A program made the position numbers and the translations under genes. The notes under the pieces are model-generated. The model saw nothing but the letters and a program-made list of their open reading frames with translations, had not been told where the DNA came from and made no database searches. DNA of 64,000 bases from Oceanospirillaceae bacterium ASP10-02a. GTDB taxonomy: Bacteria; Pseudomonadota; Gammaproteobacteria; Pseudomonadales; Balneatricaceae. The stretch is taken from positions 1-64,000 of the forward strand of contig CAJIZL010000017.1 of assembly GCA_905182035.1 (NCBI GenBank). Direction: 5' to 3'. This document shows, piece by piece, positions 1 through 64,000 of this stretch; position 1 is the stretch's first letter; each line of letters opens with the position of its first letter.

Positions 1-199
1 CGTAGGCAACTAACTCTATTGTAGTAGGTGCAAAAGATGACGTAACTTCCAGCACTTAGTTTTTGTTGGCCTGCCATAGCTCGATTAAGAATCGCAGTAG
101 CGGCAATCCTAGACGAATCACGGGGTGAAATTACTCTGCACCTTAACAAATGCATCAAATACTGAAAATATCGGCCTGAAGTAGACCATGGGTAGACCA
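1..199. other. Non-coding left edge, no gene seen
   Basis: No convincing reading frame is present on either strand; stops are frequent in all frames. The only structure I see is a short direct repeat at 181-199. The segment lies beyond the 3' end of the tRNA gene, a common place for integrated elements, but no integrase is visible in the part of the genome shown. Confidence 0.5.
181..199. repeat. 8-bp direct repeat GTAGACCA, 3-bp spacer
   Basis: GTAGACCA occurs at 181-188 and again at 192-199, 11 bp centre to centre, about one helical turn. It lies 45 bp beyond the tRNA 3' end. It could be a remnant of a recombinase-binding region or chance. Confidence 0.4.
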
Positions 200-235
200 A
201 GAAATAAGGGTTAGCAAGTACTTACCTACTAACCC
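200..235 (-). terminator. Probable terminator of tRNA-Ile
   Basis: On the minus strand a 7-bp stem GGGTTAG/CTAACCC (229-235 with 208-214) closes a 14-nt loop. It is followed by the U-rich tract TTATTTCTT. It begins only 9 nt beyond the tRNA CCA end, which fits a Rho-independent terminator for a single-gene tRNA transcript. Confidence 0.65.
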
Positions 236-243
236 TCTGAATA

Positions 244-319
244 TGGTGGGCCTGGTCAGATTTGAACTGACGACCAAAGGATTATGAGTCCTCTGCGCTA
301 ACCGCTGCGCCACAGGCCC
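244..319 (-). tRNA. tRNA-Ile (anticodon CAU, lysidine type)
   Basis: The minus strand folds into a cloverleaf with acceptor stem GGGCCTG paired near the 3' end, a D arm containing AGCGGTTAGCGC, an anticodon loop CTCATAA and a T arm with GTTCAAATC. CCA is encoded at 246-244. The CAU anticodon would normally mean Met, but the body resembles the E. coli ileX/ileY type, in particular the anticodon-arm context GACTCATAATC. In that type C34 is changed to lysidine by TilS so that the tRNA reads AUA. It has its own promoter and terminator. The identity as Ile2 rather than elongator Met rests on recognised similarity, not on a scored model. Confidence 0.85.
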
Positions 320-333
320 GTATGGGAACGCGC

Positions 334-362
334 ATGATACCCGTGCTAGTGGTTTAGGGCAA
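334..362 (-). promoter_or_regulatory. Sigma-70 promoter of tRNA-Ile
   Basis: On the minus strand TTGCCC (362-357) is separated by exactly 17 bp from TATCAT (339-334). A GC-rich GCGCG discriminator follows, and the tRNA begins 14 nt after the -10. GC-rich discriminators are typical of stringently controlled stable-RNA promoters. Confidence 0.7.
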
Positions 363-682
363 GATTCAACGTGTCTAAATCACTGATTTAATAGTCTCTT
401 TTTGTTTTTGTCCCATGATAGAGGAAATCTGACAAGTTTTAGTTTGATTTGTCTTGTCTTGTCTTGTGCATTAGTACCGTTGGTGTCCATATTGTTGTTG
501 GGACGAGCTAAATAGCGATGTCCTTCTTGTGCACAGTTACCGTGCACTGGTGACTAGTTATTTCGTCCAATGTGTTGCTTTGCCCATGGGTGGAGCTCCT
601 GTTTGCGTGGCTACAGTGTTTACGTGTTAGTGTGTGCCAAGAATTTGGGGTGGGCGTTTCTCCATCAGTGTCTGCAATAAGG
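363..682. other. Intergenic stretch, no gene seen
   Basis: About 360 bp between the tRNA promoter and the VF530 gene carry no credible coding sequence on either strand. Visible structure is a TTGTC pentanucleotide run (449-468) and two GTGCAC copies 7 bp apart near 530-555, which could form a small hairpin. A -10 element at 683 closes the region. Confidence 0.4.
449..468. repeat. TTGTC pentanucleotide microsatellite
   Basis: Three perfect TTGTC units followed by a fourth, TTGTG. It lies in a non-coding region about 215 bp upstream of the next promoter, so any length variation would not affect a reading frame. Confidence 0.8.
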
Positions 683-688
683 TATAAT
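683..688 (+). promoter_or_regulatory. Perfect -10 element before VF530 gene
   Basis: TATAAT lies 33 bp before the chosen ATG at 722. No good -35 hexamer is visible 16-18 bp upstream, so this is a candidate only. Confidence 0.4.
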
Positions 689-721
689 TTACCTAATGAA
701 TTATATTAGGTGCAACTAAGC

Positions 722-1300
722 ATGTCCGAAGAAATTAATTACCAAAACAATCCTCTGCATGGTTTGAACTTAAAATCCATGCTCACAGAAATTGTTGATC
801 ACTATGGTTTTGAGATTCTGCACGCTTATTTGTATATTCATAGCTTTAAAACAAACCCTAGTGTTGATTCTAGCGTTAAATTCTTAAAGAAAACAAAATG
901 GGCTCGGGAGAAAGTTGAAGCCTTTTATTTATATAAGTTTAAGAACTTGCCAAAGGTGTCTAGTGATCAATTTGAGCTGCCACCTCGCGACAGAATTATA
1001 CCTGAAGGCCAGGTCGCAGGCGCGCCATGTGAACTGACCTTAGAAGATGCAGAGCGTGTGCGTGAGAAAAGAGAAAGCAAGGCAAACGAGTATGATAAGT
1101 TGGCAGGGCGCAGCAGTGCTGATAAAGATCGTGATAGTACTAAGCCTAGCTCGCAATCTAATGATAAGCCTTGGTTAAAACCTGCACCGAAGTCGGCCTG
1201 GAAGCCTCAGCCTAACGCAAGTACAGAAGCCACAGTTAAGGGCAGTGGTGTTAAGCACCTTGATCCTTGGGCCAGTTCACGCAACAAACTCAAGTCGTAA
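722..1300 (+). CDS. VF530 (DUF2132) family DNA-binding protein with long tail
   Basis: The first ~70 residues carry the family signature: an NPLHG motif, an LTEIVDHYGFE segment and the FLKKTKWAREKVEALY-like block, here ending EAFYLYKF. VF530 proteins are small DNA-binding proteins of unknown role, usually about 70-90 residues. This one is 192 residues. The extra ~115 are Lys/Ser/Pro-rich, include an ELTLEDAERVREKRE helix and look disordered. The ATG at 722 is preferred over the in-frame GTG at 710 because AGGTG at 708-712 is a well-spaced ribosome binding site for it. A perfect TATAAT lies 33 bp upstream. The gene appears monocistronic. Confidence 0.75.
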   Translation: MSEEINYQNNPLHGLNLKSMLTEIVDHYGFEILHAYLYIHSFKTNPSVDSSVKFLKKTKWAREKVEAFYLYKFKNLPKVSSDQFELPPRDRIIPEGQVAGAPCELTLEDAERVREKRESKANEYDKLAGRSSADKDRDSTKPSSQSNDKPWLKPAPKSAWKPQPNASTEATVKGSGVKHLDPWASSRNKLKS

Positions 1301-1335
1301 GTGAATGGGTTGTTAATTTAATTGATTATGTTTAG

Positions 1336-2301
1336 TTAGCGCTGATGGGCTCGTGCCATTTGTGGCTTGTGTGGGTGGCGTGTTTCTCGGTATAAGGTAT
1401 AAAGGCCAGAAATTAAGATAAGGCTGCTGCCTATTAGAGTGATATTGTCGGGCCATTCGTCAAATATTACTACCCCCCAAAACATGGCTAACGGTAGTGA
1501 AATGTACTCAAATGGAGCAGCTAACGCGGCTTCTGCATGACGGTATGCTTGGCTAATAAGGTAGCCGCCTATGGTGCTTGCAAATCCTAATAACATAAAC
1601 AGCTTAAAATCCCCATGCTCCAAAGGACTCCAGGGCCGTAATAGGAAATTTAGAGATGGGTTGCTTGGATTGTTGAATTCGCCATCCCCCACAACCACCC
1701 ACATGGCGGCGCTAACAGCGACAAACGTGACTTGAATGTAGAAGGTCATAGTGGCGGCTGATTCGGTATCGCGCATGGTACGAGTAAGGGTGTGTAAAAT
1801 GGCATAACAAACTGCTGCGCCAATAGGTAATAAGGAAGCAAACATAAATTGACTGCTGCCCGGTTGTACCATGATCAATACCCCAGCGAACCCTAGGCCT
1901 ATGGCAAACCAACGGTGTGGGCCCACGTATTCTTTTAGAAATATGATGGAGAATAGGGTGATTATACTGGGGCTAATAAAGAACAAAGCTACAGCGTCTG
2001 CTAGTGGCATGGCCACCAAACCAAGAAAAAACAACATATTAGCTAACACAACGCTGCCACCACGGACTAAATGCTTCGCCAGGCGTTTTGTTTTTAAAGT
2101 CTTTAGGCCACTAGAACTTGCCATCAGTAACATTAAAATGACTAGCATACCGATGATAGAGCGCAGTAAAATAATTTGATGCAACGCATAGGCATCGCTA
2201 AGAAACTTAATAGTGACGTCTGTCGTGGAAAAGCATACACCAGCAGTGATGGCGCAAATGATGCCTATGGTGTTACTTGATTTAGATACAGTAAATGACA
2301 T
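1336..2301 (-). CDS. DMT-family (EamA) inner-membrane transporter
   Basis: A 321-residue hydrophobic protein with about ten predicted membrane segments arranged as two EamA repeats, including an early VCFSTTDVTIKFL segment and an FFISPSIITLFSIIFLKEY block. The drug/metabolite transporter superfamily includes exporters of amino acids and other metabolites; the substrate cannot be told. The ATG at 2301 is preferred over a TTG three codons upstream. The gene is convergent with the VF530 gene and lies downstream of rpoD on the same strand, separated by a long hairpin. Confidence 0.8.
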   Translation of the reverse strand: MSFTVSKSSNTIGIICAITAGVCFSTTDVTIKFLSDAYALHQIILLRSIIGMLVILMLLMASSSGLKTLKTKRLAKHLVRGGSVVLANMLFFLGLVAMPLADAVALFFISPSIITLFSIIFLKEYVGPHRWFAIGLGFAGVLIMVQPGSSQFMFASLLPIGAAVCYAILHTLTRTMRDTESAATMTFYIQVTFVAVSAAMWVVVGDGEFNNPSNPSLNFLLRPWSPLEHGDFKLFMLLGFASTIGGYLISQAYRHAEAALAAPFEYISLPLAMFWGVVIFDEWPDNITLIGSSLILISGLYTLYRETRHPHKPQMARAHQR

Positions 2302-2427
2302 AACAACCAAGCCGAATACAGAACGTACAGCAATATAGCGAACTTCACTAGAAGAATACAGTTTTATAATTGAATTAGGTGCGCCATTAGCCAGTGGCTT
2401 GTGTGGGAAGAGAGGGATATCGAGAGT

Positions 2428-2469
2428 TGGCTCACCTGCAAGACGGTTGATGTCTAGCAGGGTGAGCCA
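2428..2469 (-). terminator. Long hairpin after rpoD
   Basis: A 9-bp perfect stem, TGGCTCACC/GGTGAGCCA, is extended by three pairs past a bulged G and then by four more past an A-A mismatch, closing a 7-nt loop. It starts 16 nt beyond the rpoD stop. No U-run follows on the minus strand, so it may be a 3'-end stabilising structure or a factor-dependent terminator. Confidence 0.5.
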
Positions 2470-2484
2470 GCTTTACAGCGAAGA

Positions 2485-4293
2485 TTAGTCTTCGATGAAG
2501 CTACGTAGGTGGTCAGAGCGCATTGGATGGCGCAACTTACGCAGTGCTTTGGCTTCAATTTGACGGATACGTTCACGGGTCACATCAAACTGCTTGCCTA
2601 CTTCTTCTAAGGTATGGTCGGTATTCATTTCGATACCAAAACGCATACGCAACACTTTAGATTCGCGGGCGGTAAGGCCTGCTAATACATCTCGTGTGGC
2701 TTCTCGTAGGCCTTCGCCAGTGGCGGATTCAATAGGAGAGTCCATGGAGCTGTCTTCGATAAAGTCACCTAAGCTGGAATCCTCATCGTCACCGATGGGA
2801 GTTTCCATAGAGATGGGCTCTTTAGCAATTTTAAGTACTTTACGAATCTTGTCTTCTGGCATTTCCATGCGCTCACCTAGCTCTTCTGGCGTAGGCTCGC
2901 GTCCCATTTCCTGAAGCATTTGACGAGAGATACGGTTGAGTTTGTTAATAGTCTCAATCATATGCACTGGAATACGTATGGTACGGGCTTGGTCTGCAAT
3001 GGAGCGGGTGATAGCCTGACGAATCCACCATGTAGCGTAAGTAGAGAACTTATAACCACGGCGGTATTCAAACTTGTCTACGGCTTTCATCAAGCCAATG
3101 TTACCTTCTTGAATGAGATCCAAGAACTGAAGGCCACGGTTAGTGTACTTCTTGGCAATAGAAATCACTAAGCGTAGGTTAGCTTCTACCATTTCTTTTT
3201 TGGCACGACGTGCGCGGACTTCGCCCATGGTCATGCGGCGGTTGATGTCTTTAATTTCGGTAAGGCTAAGGCCTGACTCATCAACAACCATAGCAAGCTT
3301 ACGTTGCGCACGACGAAGATCTACTGCATTACGGCGGATAGCCGGAGCATAGGAGGCGCCACTGGCAATTAGTTCATCTGCCCAGCCAACGTTAGTTTCA
3401 TTGCCAGGGAACTCGGCTAGGAAAACATCACGCGGCATTTTTGCTTTACGATTACATATGATAGTAATAATTTTTTCTTGTGCACGAATGCGGGCGAGTG
3501 CGCCGCGAGGGTATTTAGCCACAGACTCAAAATGTTTAGGCACCAACTTTAGTGGTGAAAACAGAAAACCAAGGTGAGCGTATGCTTCTTTTACTTGCGG
3601 GCTTTCGCGGCCATATTTTTCAACAGCAACGAGGGTTATTACAAGCTGCTCTTCTAGCTCGGCAAAGCGCTCCGCCGTTTCAATTGGATCTGGACCATTA
3701 TCCGTCTCTTCTTCCTCATCGTCATTATCGCTCTTCACAACAGTGGTTGGATTGATTGGAGATGGGTTAGGTTCACCATCTGGGTCAATGTAGCCACTAA
3801 AAAGATCGCTTAAGCGGCCTTCATCGGTAAAGATGCGTTTGTAGACATCAATAATTGTGATGACGCTATCTGGATAATGAGCTAAAGCAGACATGACGTC
3901 CCGCAGGCCTTCTTCAATGCGTTTAGCAATGACGATTTCACCTTCACGGGTGAGTAGTTCCACAGTTCCCATTTCGCGCATATACATGCGCACTGGGTCA
4001 GTGGTGCGACCAGCCTCATTTTCTACGGCGGCTAATGCGGCAGCAGCTTCTTCAGCGGCAGCCTCATCGGTAGAGTCACCGTCGGTCATGAGTAAGGTTT
4101 CGGCATCTGGCGCTTGCTCAGATACGGTGATACCCATGTCGTTAATCATGCCAATAATGTCTTCGACTTGATCTGGATCGGCAATATTTTGTGGCAGGTG
4201 ATCGTTAACTTCTGCATAAGTTAAAAAGCCCTGTTCACGACCTTTGGTGATCAGTTCTTTTAAGCGAGATTGTTGCTGTTCGTTGGCGGCCAT
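2485..4293 (-). CDS. rpoD: RNA polymerase primary sigma factor (sigma-70)
   Basis: A 602-residue primary sigma factor that directs RNA polymerase to housekeeping promoters. Region 1.1 is at the N-terminus ([19 protein letters not shown]). Region 1.2 has [11 protein letters not shown], preceded by an acidic/Ala-rich linker. The non-conserved insert includes an acidic run (DDEEEETD). Region 2 has [29 protein letters not shown] and the melting/-10 recognition helix with [10 protein letters not shown]. Region 4 has the [19 protein letters not shown] helix-turn-helix, and the C-terminus is DHLRSFIED. Length is close to E. coli RpoD (613). It is the last gene of rpsU-yqeY-dnaG-rpoD, 209 bp after dnaG, with its own candidate -10 in the gap. 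Confidence 0.98.
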
Positions 4294-4339
4294 GGCAACC
4301 CTATAGTAAGTGAACGGATATTGAAGATGTCAGCTCTCC

Positions 4340-4345
4340 ATTATA
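4340..4345 (-). promoter_or_regulatory. Candidate rpoD-proximal -10 element
   Basis: A perfect TATAAT on the minus strand, 46 bp before the rpoD start, in the 209-bp dnaG-rpoD gap. The -35 is not convincing. An internal promoter here would let rpoD be expressed apart from rpsU-dnaG, as in enteric bacteria. Confidence 0.4.
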
Positions 4346-4502
4346 GTCGAAAAACAAGGGTTCTTCCACAAAGTATAAGGGAATAGCTGATAATTTGTGC
4401 TTTTTGAAGCCTGCACGAGACGATAGCTAAAATGGGTCTGTTTTTGCGATGCCTAGCATGCCGCCCGATAGCCGTGGACCGGTATAAGATCCGTTAGTGA
4501 GC

Positions 4503-6527
4503 CTATTGTCTACTTTTTAGCCGATTTTGCAACTCTTCTTTTTCCTTTAAAAGCTCTTTTAGCTGTTTCTTTGTGTTGGCATCGGCATTGGGTTGTGATG
4601 CTAGGTGCATTAGCTGGTTGAAGCGCTCTTCAAAATGGTGACCCAATAGGCGGCTAATGGCTTCTTCTAGTTGTTGTGGGTAGTTGCCTTGGGGCAGCAG
4701 GGATTCCATGGCGGCCAGTTGTCGTAACATAGGCCATGCATCCCACGTGGAGCATTCAATATGTAATTCTGCTGGATTTGGCCAGCGTTTCAATGCCTTG
4801 CGCATGGTCTGTACGGTGCTAAGCAATTGAGTGAGTACGCCGGCATCCTGCATCTTTAATTCGGCCAAATGGCTGGGTATTTCGTTGATATGTTCTACGG
4901 TTTCTGGGTGTCGCAAGATAATCCGGATTGCGGCATGAGCAGGATTTTGTACCTTGGGCAAAGTGGCACTAAAGTGCTGCTTTGCCGATAGAGAATGGTC
5001 TTCAGACGAAGCGGTATAATGAGTTTCATTGTGCCGGTGATGGGTGTCTTCAATTAACTCTGGGTTGGCATCCGCCATGTGGTAATCGGCATACTCATGG
5101 GTGCTATTGTGTGCCGTAGCCTGTGTGGTTTCGCTAGCTACTGAAGTTGGTGTTTTGGTGTGGGATATAGCCAGAGTTTGAGCGGCTGGTAAAGGGGTTG
5201 GTGCTTTAAGTGCGCTTAATTCTGCTAAGGTGTCTTTGTCTAAGCCGGTAATCTTACTTAATCGAGCCTGCATCATGCTGCGCATGATGCCCTTGGGGAT
5301 GATGGCTATTAATGGGCTGGCGTCGGTAGCAAGTTTTGCTCTGTGCTCTAGATTATGTGGGTCTAGGTCTTTGCCTAAGCGCTGAAACAAAAAATCACTC
5401 AGTGGCGTAGCGTCTGTGATGCGTGCCGTAAGTTTATCATTACCTTCTTGGCGTACTAAAGAATCCGGGTCTTCACCATCGGGCAATAATAAAAAGCGTG
5501 CTTGTCGTCCATCTTCCATAAAAGGTAGGCAGGTGAGCATTGCGCGGTCTGCTGCTTTTAGACCCGCTGCGTCACCATCAAAACAAAACACCACTTCACT
5601 GACTAATTTGAAGATGCGTTCTAAATGAAAACTGCTGGTACTGGTGCCAAGGGTAGCTACGGCATAATTGATGTTGTGTTGTGCTAACGCCACCACATCC
5701 ATGTAGCCTTCAACCACCATAATACGCTTAAGGTTGCGTTCGTGTTGGCGAGCTTCGTAGAGGCCATAAAGTTCTTTTTGTTTATGAAAAACCACAGTTT
5801 CTGGAGAGTTCAGGTACTTGGGTTTTTCGTCACCCAATACTCGTCCGCCAAATGCAATAATGCGACCTTTATAGTCTTTGATAGGGAACATGATGCGATC
5901 CCGAAAGCGGTCGTAGCGGCGTTTATTTTCCTCTTTCTCCACTACCATGCCAGAATCAATAAGTGGTTGTTCTAGTTCTGGTTTGGGTGCCAGTTCTTGC
6001 ATCAGGTTTTGCCAGCCGGTGGGTGCATAACCTACCCCAAATCGTTGTGCTATTTGGCCGTTTAGGCCGCGGCCTTTAAGGTAAGTGACGGCTTTTTGCC
6101 GATCTGGATGACGGCGTAACTGGCTTTGATAATATTGGCTGGCACGGTTCAGTAAGTCGTAAGCCTGATTGCGAGCTTGGGTTTTAGCTTGGCTGGCTGC
6201 AGATGCAGCTTTACTGGTGACGTTGTCGTCTTTAGGCACGGTGAGGCCAGCTTTGCCTGCGAGTTCTTCTACAGCTTCAGGGAAATTAAGATTTTCCAAT
6301 TGCATTAAAAAGCCAATGGCGTTGCCACCAGCGCCACAACCAAAACAATAGTAAAACTGCTTATCGGGAGCAACGCTAAAAGAAGGGGTCTTTTCTTTAT
6401 GGAAAGGGCAGCATGCGGAATAGTTGCGGCCTGTTTTTTTAAGTTTTACATGACCGTCCACCAGATCGACGATGTCGGTGCGGTCTAGAAGGTCATCAAT
6501 AAATGATTGCGGTATGCGTGATGCCAA
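4503..6527 (-). CDS. dnaG: DNA primase
   Basis: Synthesises RNA primers at the replication fork together with DnaB helicase. The N-terminal CHC2 zinc-binding domain shows C40, H43, C61 and C64 (CCPFH and CFGCG). The primase core and TOPRIM domain follow, with the acidic VVEGYMDVVAL motif and DGDAAGLKAADRA. The C-terminal ~130 residues form the helical helicase-binding domain. At 674 residues it is longer than E. coli DnaG (581). The extra length is a His/Thr/Ser-rich low-complexity linker between the core and the C-terminal domain. It lies 23 bp downstream of yqeY and upstream of rpoD. Confidence 0.97.
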   Translation of the reverse strand: MASRIPQSFIDDLLDRTDIVDLVDGHVKLKKTGRNYSACCPFHKEKTPSFSVAPDKQFYYCFGCGAGGNAIGFLMQLENLNFPEAVEELAGKAGLTVPKDDNVTSKAASAASQAKTQARNQAYDLLNRASQYYQSQLRRHPDRQKAVTYLKGRGLNGQIAQRFGVGYAPTGWQNLMQELAPKPELEQPLIDSGMVVEKEENKRRYDRFRDRIMFPIKDYKGRIIAFGGRVLGDEKPKYLNSPETVVFHKQKELYGLYEARQHERNLKRIMVVEGYMDVVALAQHNINYAVATLGTSTSSFHLERIFKLVSEVVFCFDGDAAGLKAADRAMLTCLPFMEDGRQARFLLLPDGEDPDSLVRQEGNDKLTARITDATPLSDFLFQRLGKDLDPHNLEHRAKLATDASPLIAIIPKGIMRSMMQARLSKITGLDKDTLAELSALKAPTPLPAAQTLAISHTKTPTSVASETTQATAHNSTHEYADYHMADANPELIEDTHHRHNETHYTASSEDHSLSAKQHFSATLPKVQNPAHAAIRIILRHPETVEHINEIPSHLAELKMQDAGVLTQLLSTVQTMRKALKRWPNPAELHIECSTWDAWPMLRQLAAMESLLPQGNYPQQLEEAISRLLGHHFEERFNQLMHLASQPNADANTKKQLKELLKEKEELQNRLKSRQ

Positions 6528-6550
6528 GTGGTTTGCCTTTTAATAAAAGC

Positions 6551-6997
6551 TTAAGCGAGTTGTGCTTTGATCTTACCACTTACTTTGCCAATATCAGCGC
6601 GGCCTTGCAACTGTGGTTTGAGAATGCCCATAACTTTGCCCATATCTTGCATGCTGCTGGCGCCAGAATCGGTAATGGCTTGGGTGATAAGGGCACTTAT
6701 TTCGTCTTCTGTTAATGGGGTAGGTAAGAATTCTTGAATCACGCTTATTTCTGAGTGTTCAATATCAGCTAAGTCTTGGCGGTTAGCAGCTTCGTATTGA
6801 CTGATAGAGTCACGACGTTGCTTAAGCATCTTATCAAGCACTGCGAGGCCGCGGGCTTGGTCTAATTCAATGCGCTCGTCAACTTCGATGCGTTTGAATT
6901 CTGACATCATGGTGCGGATGCAGGTTAGGCGAGGTTTGTTTTTGTCACGCATGGCTTGTTTTTGAGCATCTTTAAGTTGAAGCTTTAAGTCCGACAT
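6551..6997 (-). CDS. yqeY: GatB/YqeY-domain protein
   Basis: A 148-residue protein of the YqeY family, related to the C-terminal tRNA-binding tail of GatB, the amidotransferase subunit that makes Gln-tRNA. Recognisable features are the SDLKLQLKDAQKQAMRDK start, EFLPTPLTEDEI and the C-terminal GKVMGILKPQLQGRADIGKVS block. Its own function is not established. It sits between rpsU and dnaG on the same strand, the usual place for yqeY in many non-enteric Gammaproteobacteria, so it should be part of the macromolecular synthesis operon. Confidence 0.92.
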   Translation of the reverse strand: MSDLKLQLKDAQKQAMRDKNKPRLTCIRTMMSEFKRIEVDERIELDQARGLAVLDKMLKQRRDSISQYEAANRQDLADIEHSEISVIQEFLPTPLTEDEISALITQAITDSGASSMQDMGKVMGILKPQLQGRADIGKVSGKIKAQLA

Positions 6998-7077
6998 GGT
7001 GAATTCTCGCTGTGTTGGTTTCAGTAATTATAGCTTTACTTAGGTTACGTTAAATGCGTAAACGTCAGAAACGACAA

Positions 7078-7105
7078 AGGGGCGGGTAACTGAAAAACCG
7101 CCCCT
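7078..7105 (-). terminator. Attenuating terminator after rpsU
   Basis: An 8-bp GC-rich stem AGGGGCGG/CCGCCCCT with a 12-nt loop, followed on the minus strand by a short U-rich stretch (TTTGTCGTTTCTG). It lies 78 bp after the rpsU stop and 80 bp before yqeY. The position matches the partial terminator after rpsU in E. coli, which lets S21 be made in large excess over primase and sigma. Confidence 0.65.
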
Positions 7106-7183
7106 ATGTATAGCTTTACATACTAGCCTTTGGTTGTCAGGCTGTAAAGCAGATCGTGCAAGGTTTTATATTAGGAATACAGC

Positions 7184-7399
7184 CTAGTATAAACGTACGT
7201 GACGACGATTTTCGCGTACTAGCTTCTTAGCGTGGCGCTTAACAGCGGCAGCAGCTTGACGCTTACGAACGCTGGTTGGCTTTTCGTAGAATTCGCGCTT
7301 GCGAACGTCTGCTAAAGTACCTGCTTTTTCACAAGCACGTTTGAAGCGACGTAGGGCAATATCAAATGGTTCGTTGTCTTTCAGTTTTACAGCTGGCAT
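7184..7399 (-). CDS. rpsU: 30S ribosomal protein S21
   Basis: A 71-residue basic protein matching S21 along its whole length: [41 protein letters not shown] and a basic C-terminus ending RLY. S21 helps initiation on the small subunit by supporting the anti-Shine-Dalgarno region. The ATG at 7399 is chosen because family members begin here and an AGG lies about 8 nt upstream; an in-frame start nine codons earlier would add a tail foreign to the family. First gene of the rpsU-yqeY-dnaG-rpoD operon. Confidence 0.97.
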
Positions 7400-7515
7400 A
7401 TCTTTACCTAATTGTGGACGCTGCATTAGGCAGCAATCCGAATATTTTTCTATTCATTTCCTTGTGGGCATAAATGCTGGCCAGAGGAAGTGTTTCTAAT
7501 TGATTAAGGCCGCAT

Positions 7516-7545
7516 ATTTTACTCTTATGTGTTGGCCAGTGTAAA
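7516..7545 (-). promoter_or_regulatory. rpsU operon promoter
   Basis: On the minus strand TTTACA (7545-7540) and TAAAAT (7521-7516) are separated by 18 bp, 116 bp before the rpsU start. It lies in the 279-bp divergent region shared with tsaD. Confidence 0.6.
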
Positions 7546-7678
7546 GCCAATTTTTCATCAAGTTAAAGGTGTTTTTCACAGATGGAGAAAATCGCACTTG
7601 TACGTGTGGTCATTAGGCTTGATGAAAGGTAAAATTTGCGCCCTACATATATAGATAATAGAAATAATTGGCTTATTG

Positions 7679-8713
7679 ATGCGCGTATTAGGCATAGAAA
7701 CATCTTGTGACGAAACTGGGGTCGCTATTTATGACACCCAAAAGGGCATATTGTCAGAGGCCCTTTACAGCCAAGTTGCTGTGCATGCCGAATACGGCGG
7801 CGTTGTGCCGGAGCTAGCCTCCCGTGATCATATTCGTAAGCTAGTGCCGTTAATGCGAGAAGTGTTCGATAAGGCTGGCTTAGCCTACGGTGATGTAGAT
7901 GGCGTTGCTTACACTGCAGGGCCTGGCCTAATTGGTGCTTTAATGGTGGGAGCTGCCACAGGGCGTGCTTTAGGTATGGCGTGGGATCTGCCTACTATTG
8001 GCGTGCATCACATGGAAGGTCACCTTTTGGCTCCCATGTTAGAAGAAAATGCTCCTAAACCACCGTTTGTGGCTTTGTTGGTTTCGGGTGGCCATACACA
8101 GCTGGTGCATGTAAGGTCTTTAGGTGAATACGAATTGCTAGGCGAATCCCTAGACGACGCCGCTGGGGAAGCCTTCGATAAAGTCGCTAAGATGATGGAT
8201 CTAGATTATCCAGGTGGCCCTTTGGTGGCTAAGTTGGCCTTGCAAGGGGACGCCACACGTTTTAAGTTCCCTCGGCCAATGGTAGATAGGCCTGGATTAG
8301 ACATGAGCTTTAGCGGTTTAAAAACTGCTGTACTTTATGCTATTCAAGATATTCAAAAGCAGCAGGGGCAATTGAATGAGCAAGATAAAGCAGATATTGC
8401 CATGGCTTTTCAACAGGCCGTAGTTGATACCTTAGCCATTAAGTGCCGACGCGCTCTCCAGCAGACGAAGCTATCTAGCTTAGTAATGGCAGGTGGAGTA
8501 AGTGCTAACTTAAGCTTGCGTGAAAAACTAGCGGCAGAGACGGCTAAATTACGCGCTAAAGTCTATTACCCACGGCCTGAATACTGCACTGATAACGGCG
8601 CCATGATTGCTTACGCCGGTGCTCAACGTTTGGCGGCAGGCCAACACGATGACCTGACACTTAAAGTAAAGCCCCGTTGGCCATTAAATGAACTGCCAGC
8701 GGTAGCTCAATAA
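7679..8713 (+). CDS. tsaD: tRNA N6-adenosine threonylcarbamoyltransferase
   Basis: Transfers the threonylcarbamoyl group from TC-AMP to A37 of ANN-decoding tRNAs, working with TsaB and TsaE. The ASKHA-fold protein starts [19 protein letters not shown]. The metal-binding motif HHMEGH is at about residues 109-114, and [10 protein letters not shown] and the C-terminal [10 protein letters not shown] are also present. At 344 residues it has the usual length. The ATG at 7679 is preferred over the TTG directly before it. It is divergent from rpsU, the standard arrangement in Gammaproteobacteria. The neighbouring tRNA-Ile(CAU) reads AUA and is a probable substrate class. Confidence 0.97.
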
Positions 8714-8760
8714 CAACCGTATTAAGACCCAAACAACGATCTAAACAAAGAGAGCTTACA

Positions 8761-9120
8761 ATGGACACAGTATATGTACATGGCCTAGCCGTAGACACCG
8801 TCATTGGGATTTTTGACTGGGAGCGTGAAATTCGCCAAAAGGTGGTATTAGATGTAGAAATGGCGGTGGATATTAGCCCTTCTGCAGCCACTGAAGACAT
8901 CGATCGTACCGTGAGCTACAAAGATGTATCAGACAGGCTGACGCAGTTTATAGAGCAAAGCGAATTTTTACTGGTGGAAACTATGGCAGAAGAAATTGCG
9001 GGGTTAATTTTGGCTGAATTCGCCGTGCCTTTTGTGCGCATAAAGCTAGGCAAACCAGACGCCATTGCTAATGCCTGCGATGTGGGCGTAATAATTGAGC
9101 GTGGCCAAAAGCCAGCGTGA
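8761..9120 (+). CDS. folB: Dihydroneopterin aldolase
   Basis: Folate biosynthesis: cleaves 7,8-dihydroneopterin to 6-hydroxymethyl-dihydropterin and glycolaldehyde. The 119-residue protein shows the family opening (MDTVYVHGLAVDTVIGIFDWER), the conserved SYKDV segment, the VETMAEEIA helix with the catalytic Glu region and the KLGKP motif. AGAGAG gives a good ribosome binding site. Its stop overlaps the folK start by one base, so the two consecutive pathway enzymes are translationally coupled. Confidence 0.95.
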   Translation: MDTVYVHGLAVDTVIGIFDWEREIRQKVVLDVEMAVDISPSAATEDIDRTVSYKDVSDRLTQFIEQSEFLLVETMAEEIAGLILAEFAVPFVRIKLGKPDAIANACDVGVIIERGQKPA

Positions 9121-9608
9121 TGACACACGTTTACTTAGGTCTTGGAGCCAACATAGAGCCCCAAGCTAGTCTCCAAGCAGGTATAGCCGAGCTAAGGTCA
9201 GCCTTTGGGAAAGTAGCGCTGTCACCGGTCTACCTAGCCCCAGCAGTGGGTATGGATGGGCCAGATTTTCTCAATATGGTGGTGGCTTTTGAATGCCCCA
9301 TGAATCATCCACAGTTGATGGCGTGGATACGCGCTACTGAAACCAAACATGGGCGCCAAAGGCTGGCAGATTCAAGCTACAAACCCACTAACCATGGCCT
9401 AGATATGGATTTATTGCTATTTGGTGATTTAGTGGATGAATATGCTAAAGTGCCTCGGCCAGATATTTTAACCTGCGCCTATGTGCTGCAACCGTTAGCA
9501 GATCTAGCACCGAATCTAGTGCACCCAACGAGGGCCCAGACTATTAAGGACCTCAACGAATCCTTTGAGTCTGATCAAATTGTACTGCCTACTCAGCACC
9601 ACTTCTGA
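9120..9608 (+). CDS. folK: 6-hydroxymethyl-dihydropterin pyrophosphokinase
   Basis: Transfers pyrophosphate from ATP to 6-hydroxymethyl-7,8-dihydropterin, the step after FolB. The 162-residue protein has the VYLGLGANIEP start, the FLNMVVAFE segment and the DMDLLLFGD metal/ATP motif followed by PRPDILTCAYVLQPLADLAP. ATG at 9120 shares its A with the folB stop; a GTG one codon earlier is also possible. Spacing of the family motifs is normal. Confidence 0.95.
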   Translation: MTHVYLGLGANIEPQASLQAGIAELRSAFGKVALSPVYLAPAVGMDGPDFLNMVVAFECPMNHPQLMAWIRATETKHGRQRLADSSYKPTNHGLDMDLLLFGDLVDEYAKVPRPDILTCAYVLQPLADLAPNLVHPTRAQTIKDLNESFESDQIVLPTQHHF

Positions 9609-9667
9609 CCATTGAGCTGGGAAGTTAGAAAACATACACGTGCTCTTTTTGAAGGTTTGCTTATGAT

Positions 9668-10783
9668 TCAGATAGATGCTATTTGGGCTTTTTTAAGCGC
9701 CTCACCTAGGGCCTTGCCGTTATAACCTTGGGCCATTAATTCAGCAGGTTTTACGCTTTGTATACTTTCTAAGTCATCTAAGATGTGTTGCTTTGGTGAT
9801 TGCCACCCAAAAAGAGGTTCTTGGCTTTGGGTAATGGCTTGGCATAGGCTAAGGAGGTCATCTAATAATTCGGTGTGGCGGATGAGGCCAAGGTTGCTAA
9901 GAAGCAGGTGTTTTTGTGCTGCGTCTAACTCCGTATAAGCGCGTAATTGCCGTTGGTGGTTGCTGGTGGCTAGGGCTAAAGCTTTAGGTGCGTTGGGTAT
10001 CTTTATTTGTGCTGCAAGGTCTTCGATTTGAGGTTTATTGAGTTGATATAATAAACCGGTGAGACGCACTTCGGTGCTGGTGTTGGATTCGCTTAACAGC
10101 TTGAGCGTGTTTAACGCTTGAGGCCTCCGGCTGAGCAATTCAGCTACGCTAGGCATTAGTTCTTGTAATGCACCGCAAGCTTCCAATACTTCAAAATATA
10201 CCCATGGGCTCTGGCTGTGCAGGGCTTTGTGGGTTTCTTGCCAAATGCGTTCTTTAGCCAAGGTGGCTAGCTCACCTGAGTGGGTGATGGTAACCAATAA
10301 CGCTTTAGTCTCTGTGGCGATGCTAAAACCTAAGTGGTTAAGGTGAGCTGCAAATCGAGCGGCTCTTAATACCCTTAAGGGGTCTTCACTAAAAGCTTCT
10401 GAAACATGGCGTATGAGCTTTGCTTGTATATCTCGTTGGCCACCATAGGGATCGATGAACTGGCCGTCTGACGCTTGAGCTATAGCATTGATAGTGAGGT
10501 CGCGACGCAACAAGTCATCTTCTAGGGTAACATCTGGTGTGGCGTGCACTTGAAAACCTTTATACCCTTGGCCAGATTTACGTTCGGTGCGTGCTAGGGC
10601 GTACTCTTCTTTACTTGTGGGATGTAAGAATACTGGAAAGTCTTTACCCACTTGGGTATACCCTAAAGCAACCAAGGCTTCAGGTGTACTGCCTACCACC
10701 ACGTAGTCACGCTCGTGTACAGTTAGGCCTAGTAGGTAGTCGCGCACAGCGCCACCTACTAAATAGGTCTTACTAGTGGCCAT
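9668..10783 (-). CDS. cca: CCA-adding tRNA nucleotidyltransferase, HD motif lost
   Basis: Adds or repairs the 3' CCA of tRNA. The N-terminal class II nucleotidyltransferase domain is intact: VGGAVRDYLLG, the acidic ERDYVVVG pair, RRDLTINAIA and DPLRVLRAARFAA in the neck. In E. coli Cca (412 residues) the next domain is an HD phosphohydrolase with CHDLGK and a following His-rich stretch. Here the aligned segment reads LLYQLNK and the His-rich part is missing, giving a 371-residue protein. Polymerase activity should remain; the phosphatase and cyclic phosphodiesterase activities should not. It follows glpE by 12 bp and is convergent with folK. Confidence 0.93.
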   Translation of the reverse strand: MATSKTYLVGGAVRDYLLGLTVHERDYVVVGSTPEALVALGYTQVGKDFPVFLHPTSKEEYALARTERKSGQGYKGFQVHATPDVTLEDDLLRRDLTINAIAQASDGQFIDPYGGQRDIQAKLIRHVSEAFSEDPLRVLRAARFAAHLNHLGFSIATETKALLVTITHSGELATLAKERIWQETHKALHSQSPWVYFEVLEACGALQELMPSVAELLSRRPQALNTLKLLSESNTSTEVRLTGLLYQLNKPQIEDLAAQIKIPNAPKALALATSNHQRQLRAYTELDAAQKHLLLSNLGLIRHTELLDDLLSLCQAITQSQEPLFGWQSPKQHILDDLESIQSVKPAELMAQGYNGKALGEALKKAQIASI

Positions 10784-10795
10784 GGACGGTATGTC

Positions 10796-11116
10796 TCATA
10801 GTGAGCTGCAGTGCTCTGGATGCTGCAAAGAATAGGCAGCGAAACCTCCTTCTAAGCTATACACTTCGTCAAACCCTTGTTGGGATAAAAAGCCTGCGGC
10901 TTGAATAGAACTGATGCCGTGGTAACAACAAACGATGATGGGTTTATCCATGTCAGCTTCGCGTAAAAAGTTGGGCAGTGTGTCGTTATCAATACGTTCG
11001 CTGTTTTTAATATGATGACTTTGGTAGCTATTCACATCACGGATATCTACTAGGTAGGCTCCTTGGTTAACTTTGTCCATAACGTCAACTGGGGCAATGG
11101 AAGTAACTTCAGACAT
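10796..11116 (-). CDS. glpE: Thiosulfate sulfurtransferase (GlpE, rhodanese)
   Basis: A single-domain cytoplasmic rhodanese of 106 residues that moves sulfane sulfur from thiosulfate to thiol acceptors. The active-site loop CYHGISS supplies the catalytic Cys64 and is the GlpE-type loop. VDIRD and the EGGFAAY end are also family features. It lies between apaH (100 bp upstream) and cca (12 bp downstream) on the same strand. In E. coli glpE belongs to a glycerol operon, so the cluster here gives no hint of its physiological partner. Confidence 0.9.
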   Translation of the reverse strand: MSEVTSIAPVDVMDKVNQGAYLVDIRDVNSYQSHHIKNSERIDNDTLPNFLREADMDKPIIVCCYHGISSIQAAGFLSQQGFDEVYSLEGGFAAYSLQHPEHCSSL

Positions 11117-11216
11117 ATTTAATTCCTATATAAGCAGAGCAGCAGTGTAGTGCTTGTACGTTGTTTGTGCAATTATATATTAGAAAATACTAATAATAAG
11201 AGTAGTGTCGATAAGG

Positions 11217-12035
11217 TTATGCTTTCTGGCAACTTACGTTAAAACATTGGCCGTCTTCTAGACGTATTAGTTTAAGGTGGCCACCCCAAACACAACCCAT
11301 ATCGAGGTTAATAACATGGTCTTTTCCAGTTTCACCTCTTAACGCTGCCCAGTGGCCAAACACCTGCCGTGCAGTCACAGCACTGGGTACATTGAACCAA
11401 GGTAGCAATGGAGCAGTTCCATCATTAACATTGAGATCTGTGTTACCACTTTGGGTAAAATCTAACTGGCTGTTAGGGGTGATAAAACGCATGCGAGTGA
11501 AATAGTTAGTAATGCAGCGCCAGCGGTCCATGCCTTTAAGTTGATCGTGCCAAAGGTCAGGCTGATTACCATACATACGGGCAAAAAATGATGGGGCAGT
11601 ATCGCTCTGCAATAGCTCATGTAATTCTTGGGCATGTTGCTGCGCTTGCTGTAAGTTCCAGCATGGGGGAATGCCTGCATGGGTCATTACGGTGTCGAAC
11701 GGGGCATCATAGTGCAGCAGCGGTTGTTGTTGCAGCCAAGTTAACAAGGGCTCACGGTCATGGGCTTTAAATATGGGTTCTAGGGTATCATTGGGTTTTA
11801 ATTGAGCATCCTTAGCGTGAAGGGCCAGCAGGTGGAGGTCATGATTGCCCAGCACTACTTTACTTTGGTTACCCAAAGATTTAATGAAACGTAGGGTCTC
11901 AAGTGAGTTGGCCCCGCGATTCACTAGGTCACCTGCAACCCATAGGGTATCCCCAGCAGTAAAACCCACTTTGTCTAATAAAGCTTTAAGGGCGTCTAAG
12001 CAGCCCTGAACATCGCCTACTGCGTAACTGGCCAT
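11217..12035 (-). CDS. apaH: Diadenosine tetraphosphatase (symmetrical)
   Basis: Hydrolyses Ap4A to two ADP and can remove Np4 caps from RNA. A metallophosphoesterase of 272 residues with the motifs GDVQGC (residues 7-12), AGDLVNRG, LGNHDLHL and THAGIPP in the expected order and the C-terminal LDMGCVWGG. Last of the lptD-surA-pdxA-rsmA-apaG-apaH chain, 12 bp after apaG. Confidence 0.96.
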   Translation of the reverse strand: MASYAVGDVQGCLDALKALLDKVGFTAGDTLWVAGDLVNRGANSLETLRFIKSLGNQSKVVLGNHDLHLLALHAKDAQLKPNDTLEPIFKAHDREPLLTWLQQQPLLHYDAPFDTVMTHAGIPPCWNLQQAQQHAQELHELLQSDTAPSFFARMYGNQPDLWHDQLKGMDRWRCITNYFTRMRFITPNSQLDFTQSGNTDLNVNDGTAPLLPWFNVPSAVTARQVFGHWAALRGETGKDHVINLDMGCVWGGHLKLIRLEDGQCFNVSCQKA

Positions 12036-12047
12036 AGTTATAGAGTG

Positions 12048-12434
12048 TTAATGCAGAGCGTTGGGGTAAGACAGGGTAAAAGACGGTATAAGTGCAGAAA
12101 ATTCATGGCCATCTGCTGCAATCATGCTGTAAGAACCGCTCATACTACCAACTTTGGTTTCTAACACTGTGCCGCTGGTGTATTGATGCTGCTGACCCGG
12201 TTCGATGATGGGTTGTTGTCCCACAATGCCTTGGCCAGAGACTTCTTGGATTTTACCGTCGCCATCGGTAATAATCCACTTACGGCTCATAAGCTGGGCG
12301 CTCTGAATACCACTGTTAGTGATGGTTATCTTGTAGGCAAATACGTAGCGATTGCGGCTAGGATCAGACTGTTCTGCAAGGAACTCTGTTTTGACGCCTA
12401 CGTTAAGGTCGTAATTGTTGCTTAAGGTGCTCAT
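12048..12434 (-). CDS. apaG: ApaG (CorD) protein
   Basis: A 128-residue fibronectin-III-like ApaG-domain protein. Recognisable blocks are FAYKITITNSG, QLMSRKWIITDGDGK, VSGQGIVGQQP and the GSMSGSY segment. ApaG has been linked to cobalt/magnesium resistance phenotypes, and its biochemical role is unclear. It lies directly between rsmA and apaH, its standard position. Confidence 0.94.
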   Translation of the reverse strand: MSTLSNNYDLNVGVKTEFLAEQSDPSRNRYVFAYKITITNSGIQSAQLMSRKWIITDGDGKIQEVSGQGIVGQQPIIEPGQQHQYTSGTVLETKVGSMSGSYSMIAADGHEFSALIPSFTLSYPNALH

Positions 12435-12443
12435 GTTATGGCT

Positions 12444-13268
12444 CTAACTCGGTGTTTGGGTCAATAAGTTACTAATGGCGACAAATTCGCCTACGGTTAA
12501 ACGTTCTGGACGAATGCTAGGGTCAATTCCCAAACTTTGCAACTGTTCGTCATCAGCAATGCCTTTAAGGTTGTTGCGCAAGGTTTTACGACGTTGAGCG
12601 AAACCGCTTTTAACCAGCTGCTCAAAGTGCTTAAAGTCGTGTGCAGTGTGGGGTAATTCTATATAAGGCGCCATACGTACGATGGCAGAATCCACTTTAG
12701 GTCGTGGATCAAATGCCTCTGGTGGTACCTCGAACAGATTATCCACACGGCAAAAATATTGTGCCATGATGCTTAGGCGACCATAGTTATTGGTGCCCGC
12801 TCCTGCGGCCAAACGTAACACTACTTCTTTTTGTAGCATGAAGTGCATGTCAGAAATAAGGTCGGTGTAGCTTAGCAGATGAAAAATCAATGGAGTGGAA
12901 ATGTTGTATGGCAAATTGCCTACGATACGCAGTAGCTGTTTGTTTGGGTTTAGGTTGTCTTCACTGAGCTTGGAAAAATCGAATTGCAGGGCATCCGCTT
13001 CGTGAATACGCAGGTTGTCGCCATAGCTGGCAAATGAAATTCGTAGGTGGGGCAGTAGGTCGCGGTCTAATTCTACCACGTCCAGATGGCCTGCTGCCAC
13101 TAGCAAGTGTTCTGTAATAGCGCCTAAGCCTGGGCCAATTTCTACGATACTTTGTTCGGATTTTGGCCGAATGCAGGCCACAATATGGCGGATAATGCCC
13201 TGGTCGTGCAAAAAGTTTTGACCAAATCGCTTACGCGCTTGGTGTTTTTTTGGGGACTGACTGGCCAT
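12444..13268 (-). CDS. rsmA: 16S rRNA (A1518/A1519) dimethyltransferase
   Basis: KsgA-type enzyme that dimethylates two adjacent adenines in helix 45 of 16S rRNA late in 30S assembly. It has the RKRFGQNFLHD start, the SAM-binding IVEIGPGLGAITEHLL, the catalytic NLPYNIS motif and the RRKTLRNNLK block. I place the start at 13268, giving 274 residues beginning MASQSPKK. An upstream in-frame start would add 17 atypical residues and overlap pdxA. A GAG about 8 nt upstream supports this. Confidence 0.96.
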   Translation of the reverse strand: MASQSPKKHQARKRFGQNFLHDQGIIRHIVACIRPKSEQSIVEIGPGLGAITEHLLVAAGHLDVVELDRDLLPHLRISFASYGDNLRIHEADALQFDFSKLSEDNLNPNKQLLRIVGNLPYNISTPLIFHLLSYTDLISDMHFMLQKEVVLRLAAGAGTNNYGRLSIMAQYFCRVDNLFEVPPEAFDPRPKVDSAIVRMAPYIELPHTAHDFKHFEQLVKSGFAQRRKTLRNNLKGIADDEQLQSLGIDPSIRPERLTVGEFVAISNLLTQTPS

Positions 13269-13290
13269 AAAAATCTCGTATGTGGGCGGC

Positions 13291-14280
13291 CTATATGTGC
13301 AGAGAAAGTTGTAATGCACTTTCGGCAGCTTTTAACAGACTGCTGCTTGCGGCTTGGCCGGTGCCAGCTAAATCTAGTGCGGTGCCATGGTCTACTGAGG
13401 TGCGGATAATGGGCAATCCCAAGGTTATATTAACAGCGTCACCAAAGCCCGCATATTTTAGCACGGGTAACCCCTGGTCGTGATACATAGCAAGGATTAC
13501 ATCTGCTTTTGTTAAATTTTTAGGGTTAAATAAGGTGTCGGCAGGCAAGGGACCAACAAGGTTTAATCCCTTGCCACGTAATTTTTCTAAGGTAGGAATA
13601 ATGACCTCTAATTCCTCTCTACCTAAGTGGCCATCTTCTCCTGCGTGGGGGTTAAGACCACACACATAGATACACGGTTGGGTAATGCCAAATTTGGTGG
13701 TTAACTCGGCATCAATAATGTGCAGAATTTGGCTTAGTGATTCTGGTGTAATTGCTGCAGACACATCTTGCAAGGGCAAATGGGTGGTGGCTAGGGTGAC
13801 GCGCATGGCATCACAAACCAACATCATCACCACCTGATCAACATTACAGCGGGCTTGTAAATATTCTGTGTGGCCGCTAAAGGCAGTGCCTGCTCTATTA
13901 ATAATGCCTTTATGCACAGGCGCTGTCACCATGGCATGAGCTTGTCCTTCAAGACAAGCGTCACAAGCTAAGTCAAGGGTGTTTAACACATAGGCGCTAT
14001 TATTGGAATCTAAATGCCCAGCGCGGCTTTTAACCTTTAAGGGTACGTGCAACACTTTAAGCTGGTTGGCTGCCGTGGGTGTAATGGCTTGTTCTAGGTT
14101 TACATGGCAAAAATCGATAGCTAAACCTAGTTGCGCTGCACGATCTTGCAGTAGGCCCATATCTGCCACAATCACAATTTCGGCATCCTGCACTATAGTG
14201 CTTGGTTGCCCTGCCAGGGTTAAGCATAGTTCAGGGCCAATGCCTGCAGGTTCTCCTGCAGTAACAAGTAGTCGCTGCAT
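13291..14280 (-). CDS. pdxA: 4-hydroxythreonine-4-phosphate dehydrogenase
   Basis: Pyridoxal phosphate biosynthesis: oxidises 4-phospho-hydroxy-L-threonine before condensation by PdxJ. The 329-residue protein shows TAGEPAGIGPEL at the start, the metal-site residues in GHTEYL, and NPHAGEDGHLG, MYHDQGLPVLK and RTSVDHGTALDLAG near the end. It starts 2 bp after the surA stop. The product cofactor is used by Alr, Dat and HisC in this window. Confidence 0.97.
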   Translation of the reverse strand: MQRLLVTAGEPAGIGPELCLTLAGQPSTIVQDAEIVIVADMGLLQDRAAQLGLAIDFCHVNLEQAITPTAANQLKVLHVPLKVKSRAGHLDSNNSAYVLNTLDLACDACLEGQAHAMVTAPVHKGIINRAGTAFSGHTEYLQARCNVDQVVMMLVCDAMRVTLATTHLPLQDVSAAITPESLSQILHIIDAELTTKFGITQPCIYVCGLNPHAGEDGHLGREELEVIIPTLEKLRGKGLNLVGPLPADTLFNPKNLTKADVILAMYHDQGLPVLKYAGFGDAVNITLGLPIIRTSVDHGTALDLAGTGQAASSSLLKAAESALQLSLHI

Positions 14281-14282
14281 GG

Positions 14283-15569
14283 TTAACGGATCTCTATGTA
14301 GGCTTGGTTACGAATTGCGCTCAACCAATTTTCTAGCTCGTTAGGGAACTTAGTTTTTCTAATAGCCTGCTTAGCTTGGAAACGCAGGTTGGCTTGGCCA
14401 ACGTCTTTGGTTTGACGCTCTGCGACTTGTAGCAGGTGCCAGCCATTTTTACTTTGTATTGGTTGGCTTAACTCTTCTACGGCAAGCACATTCAGCGCTG
14501 TTTGCAACACAGCTGGAAGTTGGTTTGCATTGAGCCAGCCTAAATCACCACCGCTGGGTGCTGAGTTCGCGTCGTCACTAAAGGCGCGGGCAAGGTCATA
14601 AAAGTCGGCGCCATTAATCAAGCGTTGGTGAAGTTCGTTAATAAGCACTTCAGCTTGGTCAGGCGAACGAATTTCATTAGGCAAAATCAATAGGTGATTA
14701 ACTTTGGTTTGAGCCACTGTTTGAATGCTCACGCCACGCTTATCGATTAAAGTGATGACGTGAAAACCGCTGCTATTGCGGATAGGTGAGCTTACTTCAC
14801 CAACCACCATGGCCTTAATAGGTTCAGCAAATAGTTCGGGCAGCTGGCTGCCTTTACGCCAGCCCAAACTGCCACCTTTTAAAGCATTTAAGGCATCAGA
14901 GTGGGTTGCAGCAATGCTGCCAAACTCGTCACCTTTTTCTATAGCGCTGTTGATGGCGTTTAACGTTTGTTGCGCTGCCTCAAGTTCTTGGGCATCTGGC
15001 TGCGCACTTAAGCTGATTAAGATATGGCCAATTTCATACTCAGTATCGGCGAGCTGCTGGCCTTGGTTTGAGGCTAAGTATCGATCTACCTCGTGTTCGC
15101 TAATGCGAATACGTTGGTTGACAGAAGTGACTTGAATTTCTTTAATGGTTAATTCTTGGCGAATTCTGGTCCGAAACTGCACCATGGTCTCACCATTATC
15201 AGCAATAGCTTGCTCAAGCTTATCGGCGGATATCTTGTTGTTTTTAGCAATGCGCTCGATGGCTATGTCTACGGTCGGGTCGGCAATGTGTACGCCTTTT
15301 TTTGTTGCTAACTGTAACTGTAAGTTCTCAATGATGAGCTGGTTTAATACCTGGTTAGTAAGAACGTTTAGATCTGGTAATTTGGTATTGTCATTGGAGA
15401 GCTGACGTTGCACTATTAAAAGACGAATTGTTAGATCGCTTTGTAAGACGATGCCGTCATTAACTATAGCGACAATGCTGTCAAGCTTTTGCGCAGCAAA
15501 AACTGAGTAAGACCATGCTAAACCTAAGGTTAAACCTAGGTTGATGCCCCATTTACTGAGTGTATTCAT
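14283..15569 (-). CDS. surA: Periplasmic chaperone and peptidyl-prolyl isomerase SurA
   Basis: Escorts outer-membrane proteins, including LptD, across the periplasm. It has an N-terminal signal peptide (hydrophobic LGLTLGLAWSYSVFA, likely cleaved after the AxA-like FAA), the SurA_N chaperone domain (IVAIVNDGIVLQSDL), then two parvulin domains, each with a GGSLGW/GGDLGW motif (near residues 230 and 340), and a C-terminal helix. At 428 residues the length is typical. Its start overlaps the end of lptD by 17 bp, so a chaperone is coupled to its best-known client. Confidence 0.97.
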   Translation of the reverse strand: MNTLSKWGINLGLTLGLAWSYSVFAAQKLDSIVAIVNDGIVLQSDLTIRLLIVQRQLSNDNTKLPDLNVLTNQVLNQLIIENLQLQLATKKGVHIADPTVDIAIERIAKNNKISADKLEQAIADNGETMVQFRTRIRQELTIKEIQVTSVNQRIRISEHEVDRYLASNQGQQLADTEYEIGHILISLSAQPDAQELEAAQQTLNAINSAIEKGDEFGSIAATHSDALNALKGGSLGWRKGSQLPELFAEPIKAMVVGEVSSPIRNSSGFHVITLIDKRGVSIQTVAQTKVNHLLILPNEIRSPDQAEVLINELHQRLINGADFYDLARAFSDDANSAPSGGDLGWLNANQLPAVLQTALNVLAVEELSQPIQSKNGWHLLQVAERQTKDVGQANLRFQAKQAIRKTKFPNELENWLSAIRNQAYIEIR

Positions 15570-17841
15570 TGTAGCCGGTAATTCCTTTCATGATATCTGC
15601 CATGGACACTTTTTCGCCTGAGGTCAATTGTTTGTTACTCTTACCCAGGCCCTTAAGAGAAAGCTCAAAAAATATGCCGTGCTCAATGCCCTTGGCTTGG
15701 CTCACTAACCAATAACGGTTAACCAAACTGGCCTGCCAACAGCAGTTAGCGTATCTTACACCCACAATTTCATCCTGCAACTGTTGGTTACGAATGTCTT
15801 CTTTTCGCTTAGCGACTAGGGTCCACTGGGGTGCTAGAGGCCACATCAAAGACACTTCACCTTGTTGTGTACTTCTCGACGTTTCAGTATATTTGAAATC
15901 AAAAACTTTGTTGTTACCACCTTGGTATTTCATATTGGCGCTAGTGGACTGAATATCCGCAAAGTTAGGGCTCCAAGTCACACTTAAATTTGAGGTCCAA
16001 TTGGGGTTAAAACTATAATCCATAGAACCGTAAATTGGTGATGAATTCTCAGTGCTAGGGGCACTAGTACTGCTTAGCTGAACTTTACGATCACTAAGGT
16101 AATGCATTTGGCTAATGGATAACTTGGCTTTTTGCCAACCTTGGGCATTTAAAAATTGGCTGTCTAGGCCTATGGTCACGCGGTTAGTGTCACCTATGCG
16201 GTCGAGACCACTAAATCGGTTAGGCCCATATAAAGGACTACTAATTGCACTGGTATCGAAAATAGCCACGTCATCTTGTTGTTTATATGGCGCGTAGGCG
16301 TAATATAATCTGGGCTCTAGTGTTTGCAGGTAGCCACCAGAGAGTGGACGCTCAAACAATAAGCCGCTATCAATTTCTAATTGAGGAATCACGCGAGTAT
16401 TGTTTGGGGCGATGTTCGATGGCGTGTCGTTCAGCTGGTAAGCCGTAACAGGTAGGCTGATTTTCGGTTTAATGAAGCTATAATCATTTACCCAGCTGGT
16501 GCCCATACTTGGCAGCAGGTGTGTGCGGATGCCAGTGATTTTATTGCTGCCTGTTAAGCCTTCGGTGTCTCTAGTAAATCGGCTGAGGTCGACACTGTAG
16601 CTAGCATTGATGTCCTGCTGCCCTTGGTTCATCAAGCCTCCCCCAGAAAGAGTTGCATGGGGCAGTTGATTATAGGCAGGAACCCCTGTACCGATATTTT
16701 GACGAGTAATAGCTGCTAAACTGGCCTGATTTAGCAAAGATGTTTGGCCCTGGTAGTTAATTTTAGCCTTGCTGATAATAGATGCCTTCTCAGCACTGGT
16801 CTGTTTTAGATCATAATCACCGAATAGCTCAAAGTCACTCACGCGTTTAATGTGTATTGAACTGGACAGCTGAGAACTAATTTTAGCTTCATGGTTATAC
16901 TCCATTAACCATCTCTTTCGGTCTGCATTGAGGTCATCTATCGCCCAGTCAATACTCAAGTCTTGCTTACTGTTTTCGCCCAAGTGCCTAAATTTTGTGG
17001 TTAAACTTGTGCCGCTAAGCTCAGTAAAGCGAGGTGTAATCATAGCATCATAGTTGGGAGCTAAATTTAGGTAATATGGCGTTGTAATATCCAGTCCGTT
17101 GGAACTTGAGCTCTCTAGAGTAGGAAATAAAAATCCAGAGCGGCGCTTATCGTCGATTGGAAAACTCATCCATGGTAGATAAAACACAGGCACCACACCA
17201 AGTTTAAGGATGGCATGCTGAGCTTCTCCCATACCAGAGTTGGGATCGATGTCTATTCTGTTGCTGTGTATTGCCCATGTGTTATCGCCTGGTGCACAAA
17301 AGGTAAAGCTACCCTCATTCATGGTGACTGTGTCATCGTTGCGGTAGTCAATAGATTGGGCAGTGGCCCGAAGCTCGCTATCAGGCACGGCAAGTTGGGC
17401 TTGGTTAAGTTGAGCTTCGGCCTTGTTGTTATTAAAACTGGCTGTCTGACTTTGTATAATCATGTTAGGGCGGCGCATTGTTACGTGGCCTATAATATCA
17501 ACATAACCACCATTGGTATCAAAACGAGCCGAGTCACCTGTGATCTGCCTCGTGCCCTGGCGAAATTCTACGTTGCCTTTAAAATGAGTGATGCCTTGGT
17601 CATATTCACTTGCGTCAGAGTGACTATATAGAGGTTGTTCGTCTTGGTTAAGATTGTGGTCTAGGGTGCTCGGTTGATAAGGCAAATAGTAGCCAGAACA
17701 AACATCATCGGATGTGGAGCTTGGTGATTGCCAATCTAGGCTAATGGGTTCATGGTCTGCAGCTGCAAGCGAACTGAGGCTGCAGGTCACTAGGAAAACG
17801 AGAATCAGACGAAGGCTTGGTGTTGGTATACGAATTGACAA
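15553..17841 (-). CDS. lptD: LPS-assembly outer-membrane protein LptD
   Basis: The beta-barrel translocon that, plugged by LptE, inserts LPS into the outer leaflet. The protein has an N-terminal OstA/jellyroll domain (GNVEFRQGTRQITGDSARFD) and a long barrel. All four positions of the known disulphide network are present: Cys in DDVCSGYYLPY, Cys in FTFCAPGDNTW and the adjacent pair in YANCCW. No ATG lies near the start. I choose TTG at 17841, with GGG six bases upstream, because it gives a proper signal peptide (SIRIPTPSLRL then LILVFLVTCSLSSLAAA). A TTG at 17898 is the alternative. Confidence 0.94.
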   Translation of the reverse strand: MSIRIPTPSLRLILVFLVTCSLSSLAAADHEPISLDWQSPSSTSDDVCSGYYLPYQPSTLDHNLNQDEQPLYSHSDASEYDQGITHFKGNVEFRQGTRQITGDSARFDTNGGYVDIIGHVTMRRPNMIIQSQTASFNNNKAEAQLNQAQLAVPDSELRATAQSIDYRNDDTVTMNEGSFTFCAPGDNTWAIHSNRIDIDPNSGMGEAQHAILKLGVVPVFYLPWMSFPIDDKRRSGFLFPTLESSSSNGLDITTPYYLNLAPNYDAMITPRFTELSGTSLTTKFRHLGENSKQDLSIDWAIDDLNADRKRWLMEYNHEAKISSQLSSSIHIKRVSDFELFGDYDLKQTSAEKASIISKAKINYQGQTSLLNQASLAAITRQNIGTGVPAYNQLPHATLSGGGLMNQGQQDINASYSVDLSRFTRDTEGLTGSNKITGIRTHLLPSMGTSWVNDYSFIKPKISLPVTAYQLNDTPSNIAPNNTRVIPQLEIDSGLLFERPLSGGYLQTLEPRLYYAYAPYKQQDDVAIFDTSAISSPLYGPNRFSGLDRIGDTNRVTIGLDSQFLNAQGWQKAKLSISQMHYLSDRKVQLSSTSAPSTENSSPIYGSMDYSFNPNWTSNLSVTWSPNFADIQSTSANMKYQGGNNKVFDFKYTETSRSTQQGEVSLMWPLAPQWTLVAKRKEDIRNQQLQDEIVGVRYANCCWQASLVNRYWLVSQAKGIEHGIFFELSLKGLGKSNKQLTSGEKVSMADIMKGITGYNEYTQ

Positions 17842-18044
17842 AAGAAACCCAGTGGTTGTGGACCAAAAATTTGGTGCGTCTAAATAGTTAAAGAGCAAGT
17901 TTAAACCAAATTATCAAAGATAGGTGCTTCTATTAGGCCGAAATAGCCTAAAAGTATCAATTTAGGTAATTTATTTTGGTTCAATGTGGCGCTTGAGGCT
18001 TTGGCGATTTATTATAGGGCGAGTTTTTAAACACAGGTGAATAT

Positions 18045-18869
18045 GTGAATACTTACAGTTTTGGCGCCAATATGGCACGCCATAGAACAGGATTGGTACT
18101 GGGTGCTCTAATCGGCTTAACTGGTGGCCCTTCTGGTATGTTGTTCGGCGCTGCTATCGGCTACTACCTCGACAAATTAATTCGCAGCGTTGCAGGGGCT
18201 GAAAGTTGGACTCAGGCTAAAGCCCAAACAGCATTCTTCGATGCCACCTTTTGCGTTATGGGCAAGATTGCTAAAGCCGATGGTCAAGTCACAGCCGAAG
18301 AAATTAAATATGCAGAAGCTGTAATGACGCGAATGCAGCTTACGGATGCCATGCGCAAGCGTGCCATTGATTGCTTTAGTCAGGGTAAAGAAACCGCTTT
18401 TGAACTTGCCCAAGTGTTAGAACCCCTGCGACGAGCTTTGGTTAATAATGCCTCAGTTAAACAGATGTTTATTGAAATTCAATTACAAGCGGCTTTAGTT
18501 GATGGTGAATTTAGCCCAGCAGAAGGTCGTATTTTGGCTCAAGTATGCCAGTTATTGGGCATTAGTCAGCGAGAATTTGAAGCCGTTGCTGAGCGCATGA
18601 AAGCGGAACAGTCATTTCATCAAGGTGGTGGCCAAGGTCAGTTTGAAGGCTCTGGAAATTTGGGCATAAAACAAGCTTATGGTGTATTGGGTCTAAATCA
18701 TGACTGCGATGCTAAAAGCCTTAAAATGGCTTACAGAAAGCTCATGAGTCAGCATCACCCCGATAAGCTAGTTGCCCGTGGGTTGCCCGATGAAATGATG
18801 CAGATGGCGAAACAAAAAACTCAAGAAATTCAGGCTGCTTACGATGCAATTAAGAAATCTCGTAAATAG
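18045..18869 (+). CDS. djlA: Membrane-anchored J-domain co-chaperone DjlA
   Basis: A DnaJ-like activator of DnaK anchored in the inner membrane by one N-terminal segment. The sequence starts with a Gly-rich membrane segment (LVLGALIGLTGGPSG, FGAAIGYYLD). A central TerB-like helical domain follows (KIAKADGQVTAEEI and ALVDGEFSPAEG) and a C-terminal J domain with the HPD motif in SQHHPDKL. Start is GTG at 18045, supported by AGGTG about six bases upstream. It is divergent from lptD, a frequent neighbour in Gammaproteobacteria, with about 200 bp of shared upstream DNA. Confidence 0.93.
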   Translation: MNTYSFGANMARHRTGLVLGALIGLTGGPSGMLFGAAIGYYLDKLIRSVAGAESWTQAKAQTAFFDATFCVMGKIAKADGQVTAEEIKYAEAVMTRMQLTDAMRKRAIDCFSQGKETAFELAQVLEPLRRALVNNASVKQMFIEIQLQAALVDGEFSPAEGRILAQVCQLLGISQREFEAVAERMKAEQSFHQGGGQGQFEGSGNLGIKQAYGVLGLNHDCDAKSLKMAYRKLMSQHHPDKLVARGLPDEMMQMAKQKTQEIQAAYDAIKKSRK

Positions 18870-18902
18870 TTTTTTTGACACCATATACTGGAAAATAATC
18901 CC

Positions 18903-19571
18903 ATGGCTGATTTTAAAATAGCACCATCCATTTTAGCAGCGAATTTTGCTCGTTTGGGCGACGAGGTTGATAATGTGTTAGCGGCTGGTGCCGATATTGT
19001 GCACTTTGATGTAATGGATAACCACTATGTGCCTAACCTTACTATTGGGCCAATGGTGTGCAAAGCATTAAGAGACCATGGTATTACCGCACCTATTGAC
19101 GTGCACTTAATGGTGCAGCCGGTGGATCGCATGATTGAAGAGTTTTTGGCAGCTGGAGCCAGTTATATTACCTTTCACCCTGAAGCCAGCGAGCACATAG
19201 ACCGTTCCTTGCAGATAATTAAAGACGGTGGGGCCAAAGCTGGTTTGGTGTTTAATCCTGCAACATCGTTGCATTACTTAGATCATGTAATGGATCGGTT
19301 GGATATGATCTTACTGATGTCGGTAAACCCTGGTTTTGGTGGACAAAAGTTCATTCCTTCTACGTTAGATAAGTTACGCTTAGTACGTCAACATATTGAT
19401 GCTTCGGGACTAGACATACGCCTTGAGGTAGACGGGGGTGTTGGAGTAGCCAATATTGGTGAAATTGCCCGTGCTGGTGCAGACACCTTCGTTGCAGGAT
19501 CAGCTATTTTTAATACAGATGACTATGAAGCGACCATTGATTTGATGCGTAAAGAACTAGCCGCCAGCTGA
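18903..19571 (+). CDS. rpe: Ribulose-phosphate 3-epimerase
   Basis: Interconverts ribulose 5-phosphate and xylulose 5-phosphate in the pentose phosphate pathway. A TIM-barrel protein of 222 residues with [34 protein letters not shown] (metal-site Asp and His), [20 protein letters not shown] and LEVDGGV. It is followed by gph after 9 bp, forming the rpe-gph pair often found ahead of trp genes. Confidence 0.97.
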
Positions 19572-19580
19572 TTTAATAAC

Positions 19581-20246
19581 ATGATGCCATTGTTTGATAA
19601 GATAGGTTTTGAGCCAAAGCTAGTGCTGTTTGATTTGGATGGCACGCTATTAGATAGCTTGCCGGACCTCTACTCAGCCAGTTTGTCCATGGCCGATGTG
19701 CTTAACATTAACGCACCCAGTTTGACCCACGTTGAGCAATGGGTAGGTAATGGTGCGGCTGTATTGGTTCAAAGAATTCTTGCCAATCAATTCCAGCCCT
19801 CATCGGTAGATCCTCGATTCGATCACGCCCTACAACTCTACATGGATGCCTATCACCAACTAGGTAATCGGCAGAGTCATCTTTATGGCGGTGTTGAAGC
19901 TTTGTTGAGTGAATTGCATCAAAAAGGTATTAGCCAAGGCGTGGTTACCAATAAACCCAATCGATTTACCGAACCTTTGTTATCTCAGTTTGGCATATTG
20001 CATTATTTTGACTTAGTGTATTCGGGTGATAGTTTTACTGAGAAGAAGCCCCACCCAATGCCCTTGTTAATGGCGGCCCAGCAGATCGGTGTCAGTCTTG
20101 AGGAGTGCTTAATGGTAGGAGATTCCAGCAATGACATTAATGCTGCTAAGGCTTGTGGCATGCCATGTTTAGGTGTGAGGGGAGGCTATAATCACGGCCG
20201 CGATGTGGCCGAGTGTGAGCCAGACTGGGTTATCGACAGCCTTTAA
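19581..20246 (+). CDS. gph: Phosphoglycolate phosphatase
   Basis: A HAD-family phosphatase of 221 residues that removes 2-phosphoglycolate. Motif I is FDLDGTLLDSLPDL, motif II the VVTNKP region, motif III the Lys of EKKPHP, motif IV VGDSSNDINAAKA. Two tandem ATG codons could start it. The glycolate product could feed glyoxylate metabolism, but no connection to the hyi/glxR pair 2.4 kb away is shown by the sequence. Confidence 0.93.
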   Translation: MMPLFDKIGFEPKLVLFDLDGTLLDSLPDLYSASLSMADVLNINAPSLTHVEQWVGNGAAVLVQRILANQFQPSSVDPRFDHALQLYMDAYHQLGNRQSHLYGGVEALLSELHQKGISQGVVTNKPNRFTEPLLSQFGILHYFDLVYSGDSFTEKKPHPMPLLMAAQQIGVSLEECLMVGDSSNDINAAKACGMPCLGVRGGYNHGRDVAECEPDWVIDSL

Positions 20247-20270
20247 ATTAGCATTAAGTTCAAATACGCC

Positions 20271-20307
20271 TTGGCAACGCCTCAATCCTATGCTAGTGTA
20301 CTAGTAC
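20271..20307 (+). promoter_or_regulatory. trpR-trpE-trpG promoter with overlapping TrpR operator
   Basis: TTGGCA (20271-20276) and TAGTGT (20294-20299) are 17 bp apart. Over the -10 lies ATGCTAGTGTACTAGTAC (20290-20307), which matches 13 of 18 positions of the E. coli trp operator as I remember it and includes two CTAGT half-sites. It also contains a perfect 12-bp palindrome TGTACTAGTACA. TrpR binding here would block polymerase, giving autoregulated, tryptophan-repressed expression. Confidence 0.75.
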
Positions 20308-20343
20308 ATTGATACAGTCTGATTTGTCTACCACCTGCTCGTT

Positions 20344-20607
20344 ATGATCAAGAATAAACCCCTTACTCCCGTCGTTGAATACCTCATGACTCAAACAACC
20401 GAAGAACAAATGTCAGCGGCACTTGAGGGGTTACTTACGCCATATGAACAACAAGAACTGATCAATCGATTACAAATTTTTGAGTTGCTATCTCAAGGTG
20501 TATCCCAACGTCAAGTAGCACAACAGCTCGGAGTGGGTATAGCCACTGTAACCCGAGGTTCTAGAGCCCTTCAAGCTGGAAGCTATAAAATTGATCCGTC
20601 CAAATAA
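20344..20607 (+). CDS. trpR: Trp operon repressor
   Basis: An 87-residue, all-helical DNA-binding protein that represses when it binds tryptophan. It shows the TrpR signatures LEGLLTPYEQQELINRLQI and the helix-turn-helix SQRQVAQQLGVGIATVTRGS followed by a short C-terminal helix. It is the first gene behind a TrpR-type operator and lies only 7 bp before trpE, which is unlike E. coli, where trpR is unlinked. The arrangement suggests a self-contained, autoregulated trpR-trpE-trpG unit. Confidence 0.93.
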   Translation: MIKNKPLTPVVEYLMTQTTEEQMSAALEGLLTPYEQQELINRLQIFELLSQGVSQRQVAQQLGVGIATVTRGSRALQAGSYKIDPSK

Positions 20608-20614
20608 AATAAAA

Positions 20615-21976
20615 ATGGCGCGCAAGCCAAGTTATGCAACAGTAACCTCGAGCTGTGATTTTTTTGAATTGTTTAAAAAAATTGAACAACGTTTTGATAC
20701 CTGCTACATGCTCGAATCTTTAGGAGAAGATAGCCATATTTCGCGTTATTCGCTGATTGGCTTTGACCCAGAACAGATCTTTTGGGCCAATGGTAAGCAG
20801 CTTCACATTAGTGATCGTGATGGCCACGTTCAATCTTATGCAAGTGACAATCCCTATTACCTTTTGCGTGATATCGTGCCGCAAAATATCATTAGCCGGC
20901 GATACGCTGGTGGTTTAACAGGTTATATTGGCTACGACGCCATGAACTACTTTGAGCCAAGTCTAAGCCTTACTGCCAGTGATTCTTTCGATGCGTTTAA
21001 GTTTGGTTTGTACAAAGATGGCCTGATTTACGACAAGATGACAGGAGAGTTAATTTACTTCCATTACGAAGACAATCGTATCGCTTTAATTGAAGCGCTT
21101 ATTGATGCACCAACGCCTACTATAGGCGGCCTGGAGGTCGTGCCTCAAGGTGAAGACATGAGCCGCGAACAGCATGCCGCCGCTGTTAAAAAAGTTAAAG
21201 GTGACATAGTAGAAGGTAAAATATTCCAATGTGAAGTAGGCTTTAAATACCGCTTTGATATGTTGGGTGAAAGTATTAATTTATACGAACAGCTACGTGT
21301 GATTAACCCTTCCCCACAAATGTATTACATAAAATTTGGTGAGCAAAAAGTTATTGGTGCAAGCCCAGAATTGTTGTTCCGCCTGCGTCAAGGTGAAATG
21401 GAAACCTACCCCCTGGCAGGCACCACCAAACGTGGCGCTACCCCAGAAGAAGACACCGCATTGGCACGAGCCTTATTAAACGACCCCAAAGAAATTGCTG
21501 AACACAATATGATTGTTGATTTGCATCGTAATGATATTGGCCGAGTGGCTCGCTTTGGCACCGTTAAAGTCCGTAGTTTGATGGACATTAAACGTTTTAG
21601 CCATGTGCAACATATCTCCAGTGAAATTGTAGGCATAATGGCAGAAAATGAAGACATGTTTTCTGCCTTAGCCAGTAACTTCCCAGCAGGCACCTTAACT
21701 GGCGCACCTAAAATTGAAGCCATGAAGATCATTGATGACTTAGAATTAGATGGTCGCGGTCCTTATGGTGGTGCCGTAGGCCATTTTGGTTTTAATGGCG
21801 ACTGCACCTTTGCCATTCCTATTCGCACGGTATTTGCTAATGGATCTAAAGCATACGTGCAAACCTGTGGTGGTAACGTTTATGATTCAAACTCAGAAGA
21901 TGAATACCAAGAAATACAGCGTAAATTCGCTGGTACTCTTAAGGTGTTAGAGCAGTTTATGGGGGTTAAATCATGA
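20615..21976 (+). CDS. trpE: Anthranilate synthase component I
   Basis: Converts chorismate to anthranilate using ammonia supplied by the partner glutaminase. 453 residues, shorter than the E. coli enzyme (520). The tryptophan feedback-site region is present (LESLGEDSHISRYSLIG). Catalytic-domain motifs are IGASPELLFR, PLAGTTKRGATPEE, HNMIVDLHRNDIGRV, FSHVQHISSEIVG and FPAGTLTGAPK. The wording PLAGTTKRG differs from the RPIAGTRPRG-like form I expect in typical proteobacterial TrpE. ATG at 20615 has no clear ribosome binding site, so translation may be coupled to trpR. The stop overlaps the trpG start. Confidence 0.9.
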   Translation: MARKPSYATVTSSCDFFELFKKIEQRFDTCYMLESLGEDSHISRYSLIGFDPEQIFWANGKQLHISDRDGHVQSYASDNPYYLLRDIVPQNIISRRYAGGLTGYIGYDAMNYFEPSLSLTASDSFDAFKFGLYKDGLIYDKMTGELIYFHYEDNRIALIEALIDAPTPTIGGLEVVPQGEDMSREQHAAAVKKVKGDIVEGKIFQCEVGFKYRFDMLGESINLYEQLRVINPSPQMYYIKFGEQKVIGASPELLFRLRQGEMETYPLAGTTKRGATPEEDTALARALLNDPKEIAEHNMIVDLHRNDIGRVARFGTVKVRSLMDIKRFSHVQHISSEIVGIMAENEDMFSALASNFPAGTLTGAPKIEAMKIIDDLELDGRGPYGGAVGHFGFNGDCTFAIPIRTVFANGSKAYVQTCGGNVYDSNSEDEYQEIQRKFAGTLKVLEQFMGVKS

Positions 21977-22632
21977 GTCAAAACATGAGCCAACCCATGA
22001 ATAAGTTTACGGTCTATCTGATAGATAACTACGATTCATTCACCTATAACCTCTACCAATACATAGGCGAAGTACTTTCAACAGCCAAACTTAATGGGAA
22101 GATCGGTGAGTTTGAAGTCATCGTTGCTCGTAATGACCAAGTGACAGTGGCAGACATCAAAACAGCTGAGACGGATAGAATCATCATTTCACCAGGCCCA
22201 GGCTCTCCAGATGATGAACGCTATTTTGGTGTTTGTTCACAAGTCATCACAGAATTGGGGCCAAAAATTCCATTACTTGGTGTGTGCCTAGGTATGCAAG
22301 GTATTGTCCATTGCTTTGGTGGCAAGGTAGTGAAGGCGCATTTGCCCATGCACGGTAAAATTAGCCCTATTAGCCACGATGGCAGTGGTATCTTTGAAGA
22401 CATTCCAGACCAGCTAGAAGTGATGCGTTATCACTCTTTAATGGCAGAAGCAGAATCTATGCCAGACTGCCTTCAACTCACCGCAGTGGTGGGCGAATTT
22501 GGTTCAGACAGTTATGAAATTATGGGTGTGAAACATAAAGAATATCCTATCCAAGGCATTCAATTTCACCCAGAATCCTTTGCTACAGAAGGTGGTAAAG
22601 AGCTGATGCAGAATTTTTTGCTGGGTTCATAG
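21973..22632 (+). CDS. trpG: Anthranilate synthase glutaminase, TrpE-linked copy
   Basis: Class I glutamine amidotransferase of 219 residues that releases ammonia for TrpE. It has [16 protein letters not shown], the oxyanion SPGPGSP, the nucleophile Cys in GVCLGMQGI and the His/Glu pair in QFHPES. It overlaps trpE by four bases (ATGA), so the two should form one enzyme. It differs clearly from the second glutaminase at 30109. It carries an insertion near residues 33-42, has CLGMQGI instead of CLGHQSI, and PGSPDDERYFG instead of [15 protein letters not shown] about 8 nt upstream supports the first of three in-frame ATGs. Confidence 0.9.
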   Translation: MSQNMSQPMNKFTVYLIDNYDSFTYNLYQYIGEVLSTAKLNGKIGEFEVIVARNDQVTVADIKTAETDRIIISPGPGSPDDERYFGVCSQVITELGPKIPLLGVCLGMQGIVHCFGGKVVKAHLPMHGKISPISHDGSGIFEDIPDQLEVMRYHSLMAEAESMPDCLQLTAVVGEFGSDSYEIMGVKHKEYPIQGIQFHPESFATEGGKELMQNFLLGS

Positions 22633-22663
22633 CCCACTTTTATTCACTTAAAAACGCCCTAAG

Positions 22664-23548
22664 CTAATTATTCTGCTCTACCCAAGCTAAAATCCCAGCT
22701 TGGTCTAAATCTCCAAGGCCAGCATCTACCATAGCTTGCCATTGACTTAGACAGGTTTGGTTAAGGGGAAGTTGCAGATGGTTTTGCTGAGCTAGATCTT
22801 GGGCCTGTTGTAAGTCTTTAAGCTGGGTTGTGGCCCGTGCTCCTGGCCTATAGTTCTCTTCCACCATGCGCTGGCCGTGAACTTGTAAAATTTTGCTATC
22901 AGCAAATCCGCCTCTTAATGCTTGTCTTACTTTTGCTGGATCAGCGCCATTTTTTTGGGCTAAAAATAAGGCTTCTGCAACGATATTTAGAGTGGCTCCG
23001 ACAATCATTTGATTGGCCGTTTTAGCTAACTGGCCACAACCAATACCCCCTACGTGAGTGACTTTCTGACCCATGGCGTCAAATAAAGGTTGTGCCCGTT
23101 CTAGCTGCACTGGGTTGGCTCCAGCCATGATAGATAATGTGCCTTGCTGCGCACCTACTTGGCCACCAGATACTGGGGCGTCTATGTAGTATGCGCTCTT
23201 CACTAGGGTTTGCTGAGCTAGCTCCTGAGTAAGGTCAAAACGGCTCGTACCCATATCAATAATTAAACAATCGGGCTCAATACAGCTCAGTAGCCCATCG
23301 GCACCTGCCACTACTTCTTCTAAGGAGGTGGAATCAGTGACACAAATAATGATGACCCCGCTCTTTACCTTTTTTGCTAGACCCGCAGGGCTGTTTGCGT
23401 AGGTTGCACCTAGGGTTATTAATGGCTTTGCTTTGCCTGCGGTGCGGCTATGAACACAAAGGGAATAACCGGCATTGATTAAGTTGGTAGCCATAGCTTG
23501 GCCCATTAAGCCAAGGCCAATGAAGCCTACAGATGGAGGTGTGTTCAT
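22664..23548 (-). CDS. Beta-hydroxyacid dehydrogenase (tartronate-semialdehyde reductase type)
   Basis: A 294-residue NAD(P)-dependent reductase of the GarR/GlxR/MmsB family. The Rossmann motif GFIGLGLMGQAMA is at residues 9-21, the substrate loop is DAPVSGGQVGAQQGTLSIMAGG-like, and the catalytic Lys lies in GQLAKTANQMIV, followed by the C-terminal helical domain. Divergent pairing with a hydroxypyruvate isomerase homologue (59 bp apart) favours tartronate semialdehyde as substrate. 3-hydroxyisobutyrate dehydrogenase is the main alternative. No glyoxylate carboligase gene is in the window. Confidence 0.8.
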   Translation of the reverse strand: MNTPPSVGFIGLGLMGQAMATNLINAGYSLCVHSRTAGKAKPLITLGATYANSPAGLAKKVKSGVIIICVTDSTSLEEVVAGADGLLSCIEPDCLIIDMGTSRFDLTQELAQQTLVKSAYYIDAPVSGGQVGAQQGTLSIMAGANPVQLERAQPLFDAMGQKVTHVGGIGCGQLAKTANQMIVGATLNIVAEALFLAQKNGADPAKVRQALRGGFADSKILQVHGQRMVEENYRPGARATTQLKDLQQAQDLAQQNHLQLPLNQTCLSQWQAMVDAGLGDLDQAGILAWVEQNN

Positions 23549-23607
23549 GATAAGCTGCCTGGATATGTGAACTAAAATTAAACCTAAGCCTATCCCTATT
23601 ATTCCTT

Positions 23608-24378
23608 ATGCCTAAGCTCTGTGCCAACATTTCTATGCTATTTAATGAATTGCCATTTTTGCAGCGATATCAAGCTGCTGCTGAGCATAATTTTTTGGCA
23701 GTTGAGTGCCTTTTTCCATATGATTTTAGTGTTTTTGAAGTAGCCGGTGCAATAGATAAAAGTGGTATGCCACAGGTGTTAATTAACACTGCTGCAGGTG
23801 ATTGGAATGCTGGTGATCGCGGTATGGCATGCGATGCCAATCGGCAGCAAGAGTTTCAACAATCCATTAAACAAGCGTTGGACTATGCCACGGCGATGGG
23901 TAAACCCTTGGTGCATGTAATGGCTGGGTTGATTCCAGCTGGCATTAGCCTTGAAGAAGCGGAAGATGTTTATATAGATAACTTGCGCTGGGCTGCAGTG
24001 AAGGCTCATAAAGTTGATGTTCGCCTTACTATGGAAGCTATTAACCCTATGGATATGCCGGGGTATATGTTATCTAAACAAGCCCAATCTTTGCGTTTAC
24101 TCAAGGCTATTAATGCCGATAATCTAGGCCTCCAGTTTGATTTTTTTCATTGCCAAAAACATGAAGGCAACGCTTTGCATCAGTTTGAGCAATTGTTGCC
24201 GTACATATTCCATGTACAAATAGCGGGTGTGCCCGAACGTCATGAGCCTAATACAGGGGAGTTAAATTACGACCCCGTATTTGCAGTAATAGATGCTTCT
24301 GCATACGAAGGTTATGTGGGTTGTGAGTATCGGCCCAAAACCACCACCCTTGAAGGCCTTGGCTGGATGAAAAACTAA
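23608..24378 (+). CDS. hyi: Hydroxypyruvate isomerase family protein
   Basis: A TIM-barrel protein of 256 residues in the Hyi/OtnI family, which interconverts hydroxypyruvate and tartronate semialdehyde or 2-oxo-tetronate phosphates. It starts PKLCANISMLFNELPFLQRY and has VECLFPYDF, LINTAAGDWNAGDRGMAC, the metal-site Glu in TMEAINPMDMPGY and His in FDFFHCQ, and GCEYRPKTTTLEGLGW near the end. Together with the divergent reductase it could turn hydroxypyruvate into glycerate. Its 3' end overlaps the convergent Lrp-type gene by four bases. Confidence 0.85.
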   Translation: MPKLCANISMLFNELPFLQRYQAAAEHNFLAVECLFPYDFSVFEVAGAIDKSGMPQVLINTAAGDWNAGDRGMACDANRQQEFQQSIKQALDYATAMGKPLVHVMAGLIPAGISLEEAEDVYIDNLRWAAVKAHKVDVRLTMEAINPMDMPGYMLSKQAQSLRLLKAINADNLGLQFDFFHCQKHEGNALHQFEQLLPYIFHVQIAGVPERHEPNTGELNYDPVFAVIDASAYEGYVGCEYRPKTTTLEGLGWMKN

Positions 24379-24821
24379 ACGTCTTTTACGCTTTCCATCA
24401 CTACGAAGGTACTTGTTTGCACTACATGGGGCAGGCTGGATATTTTTTCACCCAAAACAGCACGATAACTGGCCATGTCTTTGGTCCTCACTTTTAACAA
24501 ATAATCAAAGCTAGCCGCGGTCATGTGGCATTGTTCTATTTCTACAATGGTTGCCACGGCAGCATTAAAAGCTGCCAGCGCTTTACTGCTGGTGGACGCT
24601 AAAGTGGCTTGAACAAACGCCACGTGATCTAACCCTAGTTTGGTTTTATTAACTAAAGCTATGTAACCCGTGATATAGCCTTGATCTTGCAAACGTTTAA
24701 GGCGAATTTGACAGGGAGTGTTGGATAGCCCTACGTGTTCAGCCAGGGCAGTAATAGTCATGCGACCATCTTTTTGCAGTGCGGCAATAATAGCTTGGTC
24801 GTGGCGGTCTAGCTTATTCAT
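24375..24821 (-). CDS. Lrp/AsnC-family regulator, probable putA activator
   Basis: A 148-residue feast/famine regulator. The N-terminal helix-turn-helix starts LDRHDQAIIAALQKDGRM and includes ALAEHVGLSNTPCQIRLKRL; the C-terminal RAM ligand domain follows. It is divergent from putA across 200 bp of very AT-rich DNA. In Agrobacterium, Rhodobacter and others an Lrp-type regulator (PutR) activates putA in response to proline. Since the PutA here lacks its own DNA-binding domain, the same role is likely. The ligand and targets are inferred from position. Confidence 0.85.
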   Translation of the reverse strand: MNKLDRHDQAIIAALQKDGRMTITALAEHVGLSNTPCQIRLKRLQDQGYITGYIALVNKTKLGLDHVAFVQATLASTSSKALAAFNAAVATIVEIEQCHMTAASFDYLLKVRTKDMASYRAVLGEKISSLPHVVQTSTFVVMESVKDV

Positions 24822-24856
24822 GTGTTCCCTTGTGTTTTTTTGGCTAAAAAATTATT

Positions 24857-24870
24857 ATTAACTAGTTAAT
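24857..24870. promoter_or_regulatory. 14-bp palindrome in putA upstream region
   Basis: ATTAACTAGTTAAT is a perfect 14-bp palindrome in a 200-bp intergenic stretch of very high AT content with several A/T tracts. Lrp-family proteins favour such DNA. It is a candidate binding site for the divergent regulator. Confidence 0.45.
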
Positions 24871-24962
24871 ATACCTATTTTTTAAGTCATATAATATTTA
24901 ATTTACTATAAAATAATTAAATTATAGTTATTATTTTTGTTATATGATTAAAATATAGCAAG

Positions 24963-24985
24963 TTATGCTTTTTATATAGGCATAA
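24963..24985. promoter_or_regulatory. Inverted repeat TTATGC-N11-GCATAA before putA
   Basis: TTATGC (24963-24968) and GCATAA (24980-24985) form an inverted repeat of 23 bp, 37 bp before the putA ATG. The overall spacing suits a dimeric regulator contacting one face of the helix. No clear -35/-10 pair stands out nearby. Confidence 0.45.
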
Positions 24986-25021
24986 AATGGTGTATTGAAT
25001 TAATCAACTCTAGGCCACAGC

Positions 25022-28000
25022 ATGACTAACATTATTTCTTCATTGTCTAATAAAGAGCAACTGCATAATATTCGCCTAGGTATGCGTGCGGCCTATCTAG
25101 CCGATGAAAAAGTGTGCATTGAAGCCTTATTGAAGGGTTTCAATTTAGCAGCAGATTCACGTGAAAAAATGTCTACACAGGCTGCAAATCTGGTACGTCA
25201 TGTACGTAATCACTCTAGCCCAACCATGATGGAAAAGTTCCTTGGGGAATATGGCTTAAGCACAAAGGAAGGTGTGGCGCTCATGTGTATGGCGGAAGCC
25301 TTGTTGCGAGTGCCAGACAAAGCCACCATTGATGCCTTGATTGAAGATAAGGTGCAAGCAGGGGACTGGTCTAGCCACCTTGGGCACTCTAATTCATCGT
25401 TAATTAATTCCTCAACATGGGCCTTGTTAGTGACAGGCAAATTGTTGGCCCCGGTAGATGCAGACAAAGTAGGCTCCACCATGCGTGGCCTTGTGAAACG
25501 TGTGGGCGAACCCGTTGTGCGTAATGCTGTGGCCCAAGCAATGAAAGAACTTGGTTCTCAGTTCGTGCTAGGCCGTACTATGGAAGAGGCAACGCGACGC
25601 GCCAAAAAGTTGACTGCTCAAGGCTATACTTACTCCTATGACATGCTTGGTGAGGCGGCCTGCACAGCAGAGGATGCAGCTCGCTATTTTGATGCCTATA
25701 GCAAAGCCATTGCAGACCTATCTCCCTATTGCAACGATAATGATATACGTAATAACTCTGGTATCTCGGTAAAGTTATCGGCCTTGCACCCACGTTATGA
25801 ATGGGGTCAGCGCAATCGTGTATTAACAGAGTTGGTGCCGCAGGTATTGGCCTTAGCGTTGCAAGCCAAAGAAGCCAACATGGGTTTTAATGTAGATGCT
25901 GAGGAAGCTGATCGGTTAGACATTTCCCTTGATGTGATTGCTGCTGTATTAGCTGCACCAGAGTTAGCTGGCTGGAACGGCTTTGGTATTGTGGTACAGG
26001 CCTTTAGTAAACGTGCACCGTGGGTGTTGGATTGGCTCTATGCATTAGCCACGGGCTTAGATCGGAAAATTATGGTGCGCTTGGTTAAGGGTGCCTACTG
26101 GGATGCGGAAATAAAACGTGCCCAAGTGTTAGGGTTAACGGGGTTTCCTGTGTTTACCCGTAAAGCCAATACGGATTTGTCTTATTTAGCCTGTGCTAAA
26201 CAAATCTTAGCTATGAATGATCGCATTTATGCTCAATTTGCCACCCACAATGCCCACTCTGTAGCAGCTATTTTGCATCTGGCAGGTTCTGACCATGCCT
26301 ATGAATTCCAGCGCTTACATGGCATGGGTGAATCTTTACATGCCAGTGTGATGGCTCAAGGTGGTATACGTTGTCGTGTTTATGCACCAGTAGGTGCACA
26401 CCAAGACTTATTGGCCTACCTCGTTAGGCGTTTGTTAGAAAATGGTGCTAACTCCTCCTTTGTTCACCAGCTAGTGAGCCCAGAAATTGCCCCAGAAGCT
26501 ATTGCTCAAGACCCTGTGAATGTCGTTTTAGAGCGCTTAGATCAGGGCTTAAGTTGCAGCAGCCATGCCATTGTGCAGCCAAAAGATTTGTTTGGCCAAG
26601 ATCATGGCAACTCTAGAAAAAACGCTAAGGGCTGGGATATTACTGACTCACCTACGGTTGAATCTATGGAATCTGAGCGAGTGTATTTGGCACAAGAATA
26701 TTGGCAGGCTATGCCGATTTTGGCTAATCACCAGCCTAAAGCAAAGGCTCCACTATGGGTTATCAACCCTGCCACCGATGACGAGCGGGTGGGTCAAGTT
26801 TATATGACCTCTAAAGAGCAGGTTGAAGCTGCAATAGAGTCGGCACCTATAGGTCAGGTTCAGTGGCTTGCAATGCCCATTGCACAGCGTGTGGCTTGTT
26901 TTGAAAAAGCAGCAGACTTGTACGAAGCTAATGCAACGGAACTGTTTGCTATATTAGCTAGGGAAGCTGGAAAAACTTGGCTAGATGCTGTAGGTGAGTT
27001 ACGTGAAGCAGTTGATTTTGCGCGTTTTTACGCACAAGAAATGGCCGCAGTGCCTCAAAGTCAGGGCCGTGGTGTAGTCAGTTGTATCTCACCGTGGAAT
27101 TTCCCCTTGGCTATTTTTAGTGGCCAAATATTTGCCGCACTGGCAGCGGGTAATGCCGTACTAGCCAAGCCTGCGGGCCAAACTAATTTAGTCGCTCATA
27201 GAGCGGTGCAGCTGATGCACGAAGCTGGCATTCCTGTAGCAACAGTTCAGTTTGTACCAGGTGGTCCACAAGACGTAGGTGTGCCTATTACCAGTGATGC
27301 ACGGGTGAGTGGTGTATGTTTTACCGGTTCTACAGCCACGGCACAACACATCAACCGTGTGATGGCGACACACTTGGCCGCAGATGCCGTTATGATTGCT
27401 GAAACTGGTGGCCTCAACGCCATGATTGTGGATTCTACGGCGTTACCTGAACAAGTAGTGCGCGACGTATTGGCTTCGGCTTTCCAAAGTGCTGGCCAGC
27501 GTTGTTCAGCCCTGCGTATGTTGTACTTACAAGAAGATATTGCCGATAAGGTTTTGCATATGCTCTATGGTGCAATGGATGAACTTATCCTAGGCAATCC
27601 GTGGCATCTAAATACTGATCTTGGCCCGGTGATTGATGTAACCGCTAAAACTAAGATCGAAAACCACATTGCTGATCATGCTGCCAAAGGTAATGTGCTC
27701 AAGCAACTCGTGACACCAGAAACAGGTTTGTTTGTGGGCCCTGCGGTAATCAAGGTTAATGGTATTGAAGACCTTGGCGAAGAAATTTTTGGCCCCGTAT
27801 TGCATGTAGCCACCTTTGCCGCAAGAAACTTAGATAAGCTAATTGATACCATTAATGCACAAGGTTATGGCTTAACCTTTGGCATACATACCCGAGTGGA
27901 TGCCCGTGTTGAACAGCTGGTAAAAGGTATACACGCGGGTAATACCTACGTTAATCGTAATCAAATTGGTGCAGTAGTGGGTAGCCAACCGTTTGGTGGC

Positions 28001-28699
28001 GAAGGCCTATCGGGTACTGGGCCTAAGGCTGGTGGCCCACAGTATGTACAGCGCTTGCGTCGACCGCTGGTGGTGCAGGCAGCCTGTACAACAGGGACTG
28101 TTGTTAGCCTAGGAAAGGTGCAGCAAGCCATAGACTCCCTATCCATCAAGGCGCTCATTGAATGGCAGCAAAGCAGCGATCGTGTGTCACAAATGGCTCA
28201 AGTTTTTGGTTCACAAGCTAGCCGATTACAGGATTTGTGTCGCGATGTGGTGCTGTTGCCCGGCCCAACGGGAGAGTTAAATCAGCTCAGTACCATCGCC
28301 CGTGGCGTTGTTTTGTGCTTAGGGCCAGACCGACACGCTGCCTTGCTGCAAGCTCAGACAGCATTAGCTCAAGGCAACGGTGTTGTGTTGGTAGCCAATG
28401 ACCTTAATTTGCCCAACAGTGATTTGCCCTTAGTGGTGGTTAAAGGGCAGCTTGCAGCTACAGACATCACCTCGTTGTCGGGCTATCATGCCGTAGCTGC
28501 AAATGGTGATACCCTAACTGCAAATGATGAGGTCTCCTACCAAAAACAATTAAGGCAGGCCTTAGCTGATAAGTCTGGTCCATTAGTGCCATTAATTAGT
28601 GAGACCGCAGACCCACAGCGGTATACCATGGAACGCCATTTGTGTATCGATACAACTGCTGCGGGAGGCAATGCGAGCCTCATTGCAGCAGGGGAATAA
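25022..28699 (+). CDS. putA: Bifunctional proline dehydrogenase / P5C dehydrogenase PutA
   Basis: Oxidises proline to glutamate in two steps on one polypeptide. The FAD-dependent proline dehydrogenase barrel occupies roughly residues 150-480 (SVKLSALHPRYE, MVRLVKGAYWDAEIK, YEFQRLHGMGE). The aldehyde dehydrogenase occupies about 570-1020 with NFPLAIF, AETGGLNAM (catalytic-region Glu near 792) and GQRCSALR (Cys near 826). A C-terminal domain of ~200 residues follows. E. coli PutA (1320) begins with a ribbon-helix-helix DNA-binding domain; this 1225-residue protein has none, so it should not repress its own gene. Confidence 0.96.
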   Translation: MTNIISSLSNKEQLHNIRLGMRAAYLADEKVCIEALLKGFNLAADSREKMSTQAANLVRHVRNHSSPTMMEKFLGEYGLSTKEGVALMCMAEALLRVPDKATIDALIEDKVQAGDWSSHLGHSNSSLINSSTWALLVTGKLLAPVDADKVGSTMRGLVKRVGEPVVRNAVAQAMKELGSQFVLGRTMEEATRRAKKLTAQGYTYSYDMLGEAACTAEDAARYFDAYSKAIADLSPYCNDNDIRNNSGISVKLSALHPRYEWGQRNRVLTELVPQVLALALQAKEANMGFNVDAEEADRLDISLDVIAAVLAAPELAGWNGFGIVVQAFSKRAPWVLDWLYALATGLDRKIMVRLVKGAYWDAEIKRAQVLGLTGFPVFTRKANTDLSYLACAKQILAMNDRIYAQFATHNAHSVAAILHLAGSDHAYEFQRLHGMGESLHASVMAQGGIRCRVYAPVGAHQDLLAYLVRRLLENGANSSFVHQLVSPEIAPEAIAQDPVNVVLERLDQGLSCSSHAIVQPKDLFGQDHGNSRKNAKGWDITDSPTVESMESERVYLAQEYWQAMPILANHQPKAKAPLWVINPATDDERVGQVYMTSKEQVEAAIESAPIGQVQWLAMPIAQRVACFEKAADLYEANATELFAILAREAGKTWLDAVGELREAVDFARFYAQEMAAVPQSQGRGVVSCISPWNFPLAIFSGQIFAALAAGNAVLAKPAGQTNLVAHRAVQLMHEAGIPVATVQFVPGGPQDVGVPITSDARVSGVCFTGSTATAQHINRVMATHLAADAVMIAETGGLNAMIVDSTALPEQVVRDVLASAFQSAGQRCSALRMLYLQEDIADKVLHMLYGAMDELILGNPWHLNTDLGPVIDVTAKTKIENHIADHAAKGNVLKQLVTPETGLFVGPAVIKVNGIEDLGEEIFGPVLHVATFAARNLDKLIDTINAQGYGLTFGIHTRVDARVEQLVKGIHAGNTYVNRNQIGAVVGSQPFGGEGLSGTGPKAGGPQYVQRLRRPLVVQAACTTGTVVSLGKVQQAIDSLSIKALIEWQQSSDRVSQMAQVFGSQASRLQDLCRDVVLLPGPTGELNQLSTIARGVVLCLGPDRHAALLQAQTALAQGNGVVLVANDLNLPNSDLPLVVVKGQLAATDITSLSGYHAVAANGDTLTANDEVSYQKQLRQALADKSGPLVPLISETADPQRYTMERHLCIDTTAAGGNASLIAAGE

Positions 28700-28734
28700 T
28701 ATTAATTAAACTCGCTCGCTAGAGGTTTTAAGGC

Positions 28735-30009
28735 ATGATACTAGGCGCATACGGATTATTGTTAAAAAACCATACGCGCTTTGTACTGTTCGGTTTGATA
28801 ACGGCTTTTGCGTCTTCTTTTGGTCAGACCTATTTTATTGGCATATTTGGCCACGCCATTCAGCAAGATTTTGCCATGAGCCACACCCAATGGGGTGGTA
28901 TTTACATGGCCGGCACCTTGCTGAGCGCGTTGCTGTTGCCTATTACGGGCAAATTGATTGATCAGGTAACATTGCAGCGCTACACGTTTTTTGTGGTCTT
29001 GTGTTTGGCTTTTGCCTGTTGGTTTATTACTCAGGTGCATAGCCTTGCTTGGTTAGTTGTTGGGGTATTTTTATTACGTCAATCGGGTCAAGGACTAATG
29101 AGTCATGTGGCCTATACCTCCATGGGTCGTTATTTTGACCAGCAACGTGGTAAAGCCACAGCGATGGCAGCTATGGGTTTTGCCGCTGGTGAGGCGGTAT
29201 TGCCATTGATAGCGGTCATGGCTATTGCTGCGGTGGGCTGGCGTTGGAGTTATGCGGGTGTGGCTCTGATTGTATTGGTGCTAATACTGCCGACAAGTTT
29301 GTGGTTATTGCGAGGGCACCATGGACGCCACCAAGACTATGAGCAAAAGCTTAAACAGAGTGAGGAGGTTTCACTGTCACAACAAGCCTTTCCTACTCAA
29401 ATTGTTGAAAACCCTACTAGTGTAAAGTCTTGGCGGCGCCGAGATGTACTCAAAGATTATCGTTTTTACTTAATTTTACCTGGGGTATCGGCAACTTCTG
29501 TGGTGAGTACCGCGTTATTTTTTCATCACCTTAATCTGGCTGATGAAAAAGGCTGGTCCCATACCTTTATGACTGGCAATTACTTACTTTATTCATTCAT
29601 AGTCACGGTTATGGCTGTTATTGCGGGGCAACTGATTGATCGCTTCAGCGCTCTTGCCCTCATGCCGTTTACTCTGTTGCCTATAGCAGCAGCTCTGTTA
29701 ATGATTAACTTAGTGGATAGTTATTGGGTAATTTGGCCGTATATGGTGCTGCTAGGTATAGGTTCGGGTTTATCTCAAACAGCACAAGCTGCGCTTTGGC
29801 CAGAATGTTATGGTGTACGTTACTTAGGGTCTATTAAGAGCTTGTTTTGGACCGTTGTTGTATTTGCCTCGGCCTTAGGTCCGGTGTGGCTAGGGTACTT
29901 GGTTGATCTAGGCTATAGTTTTCAGCAATCGGTGTTAACTATGGTGGTATATTTGTTGTTGTCGACTGGCTTAATGATAATAGGCCTAAGAGGGTTTCGT
30001 TTGGCTTAG
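28735..30009 (+). CDS. MFS transporter
   Basis: A 424-residue protein with about twelve hydrophobic segments in two halves. It has an MFS-type loop after helix 2 (GKLIDQVTLQRY) and the matching GQLIDRFSALALMPF in the second half. A charged cytoplasmic loop of ~45 residues lies between the halves. The substrate is not recognisable. It starts 35 bp after putA, with GAGG upstream of the ATG, so cotranscription is likely and a role in uptake of proline or another amino/organic acid is possible. It is not the usual sodium:proline symporter PutP. Confidence 0.85.
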   Translation: MILGAYGLLLKNHTRFVLFGLITAFASSFGQTYFIGIFGHAIQQDFAMSHTQWGGIYMAGTLLSALLLPITGKLIDQVTLQRYTFFVVLCLAFACWFITQVHSLAWLVVGVFLLRQSGQGLMSHVAYTSMGRYFDQQRGKATAMAAMGFAAGEAVLPLIAVMAIAAVGWRWSYAGVALIVLVLILPTSLWLLRGHHGRHQDYEQKLKQSEEVSLSQQAFPTQIVENPTSVKSWRRRDVLKDYRFYLILPGVSATSVVSTALFFHHLNLADEKGWSHTFMTGNYLLYSFIVTVMAVIAGQLIDRFSALALMPFTLLPIAAALLMINLVDSYWVIWPYMVLLGIGSGLSQTAQAALWPECYGVRYLGSIKSLFWTVVVFASALGPVWLGYLVDLGYSFQQSVLTMVVYLLLSTGLMIIGLRGFRLA

Positions 30010-30045
30010 AGCAAAGCATGGCTAGGCGTGCTGGCTACCAGCGAG

Positions 30046-30051
30046 TATAAT
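30046..30051 (+). promoter_or_regulatory. Candidate -10 before trpGDC
   Basis: A perfect TATAAT in the 99-bp gap between the MFS gene and trpG, 58 bp before the GTG start. The -35 at 17 bp is poor. No leader peptide with Trp codons and no TrpR-type operator is visible here, unlike in front of trpR. Confidence 0.4.
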
Positions 30052-30108
30052 GCTTGCCAGTTCAAACCGTTAAATGGTTTGTGATATATCTCCCAGTGGG
30101 ACTTTTCT

Positions 30109-30687
30109 GTGCTGTTAATGCTCGATAATTACGACTCGTTCACCTACAACCTAGTGCGTTATTTTCGCGAACTGGGGGCTGAGGTTGTGGTTTATCGTAA
30201 CGATGAAATTAGCCTTGCAGAAATTGAGCAATTAGCGCCAAGCCATATAGTGATCTCCCCAGGGCCATGCACGCCTGACGAAGCTGGAATCTCTATGGCT
30301 GCGATAGCTCATTTTGCTGGAAAAATACCACTTCTAGGCGTGTGTTTAGGCCACCAGAGTATTGGTCAGGTATTTGGTGGCAAGGTAGTTCGAGCAGAAA
30401 AAGTGATGCACGGAAAAACCTCTATGGTGTCCCACGAACAAGCGGGTGTATTTGCTGGATTAGCGCAGCCTGTAGAAGTAACACGCTACCATTCTCTAGT
30501 GGTAGAAGCCCATTCCTTACCCGAATGTTTAGAGGTCACGGCATGGAGTTTAAATGCTGCTGGTGATAAAGAGGTCATTATGGGTATTCGCCATAAAACC
30601 CTCGATGTTGAAGGTGTTCAGTTCCATCCAGAATCTGTGTTAACCCATCAAGGCCATGAACTTTTGGCTAATTTCCTCAAACGTTAA
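30109..30687 (+). CDS. trpG: Glutaminase of anthranilate/aminodeoxychorismate synthase, trpGDC-linked
   Basis: A 192-residue class I glutamine amidotransferase closely matching the Pseudomonas TrpG pattern: [47 protein letters not shown] with the nucleophile Cys, MHGKTS, RYHSLVV, and FHPESVLT with His/Glu. GTG at 30109 is the start because the MLLM opening is conserved in the family. It stands ahead of trpD and trpC as in Pseudomonas. As trpE already has its own overlapping glutaminase gene, this copy may serve PabB (folate), both enzymes, or be redundant. Confidence 0.92.
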
Positions 30688-30807
30688 TCGTTAACCTAAA
30701 AAAGACCCAATTATTTGCTAAATGCTGGTTATAAAGCCTGATTTTTGGCGGCGTTATTTGCTAGAGTAGTGAATGATTAAATTTGCGTAGTTGAATAAGG
30801 GTTCACT

Positions 30808-31830
30808 ATGAATATGCAGCAGGCTATTGCCGCCGTTACCGAACAACAAGACTTAAGCCAAGCCCAAATGCAGGCCGTGATGAACCTTATTATGACGGGC
30901 GAAGCAACTCAGGCCCAAGTGGGTGGGTTCTTGGTTGGTTTACGTATGAAAGGTGAAACCGTAGACGAGATTACCGGTGCGGTGATTGCCATGCGTGCAT
31001 TAGCCTCTGGCGTAGAAGTAAAAGGTGGGCATGTCATTGATACCTGCGGCACTGGTGGTGACAGCTCGGGCATATTCAACGTATCTACAGGCTGTGCTTT
31101 TATTGCATCAGCGGCTGGTGCTCAAGTAGCAAAACACGGTAACCGATCAATTTCTTCTAAAAGTGGCAGTTCTGACCTTCTTGAAGCGGCTGGCGTAGAT
31201 ATTATGCTCAAACCCATTCAGGTAGAGCGGTGTATCGCAGAATTAGGTGTGGGCTTTATGTTCGCTCCAGCCCATCACAGCGCTATGAAACATGCCATCG
31301 GCCCTCGTCGTGAAATGGCTATTCGAACCTTATTTAATATTCTAGGCCCACTAACCAATCCCGCCGGCGCACCTCATCAGGTGTTAGGTGTATTTAGTCG
31401 GCAATGGCAACGACCTATGGCTGAAGTGTTGCAGCGATTAGGCAGTAAACACGTTATGGTGGTTCATTCTGAAGATGGCTTAGACGAAATTAGCATTGCC
31501 GCGCCTACTCATGTGGTAGAACTGAATAACGGTGAAATTACCGAATACTCCATCGACCCTGCTGACTACAACCTATCCCATACAAGCTTAGAAGCTTTAG
31601 TGGTGGACGATGCGATAGGTAGCCTAAGGTTGATTAAACAAGCCTTTGCTGGCGAAGCCGGTGCACCATTGGATATGTTGTTACTCAATGCTGGTGCGGC
31701 TATTTATAGTGCAGATCTAGTAGTAGATCTGGCAACAGGCATAGAGCAGGCTAGAATTGCTATCAGCAGCGGCGCAGCCCAACAAAAGTTGGATGACCTG
31801 ATTCAATTCACACAAGGGCTAAATCCATAA
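30808..31830 (+). CDS. trpD: Anthranilate phosphoribosyltransferase
   Basis: Joins anthranilate to PRPP, second step of tryptophan synthesis. 340 residues with the PRPP motif [36 protein letters not shown], the anthranilate-binding [11 protein letters not shown] and the [14 protein letters not shown] block. It lies 120 bp after trpG. Its stop overlaps the trpC start by one base. Confidence 0.97.
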
Positions 31831-32636
31831 TGAATACCCCAACGGTACTCAAGCGCATCGTAGCGCGCAAGCTTGAAGAAATAGCCGAGCGCCAGCAACA
31901 TACCACCATCGATGATCTAAAGCTCAAAATCAAAGCCAACCGCAGCGGACCCATGGCTCCACGTGGTTTTGCCAAAGCCATGCAAACCAAGTTAGATCAA
32001 GGTTTACCTGCGGTGATTGCCGAAGCAAAAAAAGCTTCTCCAAGTAAAGGTGTCATTCGTGAAGATTTTAATCCGGCACAAATTGCCGCCAGCTACCAAG
32101 CCGGTGGTGCAGCTTGTATGTCGGTATTAACGGATGCCGACTTCTTCCAAGGCCACGAAGACTATTTGCGGCAAGCGCGTGCAGCTTGTAACCTGCCTGT
32201 TATTCGTAAAGATTTTATTGTAGACCCTTATCAGGTGTATGAAGCCAGAGCAATTGGTGCAGATTGCATTTTACTGATTGTGGCTTGTTTGGAAGATCAG
32301 CAAATGCAAGATTTGGCTCAATTGGCTGAGGGCTTAGGAATGGATGTATTGGTAGAATCTCATGATGCAGAAGAGTTGGTCCGTGCCTTAAAGTTAAGTA
32401 CACCCTTGGTAGGCATTAATAATCGAAATTTACATACCTTTGACCTGACTCTGCAGACAACCTTTGATTTATTAGCCTTGGTGCCAGAAGATCGAATAGT
32501 GATTACGGAAAGTGGGATCCATACCCCTGCTGATGTAGTGCTGATGCAAAACCAAAATGTGAATGCCTTTTTGGTGGGAGAATCCTTCATGCGTGCCAGC
32601 GATCCTGGTGCGAAATTAGCTGAATTGTTCGGTTAA
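31830..32636 (+). CDS. trpC: Indole-3-glycerol phosphate synthase
   Basis: Ring closure of CdRP to indole-3-glycerol phosphate. A monofunctional TIM-barrel protein of 268 residues. Motifs are [13 protein letters not shown] with the catalytic Lys, [45 protein letters not shown] and [10 protein letters not shown]. No fused TrpF domain, as is usual outside the enterics. Coupled to trpD by a TAATG overlap. Confidence 0.97.
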
Positions 32637-32844
32637 TCATAATTAATGAAAATGAGAGGTCATTTGCTATGAAAAACTTCTTACACGGTGGCCAAACTAA
32701 TACTAATGCTGTGCCGTAGGTCATGTCGATGGCACCGTAGATCTGCGTGGCTATATTGGCATTTCTTTATTTGGTTTTACCTCAGTTTGGCGTCCGCAGC
32801 GGTAACAACAATAGATCAACACATACATTAGGCAATAGAATATT
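32637..32844. other. Possible gene remnant between trpC and osmC
   Basis: 208 bp without an intact gene. A frame opens at 32669 as MKNFLHGGQTNTNAVP and stops. After a shift of frame, near 32709, another run reads about 30 codons (GHVDGTVDLRGYIG, then ISLFGFTSVWRPQR) to a stop. This could be a frameshifted small gene or chance. In Pseudomonas aeruginosa this position holds vfr (crp), and I see no crp-like sequence here. Confidence 0.35.
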
Positions 32845-33270
32845 ATGGAAGCAAAAATTAGTTGGGTCGGCGGCGTTAGTTTTAAAACCGAATCAGGCTC
32901 AGGCCATACAGTGACTGTAGATGGCCCACCTAATTCGGGTGGTGAAAATCTTGGTGCTCGGCCTATGGAATTAATATTAATGGGGTTGGGTGGTTGTACG
33001 GCGTTTGACGTGATGACTATTCTTAAAAAAACTCGCCAAGACGTAACGGATTGTGTGGCACAACTGAGCGCAGAACGTGCTGACACTGTACCTTCTGTGT
33101 TCACTAAAATTCATGTTCACTTTGTGGTGACTGGTCGTAATTTAAAAGAAAAACATATCGCACGTGCTATCACGTTATCAGCTGATGAGTATTGTTCTGC
33201 TTCCATTATGTTGGAGAGGAGCGGTGTTGAAATTACCCACGATTATGAAATCAGAGAGTTGGATGCCTAA
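32845..33270 (+). CDS. OsmC-family protein (YhfA type)
   Basis: A 141-residue OsmC/Ohr-fold protein. Family features are [26 protein letters not shown] with the first conserved Cys, and [11 protein letters not shown] with the second, in the YhfA subgroup arrangement. OsmC/Ohr proteins reduce organic peroxides with a Cys pair; the YhfA branch has no firm function. It occupies the place of the P. aeruginosa PA0653 homologue downstream of trpGDC, minus the intervening crp/vfr gene. Its end overlaps hisC by 8 bp. Confidence 0.88.
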
Positions 33271-34360
33271 CTTGACCCCATCGCAAACAAACCTAAGCCG
33301 TTTTTGGTCACCCAAAGTACATGATTTATCACCTTATGTACCTGGAGAGCAGCCTAAGCTAAGCAACTTAGTGAAGCTTAATACCAATGAAAACCCGTTT
33401 CCACCTTCGCTCAAAGTGTTCGCAGCAATGCAGGATGAACTGAGCGAATCATTACGTTTGTACCCAGATCCTAATGCCACTGCATTACGTCAGTGTTTGG
33501 CCAGCTATAACGGTTTAATGGTTGATCAAGTGTTTGTAGGTAATGGTTCTGATGAAGTGTTAGCCCATGCTTTTCAGGCATTATTGCAACACGGCGAACC
33601 TTTGTTATTCCCCGATATTAGCTACAGCTTCTACCCAGTGTATTGCGGCTTATATGGTATAGAGAAGGGCGAAGTGCCCCTAGCTGATGACCTCACCATT
33701 AACGTGTCTGAATACCAACAGCCTAATGGTGGTGTGATTTTACCCAATCCCAATGCGCCAACTGGCGAGCTACTCGGTCTAGTGGCCATCCGTCAATTAC
33801 TGACGGCCAACCCCAATAGAGTAGTGGTGATAGACGAGGCTTATATCGATTTTGGTGGCCAGTCAGCTACGCAGTTAGTGCCAGAATTTGATAATCTATT
33901 GGTGGTTCAAACCTTATCAAAATCACGTTCGTTGGCAGGTTTGAGAGTGGGTTTTGCGTTTGGCCAAAGTCACCTAATAGAAGCACTAGAAAGAGTTAAA
34001 AATAGTTTTAATTCATACCCTTTGAGCCGTGAATCTCAAGCGGGGGCCATCGCGGCAATAGAAGATGAAAGTTACTTTCAACACACCTGCCAAGCCAATA
34101 TCGCGCAACGCGAAAAGCTAGCAGGCCAGTTGCAGGCATTGGGTTTTAGCATGACAAATTCCTATGCTAATTTCTTGTTTGTGACCCATAGCACCATGGA
34201 TGCAGTAGATATTGCAGCTGCATTAAGGCAGCAAGGCATTATTGTGCGTCATCTTACCAGCAGCCCACGTACCACCAATTATCTGCGTATTAGTGTAGGC
34301 AGTGCAAGGGAGTGTGAGTTGTTAGTGCAGGCTTTAACTGAACTGGTTGTTGGCAATTAG
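33263..34360 (+). CDS. hisC: Histidinol-phosphate aminotransferase
   Basis: PLP enzyme of 365 residues, class I/II aminotransferase fold, that turns imidazole-acetol phosphate into histidinol phosphate. It shows [47 protein letters not shown] and the Schiff-base Lys in [18 protein letters not shown] at 33263 is chosen, overlapping the osmC stop by 8 bp with GAGAG upstream. Longer upstream frames run through osmC and give no homology. Related aromatic aminotransferases could share this pattern, so substrate range is not certain. Confidence 0.9.
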
Positions 34361-34410
34361 TGATTTTGGGCCTGCAGCTGTCTGTGCAATCCTACCAATC
34401 GCTAACTTAC

Positions 34411-34743
34411 CTAGGCACTAAGCGCCTTGCCACCCATCATATGCAAATGTATGTGGTATACCACTTGGCCACCGTCCGGGTTGCAGTTCATCTGCACACG
34501 GTATCCATCTTCTGCGACACCTGCTTGTTTAGCTAGCTTAGCCGCTGTAAGCATCATATGGCCTAGCAGTGCTTGATGCTCTGGGTTGGCATCATTAAGT
34601 GTGGCGATGGGCTGTTTAGGAATAATCAAATAATGCACTGGGGCTTTAGGTGAGATGTCCTTAAAAGCCAAAACTTGTTCATCTTCATAAACGATATCAG
34701 CTGGGATTTCTCGACTGATAATTTTGTCAAAAATGGTGCTCAT
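34411..34743 (-). CDS. hinT: HIT-family nucleotide hydrolase (HinT type)
   Basis: A 110-residue purine nucleoside phosphoramidase-like protein. The histidine triad HIHLHMM lies near the C-terminus and FKDISPKAPVHYLIIPK in the first half. Start is ATG at 34743, with GAGTG about six bases upstream; a GTG three codons earlier is the alternative. It follows purD by 23 bp on the same strand. Confidence 0.93.
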   Translation of the reverse strand: MSTIFDKIISREIPADIVYEDEQVLAFKDISPKAPVHYLIIPKQPIATLNDANPEHQALLGHMMLTAAKLAKQAGVAEDGYRVQMNCNPDGGQVVYHIHLHMMGGKALSA

Positions 34744-34766
34744 AGTAGTCACTCGGTGTTGGCTAA

Positions 34767-36056
34767 TTAATGAAGTTGCTCACGAGCGATGGCTCTATAG
34801 GCAATATCACGACGGCAAAATTTGCCTTCCCAGCTAACCTTATCGGCAAGTTCATAGGCTTTATGTTGGGCTTCGCCCACTGTATCACCAAGGGCCACAG
34901 CACACAGTACCCGACCACCGTTAGTCATCACCATGCCATCTTCATTGAGAGCAGTGCCAGCATGAAATATTTTACTGGCATTGCTCACTTCCTCTGGCAA
35001 GCTAATGACATGACCTTTAGGGTAATTGTCTGGGTAACCTTGGGCGGCCAGAACCACGCCTACCGCAGGGCGGTTATCCCAGTAGGCCATGGTTTGATCG
35101 AGTACACCCATGGTGCCTGCAATACAAAGTTCCACAATGCTGTTCTTAAGACGCATCATAATGGGTTGAGTTTCTGGGTCACCAAAACGGCAGTTAAATT
35201 CCAACACCTTAGGTGTGCCGTCGGTGGCGACCATGATGCCTGCGTACAGGAAACCCGTATACACATAACCATCGGCAGCCATGCCGTTAACGGTTGGCAT
35301 AATAACTTCATCCATAATGCGCTGGTGTAGCGCTGCGTCTACCACGGGAGCAGGTGAGTAGGCGCCCATGCCGCCAGTGTTAGGGCCTTGATCTCCATCG
35401 TCCCGTGCTTTGTGGTCTTGGCTAGAAGCCAGGGGCAGTACGTTTTTTCCATCGGCCATTACAATAAAGCTAGCTTCTTCGCCTACTAAAAATTCTTCAA
35501 TGACTACGCGGTTGCCTGCGTCACCAAAAGCGTTGCCTGCAAGCATGTCTTTAACCGCTGCGCAGGCTTGCTCTATCGTGTCGGCTAAAATGACGCCTTT
35601 GCCTGCAGCTAAACCGTCTGCTTTAACAACAATGGGAGCACCTTGAGTCTCGATGTATTCAACAGCGGGCGCAATCTCTGTAAAGGTTTCGTATGCCGCT
35701 GTAGGAATGTCATGACGCTTGAGGAAGTCTTTAGCAAAGGCTTTAGACCCTTCAAGCTGCGCGGCGCCTTGGGTTGGCCCAAAAATGTCCATGTCTGCAT
35801 CGCGGAATAGATCCACTACACCTGCAACTAGTGGCGCTTCTGGCCCTACAATTGTTAGGTCTACATTATTGCTCTTGGCAAAATCCAATAGACCTTCAAT
35901 GTCCATCACATTAATGTCCACATTTTCGGTTTTGTTTTCTAAGGCGGTGCCAGCATTGCCTGGGGCTACGAATATTTTGTGCACACCACGGTTTTTAGAG
36001 GCTTGCCATGCGAGTGCATGCTCGCGACCACCGCCACCGATAATTAATACATTCAT
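34767..36056 (-). CDS. purD: Phosphoribosylamine-glycine ligase
   Basis: ATP-grasp enzyme, second step of purine synthesis. 429 residues with MNVLIIGGGGREHALAW, VGPEAPLVAGVVD, ATP-grasp residues in VVKADGLAAGKGV, the DHKARDDGDQGPNTGGMGAYSPAP loop region and FNCRFGDPETQ. It lies 103 bp after purH in the standard purH-purD order. Confidence 0.97.
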   Translation of the reverse strand: MNVLIIGGGGREHALAWQASKNRGVHKIFVAPGNAGTALENKTENVDINVMDIEGLLDFAKSNNVDLTIVGPEAPLVAGVVDLFRDADMDIFGPTQGAAQLEGSKAFAKDFLKRHDIPTAAYETFTEIAPAVEYIETQGAPIVVKADGLAAGKGVILADTIEQACAAVKDMLAGNAFGDAGNRVVIEEFLVGEEASFIVMADGKNVLPLASSQDHKARDDGDQGPNTGGMGAYSPAPVVDAALHQRIMDEVIMPTVNGMAADGYVYTGFLYAGIMVATDGTPKVLEFNCRFGDPETQPIMMRLKNSIVELCIAGTMGVLDQTMAYWDNRPAVGVVLAAQGYPDNYPKGHVISLPEEVSNASKIFHAGTALNEDGMVMTNGGRVLCAVALGDTVGEAQHKAYELADKVSWEGKFCRRDIAYRAIAREQLH

Positions 36057-36159
36057 GTTCTTTCCTGTTGCGTAAGTTGCTACTTTATTTTGTCATTACC
36101 AATGCCCTGCACGGCTGCGCTCCTCGCAACGGCGAATTATGCTGAGTCTATCGGTGATG

Positions 36160-37719
36160 TTAATGACGGAAGTGGCGCATACCGGTAAATATCATGCTTA
36201 TGTTGTGTTCATTGGCTGCGGCAATGATTTCATCATCCCGCATAGAACCACCGGGTTGAATAATGGCGCTAATGCCCGCTTCTGCAGCAGCATCGATGCC
36301 ATCTCGGAAGGGGAAAAAGGCATCGGATGCCATTACTGAACCTTTTACTTCTAAGCCTTCATCACTTGCTTTGACACCAGCAATTTTAGCACTGTAAATT
36401 CGGCTCATTTGCCCTGCACCAACACCAATAGTCATGCCGTCTTTGCAATACACAATGGCATTAGATTTTACATATTTTGCTACTTTCCAAGCAAATTGTA
36501 GGTCGTGCATTTCTGCTTCAGTGGGCATACGCTCACTAACGATTTTTAGGTCGGCTTCAAGTATTTGGCCTAAGTCACGGTCTTGCACTAATAAGCCACC
36601 AGTGACGCGCTTGTAGTCTAGCTCTGCCACCCGTAAATGAGGTAAGTCGCCACAGCTTAGTACCCGAACATTGGGTTTGCGGGCTAAGGTTGCTTCTGCA
36701 GAAACGCTGACGCTTGGGGCAATAACCACTTCTACAAATTGCTGGTCGATAATGCGTTGAGCTGTGCCTGCATCCAGCTCACGGTTAAAGGCAATAATGC
36801 CCCCAAAGGCAGATGTGGAATCGGTGCTGTAGGCTTTTTCATAGGCTTCGGTGATGTTTTTACCCATGGCCACACCACAGGGGTTGGCATGTTTAACGAT
36901 GACACAAGCAGGGTCTTGGAAGGCTTTTACACATTCTATGGCGGCATCTGTATCGGCGATGTTGTTAAAAGAAAGCGCTTTACCTTGTACCTGGTGAGCC
37001 GTCGCTACACTGGCTTCTTTTGGTTCATGTTCAATATAGAAGGCGGCACTTTGATGTGGGTTTTCACCATAACGCATGTCCTGAACTTTTTTCAACTGAG
37101 TGTTAAATGTACGTGGGAATTTGGAGCTCGGATCTAGCTGAGCACCTAAATAATTAGCTATAGCGCCGTCATACATAGCTGTGTGTTCGAAGGCTTTACA
37201 GGCGAGATCTGTGCGTGTGGTTTGGCTTAGACCACCTGTGGCTGTGAGTTCTTCAAGGATGCCAGTGTAGTCACCAGAGTTAACCACGATTGCGACGTGT
37301 TTGTTGTTCTTCGCGGCCGAGCGCACCATGGTAGGGCCACCAATGTCGATGTTTTCGATGGCCATGTCTAAGGTGCAGTCATCACGTTCGATAGTAGTCT
37401 TAAAGGGATATAGATTCACTACCACTAGGTCAATCTCTTCGATGCCATGTTGCGCCATCACCGCATCGTCTTGGCCGCGGCGCCCTAAGATGCCACCGTG
37501 GATTTTTGGGTGTAATGTTTTCACTCGGCCGTCCATCATTTCTGGAAAACCGGTGTAATCAGACACTTCAACAGCAGCGATGCCCGCATCATTTAATAGT
37601 TTAAAGGTGCCTCCAGTGGAGAGGATTTCCACCCCAGATTGGCTCAGCTGTTGGGCGAATTCTACAATGCCCTGTTTGTCTGAAACGCTGATTAGGGCGC
37701 GGCGAATGGCGTGTGACAT
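36160..37719 (-). CDS. purH: Bifunctional AICAR transformylase / IMP cyclohydrolase
   Basis: Last two steps of IMP synthesis. The N-terminal MGS-like IMP cyclohydrolase domain covers about residues 1-200 ([41 protein letters not shown]). The C-terminal transformylase has KHANPCGVA and the [19 protein letters not shown] block. 519 residues, normal length. It follows fis, as in many Pseudomonas-like genomes. Confidence 0.97.
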
Positions 37720-37754
37720 AATTCTATCCTTTTAACTGTGGAGTTTAGGGCTGT

Positions 37755-38081
37755 CTAAAGTAAATCGTACTGCTTTAATTTTTTGCGCAACGTGCCTCGG
37801 TTAAGGCCAAGTATCGCGGCCGCCTTAGACTGGTTATCCTGTGTGTGCTGCATGACGCACTCAAACAGTGGTGCTTCTACCTGTTGCATGAATAAATTAT
37901 ACAGTGCGCTAGTTTGCTGACCGTCGAGTTCGTTAAAATACTGAGTTAAAGATTGTTCAACACTTTGACGTAAAGACTGAGGTACTTGCCGCTGGTCGGC
38001 TTGGTGATCTTGGGCAACAGTTTGGTTGATGTCGGTGGCTTGGTGCATGCTGTTCATGGTGTTTTTGATGTTATAGCTCAT
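37755..38081 (-). CDS. fis: Nucleoid-associated regulator Fis
   Basis: A 108-residue DNA-bending protein that controls rRNA/tRNA promoters and site-specific recombination. The C-terminal helix-turn-helix is nearly canonical (DNQSKAAAILGLNRGTLRKKLKQY), preceded by the dimerisation helices (QYFNELDGQQTSALY). The first ~45 residues are Gln-rich and more variable. ATG at 38081 lies 4 bp beyond the dusB stop; the dusB-fis pair is conserved across Gammaproteobacteria. Confidence 0.96.
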   Translation of the reverse strand: MSYNIKNTMNSMHQATDINQTVAQDHQADQRQVPQSLRQSVEQSLTQYFNELDGQQTSALYNLFMQQVEAPLFECVMQHTQDNQSKAAAILGLNRGTLRKKLKQYDLL

Positions 38082-38085
38082 AGTA

Positions 38086-39081
38086 TTAAGCCGCCTGCTC
38101 TTCGGCGCTGGCAAAGTAGTGGTTTAAAAAGTCCAGTTGCTGCAGTTGGTTTTGTAATTGATTAAATGCTTTGCGCTGGGCAGGTTCTTGTTTCAGGTAC
38201 CAGCCCACATGTTTGCGGGCAATACGTGGACCCATGACTTCCCCATACAGGCCATACAAACCATACAGGTGTTGCTGTAATACATGCCAAACTAGGTTGT
38301 TGCTGGGTTTTTTCAGCGGTATACCATGCTTAAGGTAATAGTGCACTTGTTGGAATAACCAAGGGTTGCCTTGTGCTCCTCTACCTATCATAAGGCCATC
38401 GGCACCAGTATGAGAGAGGACATTGGCAGCATCTTCTACGGTGTTGATGTCACCGTTAGCGATCACAGGGATATCTAGGGCCTGTTTAATGGCTGCTATA
38501 GTGTCGTATTCTACGTCCCCTTTAAATCCACAAGCACGGGTTCGGCCATGCACAGCAAGGGCTTGGATGCCTGCGTCTTGGGCAATATTGGCAATATCCA
38601 AACCATTACGTTGGTCAGTGCTCCAACCCGTACGAATCTTTAATGTTACGGGTACGTCTACGGCGGAAACCACAGCCTTTAGTATGTCTTTAACTAATTC
38701 TGGTTCCCGGAGCAAGGCTGAACCTGCGGCTTTTTTGAGTACCTTTTTCGCAGGGCAGCCCATATTAATATCTATAATTTGAGCCCCTAGCATCACATTA
38801 GCTTGGGCAGCGTGAGCCATTTGAGCCGGATCATTACCGGCAATTTGCACGCTAATAGGGGTGCTGTCATCAGCATGGGGTAGGCGTCGTTGAGACTTTT
38901 GTGTATGCCACAAGGAGGTGTCGGAAGTGAGCATTTCGGCAACCACTAACCCCGCACCCAGTTGACGGCATAAATGCCGAAATGGGCGGTCAGTAATGCC
39001 TGCCATGGGTGCCAAAATCAAGCCGTTTTCAAGCTGATGGGGACCAATGGCAAAGCCGTGAATAACGCTAGAGTAATTCAT
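38086..39081 (-). CDS. dusB: tRNA-dihydrouridine synthase B
   Basis: FMN enzyme that reduces uridine to dihydrouridine in the tRNA D-loop. 331 residues with LAPMAGITDRPFR, VQIAGNDPAQMAHAAQ, the active-site Cys in INMGCPAKKV, VTLKIRTGW, VHGRTRACGF, PVIANGDI and GLMIGRGAQGNPW. First gene of the dusB-fis unit, with a strong promoter 60 bp upstream. Confidence 0.97.
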   Translation of the reverse strand: MNYSSVIHGFAIGPHQLENGLILAPMAGITDRPFRHLCRQLGAGLVVAEMLTSDTSLWHTQKSQRRLPHADDSTPISVQIAGNDPAQMAHAAQANVMLGAQIIDINMGCPAKKVLKKAAGSALLREPELVKDILKAVVSAVDVPVTLKIRTGWSTDQRNGLDIANIAQDAGIQALAVHGRTRACGFKGDVEYDTIAAIKQALDIPVIANGDINTVEDAANVLSHTGADGLMIGRGAQGNPWLFQQVHYYLKHGIPLKKPSNNLVWHVLQQHLYGLYGLYGEVMGPRIARKHVGWYLKQEPAQRKAFNQLQNQLQQLDFLNHYFASAEEQAA

Positions 39082-39140
39082 TACAAGTTAAAAAAATGCC
39101 TAAAATTTGCCAGAAATGAGTCTTTAAACTCAATCTAGCT

Positions 39141-39169
39141 ATTGTACGAGTTGTACAAAAAATGTTCAA
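39141..39169 (-). promoter_or_regulatory. dusB-fis promoter with overlapping inverted repeat
   Basis: On the minus strand TTGAAC (39169-39164) and TACAAT (39146-39141) are exactly 17 bp apart. TTGTAC-N5-GTACAA (39142-39158) overlaps the -10 and the spacer, the position of a repressor operator. Fis is known to repress its own operon in E. coli, but this perfect dyad does not look like the loose Fis consensus. Confidence 0.7.
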
Positions 39170-39225
39170 TTAATAAGCGTGATAACAGTTAAAAATATTA
39201 CCAAAATCACAGTAATAGTAAATAT

Positions 39226-39981
39226 CTAGTGTTGGTGTGCTGGTAATGCAAGATATTGCCACAGAGCAATACTAATGATGCCTAACAAACATATACCAAG
39301 CCATTGGCGTACTACTTGGGGATCACGCTTAAGCATTTGCCGATGGAACTTAAGGCCTAACATGTGACCGCAGGCGGTAGGTATAAGTAAGGCGAGTGAC
39401 CACTGCCATTGTAGATCCACCCCCGCGATGGCAAAGGCCAAAAGCTTGATCACGACGAGGATGAACCACAATACAAATAGGGTATCGCGATAGGCGGAGA
39501 TGGCCATTTTTCGCACGGCTACGGCAACAATAAGGGGTGCGCCAATGAGTGAAGTGCCGCTAAAATAGCCACCTAAGATATAAAGTAAACGGTCTACCCA
39601 TGGGGATTGACTGTTAATCTCCCATTTAATAATCCAAGTAACGGCGTAAAAACCGGTGATGGCATAGATAAAGATCACCATCCATTCGGTCGGCAAACTC
39701 AATAAACCAATGACACCTATGAGTTTGGGGATGATCATCCAAGTTAAGGATTCCCTCAGGAACTTACCATCTACGTGTTTGAAGCGTAAACCGGTGGTGA
39801 TGCCAGAAAAAATGAGAAGGTGGGTGGCAACAATAGGTAAAAAGAACAAGGGTTGGTCTGCTACCAATAACATGAGCGGTAAGCCTAGGGCTGCACCACC
39901 AAAACCAAGGCCTGCACGCACGAAACCAGACCAAACAAAAATGGCACTAATAGCAACAAGCTGCGCAGTACTAAAATCCAT
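39226..39981 (-). CDS. TSUP-family (TauE/SafE) membrane transporter
   Basis: A 251-residue protein with seven or eight hydrophobic segments. The first repeat has the family-like GFVRAGLGFGGAALGLPLML and the second has GGYFSGTSLIGAPLIVA. TSUP proteins export sulfite, sulfoacetate or other organosulfonates; the substrate here is unknown. The start lies 6 bp after prmA on the same strand, so it is probably cotranscribed with it. It separates prmA from dusB, which are usually adjacent. Confidence 0.85.
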   Translation of the reverse strand: MDFSTAQLVAISAIFVWSGFVRAGLGFGGAALGLPLMLLVADQPLFFLPIVATHLLIFSGITTGLRFKHVDGKFLRESLTWMIIPKLIGVIGLLSLPTEWMVIFIYAITGFYAVTWIIKWEINSQSPWVDRLLYILGGYFSGTSLIGAPLIVAVAVRKMAISAYRDTLFVLWFILVVIKLLAFAIAGVDLQWQWSLALLIPTACGHMLGLKFHRQMLKRDPQVVRQWLGICLLGIISIALWQYLALPAHQH

Positions 39982-39987
39982 GGTGTA

Positions 39988-40881
39988 TTAGCGCTTTTGT
40001 CCGTCAATACGTACCCACTCGTCTTTAGTGACGACAGTGTGCATATCAAACCATGGCTCGTAAGCTTCTATAACGGCATTAGCCTGGTGTTCAAGAATAC
40101 CAGACAAAGCAATTAAACCGGCTGGCTTGGTGAGTTCAGCCAGACGAGCGGCCATCTCGATTAGTGGGCCAGCTAGAATGTTGGCAAGTACCACATCTAC
40201 GGCCTTGTTAGGGGCTTTTTCAGGCAAAAAAACGGGAATTTTTTCAGCTCCAATACCGTTGCGCTGGGCGTTGTCTATGGTGGCCGTTAACGCTTGGGTA
40301 TCGTTGTCTACGCCAACCACGTGTTCCGCTCCCATAAGTATTGCGCTAATAGCTAAAATGCCGGAGCCACAACCGTAATCAATAACGGTTTTGTCTTGCC
40401 AGTCTTGCTGGGCAATCCACTGCAGGCATAATGCTGTGGTGGGGTGGCTGCCAGTGCCAAAGGCTAGGCCTGGATCCAGCATAAGGTTGGCGGCCGTCGG
40501 GTCTGGTGCAGGTTTCCAGCTTGGGCAAACCCAAAGGCGTTGGCCAAATTGAATGGGTTCAAAACGATCCATCCATTCTCTTTCCCAATCTTTGTCTTCT
40601 AGAATCTCCAGTTTGTGGCTTGGAAATGTAGTATTTGGAAAAGCTTCTTGCCAACCGTTGCCTAAGTAATCTAGCAGTACATCACCGTCTGTGTCGGCTT
40701 CAAATAAACCCATCACGCGAGTATCTTGCCACAAAGGTGTAGTGCCTTTAATTGGCTCAAATACGGGTTGGTCTGCTCCATCTAGCATGCTAACAGCGCC
40801 GGCACCGCATAGCAGTAGCATGTCCTCTAAAAATTCAGAGTTTTCAGGAGTAGAAGATAAGGTAATTTGAACCCAAGGCAT
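39988..40881 (-). CDS. prmA: Ribosomal protein L11 methyltransferase
   Basis: Trimethylates several positions of L11. 297 residues. An N-terminal substrate-recognition domain (MPWVQITL, DKDWEREWMDRFEP) is followed by a SAM-binding domain with DPGLAFGTGSHPTT, VIDYGCGSGILAI and the catalytic-loop VLANILAGPL. Upstream lies the terminator of the accBC operon, so prmA has its own promoter or depends on read-through. Confidence 0.96.
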   Translation of the reverse strand: MPWVQITLSSTPENSEFLEDMLLLCGAGAVSMLDGADQPVFEPIKGTTPLWQDTRVMGLFEADTDGDVLLDYLGNGWQEAFPNTTFPSHKLEILEDKDWEREWMDRFEPIQFGQRLWVCPSWKPAPDPTAANLMLDPGLAFGTGSHPTTALCLQWIAQQDWQDKTVIDYGCGSGILAISAILMGAEHVVGVDNDTQALTATIDNAQRNGIGAEKIPVFLPEKAPNKAVDVVLANILAGPLIEMAARLAELTKPAGLIALSGILEHQANAVIEAYEPWFDMHTVVTKDEWVRIDGQKR

Positions 40882-40923
40882 TTTTTGATATCTCTAAGCT
40901 ATTGCACTTAATATTTTGGCGTT

Positions 40924-40976
40924 AAAAAAGGGCTCAAGCTTGTCATTTACTTAATGTAAACTCCTCGCTTTCGCCC
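40924..40976 (-). terminator. Terminator after aroQ-accB-accC
   Basis: On the minus strand GGGC-GA-AAGC pairs with GCTT-GA-GCCC, leaving a tandem G-A/A-G internal site. The arm encloses a smaller TTTAC/GTAAA hairpin, and the structure is followed directly by TTTTTT (40929-40924). It lies about 100 bp after the accC stop and 43 bp before prmA, so it could also act as a prmA leader element. Confidence 0.65.
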
Positions 40977-41072
40977 TCTTTTGCCTTGACCTATGGGTGC
41001 TTATGACGCTTGCAATGGTCACATCAGCGACCTTAGTTAGATCTTGGCTTGGGATAGACACAGAAGCAAGGC

Positions 41073-42413
41073 TTAGAGGCCTAACTTCTTCTCTAGGTAG
41101 TGGATATTGACGCCTCCTTCAGCAAAAAGAGCATCTCGCACAATTTCTTTTTGTAGAGGGATATTGGTTTTAATGCCATCGATAATCATTTCATCCAAAG
41201 CCACTTCCATGCGTTTTAACGCTTCTTTTCGTGTAGGTGCATGGGTGATAACTTTAGCAATCATTGAATCGTAGAAGGGCGGCACGGTGTAACCACTGTA
41301 GATGTGTGAATCTACCCGCACACCTAAACCACCTGGGGCGTGAAACTGAGTCACTTTACCCGGGCTTGGCATAAAGGTCTTAGCATCTTCTGCGTTGATG
41401 CGACATTCGAAGGCATGACCTTCAATAACCACATCTTCTTGCTTCACTGACAGTGGAAAACCGCTAGCAATGCGCAACTGTTCTTTGATGATGTCTACGC
41501 CAGTGATCATTTCTGTCACAGGATGCTCCACCTGAACACGGGTGTTCATTTCTATGAAGTAGAAACCACCGTCTTCATACAAGAATTCAAACGTGCCCGC
41601 ACCACGGTAACCAATTTCAAGACAGGCATCAGTACAGCTCTTAAGTACTTGGGCTCGGGCTGTTGCGTCCATGTGTGGCGCAGGAGCTTCTTCAACCACT
41701 TTTTGATGGCGACGCTGCATAGAACAATCACGATCATACAGGTGGATTACGCCACCTTGGCCATCGGCCAGAATTTGTACTTCTACATGGCGTGGGTTCT
41801 CTAGGAACTTTTCCATATACACGACGTCGTTACCAAAAGCGCCTTTGGCTTCTGCTTTGGTTACGAAAATGGAATTGATAAGGGCTGCTTCACTGTGCAC
41901 AACACGCATGCCGCGGCCGCCACCGCCCGCCGATGCTTTAATAATCACAGGGTAGCCAATTTGCTTGGCAATGCGCATGGTACGCTCTGCGTCATCGTCT
42001 AGGGGGCCGTCAGAGCCTGGTACTGTGGGCACGCCTGATTGCTGCATGGCTTTGATAGCGGCAACTTTATCACCCATTATGCGAATGGTGGCTGCAGTTG
42101 GTCCAATAAAGGTAAAACCACTACTTTCTACCATTTCTGCAAAGTCTGCATTTTCTGCTAAGAAACCATAGCCTGGGTGGATACCCGTGGCATCTGTGAC
42201 TTCTGCAGCAGATAAAATACGTGGAATGTTTAAATAGCTTTCGGTAGACGAGTTTGGGCCGATACATACTGCTTCATCAGCTAAACGCACGTGCATTAAG
42301 TCTTTGTCTGCTGTGGAGTGTACCGCTACGGTCTTAATGCCTAATTCTTTACAGGCTCGTAAAATACGTAGGGCAATTTCTCCACGGTTAGCAATAACAA
42401 CTTTTTCTAACAT
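41073..42413 (-). CDS. accC: Acetyl-CoA carboxylase, biotin carboxylase subunit
   Basis: Carboxylates the biotin on AccB with ATP and bicarbonate, committing carbon to fatty acids. 446 residues (E. coli 449) in the ATP-grasp carboxylase order: [68 protein letters not shown] and [16 protein letters not shown]. Preceded by accB with a 14-bp gap. Confidence 0.98.
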
Positions 42414-42427
42414 AGGGTGCTCCGGCC

Positions 42428-42889
42428 TTAGGCGATGGTGACCAGAGGTTGATCAAATTCAACAGCTTCGCCGTCTTCAACCAAGATAGCGGTAATGGTA
42501 CCGGACTTGTCAGCTTCAATTTGGTTCATCATTTTCATAGCTTCGATGATACAAATGACGTCACCTTCTTTAACTGTTTGGCCTACTTCAGAAAATGCTG
42601 GTGCACCTGGTGATGGGCAGCGATAAAAGGTGCCAACCATAGGCGATGCCACAGCGTGCCCGCTGATTTCTGGTGTGCTTGGTGCAGCAGCAACCGGCGC
42701 CGCAACTGCCGCAACTGGAGCAGCTTGCATCACTGGAGCGGCTTGCATGACTGGCGCAGCGGCAGCCATCATCATCGCCGACGAGGCGCGGCTAATACGT
42801 ACGGACTCTTCACCTTCTTTGATTTCAATTTCGTTAATGTCAGACTCTTCTAGCAACTCGATGAGTTTTTTAACTTTACGAATATCCAT
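42428..42889 (-). CDS. accB: Acetyl-CoA carboxylase, biotin carboxyl carrier subunit
   Basis: 153 residues. The N-terminal domain is followed by an Ala/Pro-rich flexible linker (repeats of PVMQAAPV) and the biotinyl domain, in which Lys of EAMKMMNQ is the biotin attachment site; [18 protein letters not shown] gives the typical thumb region. It moves carboxybiotin between AccC and AccAD. It lies 30 bp after aroQ. Confidence 0.97.
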
Positions 42890-42919
42890 GGGATCTCTCT
42901 ATAAATTTTGCAATGATAA

Positions 42920-43360
42920 TTAACTGCTCAAACGGCCAATGGCGGCGTCTATAGCAAAATGGTAGCCGTCAGCACCTAGGCCGCAGATTACGCCCTCGGC
43001 AATGTCAGATAAATAAGAATGATGGCGAAAAGTTTCGCGCTGATGCACATTGCTTAAATGTACTTCAATAAAAGGGATGTTCACTCCAAGCATTGCATCA
43101 CGAAGTGCTACACTAGTATGTGTATAAGCAGCGGGGTTAATAATGATAAATTGCACGCCCTGTTCAGGTGCTTGATGTACCGCTTCTACGAGTTCGTGCT
43201 CGGCGTTACTTTGTGTGCAGTCTAAAGATACACCAGCTTGCTGGCATTGAGAATGGCATTGAGACTCTATTTGCGCCAAGGTTAGAGTGCCGTAAATGCC
43301 AGGTTCTCTTTTACCAAGGAGGTTAAGGTTGGGGCCATTAAGTAGCAGAATCTGTGCCAT
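42920..43360 (-). CDS. aroQ: 3-dehydroquinate dehydratase, type II
   Basis: Shikimate pathway dehydratase of 146 residues with [20 protein letters not shown] (catalytic Tyr), the [19 protein letters not shown] block with the Asn/His region, and [19 protein letters not shown]. First gene of aroQ-accB-accC, a common arrangement in Gammaproteobacteria. It feeds chorismate, the substrate of TrpE. Confidence 0.97.
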
Positions 43361-43406
43361 TAAATACTTTCCATTGCTGCAACAAATTAATGAAGTTGAT
43401 GGAAGA

Positions 43407-43415
43407 TGATAGCAG
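43407..43415 (-). promoter_or_regulatory. Extended -10 promoter of aroQ-accBC
   Basis: On the minus strand TGC (43415-43413) directly precedes TATCAT (43412-43407), an extended -10. It lies 47 bp before the aroQ ATG. The -35 is weak, as is common for extended -10 promoters. Confidence 0.5.
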
Positions 43416-43517
43416 GTTGGTAGGATTTTGCCGAAGTTTTTGTACTTTATTTAGTCCTAGAGGAGTCTTCTCGCGTCTGTTACTCTTAAGGGTGTAAATT
43501 ATTTCGGATTCAATTTT

Positions 43518-44459
43518 ATGACGTTGCCATACCTCCAACCTCTATTCAGACCTCGGGCTGTTATTGCGGTAAATGTGTTTTTAATGCTTACAGCCTGCGC
43601 TACCCAGCCACCAATTAGCTCTGAGGCAGTTCCTGTTGTAAACGATCAGGTTGTAGATAGGTCCTTAATACCAACCTCAGAACTGTCTTTAACCACGCCG
43701 TCAGAACTGTCTTTAACCACGCCGTCAGAACTGACTTTAACCACGCCGTCCAATATCAAACCAGTGGTACCGGTTGTTTCTGTAGCTAATAAAACCACGC
43801 CTGTGGCTGTGCAATCTAGTAACAAGCCTACTGATAGCATTGCTTTTTGGTTAGGCGAAGCCGGTTGGGCCTTTGAGCAAGATAAATTAACCACTCCTAC
43901 GGGTGAAAGTGCATACTATTATTTAACTAGAGTGTTAACGAAAGAACCTCGTAACCCTCAAGCATTAGCAGCCTTGGAAAAAATCGTTCAGCGCTATTAT
44001 GAATTATTACAAGCTAGCCTTACCAACGGTAAGGTGCAGCAAGCACGAGTTTTTTTGTCTCGAGCTAAAAAGGTCATGCCTAAGCATGGCCAGTTAACTA
44101 CTATGAGAAAGTTGATAGAGAGCCATGCCGTTAAGCCGCAAGTGGCGGTGGGGGGTGGGCCAGAAACCGCAGTACCGGTCATGCGTAACCAAAAGCTACT
44201 TTTACCGACTACGCTTATAGATCAGCAGGATGATCGACTAGCTCAGTGGTTAGTGGTGGTGGCGCAAAAAGCCCAAAATTTGCAGGCCACTATGCTGATT
44301 GTGGCACCTAAGGACGTTCAGGCGCGCTGGGTATATCAAACCATGAATAGTGCAGATCCAGAGCAACGAATTAGGGCTAATATTAAACATAGTCAGCCGG
44401 CACGTTTAGAGGTTAACTACCTTGCTCGCAAAGATGAACTTCAAGCTTACTCCAACTAA
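43518..44459 (+). CDS. Predicted lipoprotein with 8-residue tandem repeats
   Basis: A 313-residue protein of no family I can name. The hydrophobic N-terminus ends in LTAC with Cys27 as the likely lipidated residue. It continues with three tandem copies of the 8-residue unit SELSLTTP/SELTLTTP and a Pro/Val/Thr-rich linker. A helical TPR-like central part follows (GWAFEQDKLTTP, AYYYLTRVLTKEPRNPQALAALEKIV, ARVFLSRAKKVMP), and then a C-terminal domain of about 90 residues. It is followed by a DUF2333 gene after 83 bp; the two may work together at the envelope. It is divergent from aroQ. Confidence 0.7.
   Translation: MTLPYLQPLFRPRAVIAVNVFLMLTACATQPPISSEAVPVVNDQVVDRSLIPTSELSLTTPSELSLTTPSELTLTTPSNIKPVVPVVSVANKTTPVAVQSSNKPTDSIAFWLGEAGWAFEQDKLTTPTGESAYYYLTRVLTKEPRNPQALAALEKIVQRYYELLQASLTNGKVQQARVFLSRAKKVMPKHGQLTTMRKLIESHAVKPQVAVGGGPETAVPVMRNQKLLLPTTLIDQQDDRLAQWLVVVAQKAQNLQATMLIVAPKDVQARWVYQTMNSADPEQRIRANIKHSQPARLEVNYLARKDELQAYSN
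43677..43748 (+). repeat. Three tandem 24-bp units inside lipoprotein gene
   Basis: Units at 43677-43700 and 43701-43724 are identical; the third (43725-43748) differs by one base (T to A), changing Ser to Thr. Near-identity indicates recent slippage or unequal exchange. The length is a multiple of three, so copy-number change keeps the frame. Confidence 0.95.
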
Positions 44460-44508
44460 CACCATATAAGTTCGAGTTCTAGGGGCGATATGAAAGACTA
44501 TATACAAG

Positions 44509-44532
44509 GCAATACACAAAGCAATACACAAA
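44509..44532 (+). repeat. 12-bp tandem duplication before DUF2333 gene
   Basis: GCAATACACAAA occurs twice in direct succession, ending at the ribosome binding site AAAGGA of the next gene. It looks like a recent slippage duplication in the leader. Confidence 0.9.
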
Positions 44533-44542
44533 GGAATTAACG

Positions 44543-45553
44543 ATGCCGAATATTAAGCAGGGATTACTCAATATTAAAGAAGATTATGTTGATGGGCGGC
44601 ACTGGATTGTTAGGGCTGCTGGCGCTCTTTTGTTGGTATATTTATTAATGGCGTCGATATTAGGCTTTTATTGGAATAGCGAACCTGATGTTTCACCACT
44701 ACCAAACTCCCAGACCGTAACAGGAGCAGCCACCACTAAAGCTCTACTGCATCTGGCTAACACCTTAATGGATAAACCTGGTGGTTATCTCTCGAACGAT
44801 GTTTCCCTGCCGGGGGTGTGGATGGATAATATTCCTAACTGGGAATACGGCGTGTTAATTCAAGTGCGTGATTTATCCCGGGCGATGCGCAAAGATTTTA
44901 GCCGTTCTCAATCGCAGTCTACTGAAGATATGGATCTGGCTATTGCAGAACCACAATTTAACTTTGACAGCGAAAGCTGGATGTTGCCGTCAAGTGAAGG
45001 CGAATATCGTACTGGTGCCGATGCACTCATACGTTACTTGGATCGGCTGGCAGATCAGCAACAAAGTCAGGCGCAGTTTTATGCCCGTGCAGATAACTTA
45101 ACGCGCTGGCTAGGCGATGTAGAAACCCGTTTGGGCAGCTTGTCGCAACGCCTTAGTGCTAGTGTAGGCCAAAAACGTTTAAATACAGACTTGGCGGGAG
45201 ATGCTTCAGCAACGCAATCGACCACTGCCGCCACTGAACTAGAAATTAAAACACCCTGGTCAGAAATCGATGATGTGTTTTATGAGGCGCGTGGCGCCAG
45301 TTGGGCATTGATTCAACTATTTCGTGCCGTCGAGATAGACTTTAAGTCAGTGTTAGAAAAGAAAAATGCGTTGGTGAGTTTGCGGCAAATTATACGTGAG
45401 TTGGAGGCGACCCAAGAAACCTTATGGAGCCCTATGGTTATGAATGGCTCAGGCTTTGGTTTGGTGGCTAACCACTCTTTAGTAATGGCGTCTTATATAG
45501 CTCGTGCCAACGCGGCTATCATAGACTTAAGGGGGTTGTTAACTCAAGGTTGA
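44543..45553 (+). CDS. DUF2333 family membrane protein
   Basis: 336 residues, recognised as DUF2333 from the block with LMDKPGGYLSND, GVWMDNIPNWEYGVL and QVRDLSRAMRKDFSRSQSQ. One N-terminal membrane segment (AGALLLVYLLMASILGFYW, about residues 27-45) is followed by a large soluble part, probably periplasmic. It includes a helical stretch (RYLDRLADQQQSQAQFYARADNL-like). No function is known to me. AAAGGA gives a good ribosome binding site. It is convergent with ppa across a shared hairpin. Confidence 0.85.
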   Translation: MPNIKQGLLNIKEDYVDGRHWIVRAAGALLLVYLLMASILGFYWNSEPDVSPLPNSQTVTGAATTKALLHLANTLMDKPGGYLSNDVSLPGVWMDNIPNWEYGVLIQVRDLSRAMRKDFSRSQSQSTEDMDLAIAEPQFNFDSESWMLPSSEGEYRTGADALIRYLDRLADQQQSQAQFYARADNLTRWLGDVETRLGSLSQRLSASVGQKRLNTDLAGDASATQSTTAATELEIKTPWSEIDDVFYEARGASWALIQLFRAVEIDFKSVLEKKNALVSLRQIIRELEATQETLWSPMVMNGSGFGLVANHSLVMASYIARANAAIIDLRGLLTQG

Positions 45554-45560
45554 GCTGTAA

Positions 45561-45590
45561 ATTGCCTCATTGCAAACGCAGTGAGGCAAT
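45561..45590. terminator. Hairpin between convergent genes
   Basis: A perfect 9-bp stem ATTGCCTCA/TGAGGCAAT with a 12-nt loop in the 47-bp gap between the DUF2333 gene and ppa. No strong U-run follows on either strand (weak TTTA toward the minus direction), but the position suits a bidirectional terminator. Confidence 0.55.
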
Positions 45591-45600
45591 CGTGAAGAAC

Positions 45601-46128
45601 TTAGCCTTTGTAAGCAGCAGCGGCCACTTGGATTTTGGCCTTGGCAGACTCTACGCCTTCCCAGCTTTCAACCTTAACCCACTTACCTTTTTCTAGGTTC
45701 TTGTAGTTTTCAAAGAACTCTTTGATTTGGTTACGTAATATTTCTGGTAAGTCGGTAATGTCCTGCACGTCGTTGTATGCTTGTGTTAGCTTTTCATGAG
45801 GTACAGCTAGAAGCTTAGCGTCTTCGCCAGCTTCATCAGTCATGTTCAAAACGCCCACTGGGCGACAACGGATAACACTGCCTGGTACAACAGGGTTAGG
45901 CGTAACAACTAATACGTCTAGAGCATCGCCATCGTCGGCAAGGGTGTTGTTTATGTAGCCGTAGTTGGCTGGGTAAAACATTGGTGAAGCCATGAATCGG
46001 TCAACAAATAAAGCATCTGTGTGTTTGTCAATTTCGTACTTAACGGGGCTGCTGTTGGCTGGAATTTCAATCACAACGTAGATGTCGTTAGGTAAATCTT
46101 TACCGGCTGGGATGTTTTGGTAGCTCAT
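45601..46128 (-). CDS. ppa: Inorganic pyrophosphatase (family I)
   Basis: Hydrolyses pyrophosphate and so pulls biosynthetic reactions forward. 175 residues with the metal-binding [11 protein letters not shown] motif, [30 protein letters not shown] and a C-terminal [11 protein letters not shown]. Normal length and a single-gene layout. Confidence 0.98.
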
Positions 46129-46194
46129 GATCTAGTCTGATCCTAATAATGGTTAATAACGGTATGATAACTAATATAGTACCCAATATGGCAA

Positions 46195-47184
46195 TTAGGC
46201 TTGGTGGTAACGATTGACTCGCTCAACTTCTTCTTTGGAACCTAAAATCACCGGCACACGTTGGTGAATATGGTGAGGTTCTACGTCCATGATAGGTTTC
46301 TGGGTATCGCTGGAGGCGCCACCAGCTTGCTCAATTAGGAAGCTCATGGGGTTGCCTTCGTACATTAAGCGTAGTTTGCCAGCTTTACTTGGGTCACGGC
46401 TGTCATAGGGGTACATAAATACGCCACCACGGGTCAAAATTCGGTGTACTTCAGCTACCATGGAAGCAATCCAACGCATGTTGAAACGCTTGCCTAAAGG
46501 GCCGTCCTCGCCCAGCAACAAGTCATTGACGTAGGTTTGCATGGGTGCTTGCCAAAAGCGTTGATTTGACATGTTGATAGCAAATTCTTCTGTACTTTCA
46601 GGTACTTGAATTTGGTCTTCTGTTTGGTAAAAAACGCCATCAGCGCCTAAGTTATACATAGCCACACCATTACCTGTAGTGATGGCAAGAATTACAGAAG
46701 GTCCATACAAAACATAGCCTGCAGCTATCTGTCTACGACCTGCCTGCAAAAAACTATCTGTGGTGACTTCTGTGCAATCATCGGGCAAAGCTAGCACAGA
46801 AAAAATGGTGCCTACGGTAACGTTAATATCGATATTTGAACTGCCGTCTAATGGGTCAAATGTGACAAGGTACTGGCCATCTGCATTGCCCGCAATAGCA
46901 TCATCTTCTTCCTCGGACGCAATGCCGGCAACGCTACGATTAGCCAGCAAGGCTTGCTTTAGTAAATCGTTGGAAATAACGTCTAGTTTTTTCTGTATTT
47001 CACCTTGAACATTTTCTTGTTCAGCAGACCCATATAGGCCACTTAAGGCACCGCCACGCAGGCGTTCGGCAATGTTTTTACAGGTGGTGGTTATAGAGTC
47101 AACTACGGAGACAAGTTGTGGGTCAACTTGGGCTTGCTCAAAGGCTTGATTGAGGCTCAACATGAGATTTTTAGAGGTGTCCAT
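46195..47184 (-). CDS. fbp: Fructose-1,6-bisphosphatase, class I
   Basis: Gluconeogenic phosphatase of 329 residues. Metal-site motif [45 protein letters not shown] and [12 protein letters not shown] near the end. Its presence fits growth on amino and organic acids, in line with putA. It is divergent from ubiX. Confidence 0.97.
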
Positions 47185-47368
47185 TCTGGCGTATAAAATG
47201 TGAGCGTAATTATATGTTACTTACCACAAAAAGTCTTGCGGCTTAAGTCTAATTTGCTGCCCTTTTATGCAGTTCTAGTAGCTATCGTAATTTGCCTCCA
47301 TGGCCGGTGGTAGCTTATACGCTTTTAGCTGGTACAATGATGTTGAAACTCACTTTTTATACAAGTTT

Positions 47369-48010
47369 ATGAATCAAACAGACGCTCCTGTGCCATCTCT
47401 TTCAAGGGCACCTTATAAGGTAACTTTGGCCATTACTGGTGCTTCAGGCGTTCAGTACGGCTTGCGTTTATTGCAATGTCTGCTGGTGGCTCAGTGTGAA
47501 GTATCGCTAATGGTCTCTGCGGCAGCACAGGTGGTGCTGGTGACGGAAACAGACCTTAAAGTGCCCTCAGCAACGGCGGCGATGCAGGCCTTTTTTAGTG
47601 AGTTGTATGGAGCGAAGGCGGGCCAGTTACGAGTGTTTGCTAAGCAGCAATGGATGGCTCCTGTGGCATCTGGCTCTGGTGGTGGCGACGCTATGGTGGT
47701 GTGCCCGTGCAGTACCGGTAGTTTGTCGGCAATCGCTTGTGGGGCAAGTAATAATCTTATTGAGCGTGCAGCAGACGTACATTTAAAAGAGCGCCGTAAA
47801 TTGATTCTGGTGCCACGAGAAGCGCCTTATTCAGAAATTCACCTTGAGCATATGCTTAAATTAACGCGCATGGGTGCGGTGGTTATTCCTGCCAGCCCTG
47901 GGTTTTATAATCGTCCGCAAAGTGTGGCAGATATGGTGGATTTTGTGGTGGCGCGAATTATGTCGCAACTTGGTTTGCCACAGACATTAGTGCCTGCGTG
48001 GGGAGAATAG
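47369..48010 (+). CDS. ubiX: Flavin prenyltransferase UbiX
   Basis: Makes prenylated FMN for the UbiD decarboxylase of ubiquinone synthesis. 213 residues with VTLAITGASGVQYGLRLL, the VVCPCSTGSLSAIACG block, NLIERAADVHLKERRKLILVPREAPYSEIHLEHM and SPGFYNRPQ. I choose ATG at 47369 because the family motif then starts near residue 18. An upstream start would add 23 atypical residues and overlap a possible -10 (TACAAT near 47333). Confidence 0.93.
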   Translation: MNQTDAPVPSLSRAPYKVTLAITGASGVQYGLRLLQCLLVAQCEVSLMVSAAAQVVLVTETDLKVPSATAAMQAFFSELYGAKAGQLRVFAKQQWMAPVASGSGGGDAMVVCPCSTGSLSAIACGASNNLIERAADVHLKERRKLILVPREAPYSEIHLEHMLKLTRMGAVVIPASPGFYNRPQSVADMVDFVVARIMSQLGLPQTLVPAWGE

Positions 48011-48062
48011 AAAAATTCCAGTAATTGCGCTGGTTTTTACTCTATTTGACTTCAATTCGAGC

Positions 48063-48068
48063 TATAAT
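48063..48068 (+). promoter_or_regulatory. Candidate -10 before proA
   Basis: A perfect TATAAT 41 bp before the proA ATG, in the 99-bp gap after ubiX. No acceptable -35 lies at 16-18 bp, so it is tentative. Confidence 0.4.
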
Positions 48069-48109
48069 GTGTGCGCTAGTATTTTTACAGTTTTTAAGAG
48101 ATTTTTGTC

Positions 48110-49378
48110 ATGTCTGTCGCTGATTACATGCAACAATTAGGTGCCCAAGCTAAAGCCGCTTCCGCGGTTTTGGCGACAGCGCCGACGGTGGCAAAAAACA
48201 ATGCACTTTTAGCTATGGCTAGCGCTCTAAACTCTGCGAGATCTGCCCTATTAGCAGCTAATGAAAAAGATCTAGCTGCTGGCCGGGATAACGGTTTAGA
48301 TAACGCTATGCTGGACCGCCTTAGGGTCACAGACGAAGGCATTGACGCCATGATGTTAGGCTTGCGGCAGGTTGCAGAGCTGGCCGACCCTGTAGGCGAA
48401 ATTTCGGAAATGAGTTTTCGTCCGTCTGGTATTCAGCTTGGTAAAATGCGGGTGCCATTGGGTGTGGTGGGAATTATTTATGAATCCCGCCCCAACGTTA
48501 CTGTAGATGCCGCTAGCCTATGTATTAAATCTGGTAATGCTGCCATTTTAAGGGGTGGCTCAGAAGCCACTCATTCAAACCAAGCCATCGCTCAGTGCGT
48601 AAAGCAAGGATTGCTCGCAGCAGAATTACCCGCTGCATCGGTCCAGGTAATTGAAACTACAGACCGAGCTGCTGTAGGCGAACTCATTACCCTGACGGAA
48701 TTCGTTGACGTCATTGTGCCGCGCGGTGGCAAGGGTCTGATTAAGCGGGTGAGTGCAGAAGCACGTATTCCCGTGATTAAACATTTAGACGGCAACTGTC
48801 ACGTGTATATTGATGACCAAGCTGATGCTACCAAGGCTATTAATATTGTCATTAATGCCAAAACTAGACGTTATGGTGTATGTAACGCCATGGAGTCTTT
48901 GTTGATCGCCGAGTCTCGTGCAGAAGAGTTATTACCTCAGTTGGCTCAAGGTTTACAAGAGTTTGATATTGAGCTGCGCTTGTGCCCGCGTGCCATGGTC
49001 CAAGTAGGAAGCTACCAAGGTACTATTGTTGCTGCCACAGAAGACGATTGGTATGCAGAGTATTTAGCAGCTGTGCTGTCCGTTAAAGTTGTAGCAGATA
49101 TGGAGGCGGCTATCGAGCACATTAATGTTTATGGCTCCCACCATACAGATGCCATGGTCAGTGAAAATTACACCAAGGCCCGTGAGTTTATAGCGCGGGT
49201 GGATTCAAGCTCTGTGATGATAAATGCGTCCACGGCTTTTGCAGACGGTTTTGAATACGGCCTTGGTGCAGAAATTGGCATCTCTACAGACAAGATACAC
49301 GCCCGCGGACCTGTTGGGCTACAAGGCCTAACGTCACAGAAGTATGTGGTTTTTGGTGATGGTCATACCCGAGTTTAA
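48110..49378 (+). CDS. proA: Glutamate-5-semialdehyde dehydrogenase
   Basis: Reduces gamma-glutamyl phosphate in proline synthesis. An aldehyde-dehydrogenase fold of 422 residues: [44 protein letters not shown], the catalytic Cys in [13 protein letters not shown], and [17 protein letters not shown]. The window thus holds both a proline synthesis enzyme and PutA, which runs the opposite way. nadD overlaps its 3' end. Confidence 0.97.
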
Positions 49379-50036
49379 TGCTAGCCCTGCAGCCACAGTT
49401 AAGCTGTTGTGGGGTGGCACCTTTGATCCAATACATCAAGGTCACGTGTCATCAGCCATTGAGCTGAGTAAATACTTAGGTGTGCAACCGGTACAACTGC
49501 TACCTAATAGCCAACCTGCCCATCGGCAAAGGCCCGTAGCAACAGCAGAGCAGAGGGCAGAGATGTTGGCTTTGGCTATTGATGCCCATGACGAATTAGC
49601 CATGGATACACGTGAGGTCAAACGTCAAGGGCCAAGTTATAGTGTGTCCACTATGGCCGAAGTAAGGCAAGAAATAGGCCCTATTATGCCATTAATATGG
49701 TGCATGGGAATGGATGCTTTTGCTGGGTTACGGCAATGGCATCGTTGGCAAGAATTATTAGATTATGGGCATGTGTTAGTGCTTACTAGGCCCGCAACCT
49801 ACTGGCCGCAGGATCCTGAGCTGCTTACCTGGTATGCAACTCATAAAGTGGAGGACGCTAAACATTTGTTAGCTTCGCCATCTGGTCAGGTGGCCCACCT
49901 GAAATTAGGGCAACATGCGGTATCTGCGACGCAGATACGGCAACAGCTGTGCTTAGGTCTTAAACCAAGCGCAACAGAATTAGCGCCTGCAGTGGCACAA
50001 TACATTGCAAGCCAAAGCCTATACGGCATTAATTAG
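49359..50036 (+). CDS. nadD: Nicotinate-nucleotide adenylyltransferase
   Basis: Adenylates NaMN in NAD synthesis. 225 residues with the nucleotidyltransferase motif [63 protein letters not shown] and the C-terminal [14 protein letters not shown] at 49359 overlaps proA by 20 bp; there is no later ATG before the motif. The preceding holA/lptE/leuS genes of many genomes are absent here; proA takes that position. Confidence 0.94.
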
Positions 50037-50054
50037 ATTTTTGGAACACGAATT

Positions 50055-50423
50055 ATGGCTATGCCCATTGAAGACTTATTAACATTGATCACCAGCGCTC
50101 TAGAAGACATGAAGGGCAAAGACATCGTGCAGTTAGATGTGCGTGGCTTATCAAACGTCACTGACTATATGGTGATCGCTACTGGAACATCTAACCGTCA
50201 TGTAAAATCCCTAGCCGACGAAGTGTCATTCAAAGCTAAACAAAGTGGTGTTGCACCTTTGGGTATTGAAGGTGAAATGAGTGGCGACTGGGTATTGTCA
50301 GATCTTGGTGATGTTGTGGTACACGTGATGCAAGCTGAAGCTCGTGAGTTCTACGACTTAGAGCGTTTGTGGAACCCAGCCCTTAAAGAAAATTTATCTA
50401 GCGTTGTAGAGCCCATCGTATAA
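50055..50423 (+). CDS. rsfS: Ribosomal silencing factor RsfS
   Basis: Binds L14 and blocks subunit joining when nutrients are scarce. 122 residues with [35 protein letters not shown]-type core (D/TDYM and TSNRH visible) and [22 protein letters not shown]. It directly abuts rlmH, whose start follows the stop codon. Confidence 0.97.
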
Positions 50424-50891
50424 ATGAAAATTAAGTTGCTAGCAGTGGGCACTAAAATGCCTGCTTGGATCACTCAAGGCTATGACGAGTATGCTCGCCG
50501 TATGCCTAGTGACATGCAACTAAAATTACAGGAATTGGGTTTAGGTTTTCGAGGCAAAGGTGCGGATTTAAAACGTGCTATTGCTAAGGAAGGTGAACAG
50601 ATGTTGGCCTCTATCCCAGCCCAAGACCACGTTATCGCACTTGATGTACTTGGTAAATCTTGGAGTACCGAGCAACTGGCTAAACAATGCGGTGATTGGC
50701 GTATGGGTGGTCGTAATGTCACTCTGTTGGTGGGTGGGCCAGATGGATTAGCCCAGGACTGTGTGGCAAGGGCGGACCAACGCTGGTCTTTATCTCCCCT
50801 CACGTTACCCCACCCGTTAGTACGTGTGTTATTAGCTGAGCAAATATACCGCGCTTGGAGTTTGCTCAATAACCACCCCTACCATAAGTAG
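50424..50891 (+). CDS. rlmH: 23S rRNA pseudouridine-1915 N3-methyltransferase
   Basis: SPOUT-fold methyltransferase of 155 residues that modifies Psi1915 in helix 69. It starts [16 protein letters not shown] and has [50 protein letters not shown] and the terminal HHPYHK-like NNHPYHK. Start codon immediately after the rsfS stop. Confidence 0.98.
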
Positions 50892-50902
50892 CTGACCATA
50901 TT

Positions 50903-52828
50903 ATGCCTTGGTCACAAATGAATAATCAGCACCAAGAAGTAAGCCAATTTAAGGCACGTCTTTGGTGGGCCCTATTTCTTATTGTATTAGTCTTTGCAGG
51001 CATTGTTTCCCGGTTGGTTTATTTGCAAGTCTGGCAACACCAGCACTATGTCACTGAATCGGATGATAATCGCCAGCAATTACAAGCTATCGCACCTACT
51101 AGGGGATTAATATACGACACTAATGGCGACTTATTAGCGGGCAATCGTGCCAGTCATATTTTAACCTTAGTGCCCGAACAGTTAGCAGGTGGGCGGGGCA
51201 GTATTGATGGGGTCCTAGCCGAGTTGGCTCAAGTTATTACTATCGATGAAGGCGATATAAAACGCTTTAAACGCCGCTTAAATCAGCCCCGTAGGCCCCA
51301 TAGCCCAGTGGCATTAAGCTTTCAATTGAATCAAACAGAAATCGCCCAAATTATTGTTAATCAACACCGCCTTCCAGGCGTGAGAATCGTTCCTGATTTA
51401 GTCCGATACTACCCTTCGGACGAGGGTTTTGTGCATGCATTAGGTTATGTGGGCCGTATTAACGACCGTGAACTCGCTAAGCTTGATAGCACTAATTACA
51501 GTGCCACTGAGCACGTCGGAAAGTTAGGCGTAGAACGTTATTACGAAACGGAATTACATGGAACTGTGGGCTACCAAACCGTAGAGACTAATGCCAGAGG
51601 CCGAGTTATACAAGTGTTAGACCGCCTTGAGCCTGTGCCAGGGAAGGACATTACCCTATTTTTAGATGCGCAATTGCAGCAAACTGCAGCGAAGCTGTTA
51701 GAGGGTAAGCGTGGTGCGATTGTGGCTATCGATCCTAGAACAGGTGGTGTGTTAGCTATGGCCAGTGCGCCAAGCTATGGAGCTAATCAATTCGTTACTG
51801 GCATTAGCAATGCTAATTACCAAGCACTGCGAAAATCTGACGACCTGCCATTGTTTAACCGAGCACTGCGTGGTCGTTACCCGCCGGCCTCAACGGTAAA
51901 ACCAGTGATTGCCATTGCAGGTATTGACTCTGGCATCATATCCCGTAAATATTCCATTTGGGACCCTGGTTATTACCAACTTACCGAAGATGGACGCCTT
52001 TATCGCGATTGGAAAGAAGGGGGCCATGGGCGAGTCAACATGCACAAGTCTATCGTTGAATCTGTAGACACTTTTTATTACAGTATTGCCCATTTAATGG
52101 GTAATACACCCATGACAAAGTATCTCGCTCTATTCGGCTTGGGCCAGGTTACTATTGCGGATCAGCCAGAAGCCATAAAGGCTGTTTTGCCTACAAAAAA
52201 ATGGAAGCGAGCAAACCGCAATGCCTCCTGGTTTCGAGGAGATTCATTAAACTTAGGTATTGGCCAAGGCTTTTTATCGGCCACACCAACACAGTTAGCA
52301 ACTATGGCCATGTTACTCGCCAATAAAGGCCAATGGCATCAAATCCGAATGATAAAAGCCATCGATGGCCAGGCCGTGGAAAAGGTCAGTGACATAGGCC
52401 GCAACGACCCTAAGCAGCCAGTTAATATTGAGTTAAAGCGCACTAGTGATTGGAACAAAATCCACAATGCGATGGTTGACGTTATGCATGGTAAAAAAGG
52501 TACTGGACGACGCAGTGGTGCTGACAGCAGCTATAAAATAGCTGGCAAAACTGGCACAGCTCAAGTATTAGGCATCAAGCAGGATGACACCTATGATGCT
52601 GAAAAAATTGCCGAACGATTTCGCGATCATGGCCTATACATTGGCTGGGCACCGGCCAAAGATCCAGTGATTGTTCTAGCGGTAATAATTGAAAATGGTG
52701 GTGGTGGTAGTTCCGCTGCGGCACCTTTGGCACGTAAGCTGTTTGATGTGCGTATTTTGGGTGCTATGGCTGAAGAGAAGGCTGAAGAGAAGGCTGAAGA
52801 GAAGGATGGGGCTACAAACGATGGCTGA
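50903..52828 (+). CDS. mrdA: Penicillin-binding protein 2 (elongation transpeptidase)
   Basis: Class B PBP that crosslinks peptidoglycan during rod elongation with RodA. 641 residues. One membrane anchor (ALFLIVLVFAGIVSRLVYL), a pedestal domain (YYPSDEGFVHALGYVGRI), then the transpeptidase with the SxxK nucleophile in PPASTVKP, SVDTFYY supplying the SxN-like motif and GKTGTAQV as the KTG box. The C-terminal tail has three AEEK repeats (residues about 623-634) not expected in the family. The stop overlaps rodA by 8 bp. Confidence 0.97.
   Translation: MPWSQMNNQHQEVSQFKARLWWALFLIVLVFAGIVSRLVYLQVWQHQHYVTESDDNRQQLQAIAPTRGLIYDTNGDLLAGNRASHILTLVPEQLAGGRGSIDGVLAELAQVITIDEGDIKRFKRRLNQPRRPHSPVALSFQLNQTEIAQIIVNQHRLPGVRIVPDLVRYYPSDEGFVHALGYVGRINDRELAKLDSTNYSATEHVGKLGVERYYETELHGTVGYQTVETNARGRVIQVLDRLEPVPGKDITLFLDAQLQQTAAKLLEGKRGAIVAIDPRTGGVLAMASAPSYGANQFVTGISNANYQALRKSDDLPLFNRALRGRYPPASTVKPVIAIAGIDSGIISRKYSIWDPGYYQLTEDGRLYRDWKEGGHGRVNMHKSIVESVDTFYYSIAHLMGNTPMTKYLALFGLGQVTIADQPEAIKAVLPTKKWKRANRNASWFRGDSLNLGIGQGFLSATPTQLATMAMLLANKGQWHQIRMIKAIDGQAVEKVSDIGRNDPKQPVNIELKRTSDWNKIHNAMVDVMHGKKGTGRRSGADSSYKIAGKTGTAQVLGIKQDDTYDAEKIAERFRDHGLYIGWAPAKDPVIVLAVIIENGGGGSSAAAPLARKLFDVRILGAMAEEKAEEKAEEKDGATNDG
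52769..52804 (+). repeat. Three tandem 12-bp units at the end of mrdA
   Basis: GCTGAAGAGAAG occurs three times without change, encoding AEEK-AEEK-AEEK in the PBP2 tail. The array ends 17 bp before the rodA start, so unit number also sets the distance to the rodA ribosome binding region. Confidence 0.95.
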
Positions 52829-53957
52829 TTTCCAACGCTGGGCCCCTGAAGCAAGAAGACACTTAAAGAAAGGCCCTGGGCTGTGGCTAAAGCTCAAGTT
52901 AGACCCATGGCTGCTGCTGGTGCTATTGGCTATAATGTCGTTTGGCTTATTGGTATTGTATTCTGGCTCTGGCTCGAGTGAAACCGCTGTGAATAAACAG
53001 TTAGTGCGATATGGTTTGGCGCTGCTGGTTATGGTCATCATCACCCAAGTTAACCTACGCCATGTGCAGCGATGGATACCCTTGTTATACATTGCTGGGC
53101 TGTTGTTGCTTGTTGCTGTGTTGTTATTTGGAGCAGGTGCAAAAGGGGCTCAGCGATGGTTAGAAATCCCAGGGCTTCCTCGTTTTCAACCTTCTGAGAT
53201 TATGAAGCTAGTGGTACCGTTAACCGTATCTTGGTATTTAGCTGGCCAGCCAAGGCCACCCAAGCTAATACACGTCATAGTGGCCATGGTATTAGTGGCG
53301 GTGCCAGTGCTACTGATTGCCAAGCAACCGGACTTAGGCACCTCTTTGCTTATTGGTAGTTCTGGGGTGTTTGTTGTGTTCTTTGCGGGTTTGTTGTGGC
53401 GCTACATAATTCTCGCAATGGCCTTAGGTGCCGCGGGTTTGCCTTTGATGTGGATGGGCCTGCGCGAATACCAAAAGCAACGAGTGATCACATTCTTAGA
53501 TCCAGAAAGTGATCCTCTGGGTGCGGGTTGGAATATTATTCAGTCTAAAATTGCTATTGGTTCTGGTGGTATTAATGGCAAAGGTTGGCTGCAAGGGACC
53601 CAGTCTCACCTGGACTTTTTGCCGGAAACCCATACGGACTTTATAGTCGCCGTTCTGGCAGAAGAATTTGGCTTAATTGGCGTGTGTGTGTTGCTTTCAC
53701 TCTATTTTTTGGTAGTGCTTAGAGGGTTGATTATTGCCGGTTATGCCACCCATCCATTTGATCGGATGTTAGCAGCGAGTTTGACTCTAACCTTCTTTGT
53801 TTATGTAGTGGTAAACGTTGGTATGGTTAGTGGCTTGTTGCCAGTGGTAGGCGTGCCCTTGCCCTTGGTAAGCTATGGAGGCACTGCGGCAGTTACCTTA
53901 ATGGCTAGTATAGGCTTGTTGATGTCTATCCATGCCCGTAGGCCTCAACGCATTTAA
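52821..53957 (+). CDS. rodA: RodA peptidoglycan glycosyltransferase
   Basis: SEDS-family polymerase of the elongasome, partner of PBP2. 378 residues with about ten membrane segments. LDPWLLLVLLAIMSFGLLVLYSGSG is split into anchor and motif; later come RFQPSEIMKL, LIAKQPDLGTSLLI, FLPETHTDFIVAVLAEEFG (catalytic-region acidic residues) and PLPLVSYGG. ATG at 52821 gives about 26 residues before LDPWLL, as in Pseudomonas RodA, with GGGG nine bases upstream. Longer upstream frames add an Arg-rich stretch from another frame of mrdA. Confidence 0.95.
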   Translation: MADFQRWAPEARRHLKKGPGLWLKLKLDPWLLLVLLAIMSFGLLVLYSGSGSSETAVNKQLVRYGLALLVMVIITQVNLRHVQRWIPLLYIAGLLLLVAVLLFGAGAKGAQRWLEIPGLPRFQPSEIMKLVVPLTVSWYLAGQPRPPKLIHVIVAMVLVAVPVLLIAKQPDLGTSLLIGSSGVFVVFFAGLLWRYIILAMALGAAGLPLMWMGLREYQKQRVITFLDPESDPLGAGWNIIQSKIAIGSGGINGKGWLQGTQSHLDFLPETHTDFIVAVLAEEFGLIGVCVLLSLYFLVVLRGLIIAGYATHPFDRMLAASLTLTFFVYVVVNVGMVSGLLPVVGVPLPLVSYGGTAAVTLMASIGLLMSIHARRPQRI

Positions 53958-53979
53958 ATTGACTTAGATAGATCAACAT

Positions 53980-55062
53980 TTATTCAGTATAACTGATCGA
54001 TAAGCGTTGAGTGACCCGGGTCATCAGTTCATAACCTATGGTGCCCGCATGACGCGCCACTTCATTGATATCTAAACCTTTGCCCCATAAACACACGGGG
54101 TCTCCTACGTTAATGCCATCTAGACCTGTCACGTCTATGGTAATCATATCCATTGATACACGGCCAACTATACCTGCACGCTGCCCGTTCACCACTACGG
54201 GAGTACCAGATACTGCGCTGCGTGGGTAACCATCACCATATCCAATAGCTACAGTGGCGATGATTGAAGGCCTTTGAGCACACCATTGCTGTCCATAGCC
54301 TACGGTTTGTCCAGTCTCGATTTGACGTAAAGAAATAATGGCTGATCGTACCTGCATTACTGGCTGTAAGCCCTTGCTAGAGGGGTGGTCGGCATCTAAC
54401 GGTGAGTTGCCATAAAGCATAAAGCCTGGCCGGTTCCAATCACCATGGGCCTCTGGCCAAGCCATTATAGCAGCTGAGTTGGCTATGCTTACAGGATGTT
54501 TAAAACGCTTAGAGGTTTCTGTAAATAGCTGCACCTGATCCAAGGTGAAGTTGTTACTGGTTTCGTCGGCACTAGCAAGATGAGTGGCAAATACCATTTC
54601 CTCAGAGACATTAGAACTGGCAAACAACTGTTGGTAAAAGCCTTCCACTCGCTGAGGGTTTAAGCCCAAACGGTGCATGCCGGTGTCTACCTTAATCCAC
54701 ACTTTCAGTGGTTTAGTTACGCTAGCATTCAAGATGGCATCAACTTGTATAGGGTCTTCTACCATAACCCAAAAACCATGTTCGGCAGCAATAGCCACTT
54801 CGTCGGCTGTAAAAGTGCCCTCTAATAGCAATATGGGTTTGTTGATACCGGCCTTACGTAGTGCTAAGGCCTCTTCTATGCAGGCAACGCCAAATGCGGG
54901 TGCATAAGGTTGCAAGGCGGTGGCGCACGCCACCGCCCCATGACCGTATGCATTGGCTTTAACTACGGCCATGGTTTGGGCATTGGGAGCGAGTTGACAA
55001 GCCCATTGATAATTGTGAATCAATGCAGCAAGGTCAACCACAATGTGGCTAGGACGGGCCAT
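53980..55062 (-). CDS. alr: Alanine racemase
   Basis: PLP enzyme of 360 residues making D-alanine for peptidoglycan. Lys35 in VVKANAYGHGAVA forms the Schiff base; KVDTGMHRLGL, the AIGYGDGYPRS block with the second catalytic Tyr region, and VGRVSMDMITIDVT follow. It is the last gene of the eight-gene minus-strand operon, 10 bp after the D-amino-acid aminotransferase. Its D-Ala product is a substrate for that neighbour. It could be the catabolic or the biosynthetic racemase; no second copy is in the window. Confidence 0.95.
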   Translation of the reverse strand: MARPSHIVVDLAALIHNYQWACQLAPNAQTMAVVKANAYGHGAVACATALQPYAPAFGVACIEEALALRKAGINKPILLLEGTFTADEVAIAAEHGFWVMVEDPIQVDAILNASVTKPLKVWIKVDTGMHRLGLNPQRVEGFYQQLFASSNVSEEMVFATHLASADETSNNFTLDQVQLFTETSKRFKHPVSIANSAAIMAWPEAHGDWNRPGFMLYGNSPLDADHPSSKGLQPVMQVRSAIISLRQIETGQTVGYGQQWCAQRPSIIATVAIGYGDGYPRSAVSGTPVVVNGQRAGIVGRVSMDMITIDVTGLDGINVGDPVCLWGKGLDINEVARHAGTIGYELMTRVTQRLSISYTE

Positions 55063-55072
55063 GGGGAGATCT

Positions 55073-55930
55073 CTAGTAGTTAAATTTGCCTGCGCTATAT
55101 AGCTTAGCTGCTTTTTCCCAAATAGGACCTGGCATACCGTCGCCTATAGCTTTGTCATTAATATGGGTGACAGGAGCGATCTCTTTACTGGAACTGGAAA
55201 TCCAAATTTCGTCGGCATCAAACACTTCTTGTTTAGTGACGACACGCTCTTCTACGGCAATGCTGCCCTCATCCCGCAATACACCTAAGGCAATGAGTCG
55301 AGTAATGCCGGGTAATATTTGGTGATCTAAAATAGGTGTAATAACGGTGCCATTTTTGACAATGTAGGCATTACAAGCACCACATTCGGTGAGCTCATCG
55401 TTGCCATTAAACAACAGCACTTCACCACTTCCCTGGCTATAACCCTGCTGATAATGCATCACATTACCGAGCAACGAAATTGACTTTATGTTACAACGCT
55501 GCCAGCGCTGATCTTGCATAGTAGTTACTCTATACGCATTCACTTTGTCTCTTTCTGGAATAGGAGCAGGTGGTATGTCCGTAGGCATGGCGAACACGGT
55601 AGGCGTTACACCTTTAGGGTATGGATGATGACGTTTAGTGTCGGCCCCACGAGTGACGTGCAAGTACAAACCAACTTGGGTGTTAGGGTTGCGTTGAATA
55701 ATCTCTTGGCACAGTTCGCGCCACTGTGCATGACTCCAGTTTAGTTCAATTTCCAAGGCGCCTAAGCCCTCGATCATACGGTCAATATGGGGACCAAATC
55801 CGACCATTTTCCCAGCGTAAGAAGGAATGACTTCATAGATACCATCACCAAACAAAAAACCTCGATCAAGAGGGGAAATACGGGCTTCTTCAATTGGCAT
55901 ATAGGTGCCATTAAGGTAAACAATGCTCAT
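55073..55930 (-). CDS. dat: D-amino-acid aminotransferase (D-alanine transaminase)
   Basis: Class IV (branched-chain/D-amino acid) PLP aminotransferase of 285 residues. It shows YLNGTYMPIEEARISPLDRGFLFGDG-type N-terminus, LYLHVTRGADTKRHHPYP, the Schiff-base Lys in NIKSISLLGNV and the SSSSKEIAPVT phosphate-site loop. The family typically exchanges D-Ala plus 2-oxoglutarate with pyruvate plus D-Glu. Many Gammaproteobacteria carry a dat gene next to dacA; here it is coupled to alr and the D-glutamate cyclase genes instead. Confidence 0.9.
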   Translation of the reverse strand: MSIVYLNGTYMPIEEARISPLDRGFLFGDGIYEVIPSYAGKMVGFGPHIDRMIEGLGALEIELNWSHAQWRELCQEIIQRNPNTQVGLYLHVTRGADTKRHHPYPKGVTPTVFAMPTDIPPAPIPERDKVNAYRVTTMQDQRWQRCNIKSISLLGNVMHYQQGYSQGSGEVLLFNGNDELTECGACNAYIVKNGTVITPILDHQILPGITRLIALGVLRDEGSIAVEERVVTKQEVFDADEIWISSSSKEIAPVTHINDKAIGDGMPGPIWEKAAKLYSAGKFNY

Positions 55931-55933
55931 AAC

Positions 55934-56821
55934 TTAATCTCTAATAATTTGACTAACCAGTTGGCTGGCGCTATCGGCTAGTAACTGTGGTAACAAGCGG
56001 TCTTCATCTTGGCGCCAACCACAGCAAAATTTTAATTTTGGTGGTGCTGGATCAACATTAAATGCGATAAGCCGTTCGGCCCTTAACGCATCTTCGACAA
56101 TAGGCTGCGGCAGTAATGCAATGCCAGCGCCTTGTTCGGCCATGGCTAACAAGCCAGACACGGAATTGCTAGTATGAAATTTAGGCTTTTCTACCACTTG
56201 GCTAAACAATTCTTGTAAGTGTTTACCAGGTCCGGTGGCCGCAGGAAAGCTTAAGATTGGGCAGCGGCTTAGGGCTGTGATGTCCATGTTGCGGCTACCC
56301 TTAGCAAAGTGAGGGTTACCAACCCAGGTTTGTGGGAGGGCGCTTAATGGCTGTGTATTAACGGTAATGGCTTGCCCGGTGTAGACCATCAGAGCTAGGT
56401 CCAGCTGATGCTCTTCCAGCTGTTTATATAACGCTAATGACAGGTCAATAGTGAGTTCAAATTGAATAAGGGGATGCTGTTCACGCCAGACTTTTAACAA
56501 ATCCCTTAGCCATAAGTGCGCTACAGTATCTGCAATACCAATACGAAACACACCTTGTTGGGGCGCATCATCTTGTAGCTGGGCTTTCATTTCATTACTG
56601 ATCGACACTAAACGTTCTGCAAAAGGCAGTAGCTGTCTGCCACGGGCAGTGAGCTTGGTGCCACTTTGATCGCGCTTAAATAACTTAACACCCAAATCTT
56701 CTTCGAGGGTGGCAATACGTGCAGAAATTGCAGGCTGGGAAGCATGTAACTGAGCTGCAGCACCATGAAAACTGCCTAAGGTCGCTACCTTTATAAAGCT
56801 ATTGAGGTTCCGAAGACGCAC
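55934..56821 (-). CDS. LysR-family transcriptional regulator
   Basis: 295 residues. The N-terminal winged helix-turn-helix has the LysR pattern FIKVATLGSFHGAAAQLHASQPAISARIATLEEDLGVKLF-like order (SQPAISARI visible) and a two-lobed ligand domain follows. It lies inside the operon, 33 bp after the DUF4392 gene and 3 bp before dat, all in the same direction, so it probably controls its own operon. The inducer may be D-glutamate or 5-oxoproline; this is inference from context. A palindrome at 61055 in front of the first gene is its likely target. Confidence 0.9.
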   Translation of the reverse strand: MRLRNLNSFIKVATLGSFHGAAAQLHASQPAISARIATLEEDLGVKLFKRDQSGTKLTARGRQLLPFAERLVSISNEMKAQLQDDAPQQGVFRIGIADTVAHLWLRDLLKVWREQHPLIQFELTIDLSLALYKQLEEHQLDLALMVYTGQAITVNTQPLSALPQTWVGNPHFAKGSRNMDITALSRCPILSFPAATGPGKHLQELFSQVVEKPKFHTSNSVSGLLAMAEQGAGIALLPQPIVEDALRAERLIAFNVDPAPPKLKFCCGWRQDEDRLLPQLLADSASQLVSQIIRD

Positions 56822-56854
56822 ATTCTGCTCCTACATTTAATGGGCTGAACAAAA

Positions 56855-57712
56855 CTAATTACTAAAACCGGTTATTTGGCGCAATTGCTCAATCACAGAT
56901 TGACCTTCACTCACCGGCAAGCCATCTTCTGTGAGTTGATTTATACGTGTCACACCATCCACGCTGCCAAGGTCTGATAAATATTGCAAAATAGCTAAGG
57001 GATCAATTTTAGCTAATAAATCTTGTCCCTGCCATAGGCCGAGGAAGGCGATCATACCATAAGCGCCCCAGTTAGAAACGTCGGCAACGATGAGCTCATC
57101 TGCGCTGGTGACCGCAGGCACGATATCAAGCTTTTCAAGCACATGAATAATTTTCCCCATGCCTATTTCATTACCCCCATCACCCACAGCAATAGTGGGG
57201 CAGTCAGCCCATGTCATAAAGCCATCAAAACAAGCGGTTCGCTCACTGATACTTTCGCCACGCATGTTGTAATACCCACCATCTTGGGCCTGACCTGGAC
57301 GTTCGATAGAAACAATGGCTTGGGGATTAAAGTGCTTAAGTGCTGCTAAGGTATCAGCTTCTACATGGGTGTGATCACCTACACGGATTTCATGAGTACG
57401 ATAACGCCCGGCGAGCGCGCCCACCAGAGGTTGGCCACACACAATCACGGGTACAGCGCCTAAGTGCTCTAGACTGTCGTAAAGGGCGATCGTGCCCACA
57501 GGTCCATCGGTCTCAAAAGTGCCTACCACAGGGAATCCAGTGCCAATAAGCACCGTGGCACCTGGCTTACCCTTAATGCAGTTTTGTAAAATATGGGCAG
57601 CCCGCAGGCAATAGCCTGCTGCCAATGCTGGCTGCACTTGGGCCATGCCGCGAGGGTTGCGGGCCACCAAGGCGTTTTCAATCTGTTGGCTTAGTTGTTG
57701 GTCGTTTGGCAT
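56855..57712 (-). CDS. DUF4392 protein, D-glutamate cyclase C-terminal domain homologue
   Basis: 285 residues recognised as DUF4392. Visible blocks are VLIGTGFPVVGTFETDGPVG, SIERPGQAQDGGYYNMRG and the Gly-rich AVGDGGNEIGMGKI. The vertebrate mitochondrial D-glutamate cyclase (DGLUCY), which turns D-Glu into 5-oxo-D-proline, carries this domain at its C-terminus and DUF1445 at its N-terminus. A separate DUF1445 gene opens the same operon here (60181-60963). The start is 2 bp after the pxpC stop. Function as a stand-alone or two-part cyclase is inferred from homology and context. Confidence 0.85.
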   Translation of the reverse strand: MPNDQQLSQQIENALVARNPRGMAQVQPALAAGYCLRAAHILQNCIKGKPGATVLIGTGFPVVGTFETDGPVGTIALYDSLEHLGAVPVIVCGQPLVGALAGRYRTHEIRVGDHTHVEADTLAALKHFNPQAIVSIERPGQAQDGGYYNMRGESISERTACFDGFMTWADCPTIAVGDGGNEIGMGKIIHVLEKLDIVPAVTSADELIVADVSNWGAYGMIAFLGLWQGQDLLAKIDPLAILQYLSDLGSVDGVTRINQLTEDGLPVSEGQSVIEQLRQITGFSN

Positions 57713-57714
57713 GG

Positions 57715-58677
57715 TTAATCCTTCAGTTGCAGCAGTGCAGTGGCATCAAATTTAAGCTGCGCCAAAGTATTGATAGTATGGGCTTGGTGTAAATCCACGG
57801 CTTCAAAACGCAGGGTATCACCAGGCCTTAGTTGGGCAAGTCGTGCCGTATCACGGGCCATAACGGCGCCTATTTTGGGGTAGCCACCAATGGTTTGGCG
57901 GTCATTAAGCAATACAATAGGCTGTCCATCTGCTGGCACTTGAACGGCGCCTAAACAAATACCTTCAGAAAGCATTTGTTGAGATGGACAGGATACAGCT
58001 GGCCCTTCAAGACGCATGCCCATGCGGTCACTCCGATCAGTGACGGCATATTGGCCATGAAAAAAACGAGCCTTTGTAACAGGGTCGAATTGATGATGTT
58101 GATAGCCAGGTAATAGACGTAATACTGTATCTGCACCATTTTTGTCGGTGCCCTCTTGTCCGTACAATGGCCAATGCGCTTCAGGCAATGCCTGGCGTAA
58201 CAATGTAGTGATTTCGGTGCAGGGTAGGCTATCATTGGTTGCAAGCTTAGCGCCATTCAAGCCACCTACTTTTTCACGCATTACTGTGGCGCTGCTACCA
58301 AAACTTGGGCTAATGTTAAAGCCACCGGCCACGCCTACATAACTGCGACAACCATGGCTAGAATAACCAAGTTTTATCTCGTCTCCGTTAACCACTTTGT
58401 GGCTGCTCCATAAGGCTTTATTAACGCCATTTATGGTTAAATTTAAATGGGCCCCTGTTACGCAAAAGTAACTGTCTGTTTGGGCTAGTAGTTGTAAGCC
58501 ACCAAAGCTGACCTCAATAGCACAAGCGTTAGGAGTGTTGTGCAGCAATCGATTGGCCCATAAAAATGCTTCACTATCCAATGGCCCACCAGTGGTCAAG
58601 CCAATGTCATGCTGACCAAAGCGACCAAGGTCTTGTATTAGGCTAAGTAAGCCAGGCTGGAGGACTTTAAAGCTCAT
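57715..58677 (-). CDS. pxpC: 5-oxoprolinase subunit C (KipA/YbgK)
   Basis: 320 residues of the AHS2 carboxyltransferase-like family (older names KipA, YbgK). It starts FKVLQPGLLSLIQDLGRFGQHDIGLTTGGPLD-like, split here as LQPGLLSLIQDLGRFG and LTTGGPLDSEAFLWAN. CVTGAHLNLTING, DRSDRMGMRLEGP and LLNDRQTIGGYPKIGAV follow. PxpC with PxpA and PxpB cleaves 5-oxo-L-proline to L-glutamate with ATP. Its start overlaps pxpB by 11 bp. Confidence 0.94.
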   Translation of the reverse strand: MSFKVLQPGLLSLIQDLGRFGQHDIGLTTGGPLDSEAFLWANRLLHNTPNACAIEVSFGGLQLLAQTDSYFCVTGAHLNLTINGVNKALWSSHKVVNGDEIKLGYSSHGCRSYVGVAGGFNISPSFGSSATVMREKVGGLNGAKLATNDSLPCTEITTLLRQALPEAHWPLYGQEGTDKNGADTVLRLLPGYQHHQFDPVTKARFFHGQYAVTDRSDRMGMRLEGPAVSCPSQQMLSEGICLGAVQVPADGQPIVLLNDRQTIGGYPKIGAVMARDTARLAQLRPGDTLRFEAVDLHQAHTINTLAQLKFDATALLQLKD

Positions 58678-59380
58678 GCAGCTGACCCCCCATAGCTAGG
58701 TATTGTTGCTCATCTATGGGATCAAATTGTACACGATCACCTACGGATACTGGCATATGGGGTTGCTTTGCAGCGTTAAACATAGGCGTAGGGCAAAGGC
58801 CGATAAGATTCCATCCCCCAGGAGAGCTTGCTGGATATACTGCAGTTTGGCGGTCTGCTATGGCGACAGCGCCAGCAGGCACTTTAACCCTAGGGGTGGC
58901 CAGCCGTGGCGCAGCAAGACGTTCGTCTACTTCGCCTAAGTAGGCGAAGCCTGGAGCAAAACCAATGGCATAGACACGGTATTCTGTGGCGCTATGAATG
59001 GCGATGACTTGCGCTACCGAAAGTCCTGCATTTTGGGCTAGTAGTGACAGTTCTGGACCATACTTAGGGCTATAAAAAACCGGCATCCTAACCAATTGAC
59101 CGCTATCTTGGTTAAGTTTCTTGGGTGCGTTCAATATGGACCTTAGGGCTTTTTTTGCCCATAAATGATCGCACTGTGTAGTGTCATAAATAACCAGTAG
59201 GGATGCATAGGACGCCACTAAATCAATTAAACGATTACCAAAGTGTTGTTTAATCTGCTCACAAGATGCCGCAATAGCCGCACTTACGACAGGGCTAATG
59301 TGTAAGCTATCAGGATCACCGAAATAGACCATATAACTATTTTCACTGGCTATTTCTATATGTGCTTGTTTAGTGCTCAT
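58667..59380 (-). CDS. pxpB: 5-oxoprolinase subunit B (KipI/YbgJ)
   Basis: 237 residues of the AHS1 family (KipI, YbgJ). Diagnostic blocks are MVYFGDPDSLHISP, SYASLLVIYDTT, the VYAIGFAPGFAYLGEVDERLAAPR segment (AIGFAPGFAYLG visible), PRVKVPAGAVAIA and YPASSPGGWNLIG. In B. subtilis KipI also inhibits sporulation kinase A, but its general role is 5-oxoprolinase. It sits 9 bp after pxpA and overlaps pxpC. Confidence 0.94.
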   Translation of the reverse strand: MSTKQAHIEIASENSYMVYFGDPDSLHISPVVSAAIAASCEQIKQHFGNRLIDLVASYASLLVIYDTTQCDHLWAKKALRSILNAPKKLNQDSGQLVRMPVFYSPKYGPELSLLAQNAGLSVAQVIAIHSATEYRVYAIGFAPGFAYLGEVDERLAAPRLATPRVKVPAGAVAIADRQTAVYPASSPGGWNLIGLCPTPMFNAAKQPHMPVSVGDRVQFDPIDEQQYLAMGGQLHEL

Positions 59381-59389
59381 GGCTTTAGG

Positions 59390-60166
59390 TTATGCCTTGC
59401 CAGCCAATGGAATATCCATTAATTGGCGAATTGACGTAATTGCTGCAATGCCGGCATCATTGTCTCCGTGCACACAGAGGCTATCTACCTTAAGATGCAA
59501 GGTTGCACCACTGGCGCTGGTAATCGTGCCGTGCTGCGTTAACTGTTGTACTTGTTTGAGCATGGCATCATGATCTAGTACGGCGCCAGCTTTAGAACGG
59601 GCCATCAAACTACCATCATCTTCATAACAACGATCGGCAAAAGCCTCAAAGTACAATTCCAGCTGTAAGTCTTGTGCCTGTTGTAGATGCTCCTCAGCGT
59701 TCGCGTTGGCTTGCAGCATTAATTTTAATGGCGGATTTGCTTCCCTATTGGCCGTTGCTCGGGTTGGGTAGCTACTTACTGCTTGCATAATGGCATTTCG
59801 CACCGCTACTTTACTCATCATGTCGTTGTACAAAGCGCCATGGGGTTTTACATAACTTAGTGTTAGCCCTTGGCATGCAGCCATGCCTTCCATAGCGGCG
59901 ATCTGATAATGCATAAATGCAATTATTTCTTGCTCTGAACAGTTCATGGAGCGGCGCCCAAAACCCACCAGATCTGGGTATGCAGGGTGAGCACCCACCA
60001 TCACCTTGTGTTGCTTTGCTAATGCCAAAGTGTGTTGCATTACCTGTGGGTCACCTGCATGAAAACCACAGGCAATGTTAGCTTGGTCAATGTGCGGCAT
60101 GGCTCTGGCGTCATGGCCTATAGTCCAAGAGCCGTAGCTTTCGCCTAAATCGCAATTAAGCAACAT
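59390..60166 (-). CDS. pxpA: 5-oxoprolinase subunit A (LamB/YcsF family)
   Basis: 258 residues. The metal-binding barrel begins LLNCDLGESYGSW; IDQANIACGFHAGDPQ and VGAHPAYPDLVGFGRRSM are the clearest family blocks, followed by YVKPHGALYNDM and the YEDDGSLMARSKAGAVL segment. It phosphorylates/hydrolyses 5-oxoproline jointly with PxpBC. It lies 14 bp after the DUF1445 gene, an order related to the B. subtilis ycsF-ycsI-kipIA locus. Confidence 0.94.
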   Translation of the reverse strand: MLLNCDLGESYGSWTIGHDARAMPHIDQANIACGFHAGDPQVMQHTLALAKQHKVMVGAHPAYPDLVGFGRRSMNCSEQEIIAFMHYQIAAMEGMAACQGLTLSYVKPHGALYNDMMSKVAVRNAIMQAVSSYPTRATANREANPPLKLMLQANANAEEHLQQAQDLQLELYFEAFADRCYEDDGSLMARSKAGAVLDHDAMLKQVQQLTQHGTITSASGATLHLKVDSLCVHGDNDAGIAAITSIRQLMDIPLAGKA

Positions 60167-60180
60167 AAAATCTTCCTTGC

Positions 60181-60963
60181 CTAGAATATGGCTAGTTGGC
60201 TGTTAGGTAAATCGGTTACCAGCATACATCCTGGCGCATGGGTAATACAAAATGGTGGTTTAGCATTTTCAACGGCCACTTGTGGGGTTACACCACAGGC
60301 CCAGTAGACTGGAACTTCGCCTTCGTTAACGGTAACCTTGTCTCCAAAATCAGGCTGGTTTAGATCCCCAATGCCGATCTCGCTGGGCTCTCCAAAGTGT
60401 ACTGGAGCCCCATGCACAGATGGGAAGCGGCTACATATCTGAATGGCTCGGATAGCGTCAGCGGGTTTGTATGGGCGCATACTTACTACCATGTTCCCTG
60501 CAAATGGCCCTGCTGCTTTACAGGCAATGTTGGTGCGATACATGGGTACGTTTACACCTTCTGTAAGGTTACGAACATCTAGGCCGTCGGCTAGCAGCGC
60601 TTCTTCAAAAGAGAAAGAACAACCCAGCACAAAAGCCACTAAGTCGTCACGCCAATGGTCTAGAATATTGGTGACTTGATGTTCAGCCTGACCATGATTA
60701 AATAGTCTATACTGGGGTATGTCAGTGCGCAGGTCGATGTCTTTGCCCAGGCTTTTTAAACGGAAGTCGCCAGGGTTTTCTGACATGCCAATAATAGGGC
60801 ATGGCTTGGGATTTAGGTGGCAGAATTTTAAAAAGTCATTGGCATACTCGGCGGGTAAAATGCACAGGTTGCCCTGCACGTAACCGGGACATAATCCAGA
60901 GGTATTGCTGGTCATAGACCCGTTACGAATCTGTTGCCTAAGTTGCAGTGGTGAAAGGGTCAT
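60181..60963 (-). CDS. DUF1445 (YcsI family) protein, D-glutamate cyclase N-terminal domain homologue
   Basis: 260 residues of the family annotated as putative hydro-lyase (YcsI). It starts [30 protein letters not shown] in the family pattern ([13 protein letters not shown] visible). [40 protein letters not shown]-like segments and [27 protein letters not shown] near the end follow. In vertebrate D-glutamate cyclase this domain precedes DUF4392 in one chain. It is the first gene of the operon and starts 92 bp from the 25-bp palindrome. No independent activity is established to my knowledge. Confidence 0.88.
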
Positions 60964-61054
60964 AGGGCTTCCGACGATTAATGATGGCTATATATGTAGT
61001 AACATGTATTTTGCAGGCCAAGGGGGGTAAGTGTCTAATTAAATCTATTTCGAG

Positions 61055-61115
61055 TATTGATAGATATATTCTATCAATAATTGGCTTATTGATAATTTAA
61101 CGGCTTAATTGATAG
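61055..61115. promoter_or_regulatory. Palindromic operator with extra half-sites
   Basis: TATTGATAG-N7-CTATCAATA (61055-61079) is a perfect 9-bp inverted repeat. Further TATTGATA (61087-61094) and ATTGATAG (61108-61115) half-sites follow in the same orientation. The group lies between the DUF1445 gene and mltB. The T-N11-A core within an interrupted dyad is the form LysR-type regulators use, and the operon encodes one. Confidence 0.65.
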
Positions 61116-61189
61116 CTTTTATTGAGAAGAAACAAAACCAGCACGATGTGGGTATAAGCTGGCGACGTGGAATTTCCAAGGAGAAGGAT

Positions 61190-62152
61190 GTGAAAAAGAT
61201 AGTATTAGGTTGTCTGCTCGTTGGACTTTTTAGCGTACATGCTGATGCTGGTTTTGACCACAGAGATGACGTTTCACAGTGGCTAGATGAAGCTGGTGGT
61301 TTAGGGTTTACTAAAACTGAGGTGGCGCAGTATTTGGCACAAACTACAGCTAAACCAAGTATTGTGCCGGTGTTACGTAACGCTCCGGAACGCAAGCTAT
61401 TATGGAGTGGTTATCAGCAGCGGCTGGTGACCTCGTCGCGTATTAAACGAGGCCGAGGCTTTGTCAAAAAACATGCTGCCCAATTACATTTGGTGGCCCA
61501 AGAAACTGGAGTTGACGCGGCCATTGTTGCAGCTATTGCAGGCATAGAAAGTAATTACGGCGCTAACATGGGAAAGCATTTAACCTTGCGTGTGTTGGCA
61601 ACATTATCATTTGACTATCCCCGCAGAAGTGAATTTTACCAGCGTCAATTAGCGGAGTTCTTCCGCCTTTGCTATAGCCAGGGCTTAGATCCCACACTGG
61701 TTAAAGGGTCTGCAGCAGGCGCGGTGGGTATGGGGCAGTTTATACCCACAAGCTATCGTGATTTTGCGGTGGATGGCGATGGCGACGCGCGCATCGACTT
61801 ATTCCACAGCGAGGCTGATAATATAGCCAGTATTGCCAATTACCTTGCCCGTCACGGTTGGGAGGCTGGTGCACCATGGCTGTTGGAGGTGGACACACAA
61901 GTGGAACCAGTTTGGCTGAGTAAAAAGGTCAAGCGACAAGGAGTGGCTTTAGCTAAATGGCAGGGCAGGGGTATAGTGGTACCCACATCAGTAGATAGCA
62001 CTGCGGAGTTTAATTTGTATGCTTTCTCAACTGAAGGTCAAAGCGAATATCGCCTAGCAGGAGCTAACTTCTACGCCATAACACGTTATAATCATTCCCT
62101 TTGGTATAGTCGAGCGGTGGTGGAAATTGCCCAAGGTATTGCCAAACCCTAA
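61190..62152 (+). CDS. mltB: Lytic murein transglycosylase B
   Basis: Cleaves glycan strands of peptidoglycan, forming 1,6-anhydro-MurNAc ends. 320 residues. A signal peptide (KKIVLGCLLVGLFSVHADA) is followed by the SLT2 domain with the catalytic Glu120 in IAGIESNYGANMG, then TLSFDYPRRSEFYQRQL, GSAAGAVGMGQFIPTSYRDFAVD (split) and NIASIANYLARHGW. GTG at 61190 is chosen because AAGGAG lies about six bases upstream and gives a clean signal peptide. An upstream start at 61109 would overlap the operator half-site. The Cys in VLGC is too early for a normal lipobox, so a soluble form is likely. Confidence 0.93.
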   Translation: MKKIVLGCLLVGLFSVHADAGFDHRDDVSQWLDEAGGLGFTKTEVAQYLAQTTAKPSIVPVLRNAPERKLLWSGYQQRLVTSSRIKRGRGFVKKHAAQLHLVAQETGVDAAIVAAIAGIESNYGANMGKHLTLRVLATLSFDYPRRSEFYQRQLAEFFRLCYSQGLDPTLVKGSAAGAVGMGQFIPTSYRDFAVDGDGDARIDLFHSEADNIASIANYLARHGWEAGAPWLLEVDTQVEPVWLSKKVKRQGVALAKWQGRGIVVPTSVDSTAEFNLYAFSTEGQSEYRLAGANFYAITRYNHSLWYSRAVVEIAQGIAKP

Positions 62153-62166
62153 ACTAGGTTTTCAAC

Positions 62167-63153
62167 ATGCAATATAGATCTCGACTCATTTTAAGCGCTT
62201 TTCTGGTGCTGGCTGTTAGTGCTTGCTCTAATACCAGCAGCCAGCCTAGCGGTATGTCACAATCGGCGGTGGTATCGGCGGCGAAAGCTAAAACTGAAGC
62301 TCGCTATGCCATTAAACAAGACTTGGGGCCTAAGCAGCACCTAGATATGAGTAAAGCCCCCGATGCAATTCCTAAAGTAGAGCCCCACAGCCGTGGTGGT
62401 AACAAGAGTCGATATGAAGTGTGGGGTAAATCTTATTCTGTAATGGCGTCTAGTTTAGGCTTTAAACAGCGTGGTTTAGCCTCTTGGTACGGCCAAAAGT
62501 TTCACGGTCATTTAACCTCTAATGGTGAGATCTATGACATGTACGCAATGAGCGCAGCCCATAAATCTTTGCCTTTACCAACTTACGCTCGTATTACTAA
62601 TCTGGCCAATAATAAGACGGTGATTGTTAGGGTTAACGATCGAGGCCCGTTTCATGGCGATCGCGTGATTGACTTGTCTTATGCTGCTGCCAGCAAGTTA
62701 GATTATCGTAAGACAGGTGTGGCAGAAGTGTTGGTTGAGGCCATTGACGCAAGTCAATGGAGTCCTGCGCTAGAGCAAAGTATTCGCAAGCAGCGTAACT
62801 ACAGCAGTTTTTCGTCATCACAAAGTGTGGCTAAGGCACCAGCTAAGTCTACCGCTAAGCCTGTTGTTCAAGCGCAGGTCTCACCCCAGAATGAAATTCG
62901 CCAACAATATAAACGTGTGGCGGACTATTACGTGCAAGTGGCTGCGGTGTCAAAGATTGGTGGCGCTTTGTTGTTGCGAAATACGCTAGTGCAAGAGCTT
63001 AGGCGTTCTAATGTATTTGTAGAGCAGGCTAGTGATCGACCCGATTTATTTCGTGTGTTAATTGGGCCTCTCACAGATGCCAACAGCGCAGTTGTATTAA
63101 TGCAGCGATTGGTGGCGTTGGGGCGTGGTCAAGGGCTTATGATAAAGCCTTAA
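62167..63153 (+). CDS. rlpA: RlpA septal/peptidoglycan lytic lipoprotein
   Basis: Outer-membrane lipoprotein that in Pseudomonas cleaves glycan strands lacking stem peptides. 328 residues with lipobox AVSAC (Cys20). The double-psi beta-barrel domain has RGLASWYGQKFHGHLTSNGE split around the active-site residues, SAAHKSLPLPTYARI and VRVNDRGPFHGDRVIDLS. An Ala/Lys-rich linker leads to a C-terminal SPOR domain (YYVQVAAVSK to FRVLIGPL). It lies 14 bp after mltB. Confidence 0.95.
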   Translation: MQYRSRLILSAFLVLAVSACSNTSSQPSGMSQSAVVSAAKAKTEARYAIKQDLGPKQHLDMSKAPDAIPKVEPHSRGGNKSRYEVWGKSYSVMASSLGFKQRGLASWYGQKFHGHLTSNGEIYDMYAMSAAHKSLPLPTYARITNLANNKTVIVRVNDRGPFHGDRVIDLSYAAASKLDYRKTGVAEVLVEAIDASQWSPALEQSIRKQRNYSSFSSSQSVAKAPAKSTAKPVVQAQVSPQNEIRQQYKRVADYYVQVAAVSKIGGALLLRNTLVQELRRSNVFVEQASDRPDLFRVLIGPLTDANSAVVLMQRLVALGRGQGLMIKP

Positions 63154-63178
63154 TTTTCTGCCTCAAGCACTGGTCTCA

Positions 63179-63187
63179 TGCTATAAT
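63179..63187 (+). promoter_or_regulatory. Extended -10 promoter of dacA
   Basis: TGC directly precedes a perfect TATAAT (63182-63187), 70 bp before the dacA ATG. It lies in the 104-bp rlpA-dacA gap. The -35 region is weak, as usual with extended -10 elements. Confidence 0.55.
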
Positions 63188-63257
63188 CTTGGCCGTTAAA
63201 AATTGCCAGTGGAAATTTTGAGTTTTCATTGAGCCAACACATTAAGGTAGTTTGAGT

Positions 63258-64000
63258 ATGGCAAATTTTGTGGCTTCGGCTAAATTACTATTCTGTAAAG
63301 TTAGACAAGCAATGCAGCATGGGCTTAGGGCTGCGGCGCTAGTCACGGCCGCAACTATGTTCCTGACTGTTAGCCTCGTTATTCCAGCACAAGCTGCTCA
63401 AGCATTAGTGCCTCAACCACCCCAACTTGGGGCTAGCGCATATATATTGATTGATGCGGTAACTGGCAAGGTCATCGCTGAAATGAACGCTGATGAAATG
63501 TTACCCCCTGCTAGCTTAACCAAGATGATGACAGCCTATATGCTGGCCTATGAGGTGGCTGCTGGTAACGTTTCCTTAGACGATCAGGTGCGCATTAGTG
63601 AAAAGGCATGGCGTACAAAAGGCTCGCGCATGTTTATCCAAGAAGGTAAATTTGTTAAGTTGGAAGACTTAATGCGTGGCATTATTATCCAATCTGGCAA
63701 CGACGCGAGTGTGGCAGTTGCAGAACATTTAGCCGGTACTGAAGAAGCTTTTGCAGACTTAATGAATCAACACGCAACTCGTATGGGTATGACTAAAACT
63801 CATTTCAGTAACTCCACAGGCTGGCCAGCAGAAGGTCATTTAACTACAGCAAGAGATCTAGCTATTTTGGCACGGGCTATTATTCTTGACCATCCAGAGA
63901 ATTACTTGGTGTATGCCGAAAAAGAATTTACCTTTAATAAAATTAGACAACCAAACCGTAATAAGTTGTTGTGGCGTGATAGCACAGTGGATGGCATGAA
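63258..64000 (+). CDS. dacA: D-alanyl-D-alanine carboxypeptidase (PBP5/6 type), cut at window end
   Basis: The reading frame opens with ATG at 63258 and runs to the end of the window (about 247 residues shown). It removes the terminal D-Ala of stem peptides. A long N-terminal region ends in a signal peptide (TAATMFLTVSLVIPAQA). Then come the SxxK nucleophile in ASLTKMMTAYM, WRTKGSRMFI, the SGN motif in QSGNDASVAVAEHL and NSTGWPAEGHLTTARDL. The expected KTG box and the C-terminal amphipathic anchor lie beyond the edge. Last visible gene of mltB-rlpA-dacA. Its D-Ala product could be used by Dat and Alr encoded nearby. Confidence 0.95.
   Translation, partial: MANFVASAKLLFCKVRQAMQHGLRAAALVTAATMFLTVSLVIPAQAAQALVPQPPQLGASAYILIDAVTGKVIAEMNADEMLPPASLTKMMTAYMLAYEVAAGNVSLDDQVRISEKAWRTKGSRMFIQEGKFVKLEDLMRGIIIQSGNDASVAVAEHLAGTEEAFADLMNQHATRMGMTKTHFSNSTGWPAEGHLTTARDLAILARAIILDHPENYLVYAEKEFTFNKIRQPNRNKLLWRDSTVDGM

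Follow-up and report, generated by a model that had tools for sequence, protein, structure and literature searches.

In Bacillus subtilis, the pxpA, pxpB, pxpC and DUF1445 (YcsI) families occur together in ycsFGI-kipIAR, alongside a local regulator, KipR, of the IclR type. The operon described here brings together the same gene families and likewise carries a local regulator, but one of the LysR type. In Corynebacterium glutamicum, pxpTABC is repressed by the GntR-type protein PxpR, which binds 5-oxoproline; according to the available text of that study, its authors knew of no earlier work on the regulation of bacterial 5-oxoproline metabolism (PMC13274462). Going by the same text, the two loci are alike in pairing a dedicated local regulator with a palindromic operator before a 5-oxoprolinase operon, but differ in the regulator, which here is LysR-type and not GntR-type, in the operator, which for PxpR is agattgttcaacaatct and here is a palindrome of a different motif, and in gene content, the operon here adding PF07286, PF14336, dat and alr (PMC13274462). 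LysR control of a D-glutamate/5-oxoproline operon was not found in the open full-text literature, a body of work outside which most subscription journals lie.

The architecture of the promoter itself has closer precedents. As far as the available text of PMC8407307 describes them, LysR-type regulators bind a recognition site of the form T-N11-A, often at about −65, and an activation site at −35/−10. Compared with the operators in that text, the region before our operon is alike in its T-N11-A dyad, its predicted centre at about −66, its conserved second element over the predicted −35 and the presence of lysR in the operon, and differs in that lysR lies inside the target operon instead of divergent from it and in that extra half-sites occur further upstream (PMC8407307). 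It also differs in the regulator, which scores below the cut-off for all 25 NCBIfam families, those for LysR proteins included, among the matches listed (54 matched). A LysR-type protein at the locus, a T-N11-A dyad, and conservation together with regulator co-occurrence are features of LysR-type promoters that were found here and, judged by its sequence, the putative operator is a new instance of a LysR-type promoter architecture already known. ThnR provides a further comparison, being a LysR protein whose primary and secondary sites lie between genes that diverge; in the portion of that paper available, two target promoters were shown experimentally, whereas here sequence points to the operon side alone (PMC4834489).

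Within the window, by which we mean the whole 64,000-nucleotide stretch of DNA analysed, the features are placed as follows.

53980..55062, minus strand: alr, alanine racemase
55073..55930, minus strand: dat, class IV aminotransferase, D-amino-acid transaminase-like, below NCBIfam cut-offs
55934..56821, minus strand: LysR-type regulator with a GTG start, HTH_1 and LysR_substrate domains; proposed binder of the palindrome
56855..57712, minus strand: GLUCM-like_C (PF14336), D-glutamate cyclase-like
57715..58677, minus strand: pxpC, CT_A_B
58667..59380, minus strand: pxpB, CT_C_D
59390..60166, minus strand: pxpA, LamB/YcsF, 5-oxoprolinase subunit A (Pfam and NCBIfam)
60181..60963, minus strand: D-glutamate cyclase family member (PF07286, DUF1445) at the head of the operon; 'putative hydro-lyase' in NCBIfam
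61008..61013, minus strand: CAAAAT, hexamer predicted as the −10, with 18 bp between it and TAGACA; predicted start at about 61001
61032..61039, minus strand: ATTAGACA, which overlaps TAGACA, the predicted −35 (61037-61032); proposed as an activation site for binding, a −35 or both
61055-61079, no strand assigned: palindrome TATTGATAG-N7-CTATCAATA, centre 61067; proposed LysR recognition binding site
61088..61094, plus strand: ATTGATA, third half-site, at +32 relative to the first
61108..61115, plus strand: ATTGATAG, fourth half-site, at +52 relative to the first; may contact LysR distally or belong to an mltB promoter
61190..62152, plus strand: mltB homologue (SLT_2), divergent; GTG start inferred from AAGGAG upstream

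The operon carries a single LysR gene, located inside it, and opens with a member of the DUF1445 family, the annotation of which is divided between Pfam ('D-glutamate cyclase') and NCBIfam ('putative hydro-lyase'). The palindrome lies between this minus-strand operon (from 60963) and the plus-strand mltB homologue. Its letters at 61055-61079 read TATTGATAGATATATTCTATCAATA, a perfect 9-N7-9 palindrome with the core TGATA-N9-TATCA, and T-N11-A is included, as TGAT-N11-ATCA in TGATAG-N7-CTATCA. Copies of ATTGATA stand at 61056 (+), 61072 (−), 61088 (+) and 61108 (+), so that 32 and 52 bp separate the last two from the first. An exact palindrome in the region between the operon and a divergent mltB, two further ATTGATA copies in one orientation and one LysR gene in the operon (at 55934-56821) were all part of the original prediction, and each proved accurate. 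The ATTGATA heptamer is not rare by itself (the window has 18 where 10.0 would be expected), so the weight is carried by the palindrome and its conservation. With up to three mismatches allowed, the palindrome has a single match in the 64-kb window, the mean in shuffles being 0.03. TGATAG-N7-CTATCA has one exact copy in the 2.09-Mb assembly, which is 89% complete, and two more places match with one mismatch.

We sought the LysR protein in 56 genomes, its own included, and took the DNA around 20 matches. Within the genus, the order of the operon and the divergent mltB persist in every case in which the contig extends far enough, and in the seven more distant loci no mltB turned up. In a wider scan with the LysR alignment, the best 80 of 200 relatives were used as loci, many of them from Oceanospirillaceae, Neptunomonas, Amphritea, Marinobacterium and Cellvibrionaceae; together with the whole-genome loci and G022, these gave 70 regions upstream of the operon's first gene, a set from which L122 was excluded (LysR only 32% identical) and in which L112 and L139, which come from a single genome whose LysR gene is broken, were both counted. 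A search for the motif before homologous operons had been suggested with the original prediction, and it found the motif conserved: TGATA-N9-TATCA is exact in 59 of the 70 regions and present with at most one mismatch in 69, against 0.1 and 2.05, respectively, in 40 rounds of dinucleotide shuffling. The exact compound, in which the palindrome is accompanied by a second element, TTRGAC, occurs in 58/70 (0.0 in 40 rounds of shuffling). L094 is the sole region beyond one mismatch, with just 253 bases in hand there. It is one of the 12 regions without the exact compound, along with L050, L051, L052, L095, L098, L104, L107, L112, L127, L128 and L139; L098 and L107, whose LysR is 46-47% identical, have one-mismatch palindromes only and no TTRGAC.

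Several of these loci have peculiarities of their own. The LysR match of L112/L139 (identical upstream, L139 coming from G022) is broken by one TAG and one TAA, and the palindrome there is degenerate and has no TTRGAC, a state that would be consistent with operator decay following regulator loss. A second TGATA-N9-TATCA, again without TTRGAC, lies nearer to DUF1445 (−98 to −230) in L062, L069, L072 and L132. Both inspected loci in which the element stands 400-620 bp before DUF1445 share a small ORF between the two, similar in each and 63-65 aa long (L064:3501-3692 and L081:5465-5662, from Amphritea and Neptuniibacter); this ORF had no Pfam or NCBIfam match and is possibly an unnamed first gene of the operon. 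Five further loci (L070, L073, L077, L080 and L089) have a D-amino-acid transaminase-like gene after lysR, with the pxp operon absent from the fetched locus, and no exact palindrome was listed for them.

The second element lies on the operon side of the palindrome. Its plus-strand view, TGTC-AAT, is invariant in 14/14 aligned upstream regions, the other invariant columns being TGATA...ATCA, the TG of TTTTGC and two single A's. Read on the operon strand, the element (ATTAGACA) is −35-like, and TGCAAAATA (within the genus) is −10-like. A promoter scan picked TAGACA-18-CAAAAT as one of two promoter-like sites against 1.0 expected by chance, and is therefore weak by itself. The full order of the compound element is TGATA-N9-TATCA, 19-20 bp, TTRGAC over the predicted −35 and then a −10-like hexamer. 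Although gaps of 13-26 bp were allowed between palindrome and TTRGAC, the gap measures 20 bp in 43 of the 58 exact compounds and 19 bp in the other 15, the window's own being 19 bp. Hexamers resembling a −10 (A2 and T6, with at least 4/6 of TATAAT) follow 16-18 bp past the −35 in 39 of 48 non-redundant elements, versus 3.7 (maximum 10) in 500 shuffles. The centre of the palindrome falls at about −66 from the predicted start, which was placed 7 bases after the predicted −10. The original prediction had taken the ATTGATA array for that of a LysR regulator, with a strong recognition site and weaker activation sites. Conservation supports the regulator class and the palindrome as probable recognition site, but the extra ATTGATA copies are probably not the activation sites, the conserved ATTRGAC being operon-proximal, 19-20 bp from the palindrome. 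ATTRGAC could itself be merely a strong −35.

Beyond the conservation and the fixed geometry of the element, computation establishes its co-occurrence with the LysR subfamily, and the pairing of palindrome and operon is more than mere synteny. As a synteny control, we searched 11 genomes whose operon falls outside the fetched lysR locus. One of these, G058, gave no DUF1445 match; in the other ten the palindrome still stands before the operon, exact in eight and with one mismatch in two (L127-L130, L132-L137), the distance to lysR being not readable for at least two of the ten (L068 and L102, on short contigs). Of 293 sampled genomes of the order, 44 contain DUF1445 (the first gene), 7 a close orthologue of the LysR and 12 the exact compound element. 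Five of these 12 have the compound directly before the first gene, and all five possess the LysR; the remaining seven matches fall in genomes in which no first gene reached the cut-off, and a reversed control pattern gave one match. The 37 DUF1445 genomes without a close LysR orthologue yielded neither an exact palindrome nor an exact compound, and the five among them with a one-mismatch palindrome each carry a distant LysR.

A relaxed scan, defined after the sequences were seen, required a T-N11-A core with at least 7/10 palindrome letters, a gap of 18-21 bp and at least 5/6 of TTRGAC; as background, 89 of 2366 unrelated 1-kb pieces match it. The relaxed element stands before the first gene in 14/16 genomes with the LysR subfamily versus 0/28 without (Fisher p 1e-9), where independence is overstated because the genomes are related. 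The subfamily was scored as present by a close orthologue or by a distant match at E ≤1e-28, a cut-off of our own choosing, and G288 was counted among the 14 through its exact compound match. G191 has no element and encodes a more weakly related LysR (4e-37 to that of L146); counted as a carrier, it shifts the comparison to 14/17 versus 0/27. The two misses among the 16 LysR carriers, G118 with an exact palindrome at −192 and G170 with a one-mismatch palindrome, are both without TTRGAC.

The notion that the element is confined to close LysR orthologues turned out to be wrong, as a variant with the same spacing lies beside LysR proteins of 27-34% identity. Such a protein adjoins DUF1445 in some of the 37 genomes and in several Alphaproteobacteria; the variant element is TGATAAACGCCGTTTATCG-N20-TTTGAC in Azospirillum (LysR about 32% identical) and TGATAAAAAATAATTATCA-N20-TTAGAC in L146. 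By the relaxed scan, the variant is present in 17/19 DUF1445 regions with an adjacent LysR, the two misses being L148 and L167, versus 3/41 without, and all three matches of the latter kind (L173, L177 and L184) come from genomes that have the LysR elsewhere. Six of the 17 are near-identical regions from Azospirillum/Roseomonas, so that independence is overstated here as well. In these distant-region counts, G020 and G034 give two DUF1445 copies each, and G037 and G043 were entered twice each among the regions without an adjacent LysR. The best match of the Azospirillum LysR in the genome of the window is the window LysR (9e-49, the next being 4e-20), so that the distant proteins and the window LysR look like one subfamily.

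The original prediction also tied the sites to mltB, and the strongest competing explanation to be weighed is a divergent switch, in which the same LysR array would govern mltB as well through the extra half-sites and couple wall hydrolysis to D-Glu status. We consider this unlikely. The divergent mltB does stand beside the element in 14/14 genus genomes in which the region upstream of the operon was seen (in one further genus member, the incomplete genome G004, DUF1445 and mltB were both not found), and ThnR, in the available text, is a precedent for a LysR regulator at close divergent promoters (PMC4834489). TGATAG is moreover kept at +52 (51 in one) in 8/14 genus genomes, and when all 10 closer genomes are aligned, without selection for the site, these six bases agree with the window in a mean of 8.8/10, versus 5.9 for the preceding spacer and 5.1 for the stretch that follows; being better kept than its surroundings, the +52 half-site is probably functional, either as a distal LysR contact or as part of an mltB promoter. 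Yet it is absent in 6/14 genus genomes, and TGATA at +32/33 is absent in 10/14, occurring only in G000, G001, G013 and G007. A sub-group comprising G014, G011, G009 and G003 (L033, L034, L036 and L126) has TGATAA at +21 instead of the +52 site. The offsets of 32 and 52 near whole helical turns speak for the switch; offsets of 21, 32 and 52 amount to about 2, 3 and 5 turns, though over too few independent cases to argue for phasing, and G006 has another half-site at +68, outside helical phasing. Against the switch, the other genera sampled have the palindrome before the operon with no mltB found adjoining, which leaves the link to mltB unsupported, and the loci of about 3.9 kb around four mltB homologues (35-40% identity) that lie apart from the operon contain no exact palindrome, L194 having one match with one mismatch, so that the element was not found to stay with mltB without the operon. 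The promoter scan gave none on the mltB strand, and an mltB promoter formed from TTGATA/GATAGC, sought by eye and by scan, gave nothing convincing. On gene order and the mltB loci elsewhere, the palindrome was rejected as an mltB element, mltB standing beside the element in this genus only among the loci examined. As far as can be told, the element serves the D-glutamate/5-oxoproline operon rather than mltB. Since the 61108 half-site is kept in 8/14 genus genomes, it may have a local role, and a local effect on mltB through it is conceivable.

Many regulators bind AT-rich dyads, and another regulator, global or local, could bind the palindrome, with the co-occurrence of the LysR being incidental. 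This is improbable given that the genome has a single exact site, that the element follows the LysR subfamily (14/16 versus 0/28), also where the operon lies away from lysR, and that T-N11-A at about −66 from the predicted start fits LysR spacing. The inverted repeat might instead act as RNA, in a terminator or leader hairpin, and it does fold at −12.5 kcal/mol (z −3.1), with 3/200 shuffles folding equally well. However, the repeat lies upstream of the predicted operon start and so should be absent from the operon transcript, a scan of the region found no terminator-like site, and a fixed base pattern is conserved at a fixed distance from the −35, as for a protein site; we regard an RNA role as very improbable indeed. 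A chance palindrome is close to negligible as an explanation: the intergenic region is AT-rich by eye and ATTGATA is common, but shuffles give 0.03 matches per window at up to three mismatches and 69/70 regions conserve the palindrome to within one.

The best reading takes the palindrome as the primary operator of the operon-encoded LysR, a model that we hold, as a whole, with its dimer, −35 contact and ligand switch, to be highly likely. Very probably, the LysR-family protein encoded by the operon docks on the palindrome, which many marine bacteria conserve at a set distance from the promoter. A LysR dimer would occupy TGATAG-N7-CTATCA, about 66 bp before the predicted operon start, a placement for which co-conservation argues strongly, and a second dimer of the same tetramer would touch the ATTAGAC element over the −35, as the fixed spacing and the conserved ATTRGAC suggest. 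A ligand would then shift the second contact and turn the operon on, lysR itself included. We infer the binding, the tetramer, the ligand, the direction of control and the start site; activation, not repression, is assumed from the position of the site. The ligand is probably a metabolite tied to the DUF1445/PF07286 enzyme, with D-glutamate or 5-oxoproline as the obvious candidates, and it may belong to DUF1445's own reaction, since some LysR-DUF1445 pairs are without pxp genes in the fetched loci. It is conceivable, if doubtful, that an ancient, unnamed LysR subfamily associated with DUF1445 in Gammaproteobacteria and Alphaproteobacteria senses D-glutamate/5-oxo-D-proline through one compound operator, and that a marine genus gained phased half-sites that brought the lytic transglycosylase mltB under the same control. 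The locus provides concrete operator and regulator candidates for a D-glutamate/5-oxoproline operon, and the pairing of LysR with DUF1445 gives a handle on an enzyme family of divided annotation.
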